NCBI GenBank assembly: GCA_016790175.1
Contig: JAEUPI010000156.1
Span: 1 to 47,729 of the forward strand
Reading direction: 5' to 3'
DNA length: 47,729 bases
From: Burkholderiaceae bacterium
GTDB lineage: Bacteria; Pseudomonadota; Gammaproteobacteria; Burkholderiales; Burkholderiaceae_C
The stretch's first letter is position 1; each line of letters begins with the position of its first letter. Below, piece after piece: positions 1-47,729 of this stretch. The notes under the pieces were generated by a model that saw nothing but the letters and a program-made list of their open reading frames with translations, ran no database searches and had not been told where the DNA came from. Both the position numbers and the translations under genes were made by a program.

Positions 1-644
1 CGCAAGTGCGAGCGCGACAGCTGCTCCAGCGAGCTGCCCATGCGTTCGCTGAGCATCTGGCCCTCGTAGTCGTTCACCGCGACCCAGGTCGCCTGCTCGA
101 CGAAGCGCGACAGCTCGGCGCCGTTGAACATCGGCAGCCCCTGGCCGGGGTCGAACACGAACGGGATGCGTCGTGCGGCGAGCTGCTCGGCATGCTGGAG
201 CATGGCGTCGCGTCCGTCGGGCGCGACGATCGCCAGCGCGATGTCGTCGCGCGGCGGCACAGCGGTTTCGTGCGCCAGTTGCATGGCGCCGGGGTGGAAG
301 GCGGTGATCTGGTTGTTGTCGGTGTCGGTGATGATGATCGCCTGCGCGGTGTAGCTGTCGTTCACGACGCGCACGAGCGACGTGTCCAGGCCCCATCCCT
401 GAAGGCGCTCCACGTAGCCGGAGCCGTCGTTGCCCACGGCCGCCATCACCAGCGGCGTGCCGCCGAGCTGGCTCAGCGTGTAGGCGATGTTGCCGGCGCA
501 GCCGCCGAATTCGCGACGCAGCGTCGGCACGAGGAACGAGACGTTGAGGATGTGCACCTGATCGGGCAGGATCTGCTGCGCGAACCGGCCCGGGAAGTCG
601 GTGATGGTGTCGAAGGCGAGCGAACCGCAGATCAGTGTGGACAT
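1..644 (-). CDS. PfkB-family carbohydrate/nucleoside kinase (partial, C-terminus beyond window)
   Basis: The first 214 residues of a ribokinase-fold kinase are visible; the 3' end runs off the left edge. The N-terminus opens with MSTLICGSLAFDTI, followed by the glycine-rich substrate motif GGCAGNIAYTLSQLGG (about residues 47-62) and AVGNDG, both typical of PfkB sugar/adenosine kinases. The C-terminal GAGD catalytic motif is outside the window, so catalytic competence cannot be judged. ATG at 644 is used; the DUF3426 gene upstream ends at 668, so the two are probably cotranscribed as the tail of the accB-accC-prmA operon. Burkholderiales annotations often name this an adenosine or ribokinase-like kinase. 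The substrate cannot be fixed from sequence. Confidence 0.85.
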   Translation of the reverse strand, partial: MSTLICGSLAFDTITDFPGRFAQQILPDQVHILNVSFLVPTLRREFGGCAGNIAYTLSQLGGTPLVMAAVGNDGSGYVERLQGWGLDTSLVRVVNDSYTAQAIIITDTDNNQITAFHPGAMQLAHETAVPPRDDIALAIVAPDGRDAMLQHAEQLAARRIPFVFDPGQGLPMFNGAELSRFVEQATWVAVNDYEGQMLSERMGSSLEQLSRSHL

Positions 645-667
645 GGATGGCGAGGCGCGACGCGCAC

Positions 668-2113
668 CTAAGGGTAGAAGATCTCGATCGTGTAGCCGGT
701 GACCGGTCTGTCATTGGAGCGCAGCATCACCTGCAGCGGCACCTCCTGTCCGGGCGCGATGGTCGACGCGGCCGAGCCGAGCTCGGCGGGCGTGAGCACG
801 CGGCGCGCGACGAGGCTGCCGCCGGAATCGGTGAGCGTCAGATCCACCGCAGGCATCTGCAGCGGCCATTCACCACGGTTGTGCAACACCATCGCCAGGC
901 GGTACACCTGGGCCTCGCCGATGCGTGTGAGGCCGCTGCTTTCGACGGCCAGCCGGTCGATGCGGCGCAGCGGTTCGATCGTGCAGCCCAGCGCCGCGCA
1001 GGCCGCACCGAGCAGGGGTCTGCTCGCAGGCCAGCGCACGGCGAGCTGGTCGCGCTCGGCGATGGCGAGCTGCAGCACGAGCAACAGGGCGAGCGCGACC
1101 GACGCCACGGACAGCGCGATGCGCACGCCCGGGCGCTGCCAGCGCGCCGCGCGCTCGGCCTCCTGCACGAACGACAGATAGCGCGAGTCCGGCGCGTCGG
1201 CCTCGCCGTCGCCGGCGCGTGATTCGTCCGGGTCCAGCACGATGTCGAGACCCGACGGATGGGCCGTCTGCGGATCGAGCTCGCCGGTCGATCGGAACAT
1301 CGACTCGTAGCTGCCCTCCGAGGCCTCGGCATCGGCATCCACCGGGGCGGGCTCGACGCGCAGAGGCATGTCGCCTGTCGCAGCCGCGGCGGGAGCCGGA
1401 GGCATGGCTGTCGGAAGTGCTGCGCCGGTCCCGGCGGACGGCGTCTGGGCCGTCTGCACGGCCCGCGTCAGCGATGCCGCCGGCGCTGCCGCGGACGCGG
1501 CGGGTGAAGGCCAGGCCGGCGCAGGCCGACTGGGCGCGAAGCCTGGCCTGGATGCTGTCGCGCCCGTGGCTGCGGCCGAGGCGGAAGAGGTCGGCGCGGA
1601 GGTCGCGCCCGAGGGCCTGGGTGGCAGCCCTGTGGCATCGGGCAGCGGCGCGGGCTTGCTGGCCGCCCAGGCCGGCAGCGTCGGGGCTGGTGACGCCTCG
1701 TCCAGCTTCGATGTCTTGCTCGACGACCACGCCGGCGTGGTCGGAGGCGGCAGTGGCGCGAAGCCCGAGTTCGAACGCTGAGCGCCGCGCGTCATGTCGT
1801 GGGCCGGGGGCGATGTGCTGGCGCCGATGCGCACCGAGGCGCCGGTGTCGGGGAACTCGTCGCCCGTCCATTCGGCGCGCTGACGCGGCTGGCGGTTGCG
1901 ATGTGCCAGGTCTTCGAGAACACGCTGTGACGGCGAGACGGACGGCGGCGCTGCCGCGGCGCCGAGTTCGCGCTCGAGATCGAACAGACCTTCGAAGGCA
2001 TTGAACACCTTGGCGCAGCGCCCGCAGCGAACCCAGCCTTCGGAGACCTTGAGCTGGTCCTGCACGACACGGAACACCGTGCTGCAGACGGGGCATCGCG
2101 TGGCCAGGCTCAT
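668..2113 (-). CDS. Zinc-ribbon and DUF3426 domain membrane protein
   Basis: A 481-residue protein with an N-terminal MJ0042-type zinc ribbon: two CxxC pairs, CPVC (7-10) and CGRC (30-33). A long Pro/Ala-rich low-complexity linker (about 90-270) follows, then a single transmembrane segment around 330-352 and a C-terminal DUF3426 domain of about 130 residues that would lie in the periplasm. The family usually sits directly downstream of prmA in betaproteobacteria, as here (61 bp after prmA). Its role is unknown; the design of a cytoplasmic zinc ribbon, a disordered tether and a periplasmic domain resembles a regulatory or scaffold membrane protein. The function is not inferred further. Confidence 0.9.
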   Translation of the reverse strand: MSLATRCPVCSTVFRVVQDQLKVSEGWVRCGRCAKVFNAFEGLFDLERELGAAAAPPSVSPSQRVLEDLAHRNRQPRQRAEWTGDEFPDTGASVRIGASTSPPAHDMTRGAQRSNSGFAPLPPPTTPAWSSSKTSKLDEASPAPTLPAWAASKPAPLPDATGLPPRPSGATSAPTSSASAAATGATASRPGFAPSRPAPAWPSPAASAAAPAASLTRAVQTAQTPSAGTGAALPTAMPPAPAAAATGDMPLRVEPAPVDADAEASEGSYESMFRSTGELDPQTAHPSGLDIVLDPDESRAGDGEADAPDSRYLSFVQEAERAARWQRPGVRIALSVASVALALLLVLQLAIAERDQLAVRWPASRPLLGAACAALGCTIEPLRRIDRLAVESSGLTRIGEAQVYRLAMVLHNRGEWPLQMPAVDLTLTDSGGSLVARRVLTPAELGSAASTIAPGQEVPLQVMLRSNDRPVTGYTIEIFYP

Positions 2114-2174
2114 GCGTCGGATGATGCCATGCGTGGCGCACAGGCTTTGCGCGGAACGCCGGTCTCCGGGGTCG

Positions 2175-3077
2175 TCAGCGGCTGCGTCGACCCGTCATCA
2201 GGATCCAGCCGTCCTGCGCGTCGGCGACCAGCAGCGCCAGCATCGGCGCATAGGCCGCACGCAACGCCTCGGCCTGCCGCTCGAGAATGCCGGCCAGCAC
2301 GAGATCGCCGCCCACGGCGACATGCGCGCACAACAACGGCGCCAGTACCGTCAACGGTGTCGCCAGGATATTGGCCAGCACGAGGTCGTACTCGCCTCGC
2401 GCCTGCTCAGGCCCGCCGGCGACGAGCGGGACGCCGTTGGCCGCTGCGTTGTCGCGGGTCGCTTGCACGGCGGCGCCATCGATATCCACCGCGTCGACGT
2501 TCGTCGCACCGTGCAAGGCAGCCGCGATGGCCAGCACGCCTGAACCGCAGCCGTAGTCCAGCACCCGGTGCCAGCAAGAGGACTGCTTCGGCGCTTGTCG
2601 AGCGATCCAGCGCAAGCACATCTGGGTCGTCGGATGCGTGCCGGTGCCAAAGGCCTGGCCCGGGTCGAGCCGTATCACGCGGGTTGCACCCGGCGGCACC
2701 TCGTGCCAGCTCGGCACGATCCAGAAACCGGGGCTCACCGCCACCGGTTCGAACTGCGACTGCGTGAGACGCACCCAGTCGGCATCGGGCAGGTCGCGCA
2801 GGCCCACCAGGCGAACGCCCTCGCCGCCGGACCAGGCCAGCGCCCATGCCGCTGCCGCGCGGGCGCGCGCTTCGTCGGCGAACAGGGCCACCAGGCGCGA
2901 ATGCGGCCAGGCTGCCGGCGGAGCCGGCATGCCCGGCTCGCCGTACAGCGCGCGCTCATCGGGGCCGTCGGCCTGCGCGTCCTCGACCGACACCGAACCC
3001 GCCTCCAGCGTCTCGATCAGCTGCTGCGACAACGCCTCGACCAGCGGCTCGCCCGCCAGCAGCACCAGCTCGACCAT
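2175..3077 (-). CDS. prmA: Ribosomal protein L11 methyltransferase PrmA
   Basis: 300 residues, the usual PrmA length. An N-terminal L11-recognition domain precedes a Rossmann SAM-methyltransferase domain. Visible motifs are the PrmA signature GTGTHPTT (144-151), SAM motif I DYGCGSG (174-180), an acidic DAVDID segment ending motif II, and LANIL, the NPPF-like motif. The enzyme trimethylates ribosomal protein L11 in the cytoplasm. The gene starts 13 bp after the accC stop codon, in the standard accB-accC-prmA order, so it is almost certainly cotranscribed with the biotin carboxylase genes. Confidence 0.96.
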   Translation of the reverse strand: MVELVLLAGEPLVEALSQQLIETLEAGSVSVEDAQADGPDERALYGEPGMPAPPAAWPHSRLVALFADEARARAAAAWALAWSGGEGVRLVGLRDLPDADWVRLTQSQFEPVAVSPGFWIVPSWHEVPPGATRVIRLDPGQAFGTGTHPTTQMCLRWIARQAPKQSSCWHRVLDYGCGSGVLAIAAALHGATNVDAVDIDGAAVQATRDNAAANGVPLVAGGPEQARGEYDLVLANILATPLTVLAPLLCAHVAVGGDLVLAGILERQAEALRAAYAPMLALLVADAQDGWILMTGRRSR

Positions 3078-3090
3078 GCCCCTGTGCCTG

Positions 3091-4440
3091 TCAGCGGCTG
3101 CGCTGCGCGAGCCAGCCTTCGAGATAGTGGATGCTGGTGCCGCCCTCGACGAACTTGGCGTCGGCCATCAGCTCGCGGTGCAGCGCAACGTTGGTGTGGA
3201 TGCCCTCGACCACGGTTTCCGACAGCGCGGTACGCATGCGGGCCAGGGCCTGCTCGCGCGTGTCGCCGTGCACGATCACCTTGCCGATCATCGAGTCGTA
3301 GTTCGGCGGCACCATGTAGTTGGTGTACGCATGCGAATCGACGCGCACGCCAGGCCCGCCCGGCGGGTGCCACATCGTGATGCGGCCGGGCGACGGGGTG
3401 AACTTGTACGGGTCTTCGGCGTTGATGCGGCATTCGATGGCATGGCCGCGCATCTGGATCTGACGCTGCGCAAACGGCAGCTTCTCGCCGGCGGCGACGC
3501 GGATCTGCGTCTGCACGATGTCGATGCCGGTCACGAGTTCGGTCACCGGGTGTTCGACCTGCACCCGCGTGTTCATCTCGATGAAGTAGAACTCGCCGTT
3601 CTCGTACAGGAACTCGAAGGTGCCCGCACCACGGTAGCCCATCTTCTTGCAGGCCGTCGCGCAGCGGTCGCCCACGCGCTCGATTGCGCGTCGAGGGATG
3701 CCAGGGGCCGGGGCCTCCTCGATGATCTTCTGATGCCGCCGCTGCATCGAACAATCGCGCTCGCCGAGCCAGACGGCGTTCTTGTGCTCGTCGGCCATGA
3801 CCTGGATTTCCACGTGGCGCGGGTTCTCGAGGAACTTCTCCATGTAGACGGCCGGGTTGCCGAAGGCCGCGCCCGCCTCGCCGCGGGTGGTCTGCACCGC
3901 ATGGATCAGGGCCGCCTCGGTGTGCACCACGCGCATGCCGCGGCCGCCGCCGCCGCCGGCCGCCTTGATGATCACCGGATAGCCGATCGAGCGGGCGATG
4001 CGGATGATCTCCTTCGGATCGTCGGGCAAGGCGCCCTCGGAGCCCGGCACACAAGGCACGCCGGTCTTGATCATGGTCTGCTTGGCCATGACCTTGTCAC
4101 CCATCATGCGGATCGACTCCGGCGTCGGCCCGATGAAGACGAAACCGCTTCGTTCGACCCGTTCGGCGAAGTCGGCGTTTTCCGACAGGAAGCCGTAGCC
4201 TGGGTGAATCGCCTCGGCGTCTGTCACCTCAGCGGTCGAGATGATCGCCGGCATGTTCAGGTAACTCTGCGCCGACGGCGCCGGGCCGATGCACACCGCC
4301 TCATCGGCCAGTTTCACGTACTTGGCCTCGCGGTCGGCCTGCGAGTAGACAACGACCGACTGGATGCCCATCTCGCGACAGGCGCGTTGGACGCGCAGCG
4401 CGATCTCCCCGCGGTTGGCGATCAGGATCTTCTTGAACAT
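3091..4440 (-). CDS. accC: Acetyl-CoA carboxylase biotin carboxylase subunit
   Basis: 449 residues, full length for AccC. The N-terminal biotin carboxylase domain starts [17 protein letters not shown]. The ATP-grasp glycine loop GGGGGRGM is at 162-169, and the catalytic [10 protein letters not shown] segment is around 290. The enzyme carboxylates the biotin carried by AccB using ATP and bicarbonate, the first half-reaction of malonyl-CoA synthesis. The start ATG at 4440 has AGGAA just upstream. It lies 74 bp downstream of accB in one operon; carboxyltransferase genes accA and accD are not in the window. Confidence 0.98.
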
Positions 4441-4514
4441 CAGGTTCCTTCAGCGCCGCGGCCGGCCTCCAGACTCGGCGATCGTGCGCCGAGGCCAGCG
4501 GTCCGCGGCCGCGG

Positions 4515-4991
4515 TCACTCGATCACGAACAGCGGTTGGTCGAATTCGACAGCCTGACCGTTCTCGACCAGGATCTTCGTGATCGTGCCGGCCCGGTCGG
4601 CATCGATCTCGTTCATGATCTTCATCGCCTCGATGATGCAGATCGGGTCGCCCTCTTTGACGGCCGCGCCCACATCGACCAACGGCTTCGCGCCAGGGCT
4701 CGACGCGCGATAGAAGGTGCCGACCATCGGCGATCGCACCACATGACCGGTCAACGCCGCAGGGGCCGCCGCCTCGGCCACCGGGACAGCGACTGCAGCG
4801 GCCATGGCAGGTATCGGCGCGGCCGGTATCACGGGTGCGCCGGCGACCGCCGGGGCGTAGGTGAGCGCAGCTGACGGAGCACGCTCGGACTTGACGATGC
4901 GCACTTTGCCATCGGCCTCGGTGATCTCGAGCTCGGAGATGTTCGACTCCGAGACCAGATCGACCAGGGTCTTCAGCTTTCGCAAGTCCAT
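4515..4991 (-). CDS. accB: Acetyl-CoA carboxylase biotin carboxyl carrier protein
   Basis: 158 residues. The start ATG at 4991 is chosen because it begins the conserved N-terminus [13 protein letters not shown] and follows a good GAGGAA ribosome site; a longer frame to 5090 has no such support. The layout is an N-terminal helical segment, an Ala/Pro-rich linker (about 50-85) and a C-terminal biotinyl domain. The biotin attachment motif is EAMKIMNEI with Lys124, 35 residues from the C-terminus as expected. It carries biotin between AccC and the carboxyltransferase. It is the first gene of the accB-accC-prmA run. Confidence 0.97.
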
Positions 4992-5255
4992 GCGAGATTC
5001 CTCCAGGACGGTTCGCGAACGCGGACCGCACGACGCCACTCCCCGAAATTGCTGTCTAGTTGTCTTGTGGCGGCGCGCATTGTGCGCCAACTGACGCCAA
5101 TTTCATTGATATCGGAGCGGGGGCCGTGGCCTTGTGCCGACATCCGAGGCGCAACCGACAGGATCACGAGCCAAGGGCTGGAGGCCCATGGCACGCGTCA
5201 GGGCCCGATTGTCAGTCCGGCACCTATGGCTTTTGGAAGCAAAAGCATGGCGAAC
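4992..5255. other. Intergenic region upstream of accB
   Basis: 264 bp between the tlpA-like stop and accB. It should hold the accB operon promoter, but I find no convincing -35/-10 pair. A small hairpin lies next to the tlpA-like stop (5229-5246). No coding remnant of aroQ, which often sits here in Burkholderiales, is recognisable in any frame. Confidence 0.5.
5229..5246 (-). terminator. Small hairpin after the tlpA-like gene
   Basis: A perfect 7-bp stem GCTTTTG/CAAAAGC with a 4-nt loop, 9 bases downstream of the tlpA-like stop (minus strand). There is no U-tract after it, so it is at best a weak or Rho-assisted terminator, or an mRNA 3'-end stabiliser. Confidence 0.3.
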
Positions 5256-5789
5256 TCAGCTCTTGGCGGCTCTTTTGGACCAATTGACGAGATCTTCGTC
5301 TCTAGTCTCGCCGAGTTTTCGGTCGAGTACACGGCCGTCGCCGCGAAACGCCACCGTGAACGGCAGGCCGCCCTGCTGGTTGCCCAGACGGCGCATCAAC
5401 TCCAGCCCCTCGATGCCGGCCAGCGCAACGGGCAGTTCCAGCTTGAAGCGGCCGACGAACTCGATCACCGGCACTGGTGCATCAACGGCCAGAGCGAGCA
5501 CCTGCCAGCCTTGACCATCTGGGGACCTCAGGAATCGCTGGAATGCCGGCATCTCTCGGATACATGGCACGCACCACGTGGCCCAGAAGTTGAGGATAAG
5601 GGGCTTACCCGTCAAGTGAGCCATCACAAACTCTGTGCCTTCCGGTCGTGCGAAGCGCATCGTCCACAGGCCTTGCGGGTCGTCGTCGCCAGGGTCGGCA
5701 CTCAGCCGCCGCCACGCAACCCCGGCACCAGTCATTGCCGCTAGCGCCCCGATCCCGGCGCCAAGCCAGAGTCGCCGTGACCGAGTCAT
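5256..5789 (-). CDS. TlpA-family thiol-disulfide oxidoreductase
   Basis: 177 residues with a thioredoxin fold of the TlpA/ResA type. The N-terminus carries a membrane anchor or signal (about 7-27) preceded by SRRLWLG, which resembles a twin-arginine motif. The redox centre is WATWCVPC with Cys73 and Cys76, and a cis-Pro segment GLPFTV lies later. It probably acts in the periplasm as a disulfide reductase, for instance in cytochrome c maturation or general thiol reduction; the partner is not known. It overlaps the upstream hypothetical gene by 4 bp (ATGA). Confidence 0.92.
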   Translation of the reverse strand: MTRSRRLWLGAGIGALAAMTGAGVAWRRLSADPGDDDPQGLWTMRFARPEGTEFVMAHLTGKPLILNFWATWCVPCIREMPAFQRFLRSPDGQGWQVLALAVDAPVPVIEFVGRFKLELPVALAGIEGLELMRRLGNQQGGLPFTVAFRGDGRVLDRKLGETRDEDLVNWSKRAAKS

Positions 5790-6370
5790 GTCGGCTCGAC
5801 GTTCAGCAGCGTTGCCAACGCGCTGGAGTCGCCCCGCCAGGTTCTGCCCTTGGCGTCGGGCTTGAGTCCACCACGCAAGTCGTCGCTGTCGAGCACATGC
5901 AGGAACAGTTGAACCGGTTGGCCCAACTCCTCGCTGGGCTCCAGAAGCGCCAGCACGTCGTGCCGTTCGGCACCGTGGCCGGCGAACGCGAAGTCCGCGT
6001 GCTGGTTCAGCAGTTCGATCTCGGCGGCCTTGGGGTCATCGCAATACAGCTCGATCTGGATGACCGAACGACGGGTTGCGGTGCCGCGCCAGACGGCGCC
6101 TGCGAGGTGGGGCCGGAAGTCGGCGAGCCGCTCCATCCAGCGCAGCGCAAGGCGCCGCAGTGCCCTCAGCTCCGCGGGCTGTGTGTCAGCCATGAAGACG
6201 GACAGATACTCGCGCACGCTGTCCTCGACGGCCTCGTTGCTCGGTAATTCGGAGGCTCTCGCGTGGCGGCGCAACAGATCGCGCGCGGCCTTCCTCTTGG
6301 CGGCACCGTATTCGAGACCGTCTTCGACGACCAGCCGCGCCGCAGCCGACGTCAGGTCGTTCAGTGGCAT
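5786..6370 (-). CDS. Conserved hypothetical protein
   Basis: 194 residues, no domain I can name with confidence. It is soluble and charged, with an Ala/Arg-rich helical N-terminus (about 1-80) and an alpha/beta C-terminal half that contains a segment IQIELYCDDPKAAEIELL. Homologues of this type sit between tlpA-like genes and nearby cell-wall genes in related genomes. It overlaps the tlpA-like gene by ATGA, so translation is probably coupled. There is no Shine-Dalgarno sequence; a TAGAAT hexamer ends six bases before the ATG (see promoter entry), suggesting a leaderless message. Function unknown. Confidence 0.8.
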   Translation of the reverse strand: MPLNDLTSAAARLVVEDGLEYGAAKRKAARDLLRRHARASELPSNEAVEDSVREYLSVFMADTQPAELRALRRLALRWMERLADFRPHLAGAVWRGTATRRSVIQIELYCDDPKAAEIELLNQHADFAFAGHGAERHDVLALLEPSEELGQPVQLFLHVLDSDDLRGGLKPDAKGRTWRGDSSALATLLNVEPT

Positions 6371-6376
6371 GGCCCG

Positions 6377-6382
6377 ATTCTA
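6377..6382 (-). promoter_or_regulatory. -10-like TAGAAT, 6 bases before the hypothetical gene ATG
   Basis: TAGAAT on the minus strand, six bases (CGGGCC) before the ATG at 6370, in a GC-rich setting. No -35 hexamer and no ribosome site are obvious. The spacing places a transcription start at or next to the A of the ATG. Confidence 0.5.
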
Positions 6383-6410
6383 GGCAGCGCGGCGCAGGCT
6401 CAGGCGGCGC

Positions 6411-6470
6411 GGGGCCGTCCCAAGCCGACTGATCCCCCTCGGGGGGACGCGCGCAGCGAGCCCGTGGGCA
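6411..6470 (+). repeat. Dispersed GC-rich repeat, copy A
   Basis: Lies in the gap between mtgA and the hypothetical gene. The core is CCCCC-TC-GGGGGG, preceded by GGGGCCGTCCCAAG and followed by a GCGCAGCGAG-type half. The same order of blocks occurs at 35926-35999 (opposite strand) and 37495-37563. Here the repeat reads on the strand opposite to the genes. Relatives of this repeat are, from memory, common between genes of Comamonadaceae and related Burkholderiales. Confidence 0.7.
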
Positions 6471-6473
6471 GAC

Positions 6474-7220
6474 TCAGGGCAGCTCCACATCGTCCATGCG
6501 CGCAGCGACGGTGGCCGCGCGGCTGGCGATGTAGACAGAGTTCGGTCGGCGTTCGAAAAGCTTCGGTGACGGGAGCATGACGGCCAGCCGGGCTGCCGCC
6601 GCCGTGCCGATGCGGGAGGCGTCGACACGGTAGTAGTGCCGCGAGGCGGCCTGGGCACCGAAGACGCCTTCGCCCCATTCCACGTGGTTCAGATAGATCT
6701 CCAGGATGCGCCGCTTGGTCAGCAGCGTCTCGAGCGCACCGGCGATGACGAACTCCTGCGCCTTGCGCGCGATGCTGCGCTCGCCGGTCAGGAAGAGGTT
6801 CTTCGCCAGCTGCTGCGTGATCGTGGAGCCGCCGACGATCTTGGGCGGACGTCGGCGCGCGATGGCCTGGCCGGTCTGTCTTGCCGCTTGGCGCGCGGCC
6901 ATCGACTCGGCGCGCTGGTTTCGCTCCCACGCGCGCTCGATCGCCTCCCAATCGAAGCCGGCGTGGTCGACGAAGCCGGCGTCCTCGGCAGCGATGACGG
7001 CACGTTTGAGCGTGTCGGCGATTGCGGTGTCGTCGACCCAGGCCTGGGCCCACGGCACGACGCCACGATCGTGCCAGATGCGCGCGATCTCGCTGCGCTG
7101 GAAGGTGGTGGACTGCGGGGCGATCCAGGCCATTGCCGCAATTCGGAGCACGAAATAGAGCTGGAGACTGAGCGTGGCAACCAGCAGCAACGCCGCAAGG
7201 CGGAACAGCGACCGCATCAT
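6474..7220 (-). CDS. mtgA: Monofunctional peptidoglycan glycosyltransferase MtgA
   Basis: 248 residues. ATG at 7220 (or 7217) is chosen because it directly precedes the membrane anchor LFRLAALLLVATLSLQLYFV (5-24) and lies 7 bp after the tonB-like stop with GAGGCGG as ribosome site; the longer frame is antisense-like. The glycosyltransferase family 51 motifs are present: AAEDAGF with catalytic Glu79, then GGSTITQQLAKNLFL (130-144) and a later EIYLNHVEWG. It polymerises lipid II into glycan strands at the outer face of the inner membrane. No transpeptidase domain. Confidence 0.96.
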   Translation of the reverse strand: MMRSLFRLAALLLVATLSLQLYFVLRIAAMAWIAPQSTTFQRSEIARIWHDRGVVPWAQAWVDDTAIADTLKRAVIAAEDAGFVDHAGFDWEAIERAWERNQRAESMAARQAARQTGQAIARRRPPKIVGGSTITQQLAKNLFLTGERSIARKAQEFVIAGALETLLTKRRILEIYLNHVEWGEGVFGAQAASRHYYRVDASRIGTAAAARLAVMLPSPKLFERRPNSVYIASRAATVAARMDDVELP

Positions 7221-7227
7221 CACCGCC

Positions 7228-8094
7228 TCACCGGGTCGGATTCGCGCTGAGCGTGGTCTCGAGGCCGTCTTCGCGCGTGAATCGGAAGCGCGAAGTGACG
7301 ACGATCTGATCGGCTTGCGCACGCATGGCGCTGGTGAACGGGCCGAAAGGCGAGGCGGCGTGCACGATGGCCACTGCGCGCCGGTCGAGGATGCGCGACT
7401 TGGACGGGTAGACCACGTCGGCCTCCACCACACGACCCAACGCGTCGACCGTGACGTTCATCGTCAGCTCGCCGTAGAGTTTCTTGCCCTGGTATTCGGG
7501 AAAGTCGCGGGTGCCGCGGTCCTCGATGCGGCGCCGCAATTGGTCGTAGTAGACCGCGTAGATCTCCTCCCGCGTCGCCGGACTGATGTAGCGCTTCTTC
7601 GGGCGAGCGTTCTCCTCGTTGATGCGCTTCTCGATCTCGGCCAGCAGCTTCAGCAGTTGGCGGCGCCGCTCCTCCTGCTCGCGCTCCTGCGGCGTACCGG
7701 CTTCGCGACTGGGGTCCGGCGCGGGCAGCAGGGCCACTTCGCGCCGCACCTGAGCCAGCAACTGGTGCTGCTGCTCCTGCAATTGCTCGACCTTGCGCTT
7801 GGCTTCCTGCGGCGAATCACCGAGCTCGACCAGCGCCGATGCCGGAAGCGGCGTCGTGGCACGGCCCTTGTCGGCCTCGCCGCCGCCCGCGAGATTCGCC
7901 TGCGCGATCGCCTGAGCGCGAGTCGGTGACTCGCTCGAGCGCGCGTTGACCAGAATCACTTCGAGAGGGTTGTCCTTGAACACGCGGTCGAATCGCTCGG
8001 GGTCGGCGATGCGGAAGGCGAGCAGACCGGCGTGCGTGCCGATCGACACCAGCAGCGCCCAGTGCAGCGTGGTCAGTCGCGGAATCGTCGGCAT
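7228..8094 (-). CDS. TonB-like energy-transducing protein
   Basis: 288 residues. ATG at 8094, 2 bp after the RNase stop, is preferred over a TTG at 8100. The layout is a short cytoplasmic N-terminus, one transmembrane anchor (about 13-30), an unusual Gln/Glu/Arg-rich helical segment (about 95-160) likely to form a coiled coil, and a C-terminal TonB domain (about 185-285) ending in SRFRFTREDG. TonB proteins transmit proton-motive force from ExbB/ExbD to outer-membrane receptors, but the usual Pro-Lys/Pro-Glu spacer is absent and no exbB or exbD is nearby. It could serve another envelope role. Confidence 0.85.
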   Translation of the reverse strand: MPTIPRLTTLHWALLVSIGTHAGLLAFRIADPERFDRVFKDNPLEVILVNARSSESPTRAQAIAQANLAGGGEADKGRATTPLPASALVELGDSPQEAKRKVEQLQEQQHQLLAQVRREVALLPAPDPSREAGTPQEREQEERRRQLLKLLAEIEKRINEENARPKKRYISPATREEIYAVYYDQLRRRIEDRGTRDFPEYQGKKLYGELTMNVTVDALGRVVEADVVYPSKSRILDRRAVAIVHAASPFGPFTSAMRAQADQIVVTSRFRFTREDGLETTLSANPTR

Positions 8095-8096
8095 GG

Positions 8097-10157
8097 TCAA
8101 TCGGTCGCGGAGGCGACGGTGACCGATGGGGCCGTTTGCGCATCGGGGGTTGCAGCCGCATCGGTCACATCGATGGCCAGGTGCAGCGACACCGGAGTCG
8201 TCGCGTCGTCGTCGTCGGTCTCTGCGACCTGTGGCGGCGCTGCGGCGTCATCGAACCGCGTGATCAACGCAGCATGCACCTCGAGCGTCATAGGATCGAT
8301 GGCCTTCAGCGCCACCCGCACCCGCGTGCCGCGCGGCAGGTTCTCGCAACCGACGGCCCTGAACACGAGCGGCAGCGTCTCGGCCCGCACCAGACCTTCG
8401 CGCAGCACATCGGCATCGAGCTCGGACAACTGGTTCTGCTGCAGCCAGCGCAGCGTCCAGTAACGCTCGATGTTTTGCTGAAACTCGTTGTAGGCACCAT
8501 AGGTGGCGTCGAATGACGAGATGATCGACAACAGCGTGACGTCGCGCGGCTTGAACGGTGCAGCCAAGGCGGCCGTCTTGCCGTGTCGGACACAGGCCAC
8601 GATCTGCCACTGGTTGACCAGATCGACGTAGCGACGAAGCGGCGACGTCGCCCAACTGTACTGGCTGACACCCATGCCGGCATGCGGCGCCGGCTTGATG
8701 CCCATGCGAACTTTCACGCCCGGTGCCAGACTGGCCTGGCTGCGGTAGATGGCCGGCACGTGGTGCTGAGCCAGCCATCCGCCCCAGTGGCTGTTGGCCA
8801 GGATCATCGCTTCGGCAACGATCAGGTCGAGTGGCGCCCCGCGGCGTCGCGGCTCGATGTCGACCGCCTCGTCGCCCGTGGGTTCGCCGTTGCCGCTGCG
8901 CTGCAGGCGGAAACTGAAGTCCGGCCGGTTGAAGGTCTCGGGCTTGCCGCGGATCGTTTCGCGCCGCGCCTTCAGGGCGCGCGCCAGCCGGTAGGCGAAC
9001 GCAAGCTCGGCGGCATGTGGATAGTCAGCGACTTCCGAGCCGTTCAGCGCAGCGTCGGTCACCACGGCATCCAGCCGGTCGTGCCGGAGGTTCGAGGCCA
9101 CACGCACGCGCTCGATGCGTGTCTCGAACCGCGTCGGCTCGAGGCTGGCCTCGTCGATCGAGACATACAGGCTCACCGCCGGACAGGCCTGCCCTTCGTT
9201 CAACGTGCAGGCCTCGACCAGCGCATCGGGCAACATCGTGATCTTGTGACCCGGCATGTAGACGGTGGACAGTCGTTCCCGAGCGATCTGGTCGAGTGGC
9301 GATCCCGGCGCGATCACCAGCGCCGGTGCGGCGATGTGGATGCCGAAGGTCGCCATGCCGCTGCCCAGACCTTGCACCGACAGCGCATCGTCGATCTCGG
9401 TCGTCGACGAGTCGTCGATCGAGAAGACCTCGACCGGCGCCACCGGCAGATCGTCCGGAAGCGCGGGTCGAGGCAGCTCCGGCAGTGCGGTTCCGCGAGG
9501 AAACTGCTCGTAGAGGAAGCGCCGCCAATGGAACTGGTAGGCCGATTGCACGGCGCCGGCCGCGCGCAGCAGATCCAAGGGCGCACGCTGCGACTGTCGC
9601 GACGCCTGGACCACGGCCTTGTATTCGGGCGCGTTCTTGTCCGGTTTGAACAAGATGCGATAGAGCTGCTCGCGGATCGGCTCAGCGCATTGACCACCGA
9701 CAAGCTCGGTTGCCCAGACATCGATCTGCGCAGCGACGGCGTTCTTCCGTTCGATCGCCGCGAGCGCGGCCTGCACCGTCTCGCGGCCGGCCTTGCGAAA
9801 CATGCCCTTGCCGGCACGGCGGAAGTAGTGTGGCGCCTCGAACAGGCGGAGCAACGTGCCGGCCTGTTGAACAGGGCCGGCATTGGCGTCGAAATACTCG
9901 CGCGCCAGATCGGCAAATCCGAACTCGGACTCGGGCGCGAATTCCCAGGCCAGGTCGAGGTCGATGTCCTCGGCGACCGCTCGCGCCCGCTGCAGGAGTT
10001 CGGACGGCTGTGGCGCATCGAAGCGCAGAAGCACGTGTCCGACCTTGACCTTGACGCGCCTGCCCGATTCGAGCTCGATCTGCAGCGCCGCGTCGGACTC
10101 CGACATCACCCGCCCGGCGAGGAACTTTCCGGCATCGTCGAACAGTGCGTAGCTCAC
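8097..10157 (-). CDS. RNase II-family exoribonuclease (RNB domain)
   Basis: 686 residues starting with GTG at 10157 (MSYALFDDAG). A short N-terminal RNA-binding portion leads into the RNB catalytic domain. Its Asp-rich active site is SIDDSSTTEIDDAL (around 250-265), with all metal-binding aspartates in place, and later YSWATSPLRRYVDLVN contains the catalytic-region Arg-Arg-Tyr. A C-terminal S1-like part ends in a Thr/Asp-rich tail. It degrades RNA 3' to 5' in the cytoplasm. It is smaller than RNase R and corresponds to the betaproteobacterial RNB protein located next to tonB and mtgA. Confidence 0.93.
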   Translation of the reverse strand: MSYALFDDAGKFLAGRVMSESDAALQIELESGRRVKVKVGHVLLRFDAPQPSELLQRARAVAEDIDLDLAWEFAPESEFGFADLAREYFDANAGPVQQAGTLLRLFEAPHYFRRAGKGMFRKAGRETVQAALAAIERKNAVAAQIDVWATELVGGQCAEPIREQLYRILFKPDKNAPEYKAVVQASRQSQRAPLDLLRAAGAVQSAYQFHWRRFLYEQFPRGTALPELPRPALPDDLPVAPVEVFSIDDSSTTEIDDALSVQGLGSGMATFGIHIAAPALVIAPGSPLDQIARERLSTVYMPGHKITMLPDALVEACTLNEGQACPAVSLYVSIDEASLEPTRFETRIERVRVASNLRHDRLDAVVTDAALNGSEVADYPHAAELAFAYRLARALKARRETIRGKPETFNRPDFSFRLQRSGNGEPTGDEAVDIEPRRRGAPLDLIVAEAMILANSHWGGWLAQHHVPAIYRSQASLAPGVKVRMGIKPAPHAGMGVSQYSWATSPLRRYVDLVNQWQIVACVRHGKTAALAAPFKPRDVTLLSIISSFDATYGAYNEFQQNIERYWTLRWLQQNQLSELDADVLREGLVRAETLPLVFRAVGCENLPRGTRVRVALKAIDPMTLEVHAALITRFDDAAAPPQVAETDDDDATTPVSLHLAIDVTDAAATPDAQTAPSVTVASATD

Positions 10158-10282
10158 GGCGCGGATTGTCCCATCGGGTTCGCACCAAGCCGTGCGACGC
10201 CGGGCTTCGCCTGCTGCGAGTGCCGCGCAACAGGTAACGAATCGTCAACGAAGTGGGGGTCCGCATGGTGGATTCGGCGGCC
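10158..10282. other. Intergenic gap
   Basis: 125 bp between the YqiA-like stop and the RNase GTG, both on the minus strand. I see no clear hairpin or promoter hexamers. Confidence 0.4.
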
Positions 10283-10885
10283 TCACGCGCTCTCGATGGC
10301 CAGGCCGAGGAAAGCCAGCACGAACGGCAGGTGTTCGTCGAAATCCGACAAGCCATGGTCGCTACCCTCGAGCAGCCTGATCGTGGCGGCCGCATAACGT
10401 CGCGTCATCTCGCGCCAGTCGAGCAGTTCGTCGCCCTTCGCGATGATCGCTGCATATCTTTCAGGCAGGGTAATGCGGGGCACGGCAAGATTGCGCAGTT
10501 CGTCGATGTACTCGACCCGGAAGTCGAATTGCTGCGACGGGTCGTGGAACAACGATTGCTGGCCGACGTGTCGCTGCAGATCACGCGCCGGGTCGACCGC
10601 CGGATTCATCACCAGCGCACGCCAGCCGGTGCGTTCGGCCACCACGGTGGCATAGAAGCCGCCGAGCGAGCTGCCGATCACCGCGCTCGTCGCGGCCGGC
10701 CAGCCGGTGATGCCACTTTCGATCAGCTCGAAGGCCCTGCGCGGCGAGGGCGGCAGCTGTGGGCACCACCAGTGCACCTCGGGTTGCCGACGCGTCAGCC
10801 ACTCATGCAGCCGCCGCGCCTTGAAGGATTGCGGCGAGGAGCGGAAACCGTGCAGATACAGCAGATGCGTTGTGCGCGGACTCAT
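10283..10885 (-). CDS. YqiA/YcfP-type alpha/beta hydrolase
   Basis: 200 residues with ATG at 10885, one base after the mpl stop, so translation is probably coupled. It has the compact alpha/beta-hydrolase layout of the YqiA esterase family: LYLHGFRSSPQS near the N-terminus (oxyanion region), nucleophile elbow GSSLGG with Ser73, and a C-terminal GSDHGLSDF carrying the catalytic His. The natural substrate is unknown; E. coli YqiA is a weak esterase. No signal peptide, so cytoplasmic. Confidence 0.88.
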   Translation of the reverse strand: MSPRTTHLLYLHGFRSSPQSFKARRLHEWLTRRQPEVHWWCPQLPPSPRRAFELIESGITGWPAATSAVIGSSLGGFYATVVAERTGWRALVMNPAVDPARDLQRHVGQQSLFHDPSQQFDFRVEYIDELRNLAVPRITLPERYAAIIAKGDELLDWREMTRRYAAATIRLLEGSDHGLSDFDEHLPFVLAFLGLAIESA

Positions 10886-10886
10886 C

Positions 10887-12272
10887 TCAAGGTCGCACGC
10901 CCAGGGCATCGAGCAGCCTGCCGTGGATGCCGCCGAACCCGCCGTTGCTCATGACCAATACATGGTCACCGCTGCGGCTGGCCTTGACGATGGCCGCCAC
11001 GAGCTTGTCGACGCTGTCAGCCACGATGGCTTGTGCGCCGAGAGGCGCCAGCGCAGCGGCAGCATCCCAGCCGTAGTTGCCCTGCAGGCAGAACGACAGA
11101 TCGGCCTCCTCCAGCGCCCACGGCAGCAGCGCCTTCATCGATCCGAGCTTCATTGTGTTCGAGCGCGGCTCGAAGACAGCGAGGATGCGGGTCTGCGGCG
11201 CTCCGGGTCGGGTCGACTCCTGGTCGATCTTGCGGCGCAGGCCCGCGATGGTGGTGTGCATCGCAGTCGGATGGTGCGCGAAGTCGTCGTAGACCTTCAC
11301 GCCGCCCGCCTCGCCACGCAGCTCCAAGCGCCGGCGTACGTTCTCGAAACGGGCCAGCGCCGCTGCCGCCGAATCCGGCGCCACGCCCACATGCTCGGCG
11401 GCGGCGATCGCCGCCAGCGCATTGAGCTGGTTGTGCTCGCCGAGCAGCGACCACTCGACCCGCGCGATCTTCAGGCTGCCGCGCAGGACGTCGAAAGCAT
11501 CGGGCTCGCCACGAGCGCGCAGCGTACCCGGCTCCTCCTTGCGCGCGCCGAACCGTTGCACCTCGCTCCAGCAGCCGCGCTCGAGCACCCGGGCCAACGA
11601 CTCCTCGCGCGCATTCACGATCAACCGCCCCTTGGACGGGACGGTGCGCACGAGGTGGTGAAACTGTGTCTCGATCGCTGCCAGGTCGGGAAAGATGTCG
11701 GCGTGATCGAGCTCCAGATTGTTCAGGATCGCGGTGCGCGGCCGGTAGTGCACGAACTTGCTTCGCTTGTCGAAGAAGGCGGTGTCGTACTCGTCGGCCT
11801 CGATCACGAAGCAGCTGCTTCCACCGCTTCGTGCCGAGATGCCGAAGTTCTGCGGCACGCCGCCGATCAGGAAGCCCGGCTCCAACCCCGCGCAGTGAAG
11901 AATCCACGCCAGCATCGACGTGGTGGTGGTCTTGCCGTGCGTGCCGGCCACGGCCAGCACGTGCCGGCCCTGCAGTGCGTGATCGGATAGCCACTGCGGA
12001 CCGCTGGTGTAGGGTACACCGGCGTCGAGAATCGCCTCGATCAGTGGATTGCCGCGTGTGACGACGTTGCCGATCACGAACAGGTCCGGCTTCAACATCA
12101 GCTGGTCGGACGTGTAGCCTTCGATCAGCTCGATGCCCAGCGAGCGCAGCTGGTCGCTCATCGGCGGATAGACATTGGCGTCGCAACCGGTCACCCGGTG
12201 GCCGGCCTCGCGCGCGATCGCGGCCAGCCCACCCATGAACGTGCCGCAGATGCCGAGGATGTGGATGTGCAT
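10887..12272 (-). CDS. mpl: Murein peptide ligase Mpl
   Basis: 461 residues, a normal Mpl length. ATG at 12272 begins MHIHILGICGTFMGGLA, the Mur-ligase Rossmann motif with the Mpl-type GTFMG. The ATP P-loop GTHGKTT is at 110-116; further motifs are ADEYDTAFFD and DDFAHHPTA. The enzyme joins the recycled tripeptide L-Ala-D-Glu-meso-DAP to UDP-MurNAc in the cytoplasm, saving de novo peptide synthesis. There is no Shine-Dalgarno sequence; TACAAT ends six bases before the ATG. It is divergent from the DUF6644-like gene. Confidence 0.96.
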   Translation of the reverse strand: MHIHILGICGTFMGGLAAIAREAGHRVTGCDANVYPPMSDQLRSLGIELIEGYTSDQLMLKPDLFVIGNVVTRGNPLIEAILDAGVPYTSGPQWLSDHALQGRHVLAVAGTHGKTTTTSMLAWILHCAGLEPGFLIGGVPQNFGISARSGGSSCFVIEADEYDTAFFDKRSKFVHYRPRTAILNNLELDHADIFPDLAAIETQFHHLVRTVPSKGRLIVNAREESLARVLERGCWSEVQRFGARKEEPGTLRARGEPDAFDVLRGSLKIARVEWSLLGEHNQLNALAAIAAAEHVGVAPDSAAAALARFENVRRRLELRGEAGGVKVYDDFAHHPTAMHTTIAGLRRKIDQESTRPGAPQTRILAVFEPRSNTMKLGSMKALLPWALEEADLSFCLQGNYGWDAAAALAPLGAQAIVADSVDKLVAAIVKASRSGDHVLVMSNGGFGGIHGRLLDALGVRP

Positions 12273-12278
12273 CGAGGC

Positions 12279-12284
12279 ATTGTA
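12279..12284 (-). promoter_or_regulatory. -10-like TACAAT, 6 bases before mpl ATG
   Basis: TACAAT on the minus strand, separated from the mpl ATG (12272) by six bases. No ribosome site lies between. A transcript from this site would begin at or beside the start codon. No good -35 match 16-18 bases upstream. Confidence 0.5.
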
Positions 12285-12351
12285 GAAAAGCAGGTTCCTC
12301 TGGTCGGCCCTGTGCGCAGGGCCTTCGTGGCGTGTGTCTCGACGCATCGGG

Positions 12352-12357
12352 TATGTT
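12352..12357 (+). promoter_or_regulatory. Weak -10-like TATGTT, 6 bases before the DUF6644-like ATG
   Basis: TATGTT (4 of 6 consensus bases) six bases before ATG 12364. It mirrors the mpl arrangement on the other strand of the same 91-bp divergent gap. No ribosome site is seen. Confidence 0.3.
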
Positions 12358-12363
12358 CACGTC

Positions 12364-12810
12364 ATGGATTTCGAGCTGCAGGCGCCGACCTCGCTCGCCT
12401 GGATAGGCGGACATCCGTGGGCCTATCCCGCGCTCGAGACCGTGCACCTGGTGGGTGTCGCTCTGCTGGTCGGCAATCTCGTCGCGCTCGAACTGCGGGT
12501 CTGGGGCCGCTCGCCGGAGCTGCCCGTGACCGCCTTGGCGCGCCTGTCGCTGACGCTGGCGCTCGGCGGGTTTGCGCTGGCTGCTCTGTCTGGCGGCCTG
12601 ATGTTCGCCAGCCAGCCCGGCGACCTGATTGCCAATCGGGCGTTCACGCTCAAGATGGGTCTACTGCTGGTAGCCGGGACCAACGCGGCGCTGTTTCATG
12701 CGCGTGACGGCCTGCGCCGGCTCGATGCGCTGGCACGTGCACAGACCCTGATGTCTGTCGGGCTTTGGATCGCGGTGATGATCTGCGGCCGCTGGATCGC
12801 CTACCGCTGA
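12364..12810 (+). CDS. Four-helix membrane protein, DUF6644-like
   Basis: 148 residues with four predicted membrane helices at roughly 22-42, 60-80, 96-113 and 126-146. Conserved-looking polar positions inside the helices include His27 (ETVHLVG), Lys98 (FTLKMG) and His107, which could bind a cofactor or metal. The start at 12364 follows the membrane-protein start MDFELQ; a longer frame from 12334 has no support. It is followed by a DUF6152 gene, and the two families tend to be neighbours. Function unknown. Confidence 0.75.
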   Translation: MDFELQAPTSLAWIGGHPWAYPALETVHLVGVALLVGNLVALELRVWGRSPELPVTALARLSLTLALGGFALAALSGGLMFASQPGDLIANRAFTLKMGLLLVAGTNAALFHARDGLRRLDALARAQTLMSVGLWIAVMICGRWIAYR

Positions 12811-12873
12811 ATACGTCGTCACTGCCGCTCCAGGATGTCTTGTTCCTGATTGCCGCGACCACGAGGAGCCCGC

Positions 12874-13341
12874 ATGCAACGTCGACACTTCCTGATCGTT
12901 TCACCGGCGCTAGCCGCGCTGCCGGCTGCAGCCCACCATGGCTGGAGCAGCTTCGACCAGTCGCGACCGATCTACCTCGAGGGCACGGCGCGCAAGGTTG
13001 CATGGCGGAACCCTCATGCGGAGTTCGAGCTCGAGCTGCGCGCCGACCTGAGACTGCCCGCCGATCTGGCGCAGCGAACGATGCCCGCGCAGTCCGCATC
13101 GATCGACGCCGCGAAACTGCTTGCCCAGGCGCAGTTGCCCACGCGCAAGGACAAGATCTGGCAGGTCGAATTGGCGCCGCTGACGCGATTGCAGGCCTGG
13201 CAGGTCGATGAGATCAAACCTGGCGCCGCCGTGGCCGTGCTGGGGTTCACCTTCCAGGGCGAAAAGGGCGATGCCGTGTTGCGCGCCGAGTACCTTTGGC
13301 TCGGCGGCAAGGCCTTCGGGCTTCGCTCGTCGCCGGCTTGA
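12874..13341 (+). CDS. Secreted DUF6152-family protein
   Basis: 155 residues. ATG at 12874 has a GAGGAG ribosome site. The N-terminus QRRHFLIVSPALAALPAAA is a signal peptide with a twin-arginine-like RRxFL start; cleavage after AAA would expose a mature N-terminus beginning with His-His-Gly-Trp. The rest matches the DUF6152 pattern: IYLEGTARKVAWRNPHAEFEL near the start and a beta-rich C-terminal half with VLGFTFQGEKGDAVLRAEYL. Likely periplasmic, function unknown. Paired with the DUF6644-like membrane gene 63 bp upstream; its end lies 20 bp from the convergent hemL stop. Confidence 0.8.
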   Translation: MQRRHFLIVSPALAALPAAAHHGWSSFDQSRPIYLEGTARKVAWRNPHAEFELELRADLRLPADLAQRTMPAQSASIDAAKLLAQAQLPTRKDKIWQVELAPLTRLQAWQVDEIKPGAAVAVLGFTFQGEKGDAVLRAEYLWLGGKAFGLRSSPA

Positions 13342-13361
13342 GGGAGCCGGCCGCGGCGACC

Positions 13362-14651
13362 TCAGGCGGCCAGCGACTCGCGTGCGGCGGCGATGGTGCT
13401 CTCGATATCGGCCGCCGTGTGGGCAGCACTCACGAATCCCGCTTCGTAGAGCGCCGGCGCCAGATAGATGCCGCGCCCCAGCATCGCGTGGAAGAAGCGG
13501 TTGAAGCGCTCCTTGTCGCTGGTCATCACCGTGCCATAGTCTTGCGGCAGCTGGGGCAGGAAGAAGAAGCCGAACATCCCGCCCTCGCTGTCGGCGCTGA
13601 AGGGCACGCCCGCCGCGCGCGCGGCGGCGGACAATCCCTCGACCAGCGACCTTGTGCGTTCTGACAACGCGTCGAAGAAGCCGGGCTTCGCGATCTCACG
13701 CAGCGTTGCCAGCCCGCAGGCTGTGGCCACGGGGTTGCCCGAAAGCGTTCCGGCCTGATACACCGGACCCAGCGGCGCCAGGTGCTTCATGATCTCGCGC
13801 GAAGTGCCGAAGGCCGCCAACGGCATGCCTCCACCGATCACCTTGCCGAAGACGCTGATGTCGGGCCGGAAGCCGGCAATGGCCCTGGCGTAGATGCTCT
13901 GTGCCCCGCCGAGGGCGACCCGAAAGCCCGTCATCACCTCGTCGAACACCAGCAGCGCGCCGTGCTGCGTGCACAGCTCTCGGACACGACGCATGAACGG
14001 CACGCTGGCGCGCACGAAGTTCATGTTGCCCGCGATCGGTTCGATCATCACGCAGGCGAGTTCCTGCCCATGCCGGGCGAACGCCGCCTCGAGCTGTTCG
14101 ATGTGGTTGTACTCGAGCACGAGCGTGTGCTGCACCACCTCGGCCGGCACGCCGGCGCTGGTGGGATGACCGAAGGTTGCCAGACCCGATCCCGCCTTGA
14201 CCAGCAGGGCGTCGGCATGCCCGTGGTAGCAGCCCTCGAACTTGATGATCCGGTTGCGACCGGTGGCACCACGCGCGAGGCGGATTGCACTCATGCCCGC
14301 CTCGGTGCCCGAGCTGACCAGCCGCACCTGTTCGATGGCCGGCACGTGGGCGATGATGGCCTCGGCCAGTTCGATCTCGCGTTCGGTGGGGGCGCCGAAG
14401 CTCAGACCTTCGCGCGCCGCGCGCTGCACGGCATCCAGCACGGCCGGGTGACCATGACCCAGGATCATCGGACCCCAGGAGCCGATGTAATCGATGTAGC
14501 GTTGGCCCTCGGCGTCCCACAGATAGGCACCCTCGGCGCGCGCGATGAACCGTGGCGTTCCCCCGACGGCGCGGAAGGCGCGAACCGGCGAATTCACGCC
14601 GCCGGGAATCACGCGTTGCGCGCGCTCGAACAAGGCTTGGTTAGTGGACAC
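13362..14651 (-). CDS. hemL: Glutamate-1-semialdehyde 2,1-aminomutase HemL
   Basis: 429 residues, full length. The start is GTG at 14651 ([21 protein letters not shown]), which overlaps the end of the thiD-like gene by 11 bp. PLP-aminotransferase fold; the PLP lysine is Lys270 in [10 protein letters not shown], and the cofactor motif [15 protein letters not shown] is in the first half. It makes 5-aminolevulinate from glutamate-1-semialdehyde, the C5 route to heme and tetrapyrroles. The other C5 gene, hemA, is not in the window. Confidence 0.97.
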
Positions 14652-15615
14652 GTCGCTGCGCTCCCTTGCCCTTGGCATCGGTCGGCTCGGCTTCGGGCGG
14701 TGGGGCGGCCGAGTCACCCTCGGCCTCGCCTTCGGCGGCAGGCGGCTGGGCCCAGAAGAAGCGATCCGGCAGCACGCTGCCCATGCCCGGCCGGAAGCCG
14801 GCGTCGAGACTCTGGTCCATGAAGGCCAGCGCCTCGCCAACGGCGGCTTGCACTTCGGCGCCCGAAGCCAAAAGGGCCGTCAGCGCCGCCGACAGCGTGT
14901 CACCGGCGCCGACAAACGCGGCGTCGAACATCTCGAACTTCTCGCCGGTTACCGCGCCCTGCGGCGAGGCCAGCACGTTGTCGATGAATTGCTCGTTGCC
15001 CTTGGTCGGAAGCATGATGCCGGTGACGAGCACGAAGCGCGTTCCGTGCTCGGACGCCGCGACGGCGAGCTCGCGTGGCGATGCCGGTCGGTCGGAGTCC
15101 CATTCGGGCAGCAGGAAGTCGGTCAGCGTCTTGTGGTTGCCGACCAGCACTTCGGTGGCCGGCAGAATCAGTTCACGGAAGGCCTCCACATATTGCGAGG
15201 CCGCGTCATCGTCGAGCCAGCCCAGATTGGGCAGATAGGAGACCAACGGCACGTCGGGATAGTCCGACAGGATCTCGGCGACCGCACTCACCCCTTCGGC
15301 ACTGCCGAGGAAGCCCACCTTCCAGCCGGCAATCGTGATGTCTTCCAGCACGGTGCGAGCCTGTTCGGCGACGGCATCCGCATCCACCAGATGCTGGTCG
15401 AACACCTCGGCGCTGTCGCGAACCAGGATCGTGGTCGTCACCGGCAGCGCATGCGCACCCATCGCGGCCAACGTGGCCACGTCGCCGCCGACACCACCGG
15501 CGCCGCTCGCATCGGCGGCGTTGAAACTCATCACGCAGGCCGGCGCCTGCGGGTCGGACGCGGTGGCTTCCGTGGTTTCGATGCTGGGATCGCCCTGCGG
15601 CTGGTCGGGAGTCAT
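14641..15615 (-). CDS. thiD: ThiD-like hydroxymethylpyrimidine (phosphate) kinase
   Basis: 324 residues, longer than usual ThiD (about 270). The core is a ribokinase fold: substrate motif [15 protein letters not shown] (32-46) and a C-terminal anion-hole motif GAGD (236-239). Canonical ThiD has GTGC there, so the catalytic Cys is replaced by the Asp typical of ribokinase and pyridoxal-kinase relatives. The C-terminus adds about 35 Pro/Glu/Ala-rich residues. Proteins of this type lie beside hemL in Burkholderiales and are annotated as thiamine-pathway kinases. The reaction would be HMP to HMP-PP; substrate specificity is uncertain. No TPP riboswitch motif is visible upstream. Confidence 0.75.
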
Positions 15616-15770
15616 GGTCGCGATTCACGCCTCTGAAGGTGCCACGACAGGGCACTCGGGTACCTCTAGAGGAATGTGAAGAAAGTGGTGTAGGTGCCTA
15701 CGCGGCTTGGCTTTTCGCCAAATCGCATGGATACAATCGAATTTCATTGTAGTGACCCGACCCGATCGAC
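15616..15770. other. Divergent thiD / rubredoxin intergenic region
   Basis: 155 bp. It holds symmetrical -10-like hexamers (15732-15751), a TTGGC/GCCAA hairpin (15707-15721) and a CCTCTAGAGG palindrome (15664-15673). No TPP riboswitch core elements are seen on the thiD side. Confidence 0.5.
15732..15751. promoter_or_regulatory. Symmetrical TACAAT ... ATTGTA divergent -10 pair
   Basis: TACAAT on the plus strand (15732-15737) and TACAAT on the minus strand (15746-15751), separated by 8 AT-rich bases. The plus copy would serve rubredoxin and perhaps the pil operon, the minus copy thiD-hemL. It could equally be an inverted-repeat operator. Confidence 0.45.
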
Positions 15771-15944
15771 GTGAGCGAACCGCGCACTTGGATGTGTCTG
15801 ATCTGCGGCTGGATCTATGACGAGGCCGCTGGCGATCCGGAACACGGTCTTGCCCCAGGCACCGCGTGGAGCGATGTCCCGATGAACTGGACATGCCCCG
15901 AGTGCGGCGCGCGCAAGGAAGACTTCGAGATGGTGCAGATCTGA
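15771..15944 (+). CDS. Rubredoxin
   Basis: 57 residues, starting at GTG 15771 with no strong ribosome site (an internal ATG at 15792 would leave too little before the first Cys). The iron site is complete: CLIC (Cys9, Cys12) and CPEC (Cys42, Cys45), with the GWIYDEAAGDP and W-rich core typical of one-iron rubredoxins. It is a small cytoplasmic electron carrier. Rubredoxin lies directly upstream of the pil chemosensory operon, divergent from thiD-hemL, a common Burkholderiales arrangement; a functional tie to pili is not evident. Confidence 0.94.
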   Translation: MSEPRTWMCLICGWIYDEAAGDPEHGLAPGTAWSDVPMNWTCPECGARKEDFEMVQI

Positions 15945-16003
15945 AGCCGGACGGCGGGCCGCGCACGGCGCCGGTTCGCTCGACCCAACGAGGAGAGCCC
16001 TAC

Positions 16004-16420
16004 GTGGAGAACGTTGTGTCCCAAACGACCGCGCCGAAGGTCCTGGTCATCGACGACAGCAATACGATCCGCCGCAGTGCCGAGATCTTTCTTCGGCAGG
16101 GCGGCTACGAGGTCGTGCTTGCCGAGGACGGCTTCGATGCCCTGGCCAAGGTCAATGACCACGATCCGACGCTGATCTTCTGCGACATCCTGATGCCCAG
16201 GCTGGATGGCTATCAGACCTGCGCCATCATCAAGCGCAACCCGAGGTTCGCGCATGTGCCGGTGATCATGTTGTCGTCGAAAGACGGTCTGTTCGACAAG
16301 GCGCGGGGTCGCATGGTGGGTTCCGAGGAATACCTGACAAAACCGTTCACGAAGGAACAGTTGTTGCGTGCTGTTGAGCAATTCAGTCAGTACGCTGAGA
16401 AGGGAGCGCAAAGTGCGTGA
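16004..16420 (+). CDS. pilG: Twitching-motility response regulator PilG
   Basis: 138 residues: a stand-alone CheY-like receiver. GTG at 16004 is chosen because AGGAGAG lies 6-12 bases upstream; frames starting earlier read through the rubredoxin gene. The receiver core is complete: acidic pair VIDDSN (17-18), phospho-acceptor Asp61 in FCDILMPRLDG, and the conserved YLTKPF lysine. By homology PilG is phosphorylated by the CheA-like PilL and promotes pilus extension. First gene of pilGHIJL. Confidence 0.94.
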   Translation: MENVVSQTTAPKVLVIDDSNTIRRSAEIFLRQGGYEVVLAEDGFDALAKVNDHDPTLIFCDILMPRLDGYQTCAIIKRNPRFAHVPVIMLSSKDGLFDKARGRMVGSEEYLTKPFTKEQLLRAVEQFSQYAEKGAQSA

Positions 16421-16466
16421 ACGCAGATTGCTGCGCTTGCGATAGACGATCCCGGAGGATGTCAAC

Positions 16467-16832
16467 ATGGCGATCAAGAAGATTCTGCTGGTGGACGACT
16501 CGAAGACCGAGTTGCACCACCTATCCGATCTGCTGGGCAAACGCGGCTACAGCGTGCGGACCGCCGAGAACGGCGAGGAAGCCATGCGACGTCTCGGCGA
16601 GGACAAGCCCGACCTGATCCTGATGGATGTGGTCATGCCCGGACAGAACGGCTTTCAGCTGACCCGTGCGATCACGCGCGATCCGGCGTTCGCCGACGTG
16701 CCGGTGATCATGTGCACCAGCAAGAATCAGGAGACCGACAAGGTCTGGGGCATGCGCCAGGGCGCGCGCGACTACGTGGTCAAGCCGGTGGTGGCCGATG
16801 AGCTGATCGCCAAGATCAAGGCGTTCGACTGA
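16467..16832 (+). CDS. pilH: Twitching-motility response regulator PilH
   Basis: 121 residues, a second single-domain CheY-like receiver: VDDSKTE at 9-15, phospho-acceptor Asp54 in LILMDVVMPGQNG, and the VVKPV lysine near the end. ATG at 16467 follows CGGAGGA. PilH counterbalances PilG in the known Chp system and is linked to pilus retraction. It lies 46 bp after pilG and 15 bp before pilI. Confidence 0.95.
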   Translation: MAIKKILLVDDSKTELHHLSDLLGKRGYSVRTAENGEEAMRRLGEDKPDLILMDVVMPGQNGFQLTRAITRDPAFADVPVIMCTSKNQETDKVWGMRQGARDYVVKPVVADELIAKIKAFD

Positions 16833-16847
16833 GCGCACGTCGCACAC

Positions 16848-17375
16848 ATGGCCAACAAGGAAGCACTCCGCGAACTGCAGGCGCGTCTCGCGCAACGCAT
16901 GCAGGCGGCCAAGTCCGAGCAGCGGGGGCATTCCTGGCTGGCGGTGGAATGCGCGGGTCAGGGTCTGCTGTTTCCGCTGGACCAGGCCGGTGAGATCTTC
17001 GATGCCGGCATGGTGATGCCGGTGCCGCATACGCAGTCCTGGTTCGCAGGCGTGGCCAATCTGCGCGGCGGCCTTCACGGGGTGGTCGATCTGGCGGCCT
17101 TTCTTGGTCTGCGTGCCCGCGGTGCGGCCGAGTCGCCGCGTGAGGGCGCGCGACTGGTGGCGCTGAACCCCTCGCTGGGCGTGAATTGCGCGTTGCTGGT
17201 CGACAGGCTTTCGGGCCTGCGCCACGACGCCGACCTCAAAGCCGACCAGGCGGGCGAATCGACCCGACCAGGGTTCGCCGGTACGAACTGGCGCGATGCC
17301 AGTGGCCGCGGGTGGCAAGAAATAAGGTTGGCCGCATTGGCGGCCGATGGGCAGTTCCTCGCGATCGCCAGCTAG
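16848..17375 (+). CDS. pilI: CheW-like adaptor PilI
   Basis: 175 residues, one CheW domain after a helical N-terminus of about 30 residues. Visible CheW features are FPLDQAGEIFD, VPHTQSWFAGVANLRGGLHGVVDLAAFLG and LLVDRLSGLR. It couples the receptor PilJ to the kinase PilL in the cytoplasmic array. ATG at 16848 is 15 bp after pilH. Confidence 0.93.
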   Translation: MANKEALRELQARLAQRMQAAKSEQRGHSWLAVECAGQGLLFPLDQAGEIFDAGMVMPVPHTQSWFAGVANLRGGLHGVVDLAAFLGLRARGAAESPREGARLVALNPSLGVNCALLVDRLSGLRHDADLKADQAGESTRPGFAGTNWRDASGRGWQEIRLAALAADGQFLAIAS

Positions 17376-17429
17376 GGGCGACGCGAGGCGTGACGTGGCG
17401 ATTGGGCTCACGACGACGAGAGGATTCCT

Positions 17430-19757
17430 ATGGGCTTCATGGAGCGATTCAAGACCAAAGGCCGTGGCCATGGTGGCACTGCGACGGCCGAGCTGTCTGC
17501 ATTCGACGAGGTCGTCGTCCCCCAGGGTCGCGGCCGTGAAGAGCCTTCGCGTGGAGTTCACAGCGCCGTGACGCTGGACATGAACGCGCCGGCCGGCAAG
17601 CCGGCCACCAGCAGCTCGATCATCGCCGAAGCCTCGCCGTCTGAAATGGCGCCCGGCTTCGATGATGCCGGCGACTTCCCGCCCTCGGCCGTCACCGGGT
17701 CGACCGCACTGCCCATCATCGGCGGCAAACCGGTGGCGGAGCAACAGCGCATTCTGGGCGTGGTGGTGCTGGCGGGCCTGATCGGCCTGGTGCTGGGGGG
17801 TGTGCTTGCGCTCAGCGCCGCCGAGCGCGGCACCCTGCAGACCGGTGCCGTCGGTCAGGCGCTGATGCAGTCGCAGCGCTTGGCCAAGGGTGTCTCGCAG
17901 GCCATCGTGGGTAGCCCGCAGGCGTTTCCCGAAGTGAAGGAGGCCTCGACGGTGCTCGCCACCAACGTGCGAGGCCTTCAAACCGGCGAGGGCGATCTTG
18001 CTGCTGCGCCCGCCTCGGTGCAGGACGCCATCGAGCCGTTGCTGCCGCTCGTCGATCGCGCCGAGCGCAACGCGAATCTCGTGTTGTCGCAACAGAAGAC
18101 CCTGACCCAAGTGGGCCAGGCGCTTCGCACGATCAACCGCCAGTCGGCCGATCTGCTGGAGACCGCAGAGACGGTATCGTCGCTGAAGCTGCAGCAGGAG
18201 GCCACGCCCTCCGAGCTTGCCGCGGTCGGTCAGTTGGTGATGCTCACGCAGCGCATCGGCAAGAGCGCCAACGAATTCCTCACCGTCGAGGGCGTGTCAC
18301 CCGAAGCGGTCTTCCTGCTGGGCAAGGACCTCAATTCGTTCCGCGAGATCGCCGAGGGCCTCAACAACGGCAACCCCGAATTGCGCCTGCCGGGCACCAA
18401 GGATGCACAGACCAAGGAGCGTCTGCGTACGCTGATCAAACAGTACGAGGACACCCGCTCGCAGGCGAGCGCGATTCTCGGCAACCTGCAGGGCCTGGTG
18501 ACGGCGCGCGAAGCACAGGCGTCGATCATTGCCGACAGCGAGCCCCTGCGCAAAGGCCTCGAGGCGTTGCAGGACCGCATTCGCGACGCTGGCGGGACGA
18601 GCGCGGCGCACTGGGCACTGATGCTGGTGTCGGTGGTTCTGATGATCGCCGGCGGTCTGGGCTTCCTGCGACTGTTCGTGCACGATCAGGCGCAACGCGC
18701 GCAGATGGCCGAGTCGCAGCGCCAGGAAGCCGAACGCCAGGAGCAGGAGGCCAAGCGCGTCAACGATGCCAACCAGGCGGCCATTCTGCGGCTGATGAAC
18801 GAGCTGCAGACGGTGGCCGAGGGCGACCTGACGCAGCAGGCCACAGTGACCGAGGACATCACCGGCGCCATCGCCGACTCGGTGAACTACACGGTGGAAG
18901 AGCTGCGCACCCTGGTGGCGCAGGTGCAGGGCACGGCCAGCCGGGTGACCGAGACGACGCAACAGGTCGAAGCCACGTCGACCGAGCTGCTGGCCGCCTC
19001 GACCGAGCAGTTGCGCGAGATCCGCGACACCGGCGAGTCGGTGTTGCAGATGGCCAACCGAATCAACCAGGTGTCGTCGCAGGCGCAGGAAACCGCCCAG
19101 GTTGCGCGCCGCTCGCTGCAGGCCGCCGAGTCGGGCCTGAGCGCCGTACAGAACACGATCGGCGGCATGAACTCGATCCGCGATCAGATCCAGGAGACCT
19201 CCAAACGGATCAAGCGGCTGGGCGAGTCGTCGCAGGAGATCGGCGAAATCACCGAGCTGATCTCGGACATCACGGAACAGACGAACGTACTGGCCTTGAA
19301 TGCCGCCATCCAGGCCGCCTCGGCCGGCGAAGCGGGCCGAGGCTTCTCGGTGGTGGCCGAGGAAGTGCAGCGACTGGCCGAACGTTCGGCGGACGCCACA
19401 CGCCAGATCGCGGCGCTGGTTCGCACGATTCAGACCGACACCCAGGACGCCGTCGCCGCCATGGAGCGTTCGACGCAAGGCGTGGTCGACGGAACCAAGC
19501 TGTCCGACGCGGCCGGCAATGCGCTGGCCGACATCGACCGCGTGACGCGTCAGCTGTCGGCGCTGATCGAGAACATCTCGACCCAGGCCTCCAGCGAGGC
19601 GCAATCGGCCAACGTGGTGGCGGCCAACATCCAGCACATCTTCGCGGTGACCGAGCAGACGGGAGAGGGCACGCGCTCGACGGCACAGATGGTGCGCGAG
19701 TTGTCGCGCAGCGCCGAAGAACTCAAGCAGTCGGTGGCGCGATTCAAGGTGTCCTGA
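17430..19757 (+). CDS. pilJ: Type IV pilus methyl-accepting chemotaxis protein PilJ
   Basis: 775 residues. ATG at 17430 has AGAGGA seven bases upstream. Unusually, about 105 cytoplasmic residues, Gly/Pro/Ser-rich, precede the first membrane helix (about 108-130). A periplasmic sensor region (130-385) contains two PilJ-type repeats, each with a QR-I/L-G/K motif ([16 protein letters not shown]). The second helix (about 392-412) is followed by a linker/HAMP-like part and a methyl-accepting signalling domain. Its hairpin tip is the segment [20 protein letters not shown] (about 616-635). By homology it senses pilus tension or surface contact and drives PilL. Confidence 0.95.
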
Positions 19758-19787
19758 TCTCAGACCTCTGTTCGTCGGTGAGTTTCC

Positions 19788-22700
19788 ATGGCCGCAACGC
19801 GCGATAACGAAGTCACGCACGATCTGAGTGCGCTGGCTTGGGTGCACGACGAACTGCGTCGCACGCTCGAGGCGGCGCACAAGGCGCTTCGCCGCTATCT
19901 GAAGGAAGCGGAGTCGGTCGGTGCCTCCGACGTCGATACGGTCGACCCATCCATACTCCGCCAGGCGCGAGCGCAGCTGCACCAGGGCGCCGGCGCACTC
20001 GAGCTGGTGGGACTGCCCACCGCCGCCCAGATCCTGAGAGCCAGCGAGACCGCGGTCACGCGCCTGGCCGCACGCAGCCGCGGCATCACCCCAGCCGTGG
20101 TCGACACCATCGAGCGTGGTTCCTTCGCGCTGCTGGACTATCTGGCTCGCCTGCTGGCGGGCAAGTCGATGTCGCCGCTGGCGATGTTCCCGCAGTACCG
20201 CGCGCTGCAGGAGCTTGCCGGTGCCGGCCGCGTACATCCGGCCGACCTGTGGACGAAGGACTGGCAATGGCGCAACCTGCCGCCAGTGGCTCCGCTGCCG
20301 CCGCGCAAGCCCGACGCTGCCGCGCAGGCCGATCTCGAGGCCGAGACGCTGGCGCTGATGCGCGGCCGCGATCCCGGTGCGGCCAAGCGGCTGAGCGAGC
20401 TGTTCGGCTCTCTGGCCTCGGGCTCGCAAGGGCGCCTGGCCACGCTGTGGCAGCTGGCCTCTGCGGTTTACGAGGCGCAGGCCGATGGCCTGCTGAAGTC
20501 GGACGTCTACGGCAAGCGCCTGGCCTCACGCCTGTTGGCGCAGCTGCGCGCGGGGGAGGCGGCTGATCCGTCGGACCGCCTGGCTCAGGACCTGCTGTTC
20601 TTCTGCGCCCAGGCGGCGCCGACGAAGGAGCGAGCCGCAGGGCAACGTCTTGCGGCCGTGCGGCAGGGCTTCGAGATCACGCAGGCTGTTCAGCAGGACT
20701 ACGAGAACGCGCGACTGGGGCGCTTCGATCCGGCACTGCTGTCGCAGGCGCGTAAACGCGTTGCGGCGGCCAAGGAAGTCTGGTCTGCGGTGGCTGGAGG
20801 CGATCATCAACGTCTTGTGGGCTTGCCGGAGCAGTTCGCGCTGGTTGGCGAGTCGCTGGCCAAGCTCTATCCGGAAGGCGATGTACTGTCTCAGGCGCTT
20901 CAGACAGCCGCGGCGCAGACCTATCAGTCTGGCGGGCAGGTGAGCGCGGAGCTCGCGATGGAGGTCGCCACCGGACTGCTGTATGTCGATGCGTCGCTCG
21001 AGGATGTCGAGCTCGACCATCCCGAACTCGCCGGACGTGTGCGCCGGCTCGCCCAGCGCGTCGACGACGTTCGCCAGGGGCGCTCACCCGGCGCGCTCGA
21101 GGTCTGGATGGAAGACCTCTACCGCCGCGTTTCCGATCGGCAGACCATGGGCAGCGTGGTGCAGGAACTGCGTGCATCGCTGTCGGAGATCGAAAAGCAC
21201 ATCGACGAGTACTTCCGCAACCCCTCTCAGCGAGAGGTGCTCATCCCGGTACCGGCACAGCTGTCGTCGATGCGTGGCGTGCTCTCGGTACTCGGCCAGG
21301 ATCATGCATCGCACGCGGTGGTGCGCATGCGCGACGACGTTGACGCGCTGATCGCCACCGACGGCGCGGCGGCGGCCGGCGGGCACCACGACACATTCGA
21401 GCGTCTGGCCGACAACCTCGGCGCACTGAGCTTCCTGATCGACATGCTCAGCGTGCAGCCGCAGATGGCGAAGTCGCTGTTCCGATTCGATCCGGTCGGC
21501 GGCAACCTGCATTCAGTGATGGATCGCGCCCAGAGGCCGTCGAGCTTCGGCACGCTTGAGGCACCGGTGACGATGGAGCGCGGCTTGCTCGAGCAGGCCG
21601 ACGCCATCCGTCGCGGTGCGGCCGCCGGTGCCGACGATGCGGCGCTCGCCCGGGATCTCGAACGCCTGGCGCGTCAGGCCGAAGCGGCCGACCAGCGCGG
21701 CATCTCCTCGGCGGCCAACAAGGCCCAGCGCACCCTGGCCGGCGCCATAAGCGACGCCGAGCGCCAGAAGGCGCGTGCCGATGTCGTGCACGCGATGAAG
21801 TCGTTGATTTCGCCTGCCGACGCCCAACCGAGCCAGCCGGCCCCGCTGAAGCCGATGCCGATGCCGGCGGTCACGTCGCCAGCGTCTCCTGCGGCCGCGC
21901 CGCTGGCCGCAGCAGCTGCAACGGGCCTGGAAGACGACGACGAGATGCGGGACATCTTCCTCGAGGAGGCGCGCGAGGTGCTGCAGGCCGCTCGCGAGGG
22001 CCTGGGCCAGCTGGCCAGCCAGCCGGCCGATCTGGCGAGCATGACGTCGGTGCGCCGAGCGTTCCATACGCTCAAGGGCAGCTCGCGCATGGTTGGGCTG
22101 AAGGACTTTGGCGAAGCCGCCTGGGGTTGCGAGCAGCTCTACAACGCCAGGATGGCCGAGGGCACACCGGCCGATGCCGATCTGCTCGGTTTCAGCGGTG
22201 AGGCACTGGACTATCTGGGCCGCTGGATCGAAGGCATCGCGGCGGGGCAGATCGACGGTTTCGACCACCGGGCGGTCGCGCGCGCGGCCGATGCGTTGCG
22301 CAACGAGCGCCGTCGGATGCCCGTGGGCGATGCCGCGCCCAGCGCACCTGTGGCGAGGCCTGCCGAACCCACCGCTCCGCTGACGCCTCCGGTCACGCAG
22401 GTGCCGGCGTCGCCCGCCGCGCTGCCCGAGGTGAGCTTCGAGCTCGATCTCGGCGCGGCTCCGGACGCACCAACAACGGTCGACCTCACGACGCTGGTCC
22501 AGCCATTCGACGATTCGACCGCCAAGGCCGCGCCGACGTCAACCGAGTCGGTCGACATGATTGCGCTGGACCTGCCGGCACTGGACACACCGGTCGTGGC
22601 CCAGGCCGCACCGGGTACCGGCCCCGAGCTGTCGTTTGCATTCGACGCCAAGCCCGCTCCCGCTGCGGCTGCGCCAGTGGATTCGTTCACCGACGCGATC

Positions 22701-25700
22701 GATCTGTCGCTTCCCGAGCCCATCGAGGCCGCTGCGATCGAAGTCATTTCGCCGGTACCTGGCCTCGATTCGGCGCCGCCGGCCGCGACCGGCGAATCCG
22801 ATCAGGTCAAGGTCATCGGGTCCCTGCGTATTCCGATCCCTCTCTTCAACGTCTTCCTCAACGAGGCCGATGAGCTGTCGCGCCGGCTGGCCACCGAGCT
22901 GTCGGAGTGGACCCACGAACTCGATCGGCCACTGGACGACGCGACGATCGCCCGGGCGCATTCGCTGGCGGGCAATTGCGCCACGGTCGGCTACCACGAC
23001 CTGTCGCAGCTCGCTCGCCTGCTCGAGCACGCGATGTCGCGCAGCCGCGAACGTGGCTTCGGCGTTGCCGAGGAGGCTCAGCTGTTCGTCGCTGCGGGCG
23101 AAGAGGTCAGACGCCTGTTGCACCAGTTTGCCGCCGGCTTCCTGAAGAGCCCGGACGCCGAGCTGATGCGCTACCTGGCCGAGCATGAACACCTGGTGGT
23201 GCCGGCTCCTGCCGCGCCGGCGACGCCGGCCGAGACGGTTGGTCACATGGCGACGCGCCCCGGTGGCGTGTCGACCTTCACGCCGCTGCCGGCGATGACC
23301 CAGCTGGGCGAGATCGGTCATACCGAGCTGCGTTCGCTGGCCGATCTGCCGCAGCCGGTCGAAGTCGCGGCGGCCGCAGTGCGCCCCGATGCGCTCGATG
23401 CCGACGACGACATCGATGCCGTCGATGCGATCGATCCCGAGCTGTTCCCGATCTTCGAAGAGGAAGGCCAGGAACTGATTCCCCAACTGCAGGCTCGCAT
23501 GCGCGACTGGGCGCGCCGGCCGAGCGAGTCGGCGGCCGCATCGGCCTGCATGCGCACCTTGCATACACTGAAAGGCGGAGCGCGCCTGGCCGGTGCGATG
23601 CGTCTGGGCGAAATGGCGCACCGGCTCGAGACGGCGATCGAGCACCTGGTGGGTCGCGGTCATGCCACGGCCGATGACGTGGATCGCCTGGTCGGCCGCG
23701 TCGACGCGATCGAGTTGCGTTTCGACGCCCTGCGCAAGGGCGAGGCCGACCATTCACAGCCGATGCCGTTGGCCGCCGAGCCGAGCCGACCGCCGGTGCT
23801 GCCGTCGGTCGAACCCATTCGCCTCGCTCCGGTCGTGCCGGTGGCACCGATCGCCCCGGTGTTGCCCGCGGCCGTCATGGTGCCGCCGGCGCCCGAGCCG
23901 CTGCAAACGGTGCCGGTTGCAGCTGTTGAATCGGCGCGCGCCATCCCTGCGACAGCGGGCATCGACTGGACACGATTCGCTCACCAGAGGCCCGGTGGCC
24001 AGCCGATGCCCGAAGCCGGCGGTGCCGGCTCGACGACCCAATCGGCCGTGCGCGTGCGTGCGCAACTGCTCGACCGCCTGGTGGGTCACGCCGGCGAGGT
24101 CAGCATCACACGCTCGCGCATCGAGAGCGATGTCACGTCGCTCAAGAGCGCGCTGTCGGACCTGACGGAGAACCTCGAGCGTCTGCGCCGCCAGCTGCGC
24201 GACATCGAACTGCAGGCCGAAACGCAGATCGCCTCGCGCATCGAGGCGGCCAAGGCGGCGGCGCAGTCGTTCGACCCGCTGGAGATGGACCGCTTCACGC
24301 GGTTCCAGGAACTCACGCGCATGATGGCCGAGTCGGTGAACGACGTGGCGACCGTGCAGCGCAGTCTGCAGCGCACGCTGCAGTCCACTGAAGACGAACT
24401 CGCCGCCCAGGCGAGACTGACGCGCGATCTGCAGGACGATCTTCTGCGAACGCGCATGGTGGAGTTCGAGGGCTTGTCCGAGCGCCTGTATCGCCTGGTT
24501 CGCCAGGCCGCCAAGGAGACCGGCAAGCAGGTGCGCCTGGACATCGTCGGCGGCTCGATCGAAGTCGACCGTGGCGTGCTCGACCGGATGACCGGTGCTT
24601 TCGAGCATCTGCTGCGCAATAGCGTGACGCATGGCATCGAGATGCCCCAGGTGCGCTCGGCCGCAGGCAAGGACCCGACCGGCGCGATCGTCATTGCCGT
24701 GTCTCAGGAGGGCAACGAAGTCGCTGTCGAGTTCCGCGACGACGGTGCCGGCCTGAGCCTGGCACGCATCCGCGACAAGGGCGTCGCGATGGGCCTGATT
24801 GCCCCGACCGCGAATCCGAGCGATGCCGAACTCGCGAACCTGATCTTCATGCCCGGATTCTCGACCGCCGAGACCGTCACCGGTCTGGCCGGCCGCGGCG
24901 TGGGCATGGACGTGGTGCGTGCCGATGTCAACGCGATGGGCGGTCGCATCGAGACCGCCACCGCGGCAGGCCGCGGCACGAGCTTCCGACTCGTGCTGCC
25001 GCTGACCACTGCGGTGACGCAGGTCGTGATGCTGCGCTGTGGCGAACTCACGGTCGCGGTGCCGTCGACCCTGGTCGAAATCGTCAAGCGCGCCACTCAA
25101 GCCGAGCTCGAGCAGGCCTACGGGGCCAGCGCGTATCGCATCGACGATCGCAGCTTGCCGTTCTTCTGGCTCGGTGCGCTGCTGCAGGCCAGTGGCCGCG
25201 GGGCGCCGGCCACGCGCTCGCAGCCGGTGGTGATCATCCGCAGCGCGGCTCAGCGCATCGCGCTGCATGTCGACGAAGTGCTGGGCAACCAGGAAGTCGT
25301 GGTCAAGAACCTCGGCCCGCAACTGGCGCGGCTGCCGGGTCTGGCCGGCATGACGCTGCTGCCGTCCGGATCGCCGGCGCTGATCTACAACCCGGTGGCG
25401 CTGGCCACGCTGTACGGCGAGAGTGCCTGGGCACTCACCCGCAGCAGCCTGAGCGCGCCCGAGACACCGGTCGACGAACGGCAGGCTGCCGAGGTGCAAG
25501 CGCCGCTGGTGCTCGTGGTCGACGACTCGCTGACGGTGCGCCGTGTGACGCAGCGACTGCTCGCGCGCGAAGGCTATCGCGTGGCGTTGGCCAAGGACGG
25601 GCTCGAAGGGCTGGAGAAACTGGCCGAAGAGCGCCCCGCAGTGCTGCTGTCGGACATCGAGATGCCGCGCATGGACGGCTTCGATCTCGTGCGCAACCTG

Positions 25701-25880
25701 CGTGCCGATCCGCGACTTGCCGATCTGCCGGTGATCATGATCACCTCGCGAATCGCACAGAAGCATCGCGACTACGCTGCAGAACTCGGGGTGGACCACT
25801 ATCTCGGCAAACCCTACGCCGAAGAGGATCTGCTGTCGCTGGTCGCGCGTTACGCCCGTACCACAGCCGTTAGCGCTTGA
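19788..25880 (+). CDS. pilL: CheA-like hybrid histidine kinase PilL/ChpA
   Basis: 2030 residues. The order is an N-terminal helical region with a degenerate phosphotransfer-like motif (His65 in QLHQGAGALELVG); a canonical Hpt with His760 (FHTLKGSSRMVG); a Pro/Ala-rich linker; an Hpt-like domain with His1058 in AHSLAGNCATVG, where Ala replaces the Lys; and a canonical Hpt with His1259 (LHTLKGGARLAG). Then come CheA-type dimerisation, the ATPase with N-box HLLRNSVTHG (from 1607) and G-box GLAGRGVGMDVV, a CheW domain (about 1740-1880) and a C-terminal receiver with Asp1956. It would phosphorylate PilG and PilH. Shorter than P. aeruginosa ChpA, with fewer active Hpt sites. No CheB or CheR homologue follows. 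Confidence 0.95.
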   Translation: MAATRDNEVTHDLSALAWVHDELRRTLEAAHKALRRYLKEAESVGASDVDTVDPSILRQARAQLHQGAGALELVGLPTAAQILRASETAVTRLAARSRGITPAVVDTIERGSFALLDYLARLLAGKSMSPLAMFPQYRALQELAGAGRVHPADLWTKDWQWRNLPPVAPLPPRKPDAAAQADLEAETLALMRGRDPGAAKRLSELFGSLASGSQGRLATLWQLASAVYEAQADGLLKSDVYGKRLASRLLAQLRAGEAADPSDRLAQDLLFFCAQAAPTKERAAGQRLAAVRQGFEITQAVQQDYENARLGRFDPALLSQARKRVAAAKEVWSAVAGGDHQRLVGLPEQFALVGESLAKLYPEGDVLSQALQTAAAQTYQSGGQVSAELAMEVATGLLYVDASLEDVELDHPELAGRVRRLAQRVDDVRQGRSPGALEVWMEDLYRRVSDRQTMGSVVQELRASLSEIEKHIDEYFRNPSQREVLIPVPAQLSSMRGVLSVLGQDHASHAVVRMRDDVDALIATDGAAAAGGHHDTFERLADNLGALSFLIDMLSVQPQMAKSLFRFDPVGGNLHSVMDRAQRPSSFGTLEAPVTMERGLLEQADAIRRGAAAGADDAALARDLERLARQAEAADQRGISSAANKAQRTLAGAISDAERQKARADVVHAMKSLISPADAQPSQPAPLKPMPMPAVTSPASPAAAPLAAAAATGLEDDDEMRDIFLEEAREVLQAAREGLGQLASQPADLASMTSVRRAFHTLKGSSRMVGLKDFGEAAWGCEQLYNARMAEGTPADADLLGFSGEALDYLGRWIEGIAAGQIDGFDHRAVARAADALRNERRRMPVGDAAPSAPVARPAEPTAPLTPPVTQVPASPAALPEVSFELDLGAAPDAPTTVDLTTLVQPFDDSTAKAAPTSTESVDMIALDLPALDTPVVAQAAPGTGPELSFAFDAKPAPAAAAPVDSFTDAIDLSLPEPIEAAAIEVISPVPGLDSAPPAATGESDQVKVIGSLRIPIPLFNVFLNEADELSRRLATELSEWTHELDRPLDDATIARAHSLAGNCATVGYHDLSQLARLLEHAMSRSRERGFGVAEEAQLFVAAGEEVRRLLHQFAAGFLKSPDAELMRYLAEHEHLVVPAPAAPATPAETVGHMATRPGGVSTFTPLPAMTQLGEIGHTELRSLADLPQPVEVAAAAVRPDALDADDDIDAVDAIDPELFPIFEEEGQELIPQLQARMRDWARRPSESAAASACMRTLHTLKGGARLAGAMRLGEMAHRLETAIEHLVGRGHATADDVDRLVGRVDAIELRFDALRKGEADHSQPMPLAAEPSRPPVLPSVEPIRLAPVVPVAPIAPVLPAAVMVPPAPEPLQTVPVAAVESARAIPATAGIDWTRFAHQRPGGQPMPEAGGAGSTTQSAVRVRAQLLDRLVGHAGEVSITRSRIESDVTSLKSALSDLTENLERLRRQLRDIELQAETQIASRIEAAKAAAQSFDPLEMDRFTRFQELTRMMAESVNDVATVQRSLQRTLQSTEDELAAQARLTRDLQDDLLRTRMVEFEGLSERLYRLVRQAAKETGKQVRLDIVGGSIEVDRGVLDRMTGAFEHLLRNSVTHGIEMPQVRSAAGKDPTGAIVIAVSQEGNEVAVEFRDDGAGLSLARIRDKGVAMGLIAPTANPSDAELANLIFMPGFSTAETVTGLAGRGVGMDVVRADVNAMGGRIETATAAGRGTSFRLVLPLTTAVTQVVMLRCGELTVAVPSTLVEIVKRATQAELEQAYGASAYRIDDRSLPFFWLGALLQASGRGAPATRSQPVVIIRSAAQRIALHVDEVLGNQEVVVKNLGPQLARLPGLAGMTLLPSGSPALIYNPVALATLYGESAWALTRSSLSAPETPVDERQAAEVQAPLVLVVDDSLTVRRVTQRLLAREGYRVALAKDGLEGLEKLAEERPAVLLSDIEMPRMDGFDLVRNLRADPRLADLPVIMITSRIAQKHRDYAAELGVDHYLGKPYAEEDLLSLVARYARTTAVSA

Positions 25881-25915
25881 CGCAGCTGCGCACCGAGTTG
25901 GAGCGCGGGGCGCAC

Positions 25916-25921
25916 TAAACT
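25916..25921 (+). promoter_or_regulatory. Weak -10-like TAAACT, 6 bases before the diguanylate cyclase ATG
   Basis: TAAACT (4 of 6 consensus) is separated by CCGCGC from ATG 25928. No ribosome site precedes the ATG. If active, the cyclase gene has its own leaderless promoter just downstream of pilL. Confidence 0.3.
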
Positions 25922-25927
25922 CCGCGC

Positions 25928-26953
25928 ATGTCACAAGTCGTCGACCACCTGGCAGAACTGACCGGGTTTCGCGACCGCGACATCCTGGACACGACGCTGG
26001 TGAGCGTCTTGAGAGACCTGCTGCGCCCGCGTGCCGTGGCGATCTGCCATGTCGTCGGCGAGGAGCCGAACCAGCACTGGCTGATCCGTGCGCGTCTGCG
26101 CCAAGGCGACGTCGCCGCACAGTCCGACCCCGTCTGGGTCGAACTCGAGTCGTTGCCTCCGCTCGATGCCTTCGCGGATCGCGTCACCTGTCTGCGCCAA
26201 CAGGAGCCGTTCGAGTCACCCGGCGAGGTGCACATGACGTACTTCCCGCTATTGACCGACCGCGACGTGATCGGTGTTCTCGAAATCGAAACCCACACCG
26301 ATCTCGACGCCGAACAGCTGCGAATGGTCAGCAACATGATGCGGATCTACCGCAACGTTCAGGGCTTGCTCGACTACAGCGAGCGCGACGGCCTGACCGG
26401 CCTGCTCAATCGCAAGACCTTCGACGACTCGTTCTACAAGACGGCAGCACTGGCGACGCCTGCGGGTGTGCCGGGCGACGACCGGCGCGACGGCCGAGTC
26501 GAACGCCAGCCGTACCTGGGCGTGGTGGACATCGACCACTTCAAGCTCGTCAACGACCAGCATGGCCATTTGATCGGCGACGAGGTGCTGCTGCTGCTGT
26601 CGCGCCTGATGCGGGCGAGCTTCCGTTTCCACGACCGGCTGTATCGATTCGGTGGCGAAGAGTTCGTGGTCTTGCTTCGCTGTGCCAGCGATGACCAAGC
26701 GCTGTCGGCCCTGGACCGCCTGCGAGCGGCGACCGAGTCCTATGCGTTTCCGCAGGTCGGACGGATCACGGTGTCGATCGGCTTCACGCGCGTGGGCTCC
26801 ACCGACAGCCCCGGCGAGGCCTTCGAGCGCGCTGACAAGGCCGTCTATTGGGCCAAGGCACATGGCCGCAATCGCGTGGCCGGATACAGTGCGCTGGTCG
26901 CGCAGGGCGAGATCGTCGAGGACCACCGACGGGGCGACGTCGAGCTGTTCTGA
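25928..26953 (+). CDS. Diguanylate cyclase (GAF-like sensor + GGEEF)
   Basis: 341 residues. The N-terminal 150 residues look like a GAF-type sensor (YFPLLTDRDVIGVLEIET) with no membrane segment. The GGDEF domain (about 160-320) has DIDHFKLVNDQHGHLIGDEVL, the catalytic GGEEF at 242-246 and an inhibitory c-di-GMP site RFHD (233-236) exactly five residues before it. It should make c-di-GMP and be subject to product inhibition. It sits 47 bp after pilL, so it may link pilus chemosensing to c-di-GMP. A loop of about 20 residues (GVPGDDRRDGRVERQP) is inserted ahead of the first catalytic strand. Confidence 0.93.
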   Translation: MSQVVDHLAELTGFRDRDILDTTLVSVLRDLLRPRAVAICHVVGEEPNQHWLIRARLRQGDVAAQSDPVWVELESLPPLDAFADRVTCLRQQEPFESPGEVHMTYFPLLTDRDVIGVLEIETHTDLDAEQLRMVSNMMRIYRNVQGLLDYSERDGLTGLLNRKTFDDSFYKTAALATPAGVPGDDRRDGRVERQPYLGVVDIDHFKLVNDQHGHLIGDEVLLLLSRLMRASFRFHDRLYRFGGEEFVVLLRCASDDQALSALDRLRAATESYAFPQVGRITVSIGFTRVGSTDSPGEAFERADKAVYWAKAHGRNRVAGYSALVAQGEIVEDHRRGDVELF

Positions 26954-27122
26954 CTCTTGCGTTCGGAGCCACGAGCGCCTGCCGAGGCCTCCGGGCCGCC
27001 GCCGCTACCATACCGACCTCGCGGCCACCAGCCGCTTGCGCCGGCCGATCACCGGCGCTCAGGTCAGGGTCGGGCACCCGGACCGGCGACCTGCAAAGTC
27101 GCTGCTTGCTGGCCCCCTGACC
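26954..27122. other. Intergenic region before the RND genes
   Basis: 169 bp. It contains an inverted repeat CAGGTC (27060-27065) / GACCTG (27088-27093) that could be an operator; no regulator gene is adjacent. No strong promoter hexamers and no terminator are seen. Confidence 0.4.
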
Positions 27123-28271
27123 ATGACGATCGGATTGCACTCCCCGTTGCCCTCGCCACGCGTGGCGTTTGTGCTTCCGCTACTTGGCCTGCTGGCCTGC
27201 GGCGCGATCGGCGCGTTCGCACAGGGTGCATCGGCACCCTCCGCTCGTCCCGCGCTGACCGTCACGCTGGTCGCACCACAAAGCGGCGACTGGCCGGAAC
27301 GGCTGAGCGCCAACGGCAATGTGGCGGCGTGGCAGGAGGCCATCATCGGCGCCGAAGCGGCCGGCCTGCGCCTGCACGACGTGCTGGTGAACGTGGGCGA
27401 CACCGTCAAGCGCGGTCAGCTGATCGCGCGCCTGAACGAGGCGACCATCGCGGCCGATGTAGCGCAGACGCGCGCCTCGTTGGCGGAGGCGCAGGCCGCG
27501 GCCGACGAAGCGCGGGCCAACGGCGATCGAGCGCGCGAGCTCGGGCCCACCGGCGTCATCAGCGCGCAGCAGATCAACCAGTGGCTCACTGCTGAGCGCA
27601 CCGGCCAGGCGCGCGTCGAGGCATTGAAGGCCCGGCTGGCGGCCGAGCAACTGCGGCTGGCGCAGACGCGCGTGCTGGCACCCGATGACGGCGTGATCTC
27701 GTCGCGCAGTGCCACGGTGGGCGCGGTGGTGCAACCCGGGCAGGAGCTGTTCCGACTCATCCGGGGCGGCCGGCTCGAATGGCGCGCCGAAGTGCCAGCC
27801 CCGGACCTGGCGAAGCTCAGGGCGGGGCTGGCGGTCCGCGTCACGCCGGCTGGCGGCAGCACCGTCAACGGTCGCGTGCGCATGGTCGCACCGACCGTCG
27901 ACGCCGGCACGCGCAATGGCCTTGTCTATGTCGACCTGCCCCAGCCCGGCGCGGCCCGTGCCGGCATGTTTGCGCGCGGCGAGTTCGATATCGGGCAATC
28001 CAGGGGCCTGGTGCTGCCGCAGAGCGCCGTCGTGCTGCGTGATGGCTTCTCGTATGTGCAGCGCGTGACACCGCAGTCGCGCATCACGCTGGTGAAGGTG
28101 ACTACCGGACGCCGTATCGGCGATCGTGTCGAGATCCTGTCGGGCATCGATGCGAACAGCCGGGTCGTCGCCGCGGGCGGCGGGTTCCTGGGCGAGGGTG
28201 ACACCGTGCGCGTCGTCGAGTCGGCCTCGGTCTCGGCTGCGCCGGCCAGCGCTGCCACCGTGAAGCGATAG
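27123..28271 (+). CDS. RND efflux periplasmic adaptor (membrane fusion protein)
   Basis: 382 residues from ATG 27123. The N-terminal hydrophobic stretch ends in LLAC, so the protein may be a lipoprotein or have an ordinary signal peptide. The MFP layout is visible: lipoyl half VLVNVGDTVKRGQLIARLNE, a helical hairpin (about 110-185) rich in Ala/Glu/Arg, the second lipoyl half VLAPDDGVISSRSATVGAVV, a beta barrel and a membrane-proximal domain. It bridges the downstream permease to an outer-membrane channel, whose gene is not here. Substrate unknown. Only 10 bp separate it from the permease. Confidence 0.93.
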   Translation: MTIGLHSPLPSPRVAFVLPLLGLLACGAIGAFAQGASAPSARPALTVTLVAPQSGDWPERLSANGNVAAWQEAIIGAEAAGLRLHDVLVNVGDTVKRGQLIARLNEATIAADVAQTRASLAEAQAAADEARANGDRARELGPTGVISAQQINQWLTAERTGQARVEALKARLAAEQLRLAQTRVLAPDDGVISSRSATVGAVVQPGQELFRLIRGGRLEWRAEVPAPDLAKLRAGLAVRVTPAGGSTVNGRVRMVAPTVDAGTRNGLVYVDLPQPGAARAGMFARGEFDIGQSRGLVLPQSAVVLRDGFSYVQRVTPQSRITLVKVTTGRRIGDRVEILSGIDANSRVVAAGGGFLGEGDTVRVVESASVSAAPASAATVKR

Positions 28272-28281
28272 CGGGTCGGCC

Positions 28282-31200
28282 ATGGCGTTGAACGTATCGG
28301 CGGCCTCGATCCGCAATCCGATTCCGGCGTTGATGCTGTTCGTCATGCTCACCGCCGCGGGGATCTTCTCGTTCAACGCGATGAAGATCCAGCAGTTCCC
28401 CGACATCGAGCTGCCCAACGTGATCGTCTCGGCGAGCCTGCCGGGCGCGGCGCCGGCACAGATGGAGACCGAGGTGGCGCGGCGCATCGAGAACTCGATC
28501 GCGTCGATCCAGGGCCTGAAGCACATCTACACCAAGGTGCAGGACGGCGCGGCCACGATCACGGCCGAGTTCCGCCTCGAAAAGCCTCTGCAGGAGGCGG
28601 TCGACGAGGTGCGCGACGCCGTGCAGCGCGTGCGCTCCGACATGCCGGCCGCGTTGCGCGATCCGGTGATCTCCAAGCTCGACATGGCGGCGATGCCGAT
28701 CCTGGCCTACACGGTGGCGTCGGCGCGCCTGGACGACGAGGCGCTGTCGTGGTTCATCGACAACCAGGTCACGAAGGCGCTGCTGGCGGTGCGCGGCGTG
28801 GGCGGCGTGTCGCGGGTGGGTGGTGTCACGCGCGAGGTGCGGGTCGAACTCGATCCGGCCAAGATGCTTGCGCTGGGCATCACCGCCGCCGACGTCTCGC
28901 GGCTGCTGCGGCAGGTGCAGCAGGAGGCGTCGGGCGGACGGATGGACGTGGGCGGTGCCGAGCAGTCGGTGCGCACGATCGCCACCGTGGCCTCGGCGCA
29001 GGAGCTCGGCGCGCTGGATCTCTCGCTGGCCGGCAACGGGTCAGGCACCGAGCGCCGCGTGCGCCTCGACCGGGTGGCGCATGTGGTCGACACCGTGGGC
29101 GAGCAGCGCATGATGGCCTTGCTGAACGGCACGCCGGTGGTGGCCTTCGAGGTGAACCGCTCGCGCGGCGCGAGCGAGGTCGAGGTCGCCGACGGCGTGC
29201 GCGAGGCGCTCAGACGGCTGTCGACGGAGCAGCCCGACGTGAAGCTCACCGAGGCCTTCAACTTCGTCGAGCCGGTGGTCGAGAACTACCACGGCTCGCT
29301 GTCGCTGCTGATCGAAGGCGCCATCCTGGCCGTGATCGTCGTCTGGGCCTTCCTGCGCTCCTGGCGGGCCACGTTCGTGTCTGCGGTGGCCCTGCCGCTG
29401 TCGGTGATCCCGACCTTTGCCGCGATGCATGCGATGGGGTTCTCGATCAACGTGATCACGCTGCTGTCGCTGTCGCTCGTGGTCGGCATCCTTGTCGACG
29501 ATGCGATCGTCGAGATCGAGAACATCATGCGCCACCTTGCCGGCGGAAAGACCCCGTATCAGGCGGCGATGGACGCCGCCGACGAGATCGGCCTCGCGGT
29601 GATCGCCACCACCTTCACGCTGATCGCGGTGTTTCTTCCCACGGCGTTCATGAGCGGGGTGCCGGGGCGCTTCTTCGTGCAATTCGGCTGGACGGCGGCC
29701 ATCGCGGTGTGGTTCTCGCTGGTCGTGGCCCGCATGCTGACGCCGATGATGGCGGCCTACCTGCTGAAGCCGCCGAAGAAGCCGCACCGGGAACCGGCCT
29801 GGATGCCGGCCTATCTGCGACTCGCCTCGTGGTGCCTGAAGCATCGGCTGGCCACCGTGGGTCTGGCGGTGCTGTTCTCGGCGGCCTCGTGCACGCCGCT
29901 GTTCACCGGGCACATCGCCTCCGGCTTCATTCCGCCGGACGACCTGTCGCAGACGCAGGTGAACATCACGCTGCCGCCGGGCAGCACCTTCGCGCAGACG
30001 CTGGCCGTGGCCGAGCGTTCGCGCGAGATCGTGCAGCGCCATCCGCATGTGAAGCTGGTCTACACCGCGGTGGGTGGCGGCCGCGCCGGTGCCGATCCGT
30101 TCCTGGCCCAGATGGGCGCCAGCGACACCCGCCGCGCGACGCTGACGCTCAACCTCACGCCGCGCGGCGAGCGGCCCGGCATCAGCAAGCAATCGGTCGA
30201 GGCCGATCTGCGCCGCGCGCTCGAAGCCGTGCCCGGCGCGCGCTTCAACGTCGGCTTCGGCGGCTCGGCGGAGAAGTACATCCTCGTGCTCGCGGGTGAA
30301 GACGGCGAGCAGCTCGCTGCGCATGCGCGCACCGTGGAACAGGAACTGCGCACGCTGCCCGGCATCGGCGCGGTCACCTCCACATCGAGCCTGCAGCGGC
30401 CCGAGCTGCTGGTGCGGCCCGATCCTGCGCGCGCGGCCGATCTCGGCGTCACGGCAGCGGCGATTGCCGACACGCTGCGTGTGGCCACCGCCGGCGACTA
30501 CGACCAGGGCCTGGCGAAGCTGAACTTCGCGCAGCGCCAGGTGCCGGTGGTGGTGCGGCTGCCCGACTCGGCGCGGCAGGACCTCGCGCTGCTGGCGCAG
30601 CTGGGTGTGCCCGGCGCACACGGCACGGTGCCGCTCGGCAACGTGGCCACGCTCGCGATCGGCAGCGGGCCGGCCCAGATCGACCGCTACGACCGTCTGC
30701 GCAACGTGAACTTCGAGATCGAGCTGGGCGGCGTGCCGCTCGGCAAGGTGCAGGCGATGTCCGATGCGCTGCCGAGCCTGGCGCACCTGCCCTCGGGCAT
30801 CATCAAGACCACCGTCGGCGACGCCGAGGCCATGGTCGAGCTGGCGCAGAGCTTCATGCTCGCGATGCTGACCGGGGTGGCCTGCATCTACATCGTGCTG
30901 GTGCTGCTGTTCCACGCCTTCATCCAGCCCGCGACCATCCTGGCGGCGCTGGTGCTGTCGATTCCCGGCGCGATCCTGGCGCTGTTCGTGACACGCACCG
31001 ATCTCAGCATGCCGTCGATGATCGGCATGATCATGCTGATGGGCATCGCGACCAAGAACTCGATCCTGCTGGTGGACTATGTGGTGATGGCGCGCCGCGA
31101 CCATGGCATGAATCGCTGGGACGCGCTGCTCGATGCATGCCGCAAGCGCGCTCGACCGATCGTGATGACCACGATCGCCATGGGTGCCGGCATGCTGCCG

Positions 31201-31431
31201 ATCGCCGTCGGCTTCGGCACCGACCCAAGCTTCCGCGCGCCGATGGCCATCGTGGTGATCGGTGGGCTCATCACGTCCACCTTTCTCAGCCTGCTGGTGA
31301 TTCCGGTCATCTACACCTACGTCGATGACGCCGTCGAGGCGCTGCGTCGGCTCTGGCGTCGACGATCGGGGCCCGCGGCGGCAGGGGCACTCGCGGCGGG
31401 CGCGGCGGCTGCCCGGCCGGCCGACGGTTGA
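28282..31431 (+). CDS. RND efflux permease
   Basis: 1049 residues, the full length of an AcrB-like trimeric pump. It starts with SIRNPIPALMLFVML (helix 1), has the early periplasmic motif QQFPDIELPNVIVSASLPGA, helix-4 residues VDDAIVEIENI (about 406-416) that carry the proton-relay aspartates, and the second half mirrored with MGIATKNSILLVDYV. It exports unknown compounds using proton-motive force. Sequence type is the HAE1-like group; metal (CzcA) export is less likely because the CzcA-type helix-4 pattern is absent. Ends ahead of the hydrolase gene by 11 bp. Confidence 0.95.
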   Translation: MALNVSAASIRNPIPALMLFVMLTAAGIFSFNAMKIQQFPDIELPNVIVSASLPGAAPAQMETEVARRIENSIASIQGLKHIYTKVQDGAATITAEFRLEKPLQEAVDEVRDAVQRVRSDMPAALRDPVISKLDMAAMPILAYTVASARLDDEALSWFIDNQVTKALLAVRGVGGVSRVGGVTREVRVELDPAKMLALGITAADVSRLLRQVQQEASGGRMDVGGAEQSVRTIATVASAQELGALDLSLAGNGSGTERRVRLDRVAHVVDTVGEQRMMALLNGTPVVAFEVNRSRGASEVEVADGVREALRRLSTEQPDVKLTEAFNFVEPVVENYHGSLSLLIEGAILAVIVVWAFLRSWRATFVSAVALPLSVIPTFAAMHAMGFSINVITLLSLSLVVGILVDDAIVEIENIMRHLAGGKTPYQAAMDAADEIGLAVIATTFTLIAVFLPTAFMSGVPGRFFVQFGWTAAIAVWFSLVVARMLTPMMAAYLLKPPKKPHREPAWMPAYLRLASWCLKHRLATVGLAVLFSAASCTPLFTGHIASGFIPPDDLSQTQVNITLPPGSTFAQTLAVAERSREIVQRHPHVKLVYTAVGGGRAGADPFLAQMGASDTRRATLTLNLTPRGERPGISKQSVEADLRRALEAVPGARFNVGFGGSAEKYILVLAGEDGEQLAAHARTVEQELRTLPGIGAVTSTSSLQRPELLVRPDPARAADLGVTAAAIADTLRVATAGDYDQGLAKLNFAQRQVPVVVRLPDSARQDLALLAQLGVPGAHGTVPLGNVATLAIGSGPAQIDRYDRLRNVNFEIELGGVPLGKVQAMSDALPSLAHLPSGIIKTTVGDAEAMVELAQSFMLAMLTGVACIYIVLVLLFHAFIQPATILAALVLSIPGAILALFVTRTDLSMPSMIGMIMLMGIATKNSILLVDYVVMARRDHGMNRWDALLDACRKRARPIVMTTIAMGAGMLPIAVGFGTDPSFRAPMAIVVIGGLITSTFLSLLVIPVIYTYVDDAVEALRRLWRRRSGPAAAGALAAGAAAARPADG

Positions 31432-31442
31432 TCGAAACGCCG

Positions 31443-32456
31443 ATGTCTAGTGCCCCGCAATCGCGCCGCTGGATAGCCGCCGCGATCCTGCTCGTCGGCC
31501 TTGCAGTGATCGGCCCGAGCGCGCGGGCCGAGACGCCCACGCTCGAACCGGCCGCGTCCATGCGGCCTGCGCCGGCGGCGCACGAATCATCGGACTTCGA
31601 CTGGTTCGACGACTCGCGCGGCCGCGAGGTGCCGGCGCGCCTGTACTGGCCCCTGCTGGCTGACGCCGAGCAGCCGGTGCCGCTGGTGGTGTTCTCGCAT
31701 GGCATCGGCGGCTCGCGGCGCGGCTACAGCTACCTCGGGCGCTACTTCGCAGACCACGGCATCGCCAGCCTGCATGTGCAGCATGTGGGCAGCGACCGCA
31801 CGCTGTGGCGCGGCAACCCGTTCGGACTGGTCGGCCGCCTGTGGGACGCGGCCTCCGAAGCCGAGGCGCTGGCCCGTGCGCGTGACCTGAGTTTCGCCCT
31901 CGACCAGTTGCTCGACCAGGCACTGCAGGGCCGGCAGATCGATCGCGATCGCATCGCCGCCGCTGGACACTCCTATGGTGCCAATACCGCGATGCTGGTG
32001 ACAGGTGCCAACGTGTCGCGGCCGGGGCAGGCGTTGTCGTTGCGCGATACGCGGTTCCGCGCCGCGCTGCTGCTGTCGGCGCCACCGTTCTATGGCGAAG
32101 CCGACGTGCAGCGCATCCTCGGCGCGCTGACTCTGCCCACGCTGCACGTCACCGCCACCGACGACGTGATCCGCATTCCGGGCTACTACTCGCCGAGCGC
32201 CGACCGCGTGGCGGTCTTCGAGGCCGCCGGCAGCGCCCGCAAGGCGCTGGCGGTGTTCGACGGTGGCTCGCACAGCGTGTTCACCGACCGTGTCGGCACC
32301 GGCGGCGTGCAGCTGAATCCGCGCATCAAGGCGGCCACGCAGTCGCTGGCGGTGGCATTCCTGCGCAGCGTGTTCGACGGCCAGGACGAGGCGCTGCAGT
32401 CGTGGCCGCTGCGCCATCGCGAGCTCATCGCGCAGTGGGTGCGCCACGGCCCTTGA
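31443..32456 (+). CDS. Secreted alpha/beta hydrolase
   Basis: 337 residues. ATG at 31443 is preferred over TTG 31428, which overlaps the permease stop; neither has a clear ribosome site. The signal peptide (about 9-29) ends ARA before ETPT. Alpha/beta-hydrolase features are VVFSHGIGGSRRGYSYLGRY (oxyanion region), nucleophile elbow GHSYG with Ser177, and a late GGSHSVF with the catalytic His. It resembles the dienelactone-hydrolase/PAF-acetylhydrolase group. Likely periplasmic esterase. Its 3' end overlaps the convergent photolyase gene by 32 bp. Confidence 0.85.
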   Translation: MSSAPQSRRWIAAAILLVGLAVIGPSARAETPTLEPAASMRPAPAAHESSDFDWFDDSRGREVPARLYWPLLADAEQPVPLVVFSHGIGGSRRGYSYLGRYFADHGIASLHVQHVGSDRTLWRGNPFGLVGRLWDAASEAEALARARDLSFALDQLLDQALQGRQIDRDRIAAAGHSYGANTAMLVTGANVSRPGQALSLRDTRFRAALLLSAPPFYGEADVQRILGALTLPTLHVTATDDVIRIPGYYSPSADRVAVFEAAGSARKALAVFDGGSHSVFTDRVGTGGVQLNPRIKAATQSLAVAFLRSVFDGQDEALQSWPLRHRELIAQWVRHGP

Positions 32457-33966
32457 CCGCGGCATAGCGCTTCAACGTGGCCGTGCGCGCGGCGTCGTGA
32501 TCGACGATCGGTGCCGGATAGTCGCGGTCGAGCGCGACGCCGGCAGCGGCAAGGTCGACCGGCCGCGCGCGCCACGGGGCGTGGATGGCGGCGTCGGGCA
32601 GCTTCGCCAATTGCGGCAGGTAGCGGCGGATGAAATGCCCCTGCGCGTCGAACTTCTCGCTCTGCGTCACCGGATTGAAGATGCGGAAGTACGGTTGCGC
32701 GTCGCAACCTGTGGAGGCGGCCCATTGCCAGCCGCCGTTGTTGGCGGCGAGGTCGAAGTCGTTGAGCTTCTCGGCAAAGTAGGCCTCGCCGCGCCGCCAG
32801 TCCAGCCCCAGGTGCTTGACGAGGAAGCTCGCGCTCACCATGCGCAGCCGGTTGTGCATGTAGCCCGTCTGGTTGAGCTGGTGCATGGCCGCGTCCACCA
32901 GCGGGTAGCCGGTGTGCCCCGCGCACCATGCGGCGAAATGGGCATCGGCGACGCGCCCGTGCTCGAAGTGCAACGCGTCGTACTCGCGCTTGAACGCATG
33001 GCCCACGACATGCGGGTGGTGGTGCAGGATCTGGTGATAGAACTCGCGCCAGATCAGTTCCGACAACCACACTTCGGCGCCATGCGAACCGCCTTGCATG
33101 CGCTGCCAGGCCGCGCGCGCCAGCTGTCGCACCGAGATCGTGCCGAATCGCAGGTGAGTGCTGAGGTAGCTCGGGCCCTTGAGGCCGGGATGGTCGCGTG
33201 TCTTCGCATAGTGGTCGATGCGCGACTCGAAGTCGACCCACAGCGTCTTCGCGCCGACGGTTCCGGCCGGCAGTCTCAACTCGTGCAGATTGGTCGGCTC
33301 GAAGCCGATATCGTGCAGTACCGGCACGCCAGGCCGGCAGCCCGACGGCAGTGGCGCCAGCGCGCCGGCCAGCGGTTCGATCGGCCATGCGGCCAGGGCC
33401 GCGTGATCGACCCGCTTGAGCCAGGCACTCTTGTACGGCGTGAAGACGCTGTAGGGCGTCTGTGTCGTGGTCGTCACCTCAGATCGCTCGAATACCACAT
33501 GGTCCTTGCCGGTGTGCAAGGCGATGCCGGCCTCGGCCAGCGCGCCCCGTGCGCGTGCATCGCGTGACAGCGCGTAAGGATCGTCGTCATGGTTCGCGTA
33601 GACGGCCTGCACGCCGAGTTCGGAGGCGAGGCGCGAGATCTCCTTCACGGCATCGCCGAAGCGCACGATCAGGTGCGTGCCTTGCACGTCGCGGCTCTCG
33701 CCGAGCGCGAGAAGCTGCCGATCGAGGTCGACCAGGCTGTCGCGGATGAACTCGACGCGGCGGTCGGTGCGCGGCAGCGGATCGAGGATCGTGCGATCGA
33801 AGATGAACGCGCACCATACCCGGCGCGCTGCCGCGAGTGCGTGGTGCAGTGCCGCGTGATCGTCGGCGCGCAGATCGCGCCGGAACCACACCAGTGCCGC
33901 GGACAGCGGCTTGTCCTGCGCAGCGGCCGGGCGTCTGGCGTCGGCAGCTGTCCGGCGCTCAGGCAT
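32425..33966 (-). CDS. phrB: Deoxyribodipyrimidine photolyase
   Basis: 513 residues with ATG at 33966, overlapping the rraA-like stop by 8 bp. The N-terminal photolyase alpha/beta domain begins ALVWFRRDLRADDHAAL (antenna-binding). The FAD domain contains WLSELIWREFYHQIL, TGYPLVDAAMHQLNQTGYMHNRLRM and NGGWQWAASTGCDAQPYFRIFNP, all class I CPD-photolyase motifs with the electron-transfer tryptophans. It repairs cyclobutane pyrimidine dimers using light. The length is slightly above the family norm because of an N-terminal Ala/Arg-rich stretch; a start nearer the core (after 20 residues) is possible. Confidence 0.94.
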   Translation of the reverse strand: MPERRTAADARRPAAAQDKPLSAALVWFRRDLRADDHAALHHALAAARRVWCAFIFDRTILDPLPRTDRRVEFIRDSLVDLDRQLLALGESRDVQGTHLIVRFGDAVKEISRLASELGVQAVYANHDDDPYALSRDARARGALAEAGIALHTGKDHVVFERSEVTTTTQTPYSVFTPYKSAWLKRVDHAALAAWPIEPLAGALAPLPSGCRPGVPVLHDIGFEPTNLHELRLPAGTVGAKTLWVDFESRIDHYAKTRDHPGLKGPSYLSTHLRFGTISVRQLARAAWQRMQGGSHGAEVWLSELIWREFYHQILHHHPHVVGHAFKREYDALHFEHGRVADAHFAAWCAGHTGYPLVDAAMHQLNQTGYMHNRLRMVSASFLVKHLGLDWRRGEAYFAEKLNDFDLAANNGGWQWAASTGCDAQPYFRIFNPVTQSEKFDAQGHFIRRYLPQLAKLPDAAIHAPWRARPVDLAAAGVALDRDYPAPIVDHDAARTATLKRYAAVKGRGAPTAR

Positions 33967-34687
33967 CGCCTCGGCTGCGTCGCCACGCCTGGTAACGGGC
34001 TGCCGTGGCCTCGTTGGGCGGGTACAGGCCCGGCAACGCCACGCCGCGCTCGACCTCCTGCATGATCCAGCCCTCGAGCGTCTCCTGTTCCACCGCCTCG
34101 GCGACCACGGCATCGAGCATCGCTGCGGGGATCAGCACGGCGCCGTCGTCGTCGGCCACGACGACGTCGTTCGGGAACACGGCCACGCCGCCGCAGGCGA
34201 TCGGCTCCTGCCAGCCGACGAACGTGAGGCCGGCCACCGAAGCCGGTGCCACGGTGCCCTGGCACCACACCGACAGGCCGGTGCCGAGCACGCCGACGCC
34301 GTCGCGCACCATGCCGTCGGTCACCAGAGCGGCGACCTCGCGCTTGCGCATGCGTGCGCACAGGATGTCGCCAAAGATGCCGGCATCGGCGACGCCCATC
34401 GCATCGACCACGGCCACGCAGCCGGCAGGCATGGCCTCGATCGCTGCGCGCGTGGAAATCGGGTTGCCCCAGGAGGCTGGCGTCGCCAGGTCTTCACGCA
34501 CCGGCACGAACCGTAGCGTGAAGGCACGACCGATCACGCGGCCCTGGTTTGGTGCGAAGGGCCGGCTGTCACGGATCCACACATGGCGCAGGCCCTTCTT
34601 GAGCAGCACGGTGGTGAGGGTGGCGGTCGTCACGTGGCGCAGGGCGGCGACCACGCCGGGGCTCAGGGCCTGGACTTCGACGCTCAT
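33959..34687 (-). CDS. RraA-family protein
   Basis: 242 residues from ATG 34687. The RraA fold is evident: a lead helix, then GRAFTLRFVP, the core VVDAMGVADAGIFGDILCARMRKREVAALVTDGMVRD (spread over about 100-137) with the G-D/RD residues used for metal and substrate by the aldolase branch, and VVADDDGAVLIP. Two activities exist in the family: inhibition of RNase E (RraA) and 4-hydroxy-4-methyl-2-oxoglutarate aldolase. The length (about 240 rather than 160) and the intact D/RD residues leave both open. Upstream of, and overlapping, the photolyase gene. Confidence 0.88.
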   Translation of the reverse strand: MSVEVQALSPGVVAALRHVTTATLTTVLLKKGLRHVWIRDSRPFAPNQGRVIGRAFTLRFVPVREDLATPASWGNPISTRAAIEAMPAGCVAVVDAMGVADAGIFGDILCARMRKREVAALVTDGMVRDGVGVLGTGLSVWCQGTVAPASVAGLTFVGWQEPIACGGVAVFPNDVVVADDDGAVLIPAAMLDAVVAEAVEQETLEGWIMQEVERGVALPGLYPPNEATAARYQAWRRSRGDA

Positions 34688-34795
34688 CGGGGTTGTCACC
34701 TTTCTCGGTTGACTGCGTGTTGCGCACGGAACGCCAAGTGTCGCGCGGATCCGGCCGCCGGGTCTGCAACGCTGCCGGCCGGCAGCGACCGCGGC

Positions 34796-34832
34796 CTGTC
34801 GGGCCCCCCATCGAGGGGCGGCCCGCCGACAG
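34796..34832. promoter_or_regulatory. GC-rich hairpin upstream of yqgE
   Basis: Outer arms CTGTCGG and CCGACAG pair perfectly; inside them GGGCC-type and CCCC/GGGG blocks pair around an ATCGA loop. It lies 10 bases before a -10-like TAGAAT, where a -35 element would be expected. It might be an operator or the terminator of an antisense transcript. Confidence 0.4.
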
Positions 34833-34841
34833 GGTGGGGCA

Positions 34842-34847
34842 TAGAAT
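34842..34847 (+). promoter_or_regulatory. -10-like TAGAAT, 6 bases before yqgE ATG
   Basis: TAGAAT is followed by six bases and then ATG 34854. A transcript would start at about the A of the ATG. The nearest purine run (GGGG) is 15 bases upstream of the ATG, too far for a normal ribosome site. Confidence 0.5.
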
Positions 34848-34853
34848 GAATTC

Positions 34854-35432
34854 ATGGCCACGAGCCGTATCGACCTGACCAATCAGTTCCTGATCGCGAT
34901 GCCGGGCATGGCGGACGACACGTTCGCCCGCAGCGTGGTCTATCTGTGCGAGCACTCGGAGAAGGGAGCGCTCGGTCTGGTGATCAACAAGCCGATCGAC
35001 ATCAAGCTGAAGAACCTGTTCGAGAAGGTCGAGCTGTCGCTCGACCGCAAGGATCTCGCGGAGCAGCCCGTCTACTTCGGCGGCCCGGTGCAGACCGAAC
35101 GCGGCTTCGTGCTGCACGAGCGCATGGGCGGCGAGGACAGCCCCTACAACTCCACGCTCGCGATCCCCGGCGGACTCGAGATGACGACCAGCAAAGACGT
35201 GCTCGAGGCCATGTCGCACGGTGCCGGTCCGCGCCGGGTGCTCGTGACCCTGGGCTACAGCGGCTGGGAAGCCGGCCAGCTGGAGGAAGAGATCGGACGC
35301 AACGGCTGGTTGACGGTGAATGCCACGCCAGAGCTGATCTTCGACACGCCGGTCGAGCAGCGTTACGACAAGGCCCTGGCGCTGCTGGGCATCGATCCGC
35401 GCATGCTCAGCCAGGAGGCGGGTCACGCATGA
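34854..35432 (+). CDS. yqgE: YqgE/AlgH family protein
   Basis: 192 residues of the DUF179 (YqgE/AlgH) family: LTNQFLIAMPGMADDTFARSV at the start, LVINKPIDI, VYFGGPVQTERGFVLH, and the late LGYSGWEAGQLEEEI. Cytoplasmic, role poorly defined; AlgH affects alginate regulation in Pseudomonas. The gene ends GCA-TGA, with the TGA overlapping an ATG that opens a 28-residue frame leading to ruvX. It heads the yqgE-ruvX-pyrR-pyrB-pyrC'-plsC operon. Confidence 0.95.
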   Translation: MATSRIDLTNQFLIAMPGMADDTFARSVVYLCEHSEKGALGLVINKPIDIKLKNLFEKVELSLDRKDLAEQPVYFGGPVQTERGFVLHERMGGEDSPYNSTLAIPGGLEMTTSKDVLEAMSHGAGPRRVLVTLGYSGWEAGQLEEEIGRNGWLTVNATPELIFDTPVEQRYDKALALLGIDPRMLSQEAGHA

Positions 35433-35515
35433 GCCGGACGCGCGACCGTGCCTGCGCACGGGCGCGCGCCTGCGAATGGGCGGCGCGTCTCGCGGCGCGC
35501 GTGCTGCAAGCATGA
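35429..35515 (+). CDS. 28-residue micro-ORF bridging yqgE and ruvX
   Basis: A frame of 28 codons whose ATG overlaps the yqgE stop (ATGA) and whose TGA overlaps the ruvX start (ATGA). The peptide would be Arg/Ala/Cys-rich and very basic (starts MSRTRDRACARARACEW). The octamer GCATGAGC is repeated exactly at both ends (35427-35434 and 35510-35517). It is not obviously a copy of the dispersed repeat. It may act to couple translation rather than make a stable peptide; it could also be a chance open frame. Confidence 0.4.
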   Translation: MSRTRDRACARARACEWAARLAARVLQA

Positions 35516-35925
35516 GCAGCGCAGCTGCCGTGTCGCCTGCCCCGCCCCGTTCGTTCCTCGCGTTTGACGTCAGCCTGCGCCGGGTCGGCGTCGCTTGCGG
35601 CAGCACGTTGCTGCGCCAGGCGACACCGCTCGAGACCCTCATGGCCGAGGGGGACCGGCGGTTCGATGCGATTGCCCGACTGATCGCGCAGTGGCAGCCC
35701 GACGAGCTCGTGGTGGGGGTGCCGACCCATCCCGACGGCGCGCCGCACGACAATACCCGGCGCGCACAGCGATTCGCCCGCCAGCTGCACGGCCGCTTCC
35801 GGCTGCCGGTGCACGAGGTGGACGAGCGCTACACGACCACCGAGGCGCGTGCGGCCGGTGCGGCAGACCTGGATGCAGCCGCGGCCGTGCTGATCCTCGA
35901 GCAGTACCTGCGAACCCTAGCATGA
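35512..35925 (+). CDS. ruvX: Holliday-junction resolvase-like RuvX (YqgF)
   Basis: 137 residues from ATG 35512; a longer frame from 35476 has no support. RNase H-like fold: FLAFDVSLRRVGVACGS at the N-terminus with the first catalytic Asp, then LVVGVPTHPDGAPHDNTRRAQRFARQL and VHEVDERYTTTEARAAGAADLDAAAAVLIL carrying the further acidic residues. In bacteria YqgF acts in 16S rRNA 5'-end maturation. It ends GCA-TGA with ATGA overlap onto a repeat-derived micro-ORF. Confidence 0.95.
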   Translation: MSSAAAVSPAPPRSFLAFDVSLRRVGVACGSTLLRQATPLETLMAEGDRRFDAIARLIAQWQPDELVVGVPTHPDGAPHDNTRRAQRFARQLHGRFRLPVHEVDERYTTTEARAAGAADLDAAAAVLILEQYLRTLA

Positions 35926-36005
35926 CCACCCCCACGCTCACTTCGTTCGCTGCCCCCCAAGGGGGCGCGGCTGCGGCTTCGGGCGGCCGGGCGCCCCAGC
36001 CATGA
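35922..36005 (+). CDS. 27-residue micro-ORF through repeat copy B, bridging ruvX and pyrR
   Basis: A frame of 27 codons (starts MTTPTLTSFAAPQGG) opening with ATGA on the ruvX stop and closing with ATGA on the pyrR start. It is encoded entirely by the dispersed repeat. Direct repeats CATGACCACCC (35921-35931) and CATGAGCACCC (36001-36011) flank it, matching at 10 of 11 bases. A translational-coupling role is inferred from frame and overlap; the peptide is low-complexity and unlikely to fold. Confidence 0.35.
   Translation: MTTPTLTSFAAPQGGAAAASGGRAPQP
35926..35999 (-). repeat. Dispersed GC-rich repeat, copy B
   Basis: Read on the minus strand the block order is GGCCGCCCGAAG, CCCCC-TT-GGGGGG, CAGCGAACGAAGTGAGCG, then TGGGGGTGG. 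It matches copies A (6411-6470) and C (37495-37563). It lies between ruvX and pyrR and is oriented against the genes. Confidence 0.75.
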
Positions 36006-36505
36006 GCACCCTGACCCTCGACGCCGAAGCGCTGTACCGCGAGCTGCTCGCCGGCGTCCGACCGCTGCTCGCACCCGAGACCGTGCTCGTGGGCATCTGG
36101 TCGGGCGGTGCCTGGCTGGCCGAGCGGTTGCATGCCGACCTGCGGCGCCCCGGCGAGCCCGGCGTGATCTCCAGCGCGTTGCATCGCGACGATTTTGGCG
36201 CCAGGGGTCTCGCCGGCGGCGGCGACGCGACACGTCTGCCGTTCGCGATCGACGGCGCGCAGATCCTGCTCGTCGACGACGTGCTGGAAACCGGCCGCAC
36301 GATCCGCGCGGTGATCAACGAGTTGTTCGATTTCGGCCGTCCACGCAGCGTGCAGCTCGCGGTGCTGGTCGACCGCGGCGGCCGCGAACTGCCGATCCAG
36401 CCGGCGGCGGCCGCGGCGCGCCTCACGCTGCCGGCCGACCAGCGTCTGACGCTGGCACGCGCTGCCGACGGCCGCTTCACGTTCTCGTTCCGCCCGAAGA
36501 CCTGA
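36002..36505 (+). CDS. pyrR: Pyrimidine operon regulator / uracil phosphoribosyltransferase PyrR
   Basis: 167 residues of the type I phosphoribosyltransferase fold. The PRPP-binding loop [14 protein letters not shown] is at 88-101, and the PyrR-type [10 protein letters not shown] segment at 60-69. In Bacillus PyrR binds pyr mRNA to control attenuation; here the gene lies inside the pyr operon, 22 bp ahead of pyrB, but I see no matching attenuator hairpins, so a UPRTase or other role is as likely. Confidence 0.93.
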
Positions 36506-36527
36506 GCCCCAGAAGCCGACACCGCCG

Positions 36528-37490
36528 ATGCTCTCGCGCCGCAACCCCCAGCTCAACGCCCACGGCGAGCTGATCCACTTGCTGTCCATCGAGGGCCTGC
36601 CGCGCGAGGTGCTGACGCAGGTGCTCGACACCGCCGGCACCTTCCTCTCGGTGCACGAGCGCGAGGTCAAGAAGGTGCCGCTGTTGCGCGGCAAGAGCGT
36701 GTTCAACCTGTTCTTCGAGAACAGCACGCGTACGCGCACCACGTTCGAGATCGCGGCCAAGCGCCTGTCGGCCGACGTGATCAACCTCGACATCGCGCGC
36801 AGCTCCACGGCAAAGGGCGAGAGCCTGCTCGACACCATCGCCAATCTCTCGGCGATGCACGCCGACATGTTCATCGTGCGGCACAGCGAATCGGGCGCGC
36901 CGTATCTGATCGCGCAGCACTGTGCACCGCACGTGCACGTGGTCAACGCCGGCGACGGACGGCATGCGCACCCCACGCAGGGGCTGCTCGACATGTACAC
37001 GATCCGTCACTACAAGCGCGACTTCACGCAGCTCACGGTGGCGATCGTCGGCGATATCGTGCACTCGCGCGTGGCGCGCTCCGACATCCATGCGCTCACC
37101 ACGCTCGGCGTGCCCGAGGTGCGCGCCGTCGGTCCGCGCACGCTGGTGCCGGGCGATTTGCGCGAGATGGGCGTGCGCGTCTGCCACGACATGGCCGAAG
37201 GCATCCGCGGCGCCGACGTGATCATCATGCTGCGGCTGCAGAACGAGCGCATGAGCGGCGCGATGCTGCCTTCGGCCGGAGAGTTCGCGAAGACCTTCGG
37301 TCTCACACCCGACAAGCTCGCTCTGGCCAAGGCCGATGCCATCGTCATGCATCCGGGGCCGATCAACCGCGGTGTCGAGATCGAATCGAGCGTGGCCGAC
37401 GGCAGCCACAGCGTGATCCTGCCGCAGGTGACCTTCGGCATCGCCGTGCGCATGGCGGTGATGTCGATCATTGCCGGGAATGACGCATGA
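36528..37490 (+). CDS. pyrB: Aspartate carbamoyltransferase catalytic chain
   Basis: 320 residues, normal length. The carbamoyl-phosphate loop [12 protein letters not shown] is at 63-74, HPTQGLLD near the middle, and [13 protein letters not shown] near the end. It forms carbamoyl aspartate, the committed step of pyrimidine synthesis. In bacteria with an inactive dihydroorotase partner (next gene), PyrB assembles with it as a dodecamer. It ends GCA-TGA, overlapping the ATG of a repeat-derived micro-ORF. Confidence 0.97.
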
Positions 37491-37567
37491 GCGCTCGCCG
37501 GGCCGCCCCAAGAGCGCGAGTCCCCCATGGGGGGACCGGCGCGAAGCGCCGAAGGGGGCACACATGA
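37487..37567 (+). CDS. 26-residue micro-ORF through repeat copy C, bridging pyrB and pyrC'
   Basis: A frame of 26 codons (starts [16 protein letters not shown]) with ATGA overlaps on the pyrB stop and the pyrC' start. It is encoded by repeat copy C. The nonamer CATGAGCGC occurs exactly at both ends (37486-37494 and 37563-37571). The peptide would be short and strongly basic. It probably serves, if anything, to pass ribosomes from pyrB to pyrC'. Confidence 0.35.
37495..37563 (+). repeat. Dispersed GC-rich repeat, copy C
   Basis: The blocks are GGGCCGCCCCAAG, GTCCCCC-AT-GGGGGGAC and CGGCGC-GAA-GCGCCG, the last a perfect 6-bp hairpin. It sits between pyrB and pyrC' in the sense orientation. It matches copies A and B. 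Confidence 0.75.
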
Positions 37568-38874
37568 GCGCGAACCTGCTGATCCACGATGGCCGGGTGG
37601 TCGATCCGGCCAGCGGCCGCGACGAAACGGCCGACATCCTGATCGCCGACGGTCGCATCGCGCACATCGCCCCCGGACTCGACGGCGGAGGCGCGCGCCG
37701 CATCGATGCCGGCGGTTGCATCGTGATGCCCGGCCTGGTCGATCTCGCCGTGCGGCTGCGCGAGCCGGGCCACGAGCATGAAGGCATGCTCGAGAGCGAA
37801 CTTCAGGCGGCCGCCGCCGGCGGCGTGACCAGCCTGGTCTGCCCGCCCGACACCGACCCGCCGCTCGACGAGCCGGGGCTGGTGGACATGCTGAAGTTCC
37901 GCGCCCGCAAGCTGTCGTCGTGCCGGCTGTTCCCGCTCGGCGCGCTGACGCGGCGCCTCGAGGGCGAGGTGCTGACCGAGATGGCCGAGCTCACCGAGTC
38001 CGGTTGCGTCGGCTTCTCGCAGGCCGACGTGCCGGTGCGCGACACGATGGTGCTGCTGCGCGCGATGCAGTACGCGGCGACCTTCGGCTACGCCGTCTGG
38101 CTGCGGCCGCAGGACGGCTGGCTCGGCAAGGGCGTGGCCGCCAGCGGCGCGGTGGCCACGCGGCTCGGGCTGGCCGGCGTGCCGGTCGCGGCGGAGACGG
38201 TCGCCTTGCACACCGTGATCGAACTCGCGCGCGCGACCGGCGCGCGTGTGCATCTGTGCCGGCTGTCGAGCGCCGCCGGCGTGAACCTGGTGCGCCAGGC
38301 CAAGCGCGACGGGCTGCCGATCACCGCCGACGTGAGCGTGCATTCGCTGCACCTGACCGACGTCGACATCGGCTACTTCAATGCCGACATGCGCCTGACG
38401 CCGCCGTTGCGGCAGCAGGCCGATCGGACGGCGCTGCGCGAGGCGCTGGCCGACGGCACGATCGACGCGCTGGTCTCCGACCACAGCCCGGTGTTCGACG
38501 ACGCCAAGAATCTGCCGTTTGCCGAGGCCGAGCCCGGCGCCACCGCGGTGGAGTTGCTGCTGAGCCTGGCACTCAAGTGGGGGCAGGACCAGGGACTCGA
38601 TCTGCCGCGCACATTGGCCCGTGTGACCTGCGATCCGGTGCGTGTGCTCGGTGCGAGCCTGGGCTCGCTGGCCGCCAGTGCTGGCCGACTCGCCGAAGGC
38701 GGCATCGCCGATGTCTGCGTGTTCGATCCGACCACCACCTGGCGCGTCACGCGCGAGGGTCTGAAGAGCCAGGGCAAGCACACGCCGTTCGATTTTTCGG
38801 CCACCGGCACCGCCCTGCCGGGGCGTGTGCGGGCCACGGTCGTCGCCGGCACGGTCTCGTTCGAGGCGTCGTAG
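37564..38874 (+). CDS. pyrC': Inactive dihydroorotase-like protein PyrC'
   Basis: 436 residues of the type I dihydroorotase fold. The metal-binding signature that is normally D-x-H-V-H-x-R reads DLAVRLREPG from Asp60: both histidines are replaced (Ala62, Arg64), so the binuclear zinc site cannot form. A later SDHSP keeps the downstream Asp. This matches the non-catalytic PyrC' of Pseudomonas and Burkholderia, which is needed to assemble active aspartate carbamoyltransferase with PyrB. A catalytic dihydroorotase must be encoded elsewhere. It follows pyrB through a repeat-derived spacer. Confidence 0.92.
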   Translation: MSANLLIHDGRVVDPASGRDETADILIADGRIAHIAPGLDGGGARRIDAGGCIVMPGLVDLAVRLREPGHEHEGMLESELQAAAAGGVTSLVCPPDTDPPLDEPGLVDMLKFRARKLSSCRLFPLGALTRRLEGEVLTEMAELTESGCVGFSQADVPVRDTMVLLRAMQYAATFGYAVWLRPQDGWLGKGVAASGAVATRLGLAGVPVAAETVALHTVIELARATGARVHLCRLSSAAGVNLVRQAKRDGLPITADVSVHSLHLTDVDIGYFNADMRLTPPLRQQADRTALREALADGTIDALVSDHSPVFDDAKNLPFAEAEPGATAVELLLSLALKWGQDQGLDLPRTLARVTCDPVRVLGASLGSLAASAGRLAEGGIADVCVFDPTTTWRVTREGLKSQGKHTPFDFSATGTALPGRVRATVVAGTVSFEAS

Positions 38875-39665
38875 TGCATGCGCGGCGGGCCGCTTGGCAC
38901 GCGCTGCGGGCCGCGTGGCGCGCGCTGCGCGTCGTGCTGCACCTGCTGCACGGCATGGCGATCGTGGCCTTCGTGTTTCCGCGCCTCGATGCGGCGGGCC
39001 GGCAGGCGCGCATTGCGTGGTGGTCGGCCGGCCTGCTCGCCGCGCTCGGCGTGCGTCTGCGCGCCGCCGGCGTCTACCGGCCCGGCGCTACGCTGCTGGT
39101 GATCAACCACATCTCCTGGCTCGACATCGCGGCGGTGCACGCGGTTTGTCCGCGCGCCCGATTCGTCTCCAAGGCCGACGTGCGCCATTGGCCGCTGCTC
39201 GGCTGGCTGATCGGTGCCGTCGGCACGCTGTTCATCGAGCGCGAACGCAAGCGCGACGCGCTGCGTGTGGTGCACCAGATGGCCGAGGCGCTGGACGCCG
39301 GCGACACGGTGGCCGTGTTTCCCGAAGGCACCACCGGCGACGGCCGGACGCTGCTGCCCTTTCATGCCAACCTGCTGCAGGCCGCCATTGCCACGGGTAC
39401 GCCCGTGCAGCCAGTGGTGCTGCGCTATTCGGAGCCGGGATACGACGTCAGCCCGACGGTCACCTGGCTCGGCGCGACGACGCTTGTGCACAGCATCTGG
39501 CACATCGCCGGCGCGCGTGGTCTCGAGGTCCATGTGCGGGCGCTCGACGCCCGTGGCAGCACGCATGCCGATCGGCGCGCACTCGCGCAGCGGCTGCGCC
39601 AGGATATCGCCGCTGGGCTCGAACCGGCGGCGGGCGCGGCCACCGCCGATCAGGCCTTGCCCTGA
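38874..39665 (+). CDS. plsC: 1-acylglycerol-3-phosphate acyltransferase (PlsC-type)
   Basis: 263 residues. The start is GTG at 38874, sharing its G with the pyrC' stop (TAGTG). Membrane-associated N-terminus (about 18-36 and 48-62). Acyltransferase motifs are NHISWLD (78-84, the HxxxxD catalytic pair) and [10 protein letters not shown] (about 145). It acylates lysophosphatidate to phosphatidate at the inner membrane; a role with other acyl acceptors such as ornithine lipid is possible. Its 3' end overlaps the convergent gpmA by 16 bp. Confidence 0.9.
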
Positions 39666-40393
39666 CCGGCCACGGCCGCTGCGGCCTTGGCCACAGCGTC
39701 GGCGTCACCCAGGTAGCGGTGCGAGATCGGACGCAGATTCGCGTCGAGTTCGTACACGAGCGGGATGCCATTGGGAATGTTCAGGCTCACGATGTCGGCG
39801 TCGCTGATGCCGTCGAGGTATTTCACCAGCGCGCGGATCGAGTTGCCGTGCGCGGCGATCAGCACCCGCTGGCCTTCGTGGATGGCCGGCGCCAGGACCT
39901 CGTCCCAGCAGGGCAGCACACGTGCCACCGTATCCTTCAGGCATTCGGTGAGCGGCACTTGGCCGGGTGCGAGCTTCGCATAGCGCGGATCGCTGCGTTC
40001 GCAGCGGGGATCGTCGGCAGCCAGCGCCGGCGGCGGGGTGTCGTAGCTTCGTCGCCAGGTGAGCACCTGCTGCTCGCCGTACTGCCGCGCCATGTCGGCC
40101 TTGTTCAATCCCTGCAGCGCGCCATAGTGGCGCTCGTTGAGACGCCAGTCGTTGCGCACAGGCAGCCAGGTGCGGTCCATCGCGTCCAGCGCATGCCACA
40201 GCGTCCAGATGGCGCGCTTGAGCACCGAGGTGTAGGTCACGTCGAACTCGAATGCGGCCTCGCGCAGCAGCCGTCCGGCTTCGCGGGCCTGTTCGACGCC
40301 GGTGGGCGTGAGGTCCACGTCGGTCCAGCCGGTGAAGCGGTTCTCCAGATTCCAGGTGGATTCACCGTGACGGACCAGCACGAGCGTGGGCAT
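39650..40393 (-). CDS. gpmA: 2,3-bisphosphoglycerate-dependent phosphoglycerate mutase
   Basis: 247 residues from ATG 40393. The histidine-phosphatase signature [10 protein letters not shown] places the phospho-His at residue 9; the second histidine is in [27 protein letters not shown] is the GpmA-specific segment. It interconverts 3- and 2-phosphoglycerate in glycolysis. The C-terminus is Ala-rich. Divergent from the rhodanese gene, with overlapping -10 hexamers between. Confidence 0.97.
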
Positions 40394-40438
40394 GAGACGT
40401 GGCTTTCTGGAGGGAGAACGCTGCGGACGAGGGCGCAA

Positions 40439-40448
40439 ATTCTATAAT
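40439..40448. promoter_or_regulatory. Overlapping divergent -10 hexamers (TAGAAT minus / TATAAT plus)
   Basis: Consensus TATAAT on the plus strand at 40443-40448, 20 bases before the rhodanese ATG, and TAGAAT on the minus strand at 40439-40444, 45 bases before the gpmA ATG. They share two bases. -35 elements are weak on both sides. Confidence 0.55.
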
Positions 40449-40468
40449 CCGCGCCCTTTGCCACCTCG

Positions 40469-40897
40469 ATGAATCCCGTGACGCAGTTCGTACTCGAGAA
40501 TTGGGTGCTGATCCTGATGGCCGTGACCTCGGGGGCGCTGCTGCTGGTGCCCTCGCTTCAGCGCCAAGGTGGCGGCGGATCGGTGAGCACCGCCGAGGCC
40601 GTGCGCCTGATCAATCGCGAGAAGGCCGTGTTGATCGATGTCGGCGAGCCGGGCGAGTTCGCTGCCGGACATGCGGTGGGTGCTCGCAACGTGCCGCTGG
40701 GCCAGCTCGACGGCGCGAAGGAGCTGCCGAGCAACAAGGCGATTCCGGTCGTCATCCTGTGTCCGAGCGGCGCACGTGCCTCCCGCGCCGCGGCGCAGCT
40801 GCGCAAGGCCGGGCACGAGAAGGCGCTTGCGGTGGCCGGGGGCAATCGCGCCTGGCGCGACGCCCAGCTGCCGCTGGAGAAATCGGCCGCGGCGTGA
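40469..40897 (+). CDS. Membrane-anchored rhodanese-like protein
   Basis: 142 residues: an N-terminal membrane helix (about 12-30) followed by a single rhodanese domain. The active loop is CPSGAR with Cys98; LIDVGEPGEFAAGHAVGARNVP is the family motif. A sulfurtransferase or sulfur carrier facing the membrane; the substrate is unknown. Genes for grxC and secB follow, as in many betaproteobacteria. Confidence 0.92.
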   Translation: MNPVTQFVLENWVLILMAVTSGALLLVPSLQRQGGGGSVSTAEAVRLINREKAVLIDVGEPGEFAAGHAVGARNVPLGQLDGAKELPSNKAIPVVILCPSGARASRAAAQLRKAGHEKALAVAGGNRAWRDAQLPLEKSAAA

Positions 40898-40998
40898 GCT
40901 GCGTCATGGCCTGCGATGTCCCGGCGCCGGCGTTGGCATTGCACGTTCGGGACAATCCGGCCCAGCACACGAATCGGCCGCGGCGCGGCCCGACGCAG

Positions 40999-41259
40999 AT
41001 GAGCACCGTTCGCATGTACACCACACAGGTCTGCCCATACTGCCAGCGCGCCAAGGCGCTGCTCAAGCAGCGCGGGGTCACTCAGATCGAGGAGATCCGC
41101 GTGGATCTCGATCCCGGGCAGCGAGACCACATGATCGCCACCACGGGCCGACGCACCGTGCCGCAGATCTTCATCGGCGAGGTCCATGTCGGCGGCTGCG
41201 ACGACCTGATCGCGCTCGACCAGCGCGGGGCCCTGCTGCCACTGCTCGGCGCCGCCTGA
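40999..41259 (+). CDS. grxC: Glutaredoxin 3
   Basis: 86 residues with ATG at 40999. The redox motif is CPYC (12-15) after MYTTQV; TVPQIFIGEVHVGGCDDL is the glutathione-binding cis-Pro and GG segment. A dithiol glutaredoxin in the cytoplasm, reducing disulfides with glutathione. 101 bp after the rhodanese gene. Confidence 0.96.
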   Translation: MSTVRMYTTQVCPYCQRAKALLKQRGVTQIEEIRVDLDPGQRDHMIATTGRRTVPQIFIGEVHVGGCDDLIALDQRGALLPLLGAA

Positions 41260-41269
41260 TCGCCGCGAT

Positions 41270-41292
41270 GCGTCGGCGATAATCGCCGACGC
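41270..41292. promoter_or_regulatory. Perfect 10-bp inverted repeat with central -10-like GATAAT, upstream of secB
   Basis: Arms GCGTCGGCGA and TCGCCGACGC surround TAA. The GATAAT hexamer (41278-41283) straddles the centre. It could be the secB promoter with an operator, or the terminator stem of grxC. No U-tract follows. Confidence 0.5.
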
Positions 41293-41311
41293 TCCCGGAC
41301 CCAAACCCCAT

Positions 41312-41334
41312 CGGCCCGCCTGCGACGCGGGCCG
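41312..41334 (+). terminator. GC-rich hairpin with short T-run between grxC and secB
   Basis: Stem CGGCCCGC/GCGGGCCG (8 bp), loop of 7 bases, followed by TTTCGTT. It looks like a weak intrinsic terminator or a 5'-leader attenuator of secB. Confidence 0.45.
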
Positions 41335-41354
41335 TTTCGTTGACTGGACCCCAC

Positions 41355-41843
41355 ATGGCCGACCAAGAACAGAGCCCCGTCTTTCAGATCCAGCGTGTGT
41401 ACCTGAAGGACCTGTCGCTCGAACAGCCCAACTCGCCGCAGATCCTGCTCGAGCAGCAGCAGCCGCAGGTGGACATCAACCTTGCGCTGGCCGCGGAAGG
41501 TGTGAGCGAGGGCATTTTCGAGGTCTGCGTCACGGCCACGGTGACCACCAAGATCGGCGAGCGCACCCTGTTCCTGGTCGAGGCCAAACAGGCCGGCATC
41601 TTCGAGATCCGCCATCTGCCGCAGGAACAGCTGCAGGGCGTGGTCAGCGTGGTGTGCCCTCAGATCCTCTATCCCTACCTGCGCGCGATCGTTTCCGATG
41701 TCTGCACGCGCGCCGGATTTCCGCCGATCCTGTTGACGGAAGTGAACTTCCAGGCCATGTACGAGGCGCAACAGGCGCAGGCCGCGCAAAACACCGCCTC
41801 CGGCGGCAACGGCAGCAGCAGCGGCATCATCACCTCGGCCTGA
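41355..41843 (+). CDS. secB: Protein-export chaperone SecB
   Basis: 162 residues from ATG 41355. The SecB signature runs through [16 protein letters not shown] near the N-terminus, and [18 protein letters not shown] with [12 protein letters not shown] in the C-terminal half. A tetrameric cytoplasmic chaperone that hands unfolded preproteins to SecA. The tail is Ala/Gln/Ser/Gly-rich. Preceded by two hairpins; 16 bp before gpsA. Confidence 0.97.
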
Positions 41844-41859
41844 AGACCGCCCAGGCACC

Positions 41860-42843
41860 ATGCGCATCAGCGTGCTCGGTGCCGGCGCGTGGGGCACAGC
41901 GCTGGCGGTGGCGGCCAGTGCGCGTCACGAGGTGCTGCTGTGGGGTCGTGACGCCGGGCAGATGGCCGAGATGCGACGCTTGGGCCGCAATGCACGCTAT
42001 CTGCCCGAAACCGCCATTCCGCTCGAACTGACGCTGACCAGCGACCATGAGGAGGCGATCGCCCACGCAGCGTCGGGCCTGATCGTTGTCGCGACACCGA
42101 TGGCCGCGCTGCGCGACAGGCTGTCGGCGCTGCCGCTGCGCTCGCCAGCGGTCTGGCTCTGCAAGGGATTCGAGCGGATCACCGGCGCGCTCGGTCATGA
42201 GATCGCGCACGAGGTGCACCCCGCGGCAGCCGGCGGCGTGCTCTCGGGCCCGAGCTTCGCCCAGGAGGTGGCGCGCGGCCAGCCGACGGCACTGGTGGCC
42301 GCCAGCGACGATGCCGGGCTCGTGGCGCGCACCGTTGAGGCTTTCCACGGGCCAACGCTGCGGGTGTACTCGTCGGACGATCCGGTCGGCGTCGAGGTCG
42401 GGGGCGCGGTGAAGAACGTGCTCGCGATCGCCACCGGCATCGCCGATGGCATGCAACTCGGACTCAACGCACGCGCGGCGCTGATCACCCGCGGCCTGGC
42501 CGAAATGACGCGTCTTGGCGTCGCGCTCGGCGCGCGTGCCGAAACCTTCATGGGCCTGTCGGGTCTGGGCGATCTGGTGCTCACGGCCACGGGCGACCTG
42601 TCCCGCAACCGGCAGGTCGGCCTGGCGCTGGCGCAGGGGTTGCCGCTGGCGCAGATCCTGCAGCGGCTCGGCCACGTGGCCGAAGGCGTGCTGAGTGCGG
42701 CCACGGTGCTCGAACGAGCGACGAAGCTCGGCGTCGACATGCCGATCACGCAGGCGGTGGTCGATGTGCTCGAGGCGCGTCTTGCGCCGGCGCAGGCGCT
42801 GCGCACGCTGATGCAGCGCGACGCGAAGGGCGAGACGGGCTGA
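41860..42843 (+). CDS. gpsA: Glycerol-3-phosphate dehydrogenase [NAD(P)+]
   Basis: 327 residues. The nucleotide-binding motif [13 protein letters not shown] begins at residue 5; [21 protein letters not shown] carries the catalytic Lys; [23 protein letters not shown] follows. It makes sn-glycerol 3-phosphate from DHAP for phospholipid synthesis. Co-directional with secB; ends 17 bp from the convergent trmL stop. Confidence 0.97.
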
Positions 42844-42860
42844 GTGGCGCCGTGGCGCGT

Positions 42861-43346
42861 TCACGCAGCGCCGATGAAGCCCTGCTGTCGCCATGCCTCG
42901 TAAACCGCGATCGCCACCGCGTTGCTGAGGTTCAAGCTGCGTTGTCGCGGGCGCATTGGCAGTCTCAGGCGTTGCGGTGGCGGCAGGCTCTCTCGCACGG
43001 CGTCCGGCAGGCCACGGGACTCGCTGCCGAAGACCAGCCAGTCGCCGGGTGCGAACGCCACGTCGGTCAGCAGGCGTTCGCCGCGAGTGGTGAAGGCGAA
43101 CACGCGACCCGGCGTGGGCTGGGATGACGCGAGCCACTCGGCCCAGGACGCATGACGCCGCACCTCGGCGAACTCGTGGTAGTCCAGCCCGGCGCGCCGC
43201 AGCTGCTTGTGATCCATCGAAAACCCCAGCGGTTCGATCAGGTGCAGCTCGGACCCGGTGTTGGCGGCCAGTCGGATCACGTTGCCGGTGTTGGGCGGAA
43301 TCTCCGGCTCGACGAGAACGATGCGGAAGCAGGCCGGCTGCGTCAT
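42861..43346 (-). CDS. trmL: tRNA (cytidine/uridine 34-2'-O)-methyltransferase TrmL
   Basis: 161 residues of the SPOUT fold: FRIVLVEPEIPPNTGNVIRLAANTG at the N-terminus, LVFGSESRGLP in the knot and LPMRPRQRSLNLSNAVAIAVYEAWRQ at the end. It 2'-O-methylates the wobble base of leucine tRNAs. It lies 9 bp downstream of comF on the same strand. Confidence 0.95.
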   Translation of the reverse strand: MTQPACFRIVLVEPEIPPNTGNVIRLAANTGSELHLIEPLGFSMDHKQLRRAGLDYHEFAEVRRHASWAEWLASSQPTPGRVFAFTTRGERLLTDVAFAPGDWLVFGSESRGLPDAVRESLPPPQRLRLPMRPRQRSLNLSNAVAIAVYEAWRQQGFIGAA

Positions 43347-43355
43347 CGGCCAACC

Positions 43356-44081
43356 TCAGTTTTCGCCCAGCGGCGTGCGGGCCAGCACCCACAGGTCGAC
43401 GGTCGCCGCGCCCGCTCGCCGCAGTGACAGTGCGGCCGCCTGCGCTGTGGCGCCGGTAGTCAGCACATCGTCGATCAAGGCCAGCCGCTGGCCGACCACC
43501 GACGCACGCCGGCGCGAGTCGACCCAGAACGCGTCGCGCAGATTGCGCTCGCGTTCGTCGCGCGGCTTGCCGATCTGGTGTGCGGTGTCACGCACGCGCT
43601 GCAAGCGGTCCGACGACGTTGTCACGCCGAGCCGGTGCCCGAGACGCCGTGCGATCTCCCACGCCTGGTTGAAGCCGCGCTCGCGCAGCCTCACGGAGGA
43701 CAGTGGCACCGGCACGAGCAGGTCGGGTCGTGGGGCCTGGTTGCGGCTCACGGCGTTGGCCAGTCCGGCGGCCAGAGCCGACGCCAGCTCGACCTGCTGG
43801 CGGAATTTGAAGCCCGCGATCAGCGCCGGCCACGGCCCGTCGTAGTCGGCCATCGTGATCGCGCGATCCCACGCCGGTGGCTCCCGCAGGCAGCCGCCGC
43901 AGGCCTCCAGCGGCACGGCCATCACGCGGCCGCAGCGCGCGCAACGCGGCTTCGGCGGTGCAAACCGCTGCAGGCAGGCGGGGCAGAGGCCGTCCGCGCA
44001 CCAACTCCGGCAGAGCACGCACAGTCCCGGCGGCCGCAACACCAGGCGGGCATCGGGTCGTGGCGCCGCGTCGCGCAGCAT
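43356..44081 (-). CDS. ComF family phosphoribosyltransferase-like protein
   Basis: 241 residues with ATG at 44081; an upstream ATG at 44105 would run through the divergent promoter and is less likely. A four-Cys zinc ribbon occupies the N-terminus (CVLC 21-24, CPAC 33-36, then CARC 47-50 and CGGC 61-64). A type I PRTase domain follows with the PRPP loop LALIDDVLTTGATA. ComF/GntX relatives are linked to DNA uptake or use of extracellular DNA; the enzymatic activity is unproven. There is no Shine-Dalgarno sequence; TATATT ends six bases before the ATG. Confidence 0.93.
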   Translation of the reverse strand: MLRDAAPRPDARLVLRPPGLCVLCRSWCADGLCPACLQRFAPPKPRCARCGRVMAVPLEACGGCLREPPAWDRAITMADYDGPWPALIAGFKFRQQVELASALAAGLANAVSRNQAPRPDLLVPVPLSSVRLRERGFNQAWEIARRLGHRLGVTTSSDRLQRVRDTAHQIGKPRDERERNLRDAFWVDSRRRASVVGQRLALIDDVLTTGATAQAAALSLRRAGAATVDLWVLARTPLGEN

Positions 44082-44087
44082 CGGCTC

Positions 44088-44093
44088 AATATA
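44088..44093 (-). promoter_or_regulatory. -10-like TATATT, 6 bases before comF ATG
   Basis: TATATT on the minus strand; six bases to ATG 44081. It shares four base pairs with the plus-strand TATACT. Confidence 0.55.
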
Positions 44094-44095
44094 CT
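44090..44095 (+). promoter_or_regulatory. -10-like TATACT, 8 bases before the BioC-like ATG
   Basis: TATACT on the plus strand; eight bases to ATG 44104. No ribosome site lies between. It overlaps the comF -10-like hexamer, forming one AT-rich symmetrical patch in a GC-rich region. Confidence 0.55.
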
Positions 44096-44103
44096 GCCGC
44101 ACC

Positions 44104-45018
44104 ATGCCCGAGCCGCCGGAGGCCGACCTCACGCGCGACGCCATCGACGCGCGAGCCGTCGACCACGTGTTGCGACGCATGGCGCTTGCCGCAGAAGCGC
44201 CCTGGCTGCACCGCGAGGTGGCGCAACGAATGGCCGAGCGGCTGCCGCTGATCCGCAAGCCGCCGGCAAGCTGGATCGATTGGTGGGCCCACGTCGGCGG
44301 TGGCGCTGCCGTCGTCCACCAGGCCTACCCACAGGCACGACGCGTGGTGGTCGAACCCAACGAGGCGCTGCGCGCACGCAGCCAGGCGCGGCCCGGCCGC
44401 TGGTGGTCGCCGCGCCGCTGGTCGGCGCCGGCGACGCCGGTGCTGCTGTCCTCGGAGGTTTCCGAGGCGTCGACCGAGATGGTGTGGGCCAACATGATGC
44501 TGCATGCCTGCACCGACATGGCCGCCACCTTCGCGCAATGGCGTCGTGCGCTTGTCGTCGATGGGTTCGTCATGTTCTCGACCCTGGGGCCCGCCACGCT
44601 GAGCGAGCTGCGCGCGCTGTATGTCGCGCTCGACATGGGCGAGCCGTTCGCTCCGTTCGCCGACATGCACGACATCGGCGACCTGCTGGTTCATGCCGGT
44701 TTTGCCGATCCGGTGATGGATCAGGAACTGCTGACCCTGACCTGGTCGTCTCCGGCTGCAGCCCTGCAGGAGTTGCGCGCGCTCGGCGGCAACGTGCATC
44801 CCGAGCGCCGGCCGGGTTTGCGTACGCCGCGCTGGCGTGAGCGGCTGCTGCAGCGCCTGGAGCAGCGTCTGGACGCCGACGGCCGGCTGGCCATGAGCTT
44901 CGAGCTCGTGTACGGACATGCCTTCCGACCCCAGCCGCGTGCCCGGGTGACCACGACCAGCACCTTGTCGCTTTCCGACATGCGAGCCGGCTTGTCAAGG
45001 GGGCGAGCCGCGGGTTGA
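44104..45018 (+). CDS. BioC-like SAM-dependent methyltransferase
   Basis: 304 residues from ATG 44104. The helical N-terminus resembles BioC (VDHVLRRMALAAEAPWLHREVA). The SAM motif I, normally GxGxG, is degenerate here (WAHVGGGAA, about 62-70), and the acidic end of motif II reads VVVEPNEAL. Later segments EMVWANMMLHACTDMAATFAQWRRAL and GFVMFSTLGPATLSELR match class I methyltransferases of the malonyl-ACP O-methyltransferase group. Biotin-pathway function is inferred, not certain. No other bio genes adjoin. Leaderless-looking start. Confidence 0.75.
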   Translation: MPEPPEADLTRDAIDARAVDHVLRRMALAAEAPWLHREVAQRMAERLPLIRKPPASWIDWWAHVGGGAAVVHQAYPQARRVVVEPNEALRARSQARPGRWWSPRRWSAPATPVLLSSEVSEASTEMVWANMMLHACTDMAATFAQWRRALVVDGFVMFSTLGPATLSELRALYVALDMGEPFAPFADMHDIGDLLVHAGFADPVMDQELLTLTWSSPAAALQELRALGGNVHPERRPGLRTPRWRERLLQRLEQRLDADGRLAMSFELVYGHAFRPQPRARVTTTSTLSLSDMRAGLSRGRAAG

Positions 45019-45041
45019 CGCTGTTCGCGGTCCAGTAGAAT
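45015..45041 (+). promoter_or_regulatory. Sigma-70-like promoter upstream of DUF2244-coxB-ctaD
   Basis: TTGACG (45015-45020) and TAGAAT (45036-45041), spacing 15 bp. The -35 overlaps the stop codon of the BioC-like gene. It gives a leader of about 50 bases before ATG 45099. Confidence 0.55.
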
Positions 45042-45098
45042 TCGCCGGTTTTCTGATCGTCGTCAAGCCGCGATGGTCAGTCCATCGGACCCGCATTG

Positions 45099-45632
45099 AT
45101 GACTGCCGCCTTCGCTCCCAGCCCCTGGCCCGCTCCCGCTTCGCAGCGCGGCCTCGGTGCTTGGCGGTTCGGACGCGAGATCGACGGCGACCGCTCGCGG
45201 ACCGTGCAGTGGGAGTTCCGCCGCAATTGTTCGATCACGCCGCGACAGCTGCTGGGCTTCTATGTCTCGCTGGCCGGCGTGGCGTTGTTCATCGCATTGG
45301 GCTTCTGGTGGGCCGGCGCCACGGTGGTGCTGGCTTTTGCGGGCTTCGAGGTGCTGATGCTCGGTGTGGCGCTGGCCGTCTATGCGCGGCATGCCGCCGA
45401 TTGCGAGACGATCACGCTGGCCGGTGGCGAGCTGGCCATCGAGCACCGCCATGGCGTGGCGGTGGATGCGTCGCGATTCCGCGCCGAATGGGTGAGGGTC
45501 GAGCCCAGCGTCGGCGACGGCTCGCTGGTCGAGGTTTCGGGAGAAGGCCGCCGGGCCCAGATCGGTCGCTATCTGCGGCCGGAATGGCGCTCGCAGCTGG
45601 CCCAGGAGATCCGCACGGCGCTTCGGCGATGA
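45099..45632 (+). CDS. DUF2244 membrane protein
   Basis: 177 residues. ATG 45099 (a TTG precedes it). Two membrane helices (about 52-70 and 74-96) after an N-terminal segment WEFRRNCSITPRQLLGFY typical of DUF2244, and a C-terminal cytoplasmic part ending in a YLRPEWRSQLAQEIRTAL motif. It sits directly upstream of coxB, the usual place of this family, so a role in cytochrome oxidase expression or assembly is plausible but unproven. Confidence 0.88.
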   Translation: MTAAFAPSPWPAPASQRGLGAWRFGREIDGDRSRTVQWEFRRNCSITPRQLLGFYVSLAGVALFIALGFWWAGATVVLAFAGFEVLMLGVALAVYARHAADCETITLAGGELAIEHRHGVAVDASRFRAEWVRVEPSVGDGSLVEVSGEGRRAQIGRYLRPEWRSQLAQEIRTALRR

Positions 45633-45669
45633 GCCGGCCGTGCGGCGCGTTTTCGGGATAAACGGATAC

Positions 45670-46851
45670 ATGACACCGATGAATCACACCAAGATTTGGC
45701 GGCAACGCTGCACGAGGGGTCTTGCCGCTGCGGTCGCATGGGGCGCGGCGTGGCCCGCGCTGGCCGTGAAGGACCTGCCGGGCGGACCGGCCGTGAACCA
45801 GATCGACCTGCATCCGCCGGCGTCGCGCATCGCGGCCGACGTGATCGGCCTGCACGACGGGCTGATGCTGGTGTGCCTCGGCATCTTCATCGTGGTGTTC
45901 GGCGTGATGTTCTATTCGATCTGGGCACACCGGAAGTCCAGGGGCCACCAGGCCGCCAACTTCCACGAGAGCGTGACCGTCGAGATCGCGTGGACGGTGG
46001 TGCCGTTCATCATCGTCATCGGCATGGGTCTGGCGGCCACGAAGACCGTCGTGGCGCAGAAGGACACCAGCAACGCCGAGCTGACGATCAAGGCCACCGG
46101 CTACCAGTGGAAGTGGGGCTACGACTACCTGAAGGGCGAGGGCGAGGGCATCGGTTTCCTGTCCACGCTCGATGTCGCGCACCGCGAGATGTCCGACGCG
46201 GGCAAGCCCCAGGGCGACGACTACCTGCTGAAGGTCGACAACCCGCTCGTCGTGCCGGTGGACAAGAAGATCCGCATCATCACGACGGCGAGCGACGTGA
46301 TCCATGCCTGGATGGTGCCGGCCTTCGCGGTCAAGCAGGACGCGATCCCCGGGTTCGTGCGCGACACCTGGTTCCGCGCAGACAAGACCGGCGACTTCTA
46401 CGGCCAGTGCGCGGAGCTCTGCGGCAAGGAGCACGCCTACATGCCGATTCACGTGAAGGTGCTGTCGCATGCCGACTACAGCAAGTGGGTCGAGGGCAAG
46501 AAGAAGGAGATGGCCGCCAGGGCCGACGATCCGGCCAAGGTGTGGGCGCTGCCCGATCTGATCGCTCGCGGCGAGAAGGTCTATGCCACCAACTGCGCCG
46601 TGTGCCACAAGGCCGACGGCACCGGCGCGCCGCCGGCCATCAAGGCGCTGACCGGCTCGCCGATGGTCAACGATGCCGACAAGGGCAAGCAGATCACGCT
46701 CGTGCTCAACGGCAACGACAAGGGCATGCCGCCGTGGAAGCAGCTGTCCGACACCGACCTCGCGGCGGTGATCACCTACACCAGGAACAGTTGGGCCAAC
46801 AAGACCGGACAGCTCGTGCAGCCGTCTGAAGTCGTTGCGGCCCGCAAGTAA
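45670..46851 (+). CDS. coxB: Cytochrome c oxidase subunit II with fused cytochrome c domain
   Basis: 393 residues from ATG 45670 (a second Met lies three codons on). Signal/early hydrophobic part about 18-32, two membrane helices (about 60-82 and 105-124), then the cupredoxin domain with the CuA ligands: His212, Cys247, Cys251, His255, Met258. A C-terminal cytochrome c domain carries a CAVCH heme site (309-313) and a late GMPPW methionine. The fusion is the caa3-type layout. It accepts electrons for the terminal oxidase in the inner membrane; ctaD follows after 30 bp. Confidence 0.96.
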   Translation: MTPMNHTKIWRQRCTRGLAAAVAWGAAWPALAVKDLPGGPAVNQIDLHPPASRIAADVIGLHDGLMLVCLGIFIVVFGVMFYSIWAHRKSRGHQAANFHESVTVEIAWTVVPFIIVIGMGLAATKTVVAQKDTSNAELTIKATGYQWKWGYDYLKGEGEGIGFLSTLDVAHREMSDAGKPQGDDYLLKVDNPLVVPVDKKIRIITTASDVIHAWMVPAFAVKQDAIPGFVRDTWFRADKTGDFYGQCAELCGKEHAYMPIHVKVLSHADYSKWVEGKKKEMAARADDPAKVWALPDLIARGEKVYATNCAVCHKADGTGAPPAIKALTGSPMVNDADKGKQITLVLNGNDKGMPPWKQLSDTDLAAVITYTRNSWANKTGQLVQPSEVVAARK

Positions 46852-46881
46852 GCATCCGGCGATCGTCTCGAAGGAACCCAC

Positions 46882-47729
46882 ATGAGCGCAGTTCTCGACC
46901 ATCACGGCCACTCGGCCGGTCACCACGACGATCATGCCCACGGCCATCCGCACGGCTGGCGGCGCTGGCTGTTCGCGACCAACCACAAGGACATCGGCAC
47001 GATGTACCTGATCTTCAGCTTCGTGATGCTGATGATCGGCGGCGTGCTGGCACTGGGCATCCGCGCCGAGCTGTTCAAGCCGGGACTGCAGTTCCTGAAC
47101 CCCGAGTTGTTCAACCAGTTCACCACGATGCACGGCCTGATCATGGTGTTCGGCGCCATCATGCCGGGCTTCGTGGGCTTCGCGAACTGGCTGGTGCCGC
47201 TGCAGGTGGGCGCGGCGGACATGGCCTTCGCGCGCATGAACAACCTGAGCTTCTGGCTGCTGATCCCGGCGGCCGGGCTGCTGGCCGCGAGCTTCTTCGT
47301 GCCCGGCGGCGCGCCGAGCGCCGGCTGGACGATCTATGCGCCGCTGACGCTGCAGATGGGCCCGTCGATGGACATGGCGATCTTCTCGCTGCACATCATG
47401 GGTGCCAGCTCGATCATGGGCTCGATCAACATCATCGTCACGATCCTGAACATGCGCGCACCAGGCATGACGCTGATGAAGATGCCGCTGTTCTGCTGGA
47501 CCTGGCTGATCACGGCCTACCTGCTGATCGCGGTGATGCCGGTGCTCGCGGGCGCGATCACGATGACGCTGACCGACCGCCACTTCGGCACCAGCTTCTT
47601 CAACCCCGCCGGCGGTGGCGACCCGATCATGTACCAGCACATCTTCTGGTTCTTCGGGCACCCCGAGGTCTACATCATGATCCTGCCGGCGTTCGGCATC
47701 GTGAGCGCCATCATCCCGACCTTCGCGCG
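46882..47729 (+). CDS. ctaD: Cytochrome c oxidase subunit I (partial, runs off the right edge)
   Basis: The first 282 residues are visible. The N-terminus is His-rich ([19 protein letters not shown], residues 7-25), then [17 protein letters not shown] begins the heme-copper oxidase core. The low-spin heme His lies in [10 protein letters not shown], and the CuB/Tyr region [13 protein letters not shown] is at the edge. It is the catalytic subunit reducing O2. ATG at 46882 has AAGGAA upstream. The C-terminal helices are outside the window. Confidence 0.97.

Follow-up and report, generated by a model that had tools for sequence, protein, structure and literature searches.

Short dispersed elements which appear to be mobile and directed towards stop and start codons, and which bear a micro-ORF, in many cases together with a Shine-Dalgarno-like end, probably serve as ribosome relays kept under selection between the genes of bacterial operons; the probability assigned to this reading is about 0.68. 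The pattern is confirmed to reach beyond the three spacers in which it was first noticed, across genomes of the genus. The repeats tend to sit right where a stop codon meets the next start, and the micro-frame that they appear to add would rebuild the junction, through which ribosomes could keep moving. An operon would normally be expected to suffer when something inserts between its translationally coupled genes, an effect that these elements appear to avoid.

The window, i.e., the whole stretch of 47,729 nucleotides that was analysed, contains the operon yqgE-ruvX-pyrR-pyrB-pyrC, whose gene names, first proposed from the sequence, agree with the NCBIfam assignments (YqgE, RuvX, PyrR, PyrB and dihydroorotase). 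Its features are the following:

34854..35432, + strand: yqgE (NCBIfam)
35429..35515, + strand: micro-ORF 1, yqgE/ruvX junction, 28 codons, ATGA at each end (read and recomputed)
35433..35511, + strand: spacer 1, a copy from a second, smaller dispersed repeat family
35512..35925, + strand: ruvX (NCBIfam), start at the ATGA, with a further in-frame ATG at 35476
35922..36005, + strand: micro-ORF 2, ruvX/pyrR junction, 27 codons, ATGA at each end (read and recomputed)
35929..35993, + strand: spacer 2 repeat copy, type F orientation
36002..36505, + strand: pyrR (NCBIfam)
36528..37490, + strand: pyrB (NCBIfam)
37487..37567, + strand: micro-ORF 3, pyrB/pyrC junction, 26 codons, ATGA at each end (read and recomputed)
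37495..37558, - strand: spacer 3 repeat copy, opposite orientation, type A as read on the + strand
37552..37558, + strand: AAGGGGG ahead of the pyrC start, read directly, a putative Shine-Dalgarno-like run
37564..38874, + strand: pyrC, dihydroorotase (NCBIfam)

The anatomy described in the earlier note was recovered on reading and recomputing the sequence. In each of the three micro-ORFs, running from ATG to TGA, the left ATG overlaps the upstream TGA and the TGA of the frame overlaps the next ATG, at ATG-to-ATG distances of 83, 80 and 77, all 2 modulo 3. The direct repeats flanking the spacers, GCATGAGC (8/8), CATGA-n-CACCC (10/11) and CATGAGCGC (9/9), are also as claimed. At pyrR/pyrB, the fourth junction, the genes are separated by a plain short spacer. 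Since three frames out of three would be expected by chance once in 27, the weight of the argument rests on wider counts.

Spacers 2 and 3 are copies, in opposite orientations, of one dispersed palindromic repeat. On this point the earlier note was right but too narrow, as spacer 1 is dispersed too and belongs to another family, represented in genome G004 by a tandem pair at the same yqgE/ruvX junction and by an 84% copy located elsewhere between two ATGAs. The palindromic repeat is short, high-copy and mostly intergenic; its core CCCCCNNGGGGG finds 40 hits in the genome of the window, including two overlapping pairs, versus 1 for the reversed-pattern control. The type A core measures approximately 68 nt and comprises three hairpins, which covary between repeat copies. 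In the sequence stretches from six genomes of the genus, the type A orientation fills 81 intergenic spacers, 70 of which lie between co-directional genes in one sense and 4 in the other, and 8 of the 103 type A copies occur inside a called gene or at a gene edge. Type F shows a similar strand bias, of 31 to 1, and one junction that type A fills in G004 is occupied by type F in the window's genome. The same element also occurs at mraY/murD, at aroE, and at genes for an ABC permease and an acyltransferase (NCBIfam, the last two below the cut-offs).

Two checks had been proposed, namely the search for empty sites in relatives and the comparison of frames with a 1/3 expectation, and the interpretation is supported because both favoured it. 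With respect to the empty sites, the nearest relative (L073, PyrB 98%, to which L154 is identical by sequence) shows a direct ATGA overlap at all three junctions. In the wider counts, no other arrangement is as frequent as the direct overlap, which is present at yqgE/ruvX in 43/78, at ruvX/pyrR in 57/83 and at pyrB/pyrC in 50/85. Similarly, the aroE junction filled in G004 is a direct GTGA overlap in 2 of 4 relatives. At mraY/murD, also filled in G004, the three relatives examined lack the repeat and have short gaps in place of overlaps, which rules out a direct-overlap state for these empty sites; this case thus shows insertion, not insertion into an overlap.

The edges of the element point in the same direction. 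Of the 103 type A copies, 90 carry a TGA at the left edge; 89 carry one near the right edge, where approximately 16% would be expected, and 82 have one at both edges. Seventy of these 82 contain a Shine-Dalgarno-like run. The base preceding the TGA is the same at both ends in 53 of the 82, versus 44 by shuffling, so that the support for a true target duplication is weak. As for the means of dispersal, the Y1 transposase PF01797 was found in 0 of 6 genus genomes searched (3 of these at least 90% complete), with a control positive in 5 of 14, and a RAYT-driven REP was set aside on account of this absence. The type A consensus, built on 28 copies, has no GTAG tag at its ends, which are not inverted copies of each other as terminal inverted repeats would be.

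The frame bias predicted against the 1/3 expectation was found in three sets of data, the junction chains, an 800-kb set and homology-defined pyr junctions. Where the upstream stop of a type A spacer overlaps a start (n=64), 53 spacers form unbroken stop/restart chains, 6 form in-frame fusions and 5 fail (L306, L309, L331, L332 and L361), three of these failures looking like miscalled starts. A simulated single-base change in the same spacers leaves a mean of 17% (1-nt deletion) or 10% (1-nt insertion) unbroken, fusions uncounted; the junction computation returned no entry for the G002 arrays L372 and L373. Single-copy coupled spacers belong to the relay class in 43/53 cases (p=1e-12). In the 800 kb picked without regard to the repeat, spacers of 60-170 nt are in the relay frame in 29/45 cases after ATGA or GTGA stops, versus 26/100 after CTGA, TAA and TAG; TTGA stops, kept apart, give 13/28 in class (30-300 nt). 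The 800-kb and pyr sets followed an early named-locus count, noisier and affected by start miscalls, in which 15/25 spacers following CTGA or TTGA stops (60-400 nt) were in class, a figure unfavourable to the relay reading. At the pyr junctions, with starts based on homology, 25 of the 33 ATGA spacers are in class (19/26 once clustered), with lengths from 44 to 356; the remaining 8 of 33 count against the relay reading. For type F, the class is found in 7/10 copies after ATGA, 2/4 after GTGA and 0/2 after TTGA. A period-75 subfamily gives an in-frame fusion rather than a relay.

According to the proposed mechanism, short dispersed elements would settle at an RTGA, a site with the start codon overlapping the upstream stop or lying just after it, and the settled element would have an RTGA at each end. 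A ribosome finishing the upstream gene of such a coupled operon could begin again at the left-hand ATG or GTG and read the micro-ORF across the element, most often over 24-27 codons. Translation would terminate at the TGA that overlaps the following start, where the ribosome could restart again, often aided by the Shine-Dalgarno-like end of the element. Selection acting on expression would remove the copies whose length breaks the relay, and the exit frame would thus be kept while peptide and length vary.

The best surviving alternative, although unlikely, is that insertion specificity suffices: the element recognises TGA/RTG, its length happens to be 2 modulo 3, and the frame is kept without selection. 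The two commonest edge-to-edge distances of type A, 74 (29 copies) and 77 (16 copies), are indeed both 2 modulo 3, and a TGA occurs at both edges in 5 of the 7 convergent or divergent spacers with type A. Moreover, type A copies in settings not coupled, or not called coupled, are in class 2 in 6/12 cases, and element length therefore accounts for part of the bias. However, the same class recurs in spacers that vary widely in length and are unrelated in sequence, distances of 75 and 76 occur among the copies that are clearly uncoupled, and the lengths of core and tail compensate each other (24/29 versus 19.5 shuffled, p=0.006). Less probable still is the idea that the micro-ORF keeps ribosomes on the spacer RNA and thereby avoids Rho-dependent polarity, rather than delivering them to the next start. 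The same frame bias would follow from it, and the Shine-Dalgarno-like ends could start the next gene unaided, but the stop of the micro-ORF would then not need to overlap the next start, as it does in the 53 unbroken chains. That these are ordinary intergenic palindromic repeats, with brackets and frame as by-products of common ATGAGC starts and gene-calling, is very improbable: their palindromic, dispersed and mostly intergenic nature would fit, as would the frequency of ATGA and GTGA junctions in this lineage, but not the TGA excess near the right edge, the strand bias of both types, or the frame bias in repeat-blind stretches and homology-defined junctions.

A single conserved peptide was ruled out, as window spacer 2 and its Azoarcus relative L398 read a shared core in different frames and both exit in the relay class; judging from these sequences, the conserved feature looks to be the exit frame, not the peptide. 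A gene-specific leader peptide or pyr attenuation was rejected on the occurrence of the same element at mraY/murD, aroE and other genes, and on the absence of any Pfam hit above the cut-off for the three window micro-ORF peptides, the one match, at E=0.23, falling below it. RNA structure was discarded as the only cause, the three window copies folding no better than shuffles (z -0.09, 0.50 and -1.71) despite the hairpin covariation. A known RNA family was likewise rejected, since the Rfam search of window positions 34500-38000 gave no match over threshold and a lone sub-threshold CRISPR-DR23 match inside pyrB.

The elements share traits with several known systems. Termination-reinitiation coupling at ATGA/TGATG overlaps, as described in passages of PMC6728339, also has co-directional genes handing over at overlapping stop and start codons, and a stop overlapping or adjoining a start is found at both ends of all three window micro-ORFs, and 53/64 coupled type A spacers chain through. 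There, however, the genes overlap directly, whereas here a dispersed repeat with a micro-ORF lies between them with an overlap at each end; those passages do not deal with inserted elements. REP/REPIN sequences are similarly short, palindromic, high-copy and intergenic, and GTAG-tagged REPs have ends that provide stop codons (passages of PMC3733652). The present elements differ by their untagged type A ends, by the lack of Y1 transposase in the genus genomes searched, and by a signal that combines a start/stop overlap with constraint on the frame. The palindromic elements of Rickettsia are also small repeats with a translatable frame associated with coding sequence, but, in the portions of the MITE review PMC10969869 that treat them, they lie in frame inside ORFs, whereas 70 of the 81 type A spacers separate co-directional genes and in-frame fusion is a minority (6/64). 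Pneumococcal BOX elements resemble them as repeats of transcribed regions which form short ORFs or provide stops; the BOX passages of PMC3049150 say nothing of start/stop brackets, of coupling or of a constraint on the frame. A full-text literature search, with most subscription journals outside its coverage, yielded no description of repeats with such start/stop overlaps at their ends.

The elements occur in core operons (pyr, mraY/murD, aroE) and would put unannotated micro-ORFs into many operons; they also provide numerous natural spacer variants with which to ask how far, and in which frames, re-initiating ribosomes could travel. On a broader view, held at even odds, they would form a class of bacterial mobile elements with the overlapping stop/start as its niche, which inserts, rebuilds the overlap at both ends and persists only as a translatable relay, its length policed by the ribosome; several beta-proteobacterial families would have converged on it, and tandem arrays would be multi-step relays. 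Paucibacter L096 contains a four-step chain of 87-nt frames. A scan for paired GCATGA/CATGA patterns, which includes chance pairs and was left out of the frame counts, exceeded its reversed control in most rows among the matches listed. Many of the ATGAs on the right-hand side also serve as start codons and are under selection as such.

The genes yqgE, ruvX, pyrR, pyrB and pyrC are all co-directional in the window, and at three of the four junctions of this operon the upstream TGA overlaps an ATG from which a short frame runs to a second TGA, itself overlapping the ATG of the next gene. The ATGA-bracketed micro-ORF spacers reported in the earlier note are borne out at these junctions, the recomputed frames being the following.

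35429-35515, micro-ORF 1, in spacer 1 (yqgE/ruvX), stop/start overlap at both ends
35922-36005, micro-ORF 2, in spacer 2 (ruvX/pyrR), stop/start overlap at both ends
37487-37567, micro-ORF 3, in spacer 3 (pyrB/pyrC), stop/start overlap at both ends

At the fourth junction, a short and plain spacer separates pyrR from pyrB. Within the window, an SD-like run precedes the next start in spacer 3 only, spacers 1 and 2 being devoid of it.

In 86 sequences, 85 from relatives plus the window itself, no junction state is as frequent as the direct overlap, with 43 of 78 scored cases at yqgE/ruvX, 57 of 83 at ruvX/pyrR and 50 of 85 at pyrB/pyrC. The closest relative, L073, displays it at all three junctions, so that the direct ATGA overlap anticipated in relatives lacking the spacer does occur. 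Two further junctions filled in G004, a genome of the same genus, were compared within the genus. The aroE junction is a direct GTGA overlap in G001 and G003; in G002 a GTGA stop is followed 14 nt later by a GTG start, and in G005 a CTGA stop is followed by a gap. At the mraY/murD junction the repeat is absent from all three relatives read. In G000 and G005 the upstream gene ends in GTGA and an ATG lies 7 nt past the T of that stop; in G002 it ends in TAG, a GTG being located further downstream. One junction is occupied by a type A copy in G004 and by a type F copy in the window's genome (A and F being the two orientations of one repeat), which indicates that one site can be occupied on more than one occasion.

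These elements probably work, as far as can be judged from sequence, by a relay of the translating ribosome. A terminating ribosome would restart at the left RTGA (ATGA or GTGA), the micro-ORF would take it across the element, and the right RTGA would pass it on to the next gene. Such a relay class corresponds to spacers of 2 modulo 3, a class that is the same whichever in-frame start is picked. The frame bias against a 1/3 expectation, for which the earlier note proposed a test, was found, although related loci in the counts are only partly independent of one another. In an 800 kb sample chosen blind to repeats, the relay class accounts for 29/45 spacers of 60-170 nt after ATGA or GTGA versus 26/100 after CTGA, TAA or TAG, and for 42/79 versus 49/163 at 30-300 nt; TTGA stops, tallied separately, give 4/11 and 13/28, respectively. 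At the pyr junctions, where gene starts are based on homology (elsewhere they come from a simple codon-model caller trained on the window), 25 of 33 spacers after ATGA stops belong to the relay class (p=7.5e-7), or 19 of 26 once similar spacers are clustered, together with 4/6 after GTGA and 2/9 after CTGA, TTGA, TAA or TAG.

A single fixed insert length is insufficient as an explanation, since the 25 in-class pyr spacers after ATGA stops range from 44 to 356 nt. Core and tail lengths of type A copies compensate each other (24/29 in class versus 19.5 when shuffled, p=0.006). Among 15 inspected copies in an uncoupled or uncertain setting, 6 of the 12 with a measurable distance are of class 2; with so few copies, fixed length and selection are only partly separated.

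With respect to the relay itself, the upstream stop overlaps an ATG, GTG or TTG in 64 of 70 co-directional type A spacers. Walking from stop to overlapping start in these 64, 53 chains arrive at the next start, 6 run in-frame into the gene and 5 fail; in three of the failures (L306, L331 and L361) the start seems, by eye, to be miscalled. When single bases are deleted or inserted in silico, the chains that stay unbroken average 17% and 10%, respectively, fusions excluded. In 26/29 copies of the core/tail set the final G run is 4-7 bases away from the start, 70/82 type A copies have an SD-like run ahead of the right TGA, and many listed type F copies have GGGAG or GGAGG ending shortly before the ATG. 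The peptide is not conserved: spacer 2 and the Azoarcus copy L398 read their common core in different frames, and still exit it in the relay class.

Tandem arrays build multi-step chains, with four 87-nt steps in Paucibacter L096 and two steps in L023, L316 and L356, and one continuous frame runs throughout the arrays L370 and L371. Arrays of another repeat, made of ~74-nt units each extending from GCATGA to GCATGA, occur in L372 (G002:C1 about 900383-900536) and L373 (G002:C24 about 227838-228135).

The two dispersed-repeat spacers of opposite orientation in the earlier note are spacers 2 and 3, which both derive from a single palindromic repeat. Because searches scored a limited number of candidates per genome, copy numbers are to be read as minima: at least 33 distinct copies in the examined stretches of the window's genome, and a type F consensus match in 46 of 60 family genomes (E up to 1e-6; at most 15 candidates scored per genome). 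On plasmids the consensus matches 14 of 72,556 records, including Paraburkholderia, Burkholderia, Variovorax and an Azoarcus. Spacer 1 represents a separate family, found in G004 as a tandem pair at the same yqgE/ruvX junction and, elsewhere, between two ATGAs.

Type A copies have a TGA at the left edge in 90, near the right in 89 (chance expectation ~16%) and at both in 82 of 103 distinct copies. Co-directional genes flank 70 of their 81 spacers in one sense and 4 in the opposite sense, the other spacers being convergent (2) or divergent (5); another 8 copies, located within a called gene or at an edge, were left out. For type F (named and family loci), 31 have co-directional neighbours in one sense, 4 of these being excluded from the frame count because the gene is too distant; a single one has them in the opposite sense, one is divergent, and 4 others are inside or at an edge. 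In three annotated plasmid records the repeat again has co-directional neighbours, with the same sense as above, and the stops are ATGA, TAG and TAA. TGA at both edges is also seen in 5 of the 7 type A spacers that are convergent or divergent, which speaks for a target recognition separate from coupling.

Three hairpins of type A are supported in 28 copies, selected from 57 full-length ones so as to retain one alignable subfamily: 26 cells are doubly changed, compared with 4.6 after shuffling, and 97% of cells are paired. Single copies from the window fold no better than shuffles.

An extra hairpin of ~27-30 nt (GGAGCCACGAAGGGGCTCC-like) lies inside the central one in L039, L252, L338, L342, L044, L362, L236 and L242, and several of these spacers are still of the relay class. 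A type A subfamily (GAGCCCC...; L326, L340 and L346, from G004 and G003) makes a 75-nt step whose micro-ORF is in-frame into the next gene, which would acquire a 25-residue N-terminal extension. In the window, a further copy of the palindromic repeat (6408-6468, minus strand) separates co-directional genes of that strand; the stop before it is CTGA, and it is hence located away from any start/stop overlap. L378 (G001:C8 about 77649), weakly related to spacer 1, likewise lies outside such an overlap and has CCTGA on either side, a further hint of possible TGA-directed insertion. Outside the Burkholderiales, the type F copy L398 on plasmid pAZKH of Azoarcus sp. KH32C is flanked by sensor kinase and chemotaxis methylesterase genes, and its frame from ATGA to ATGA comprises 29 codons.
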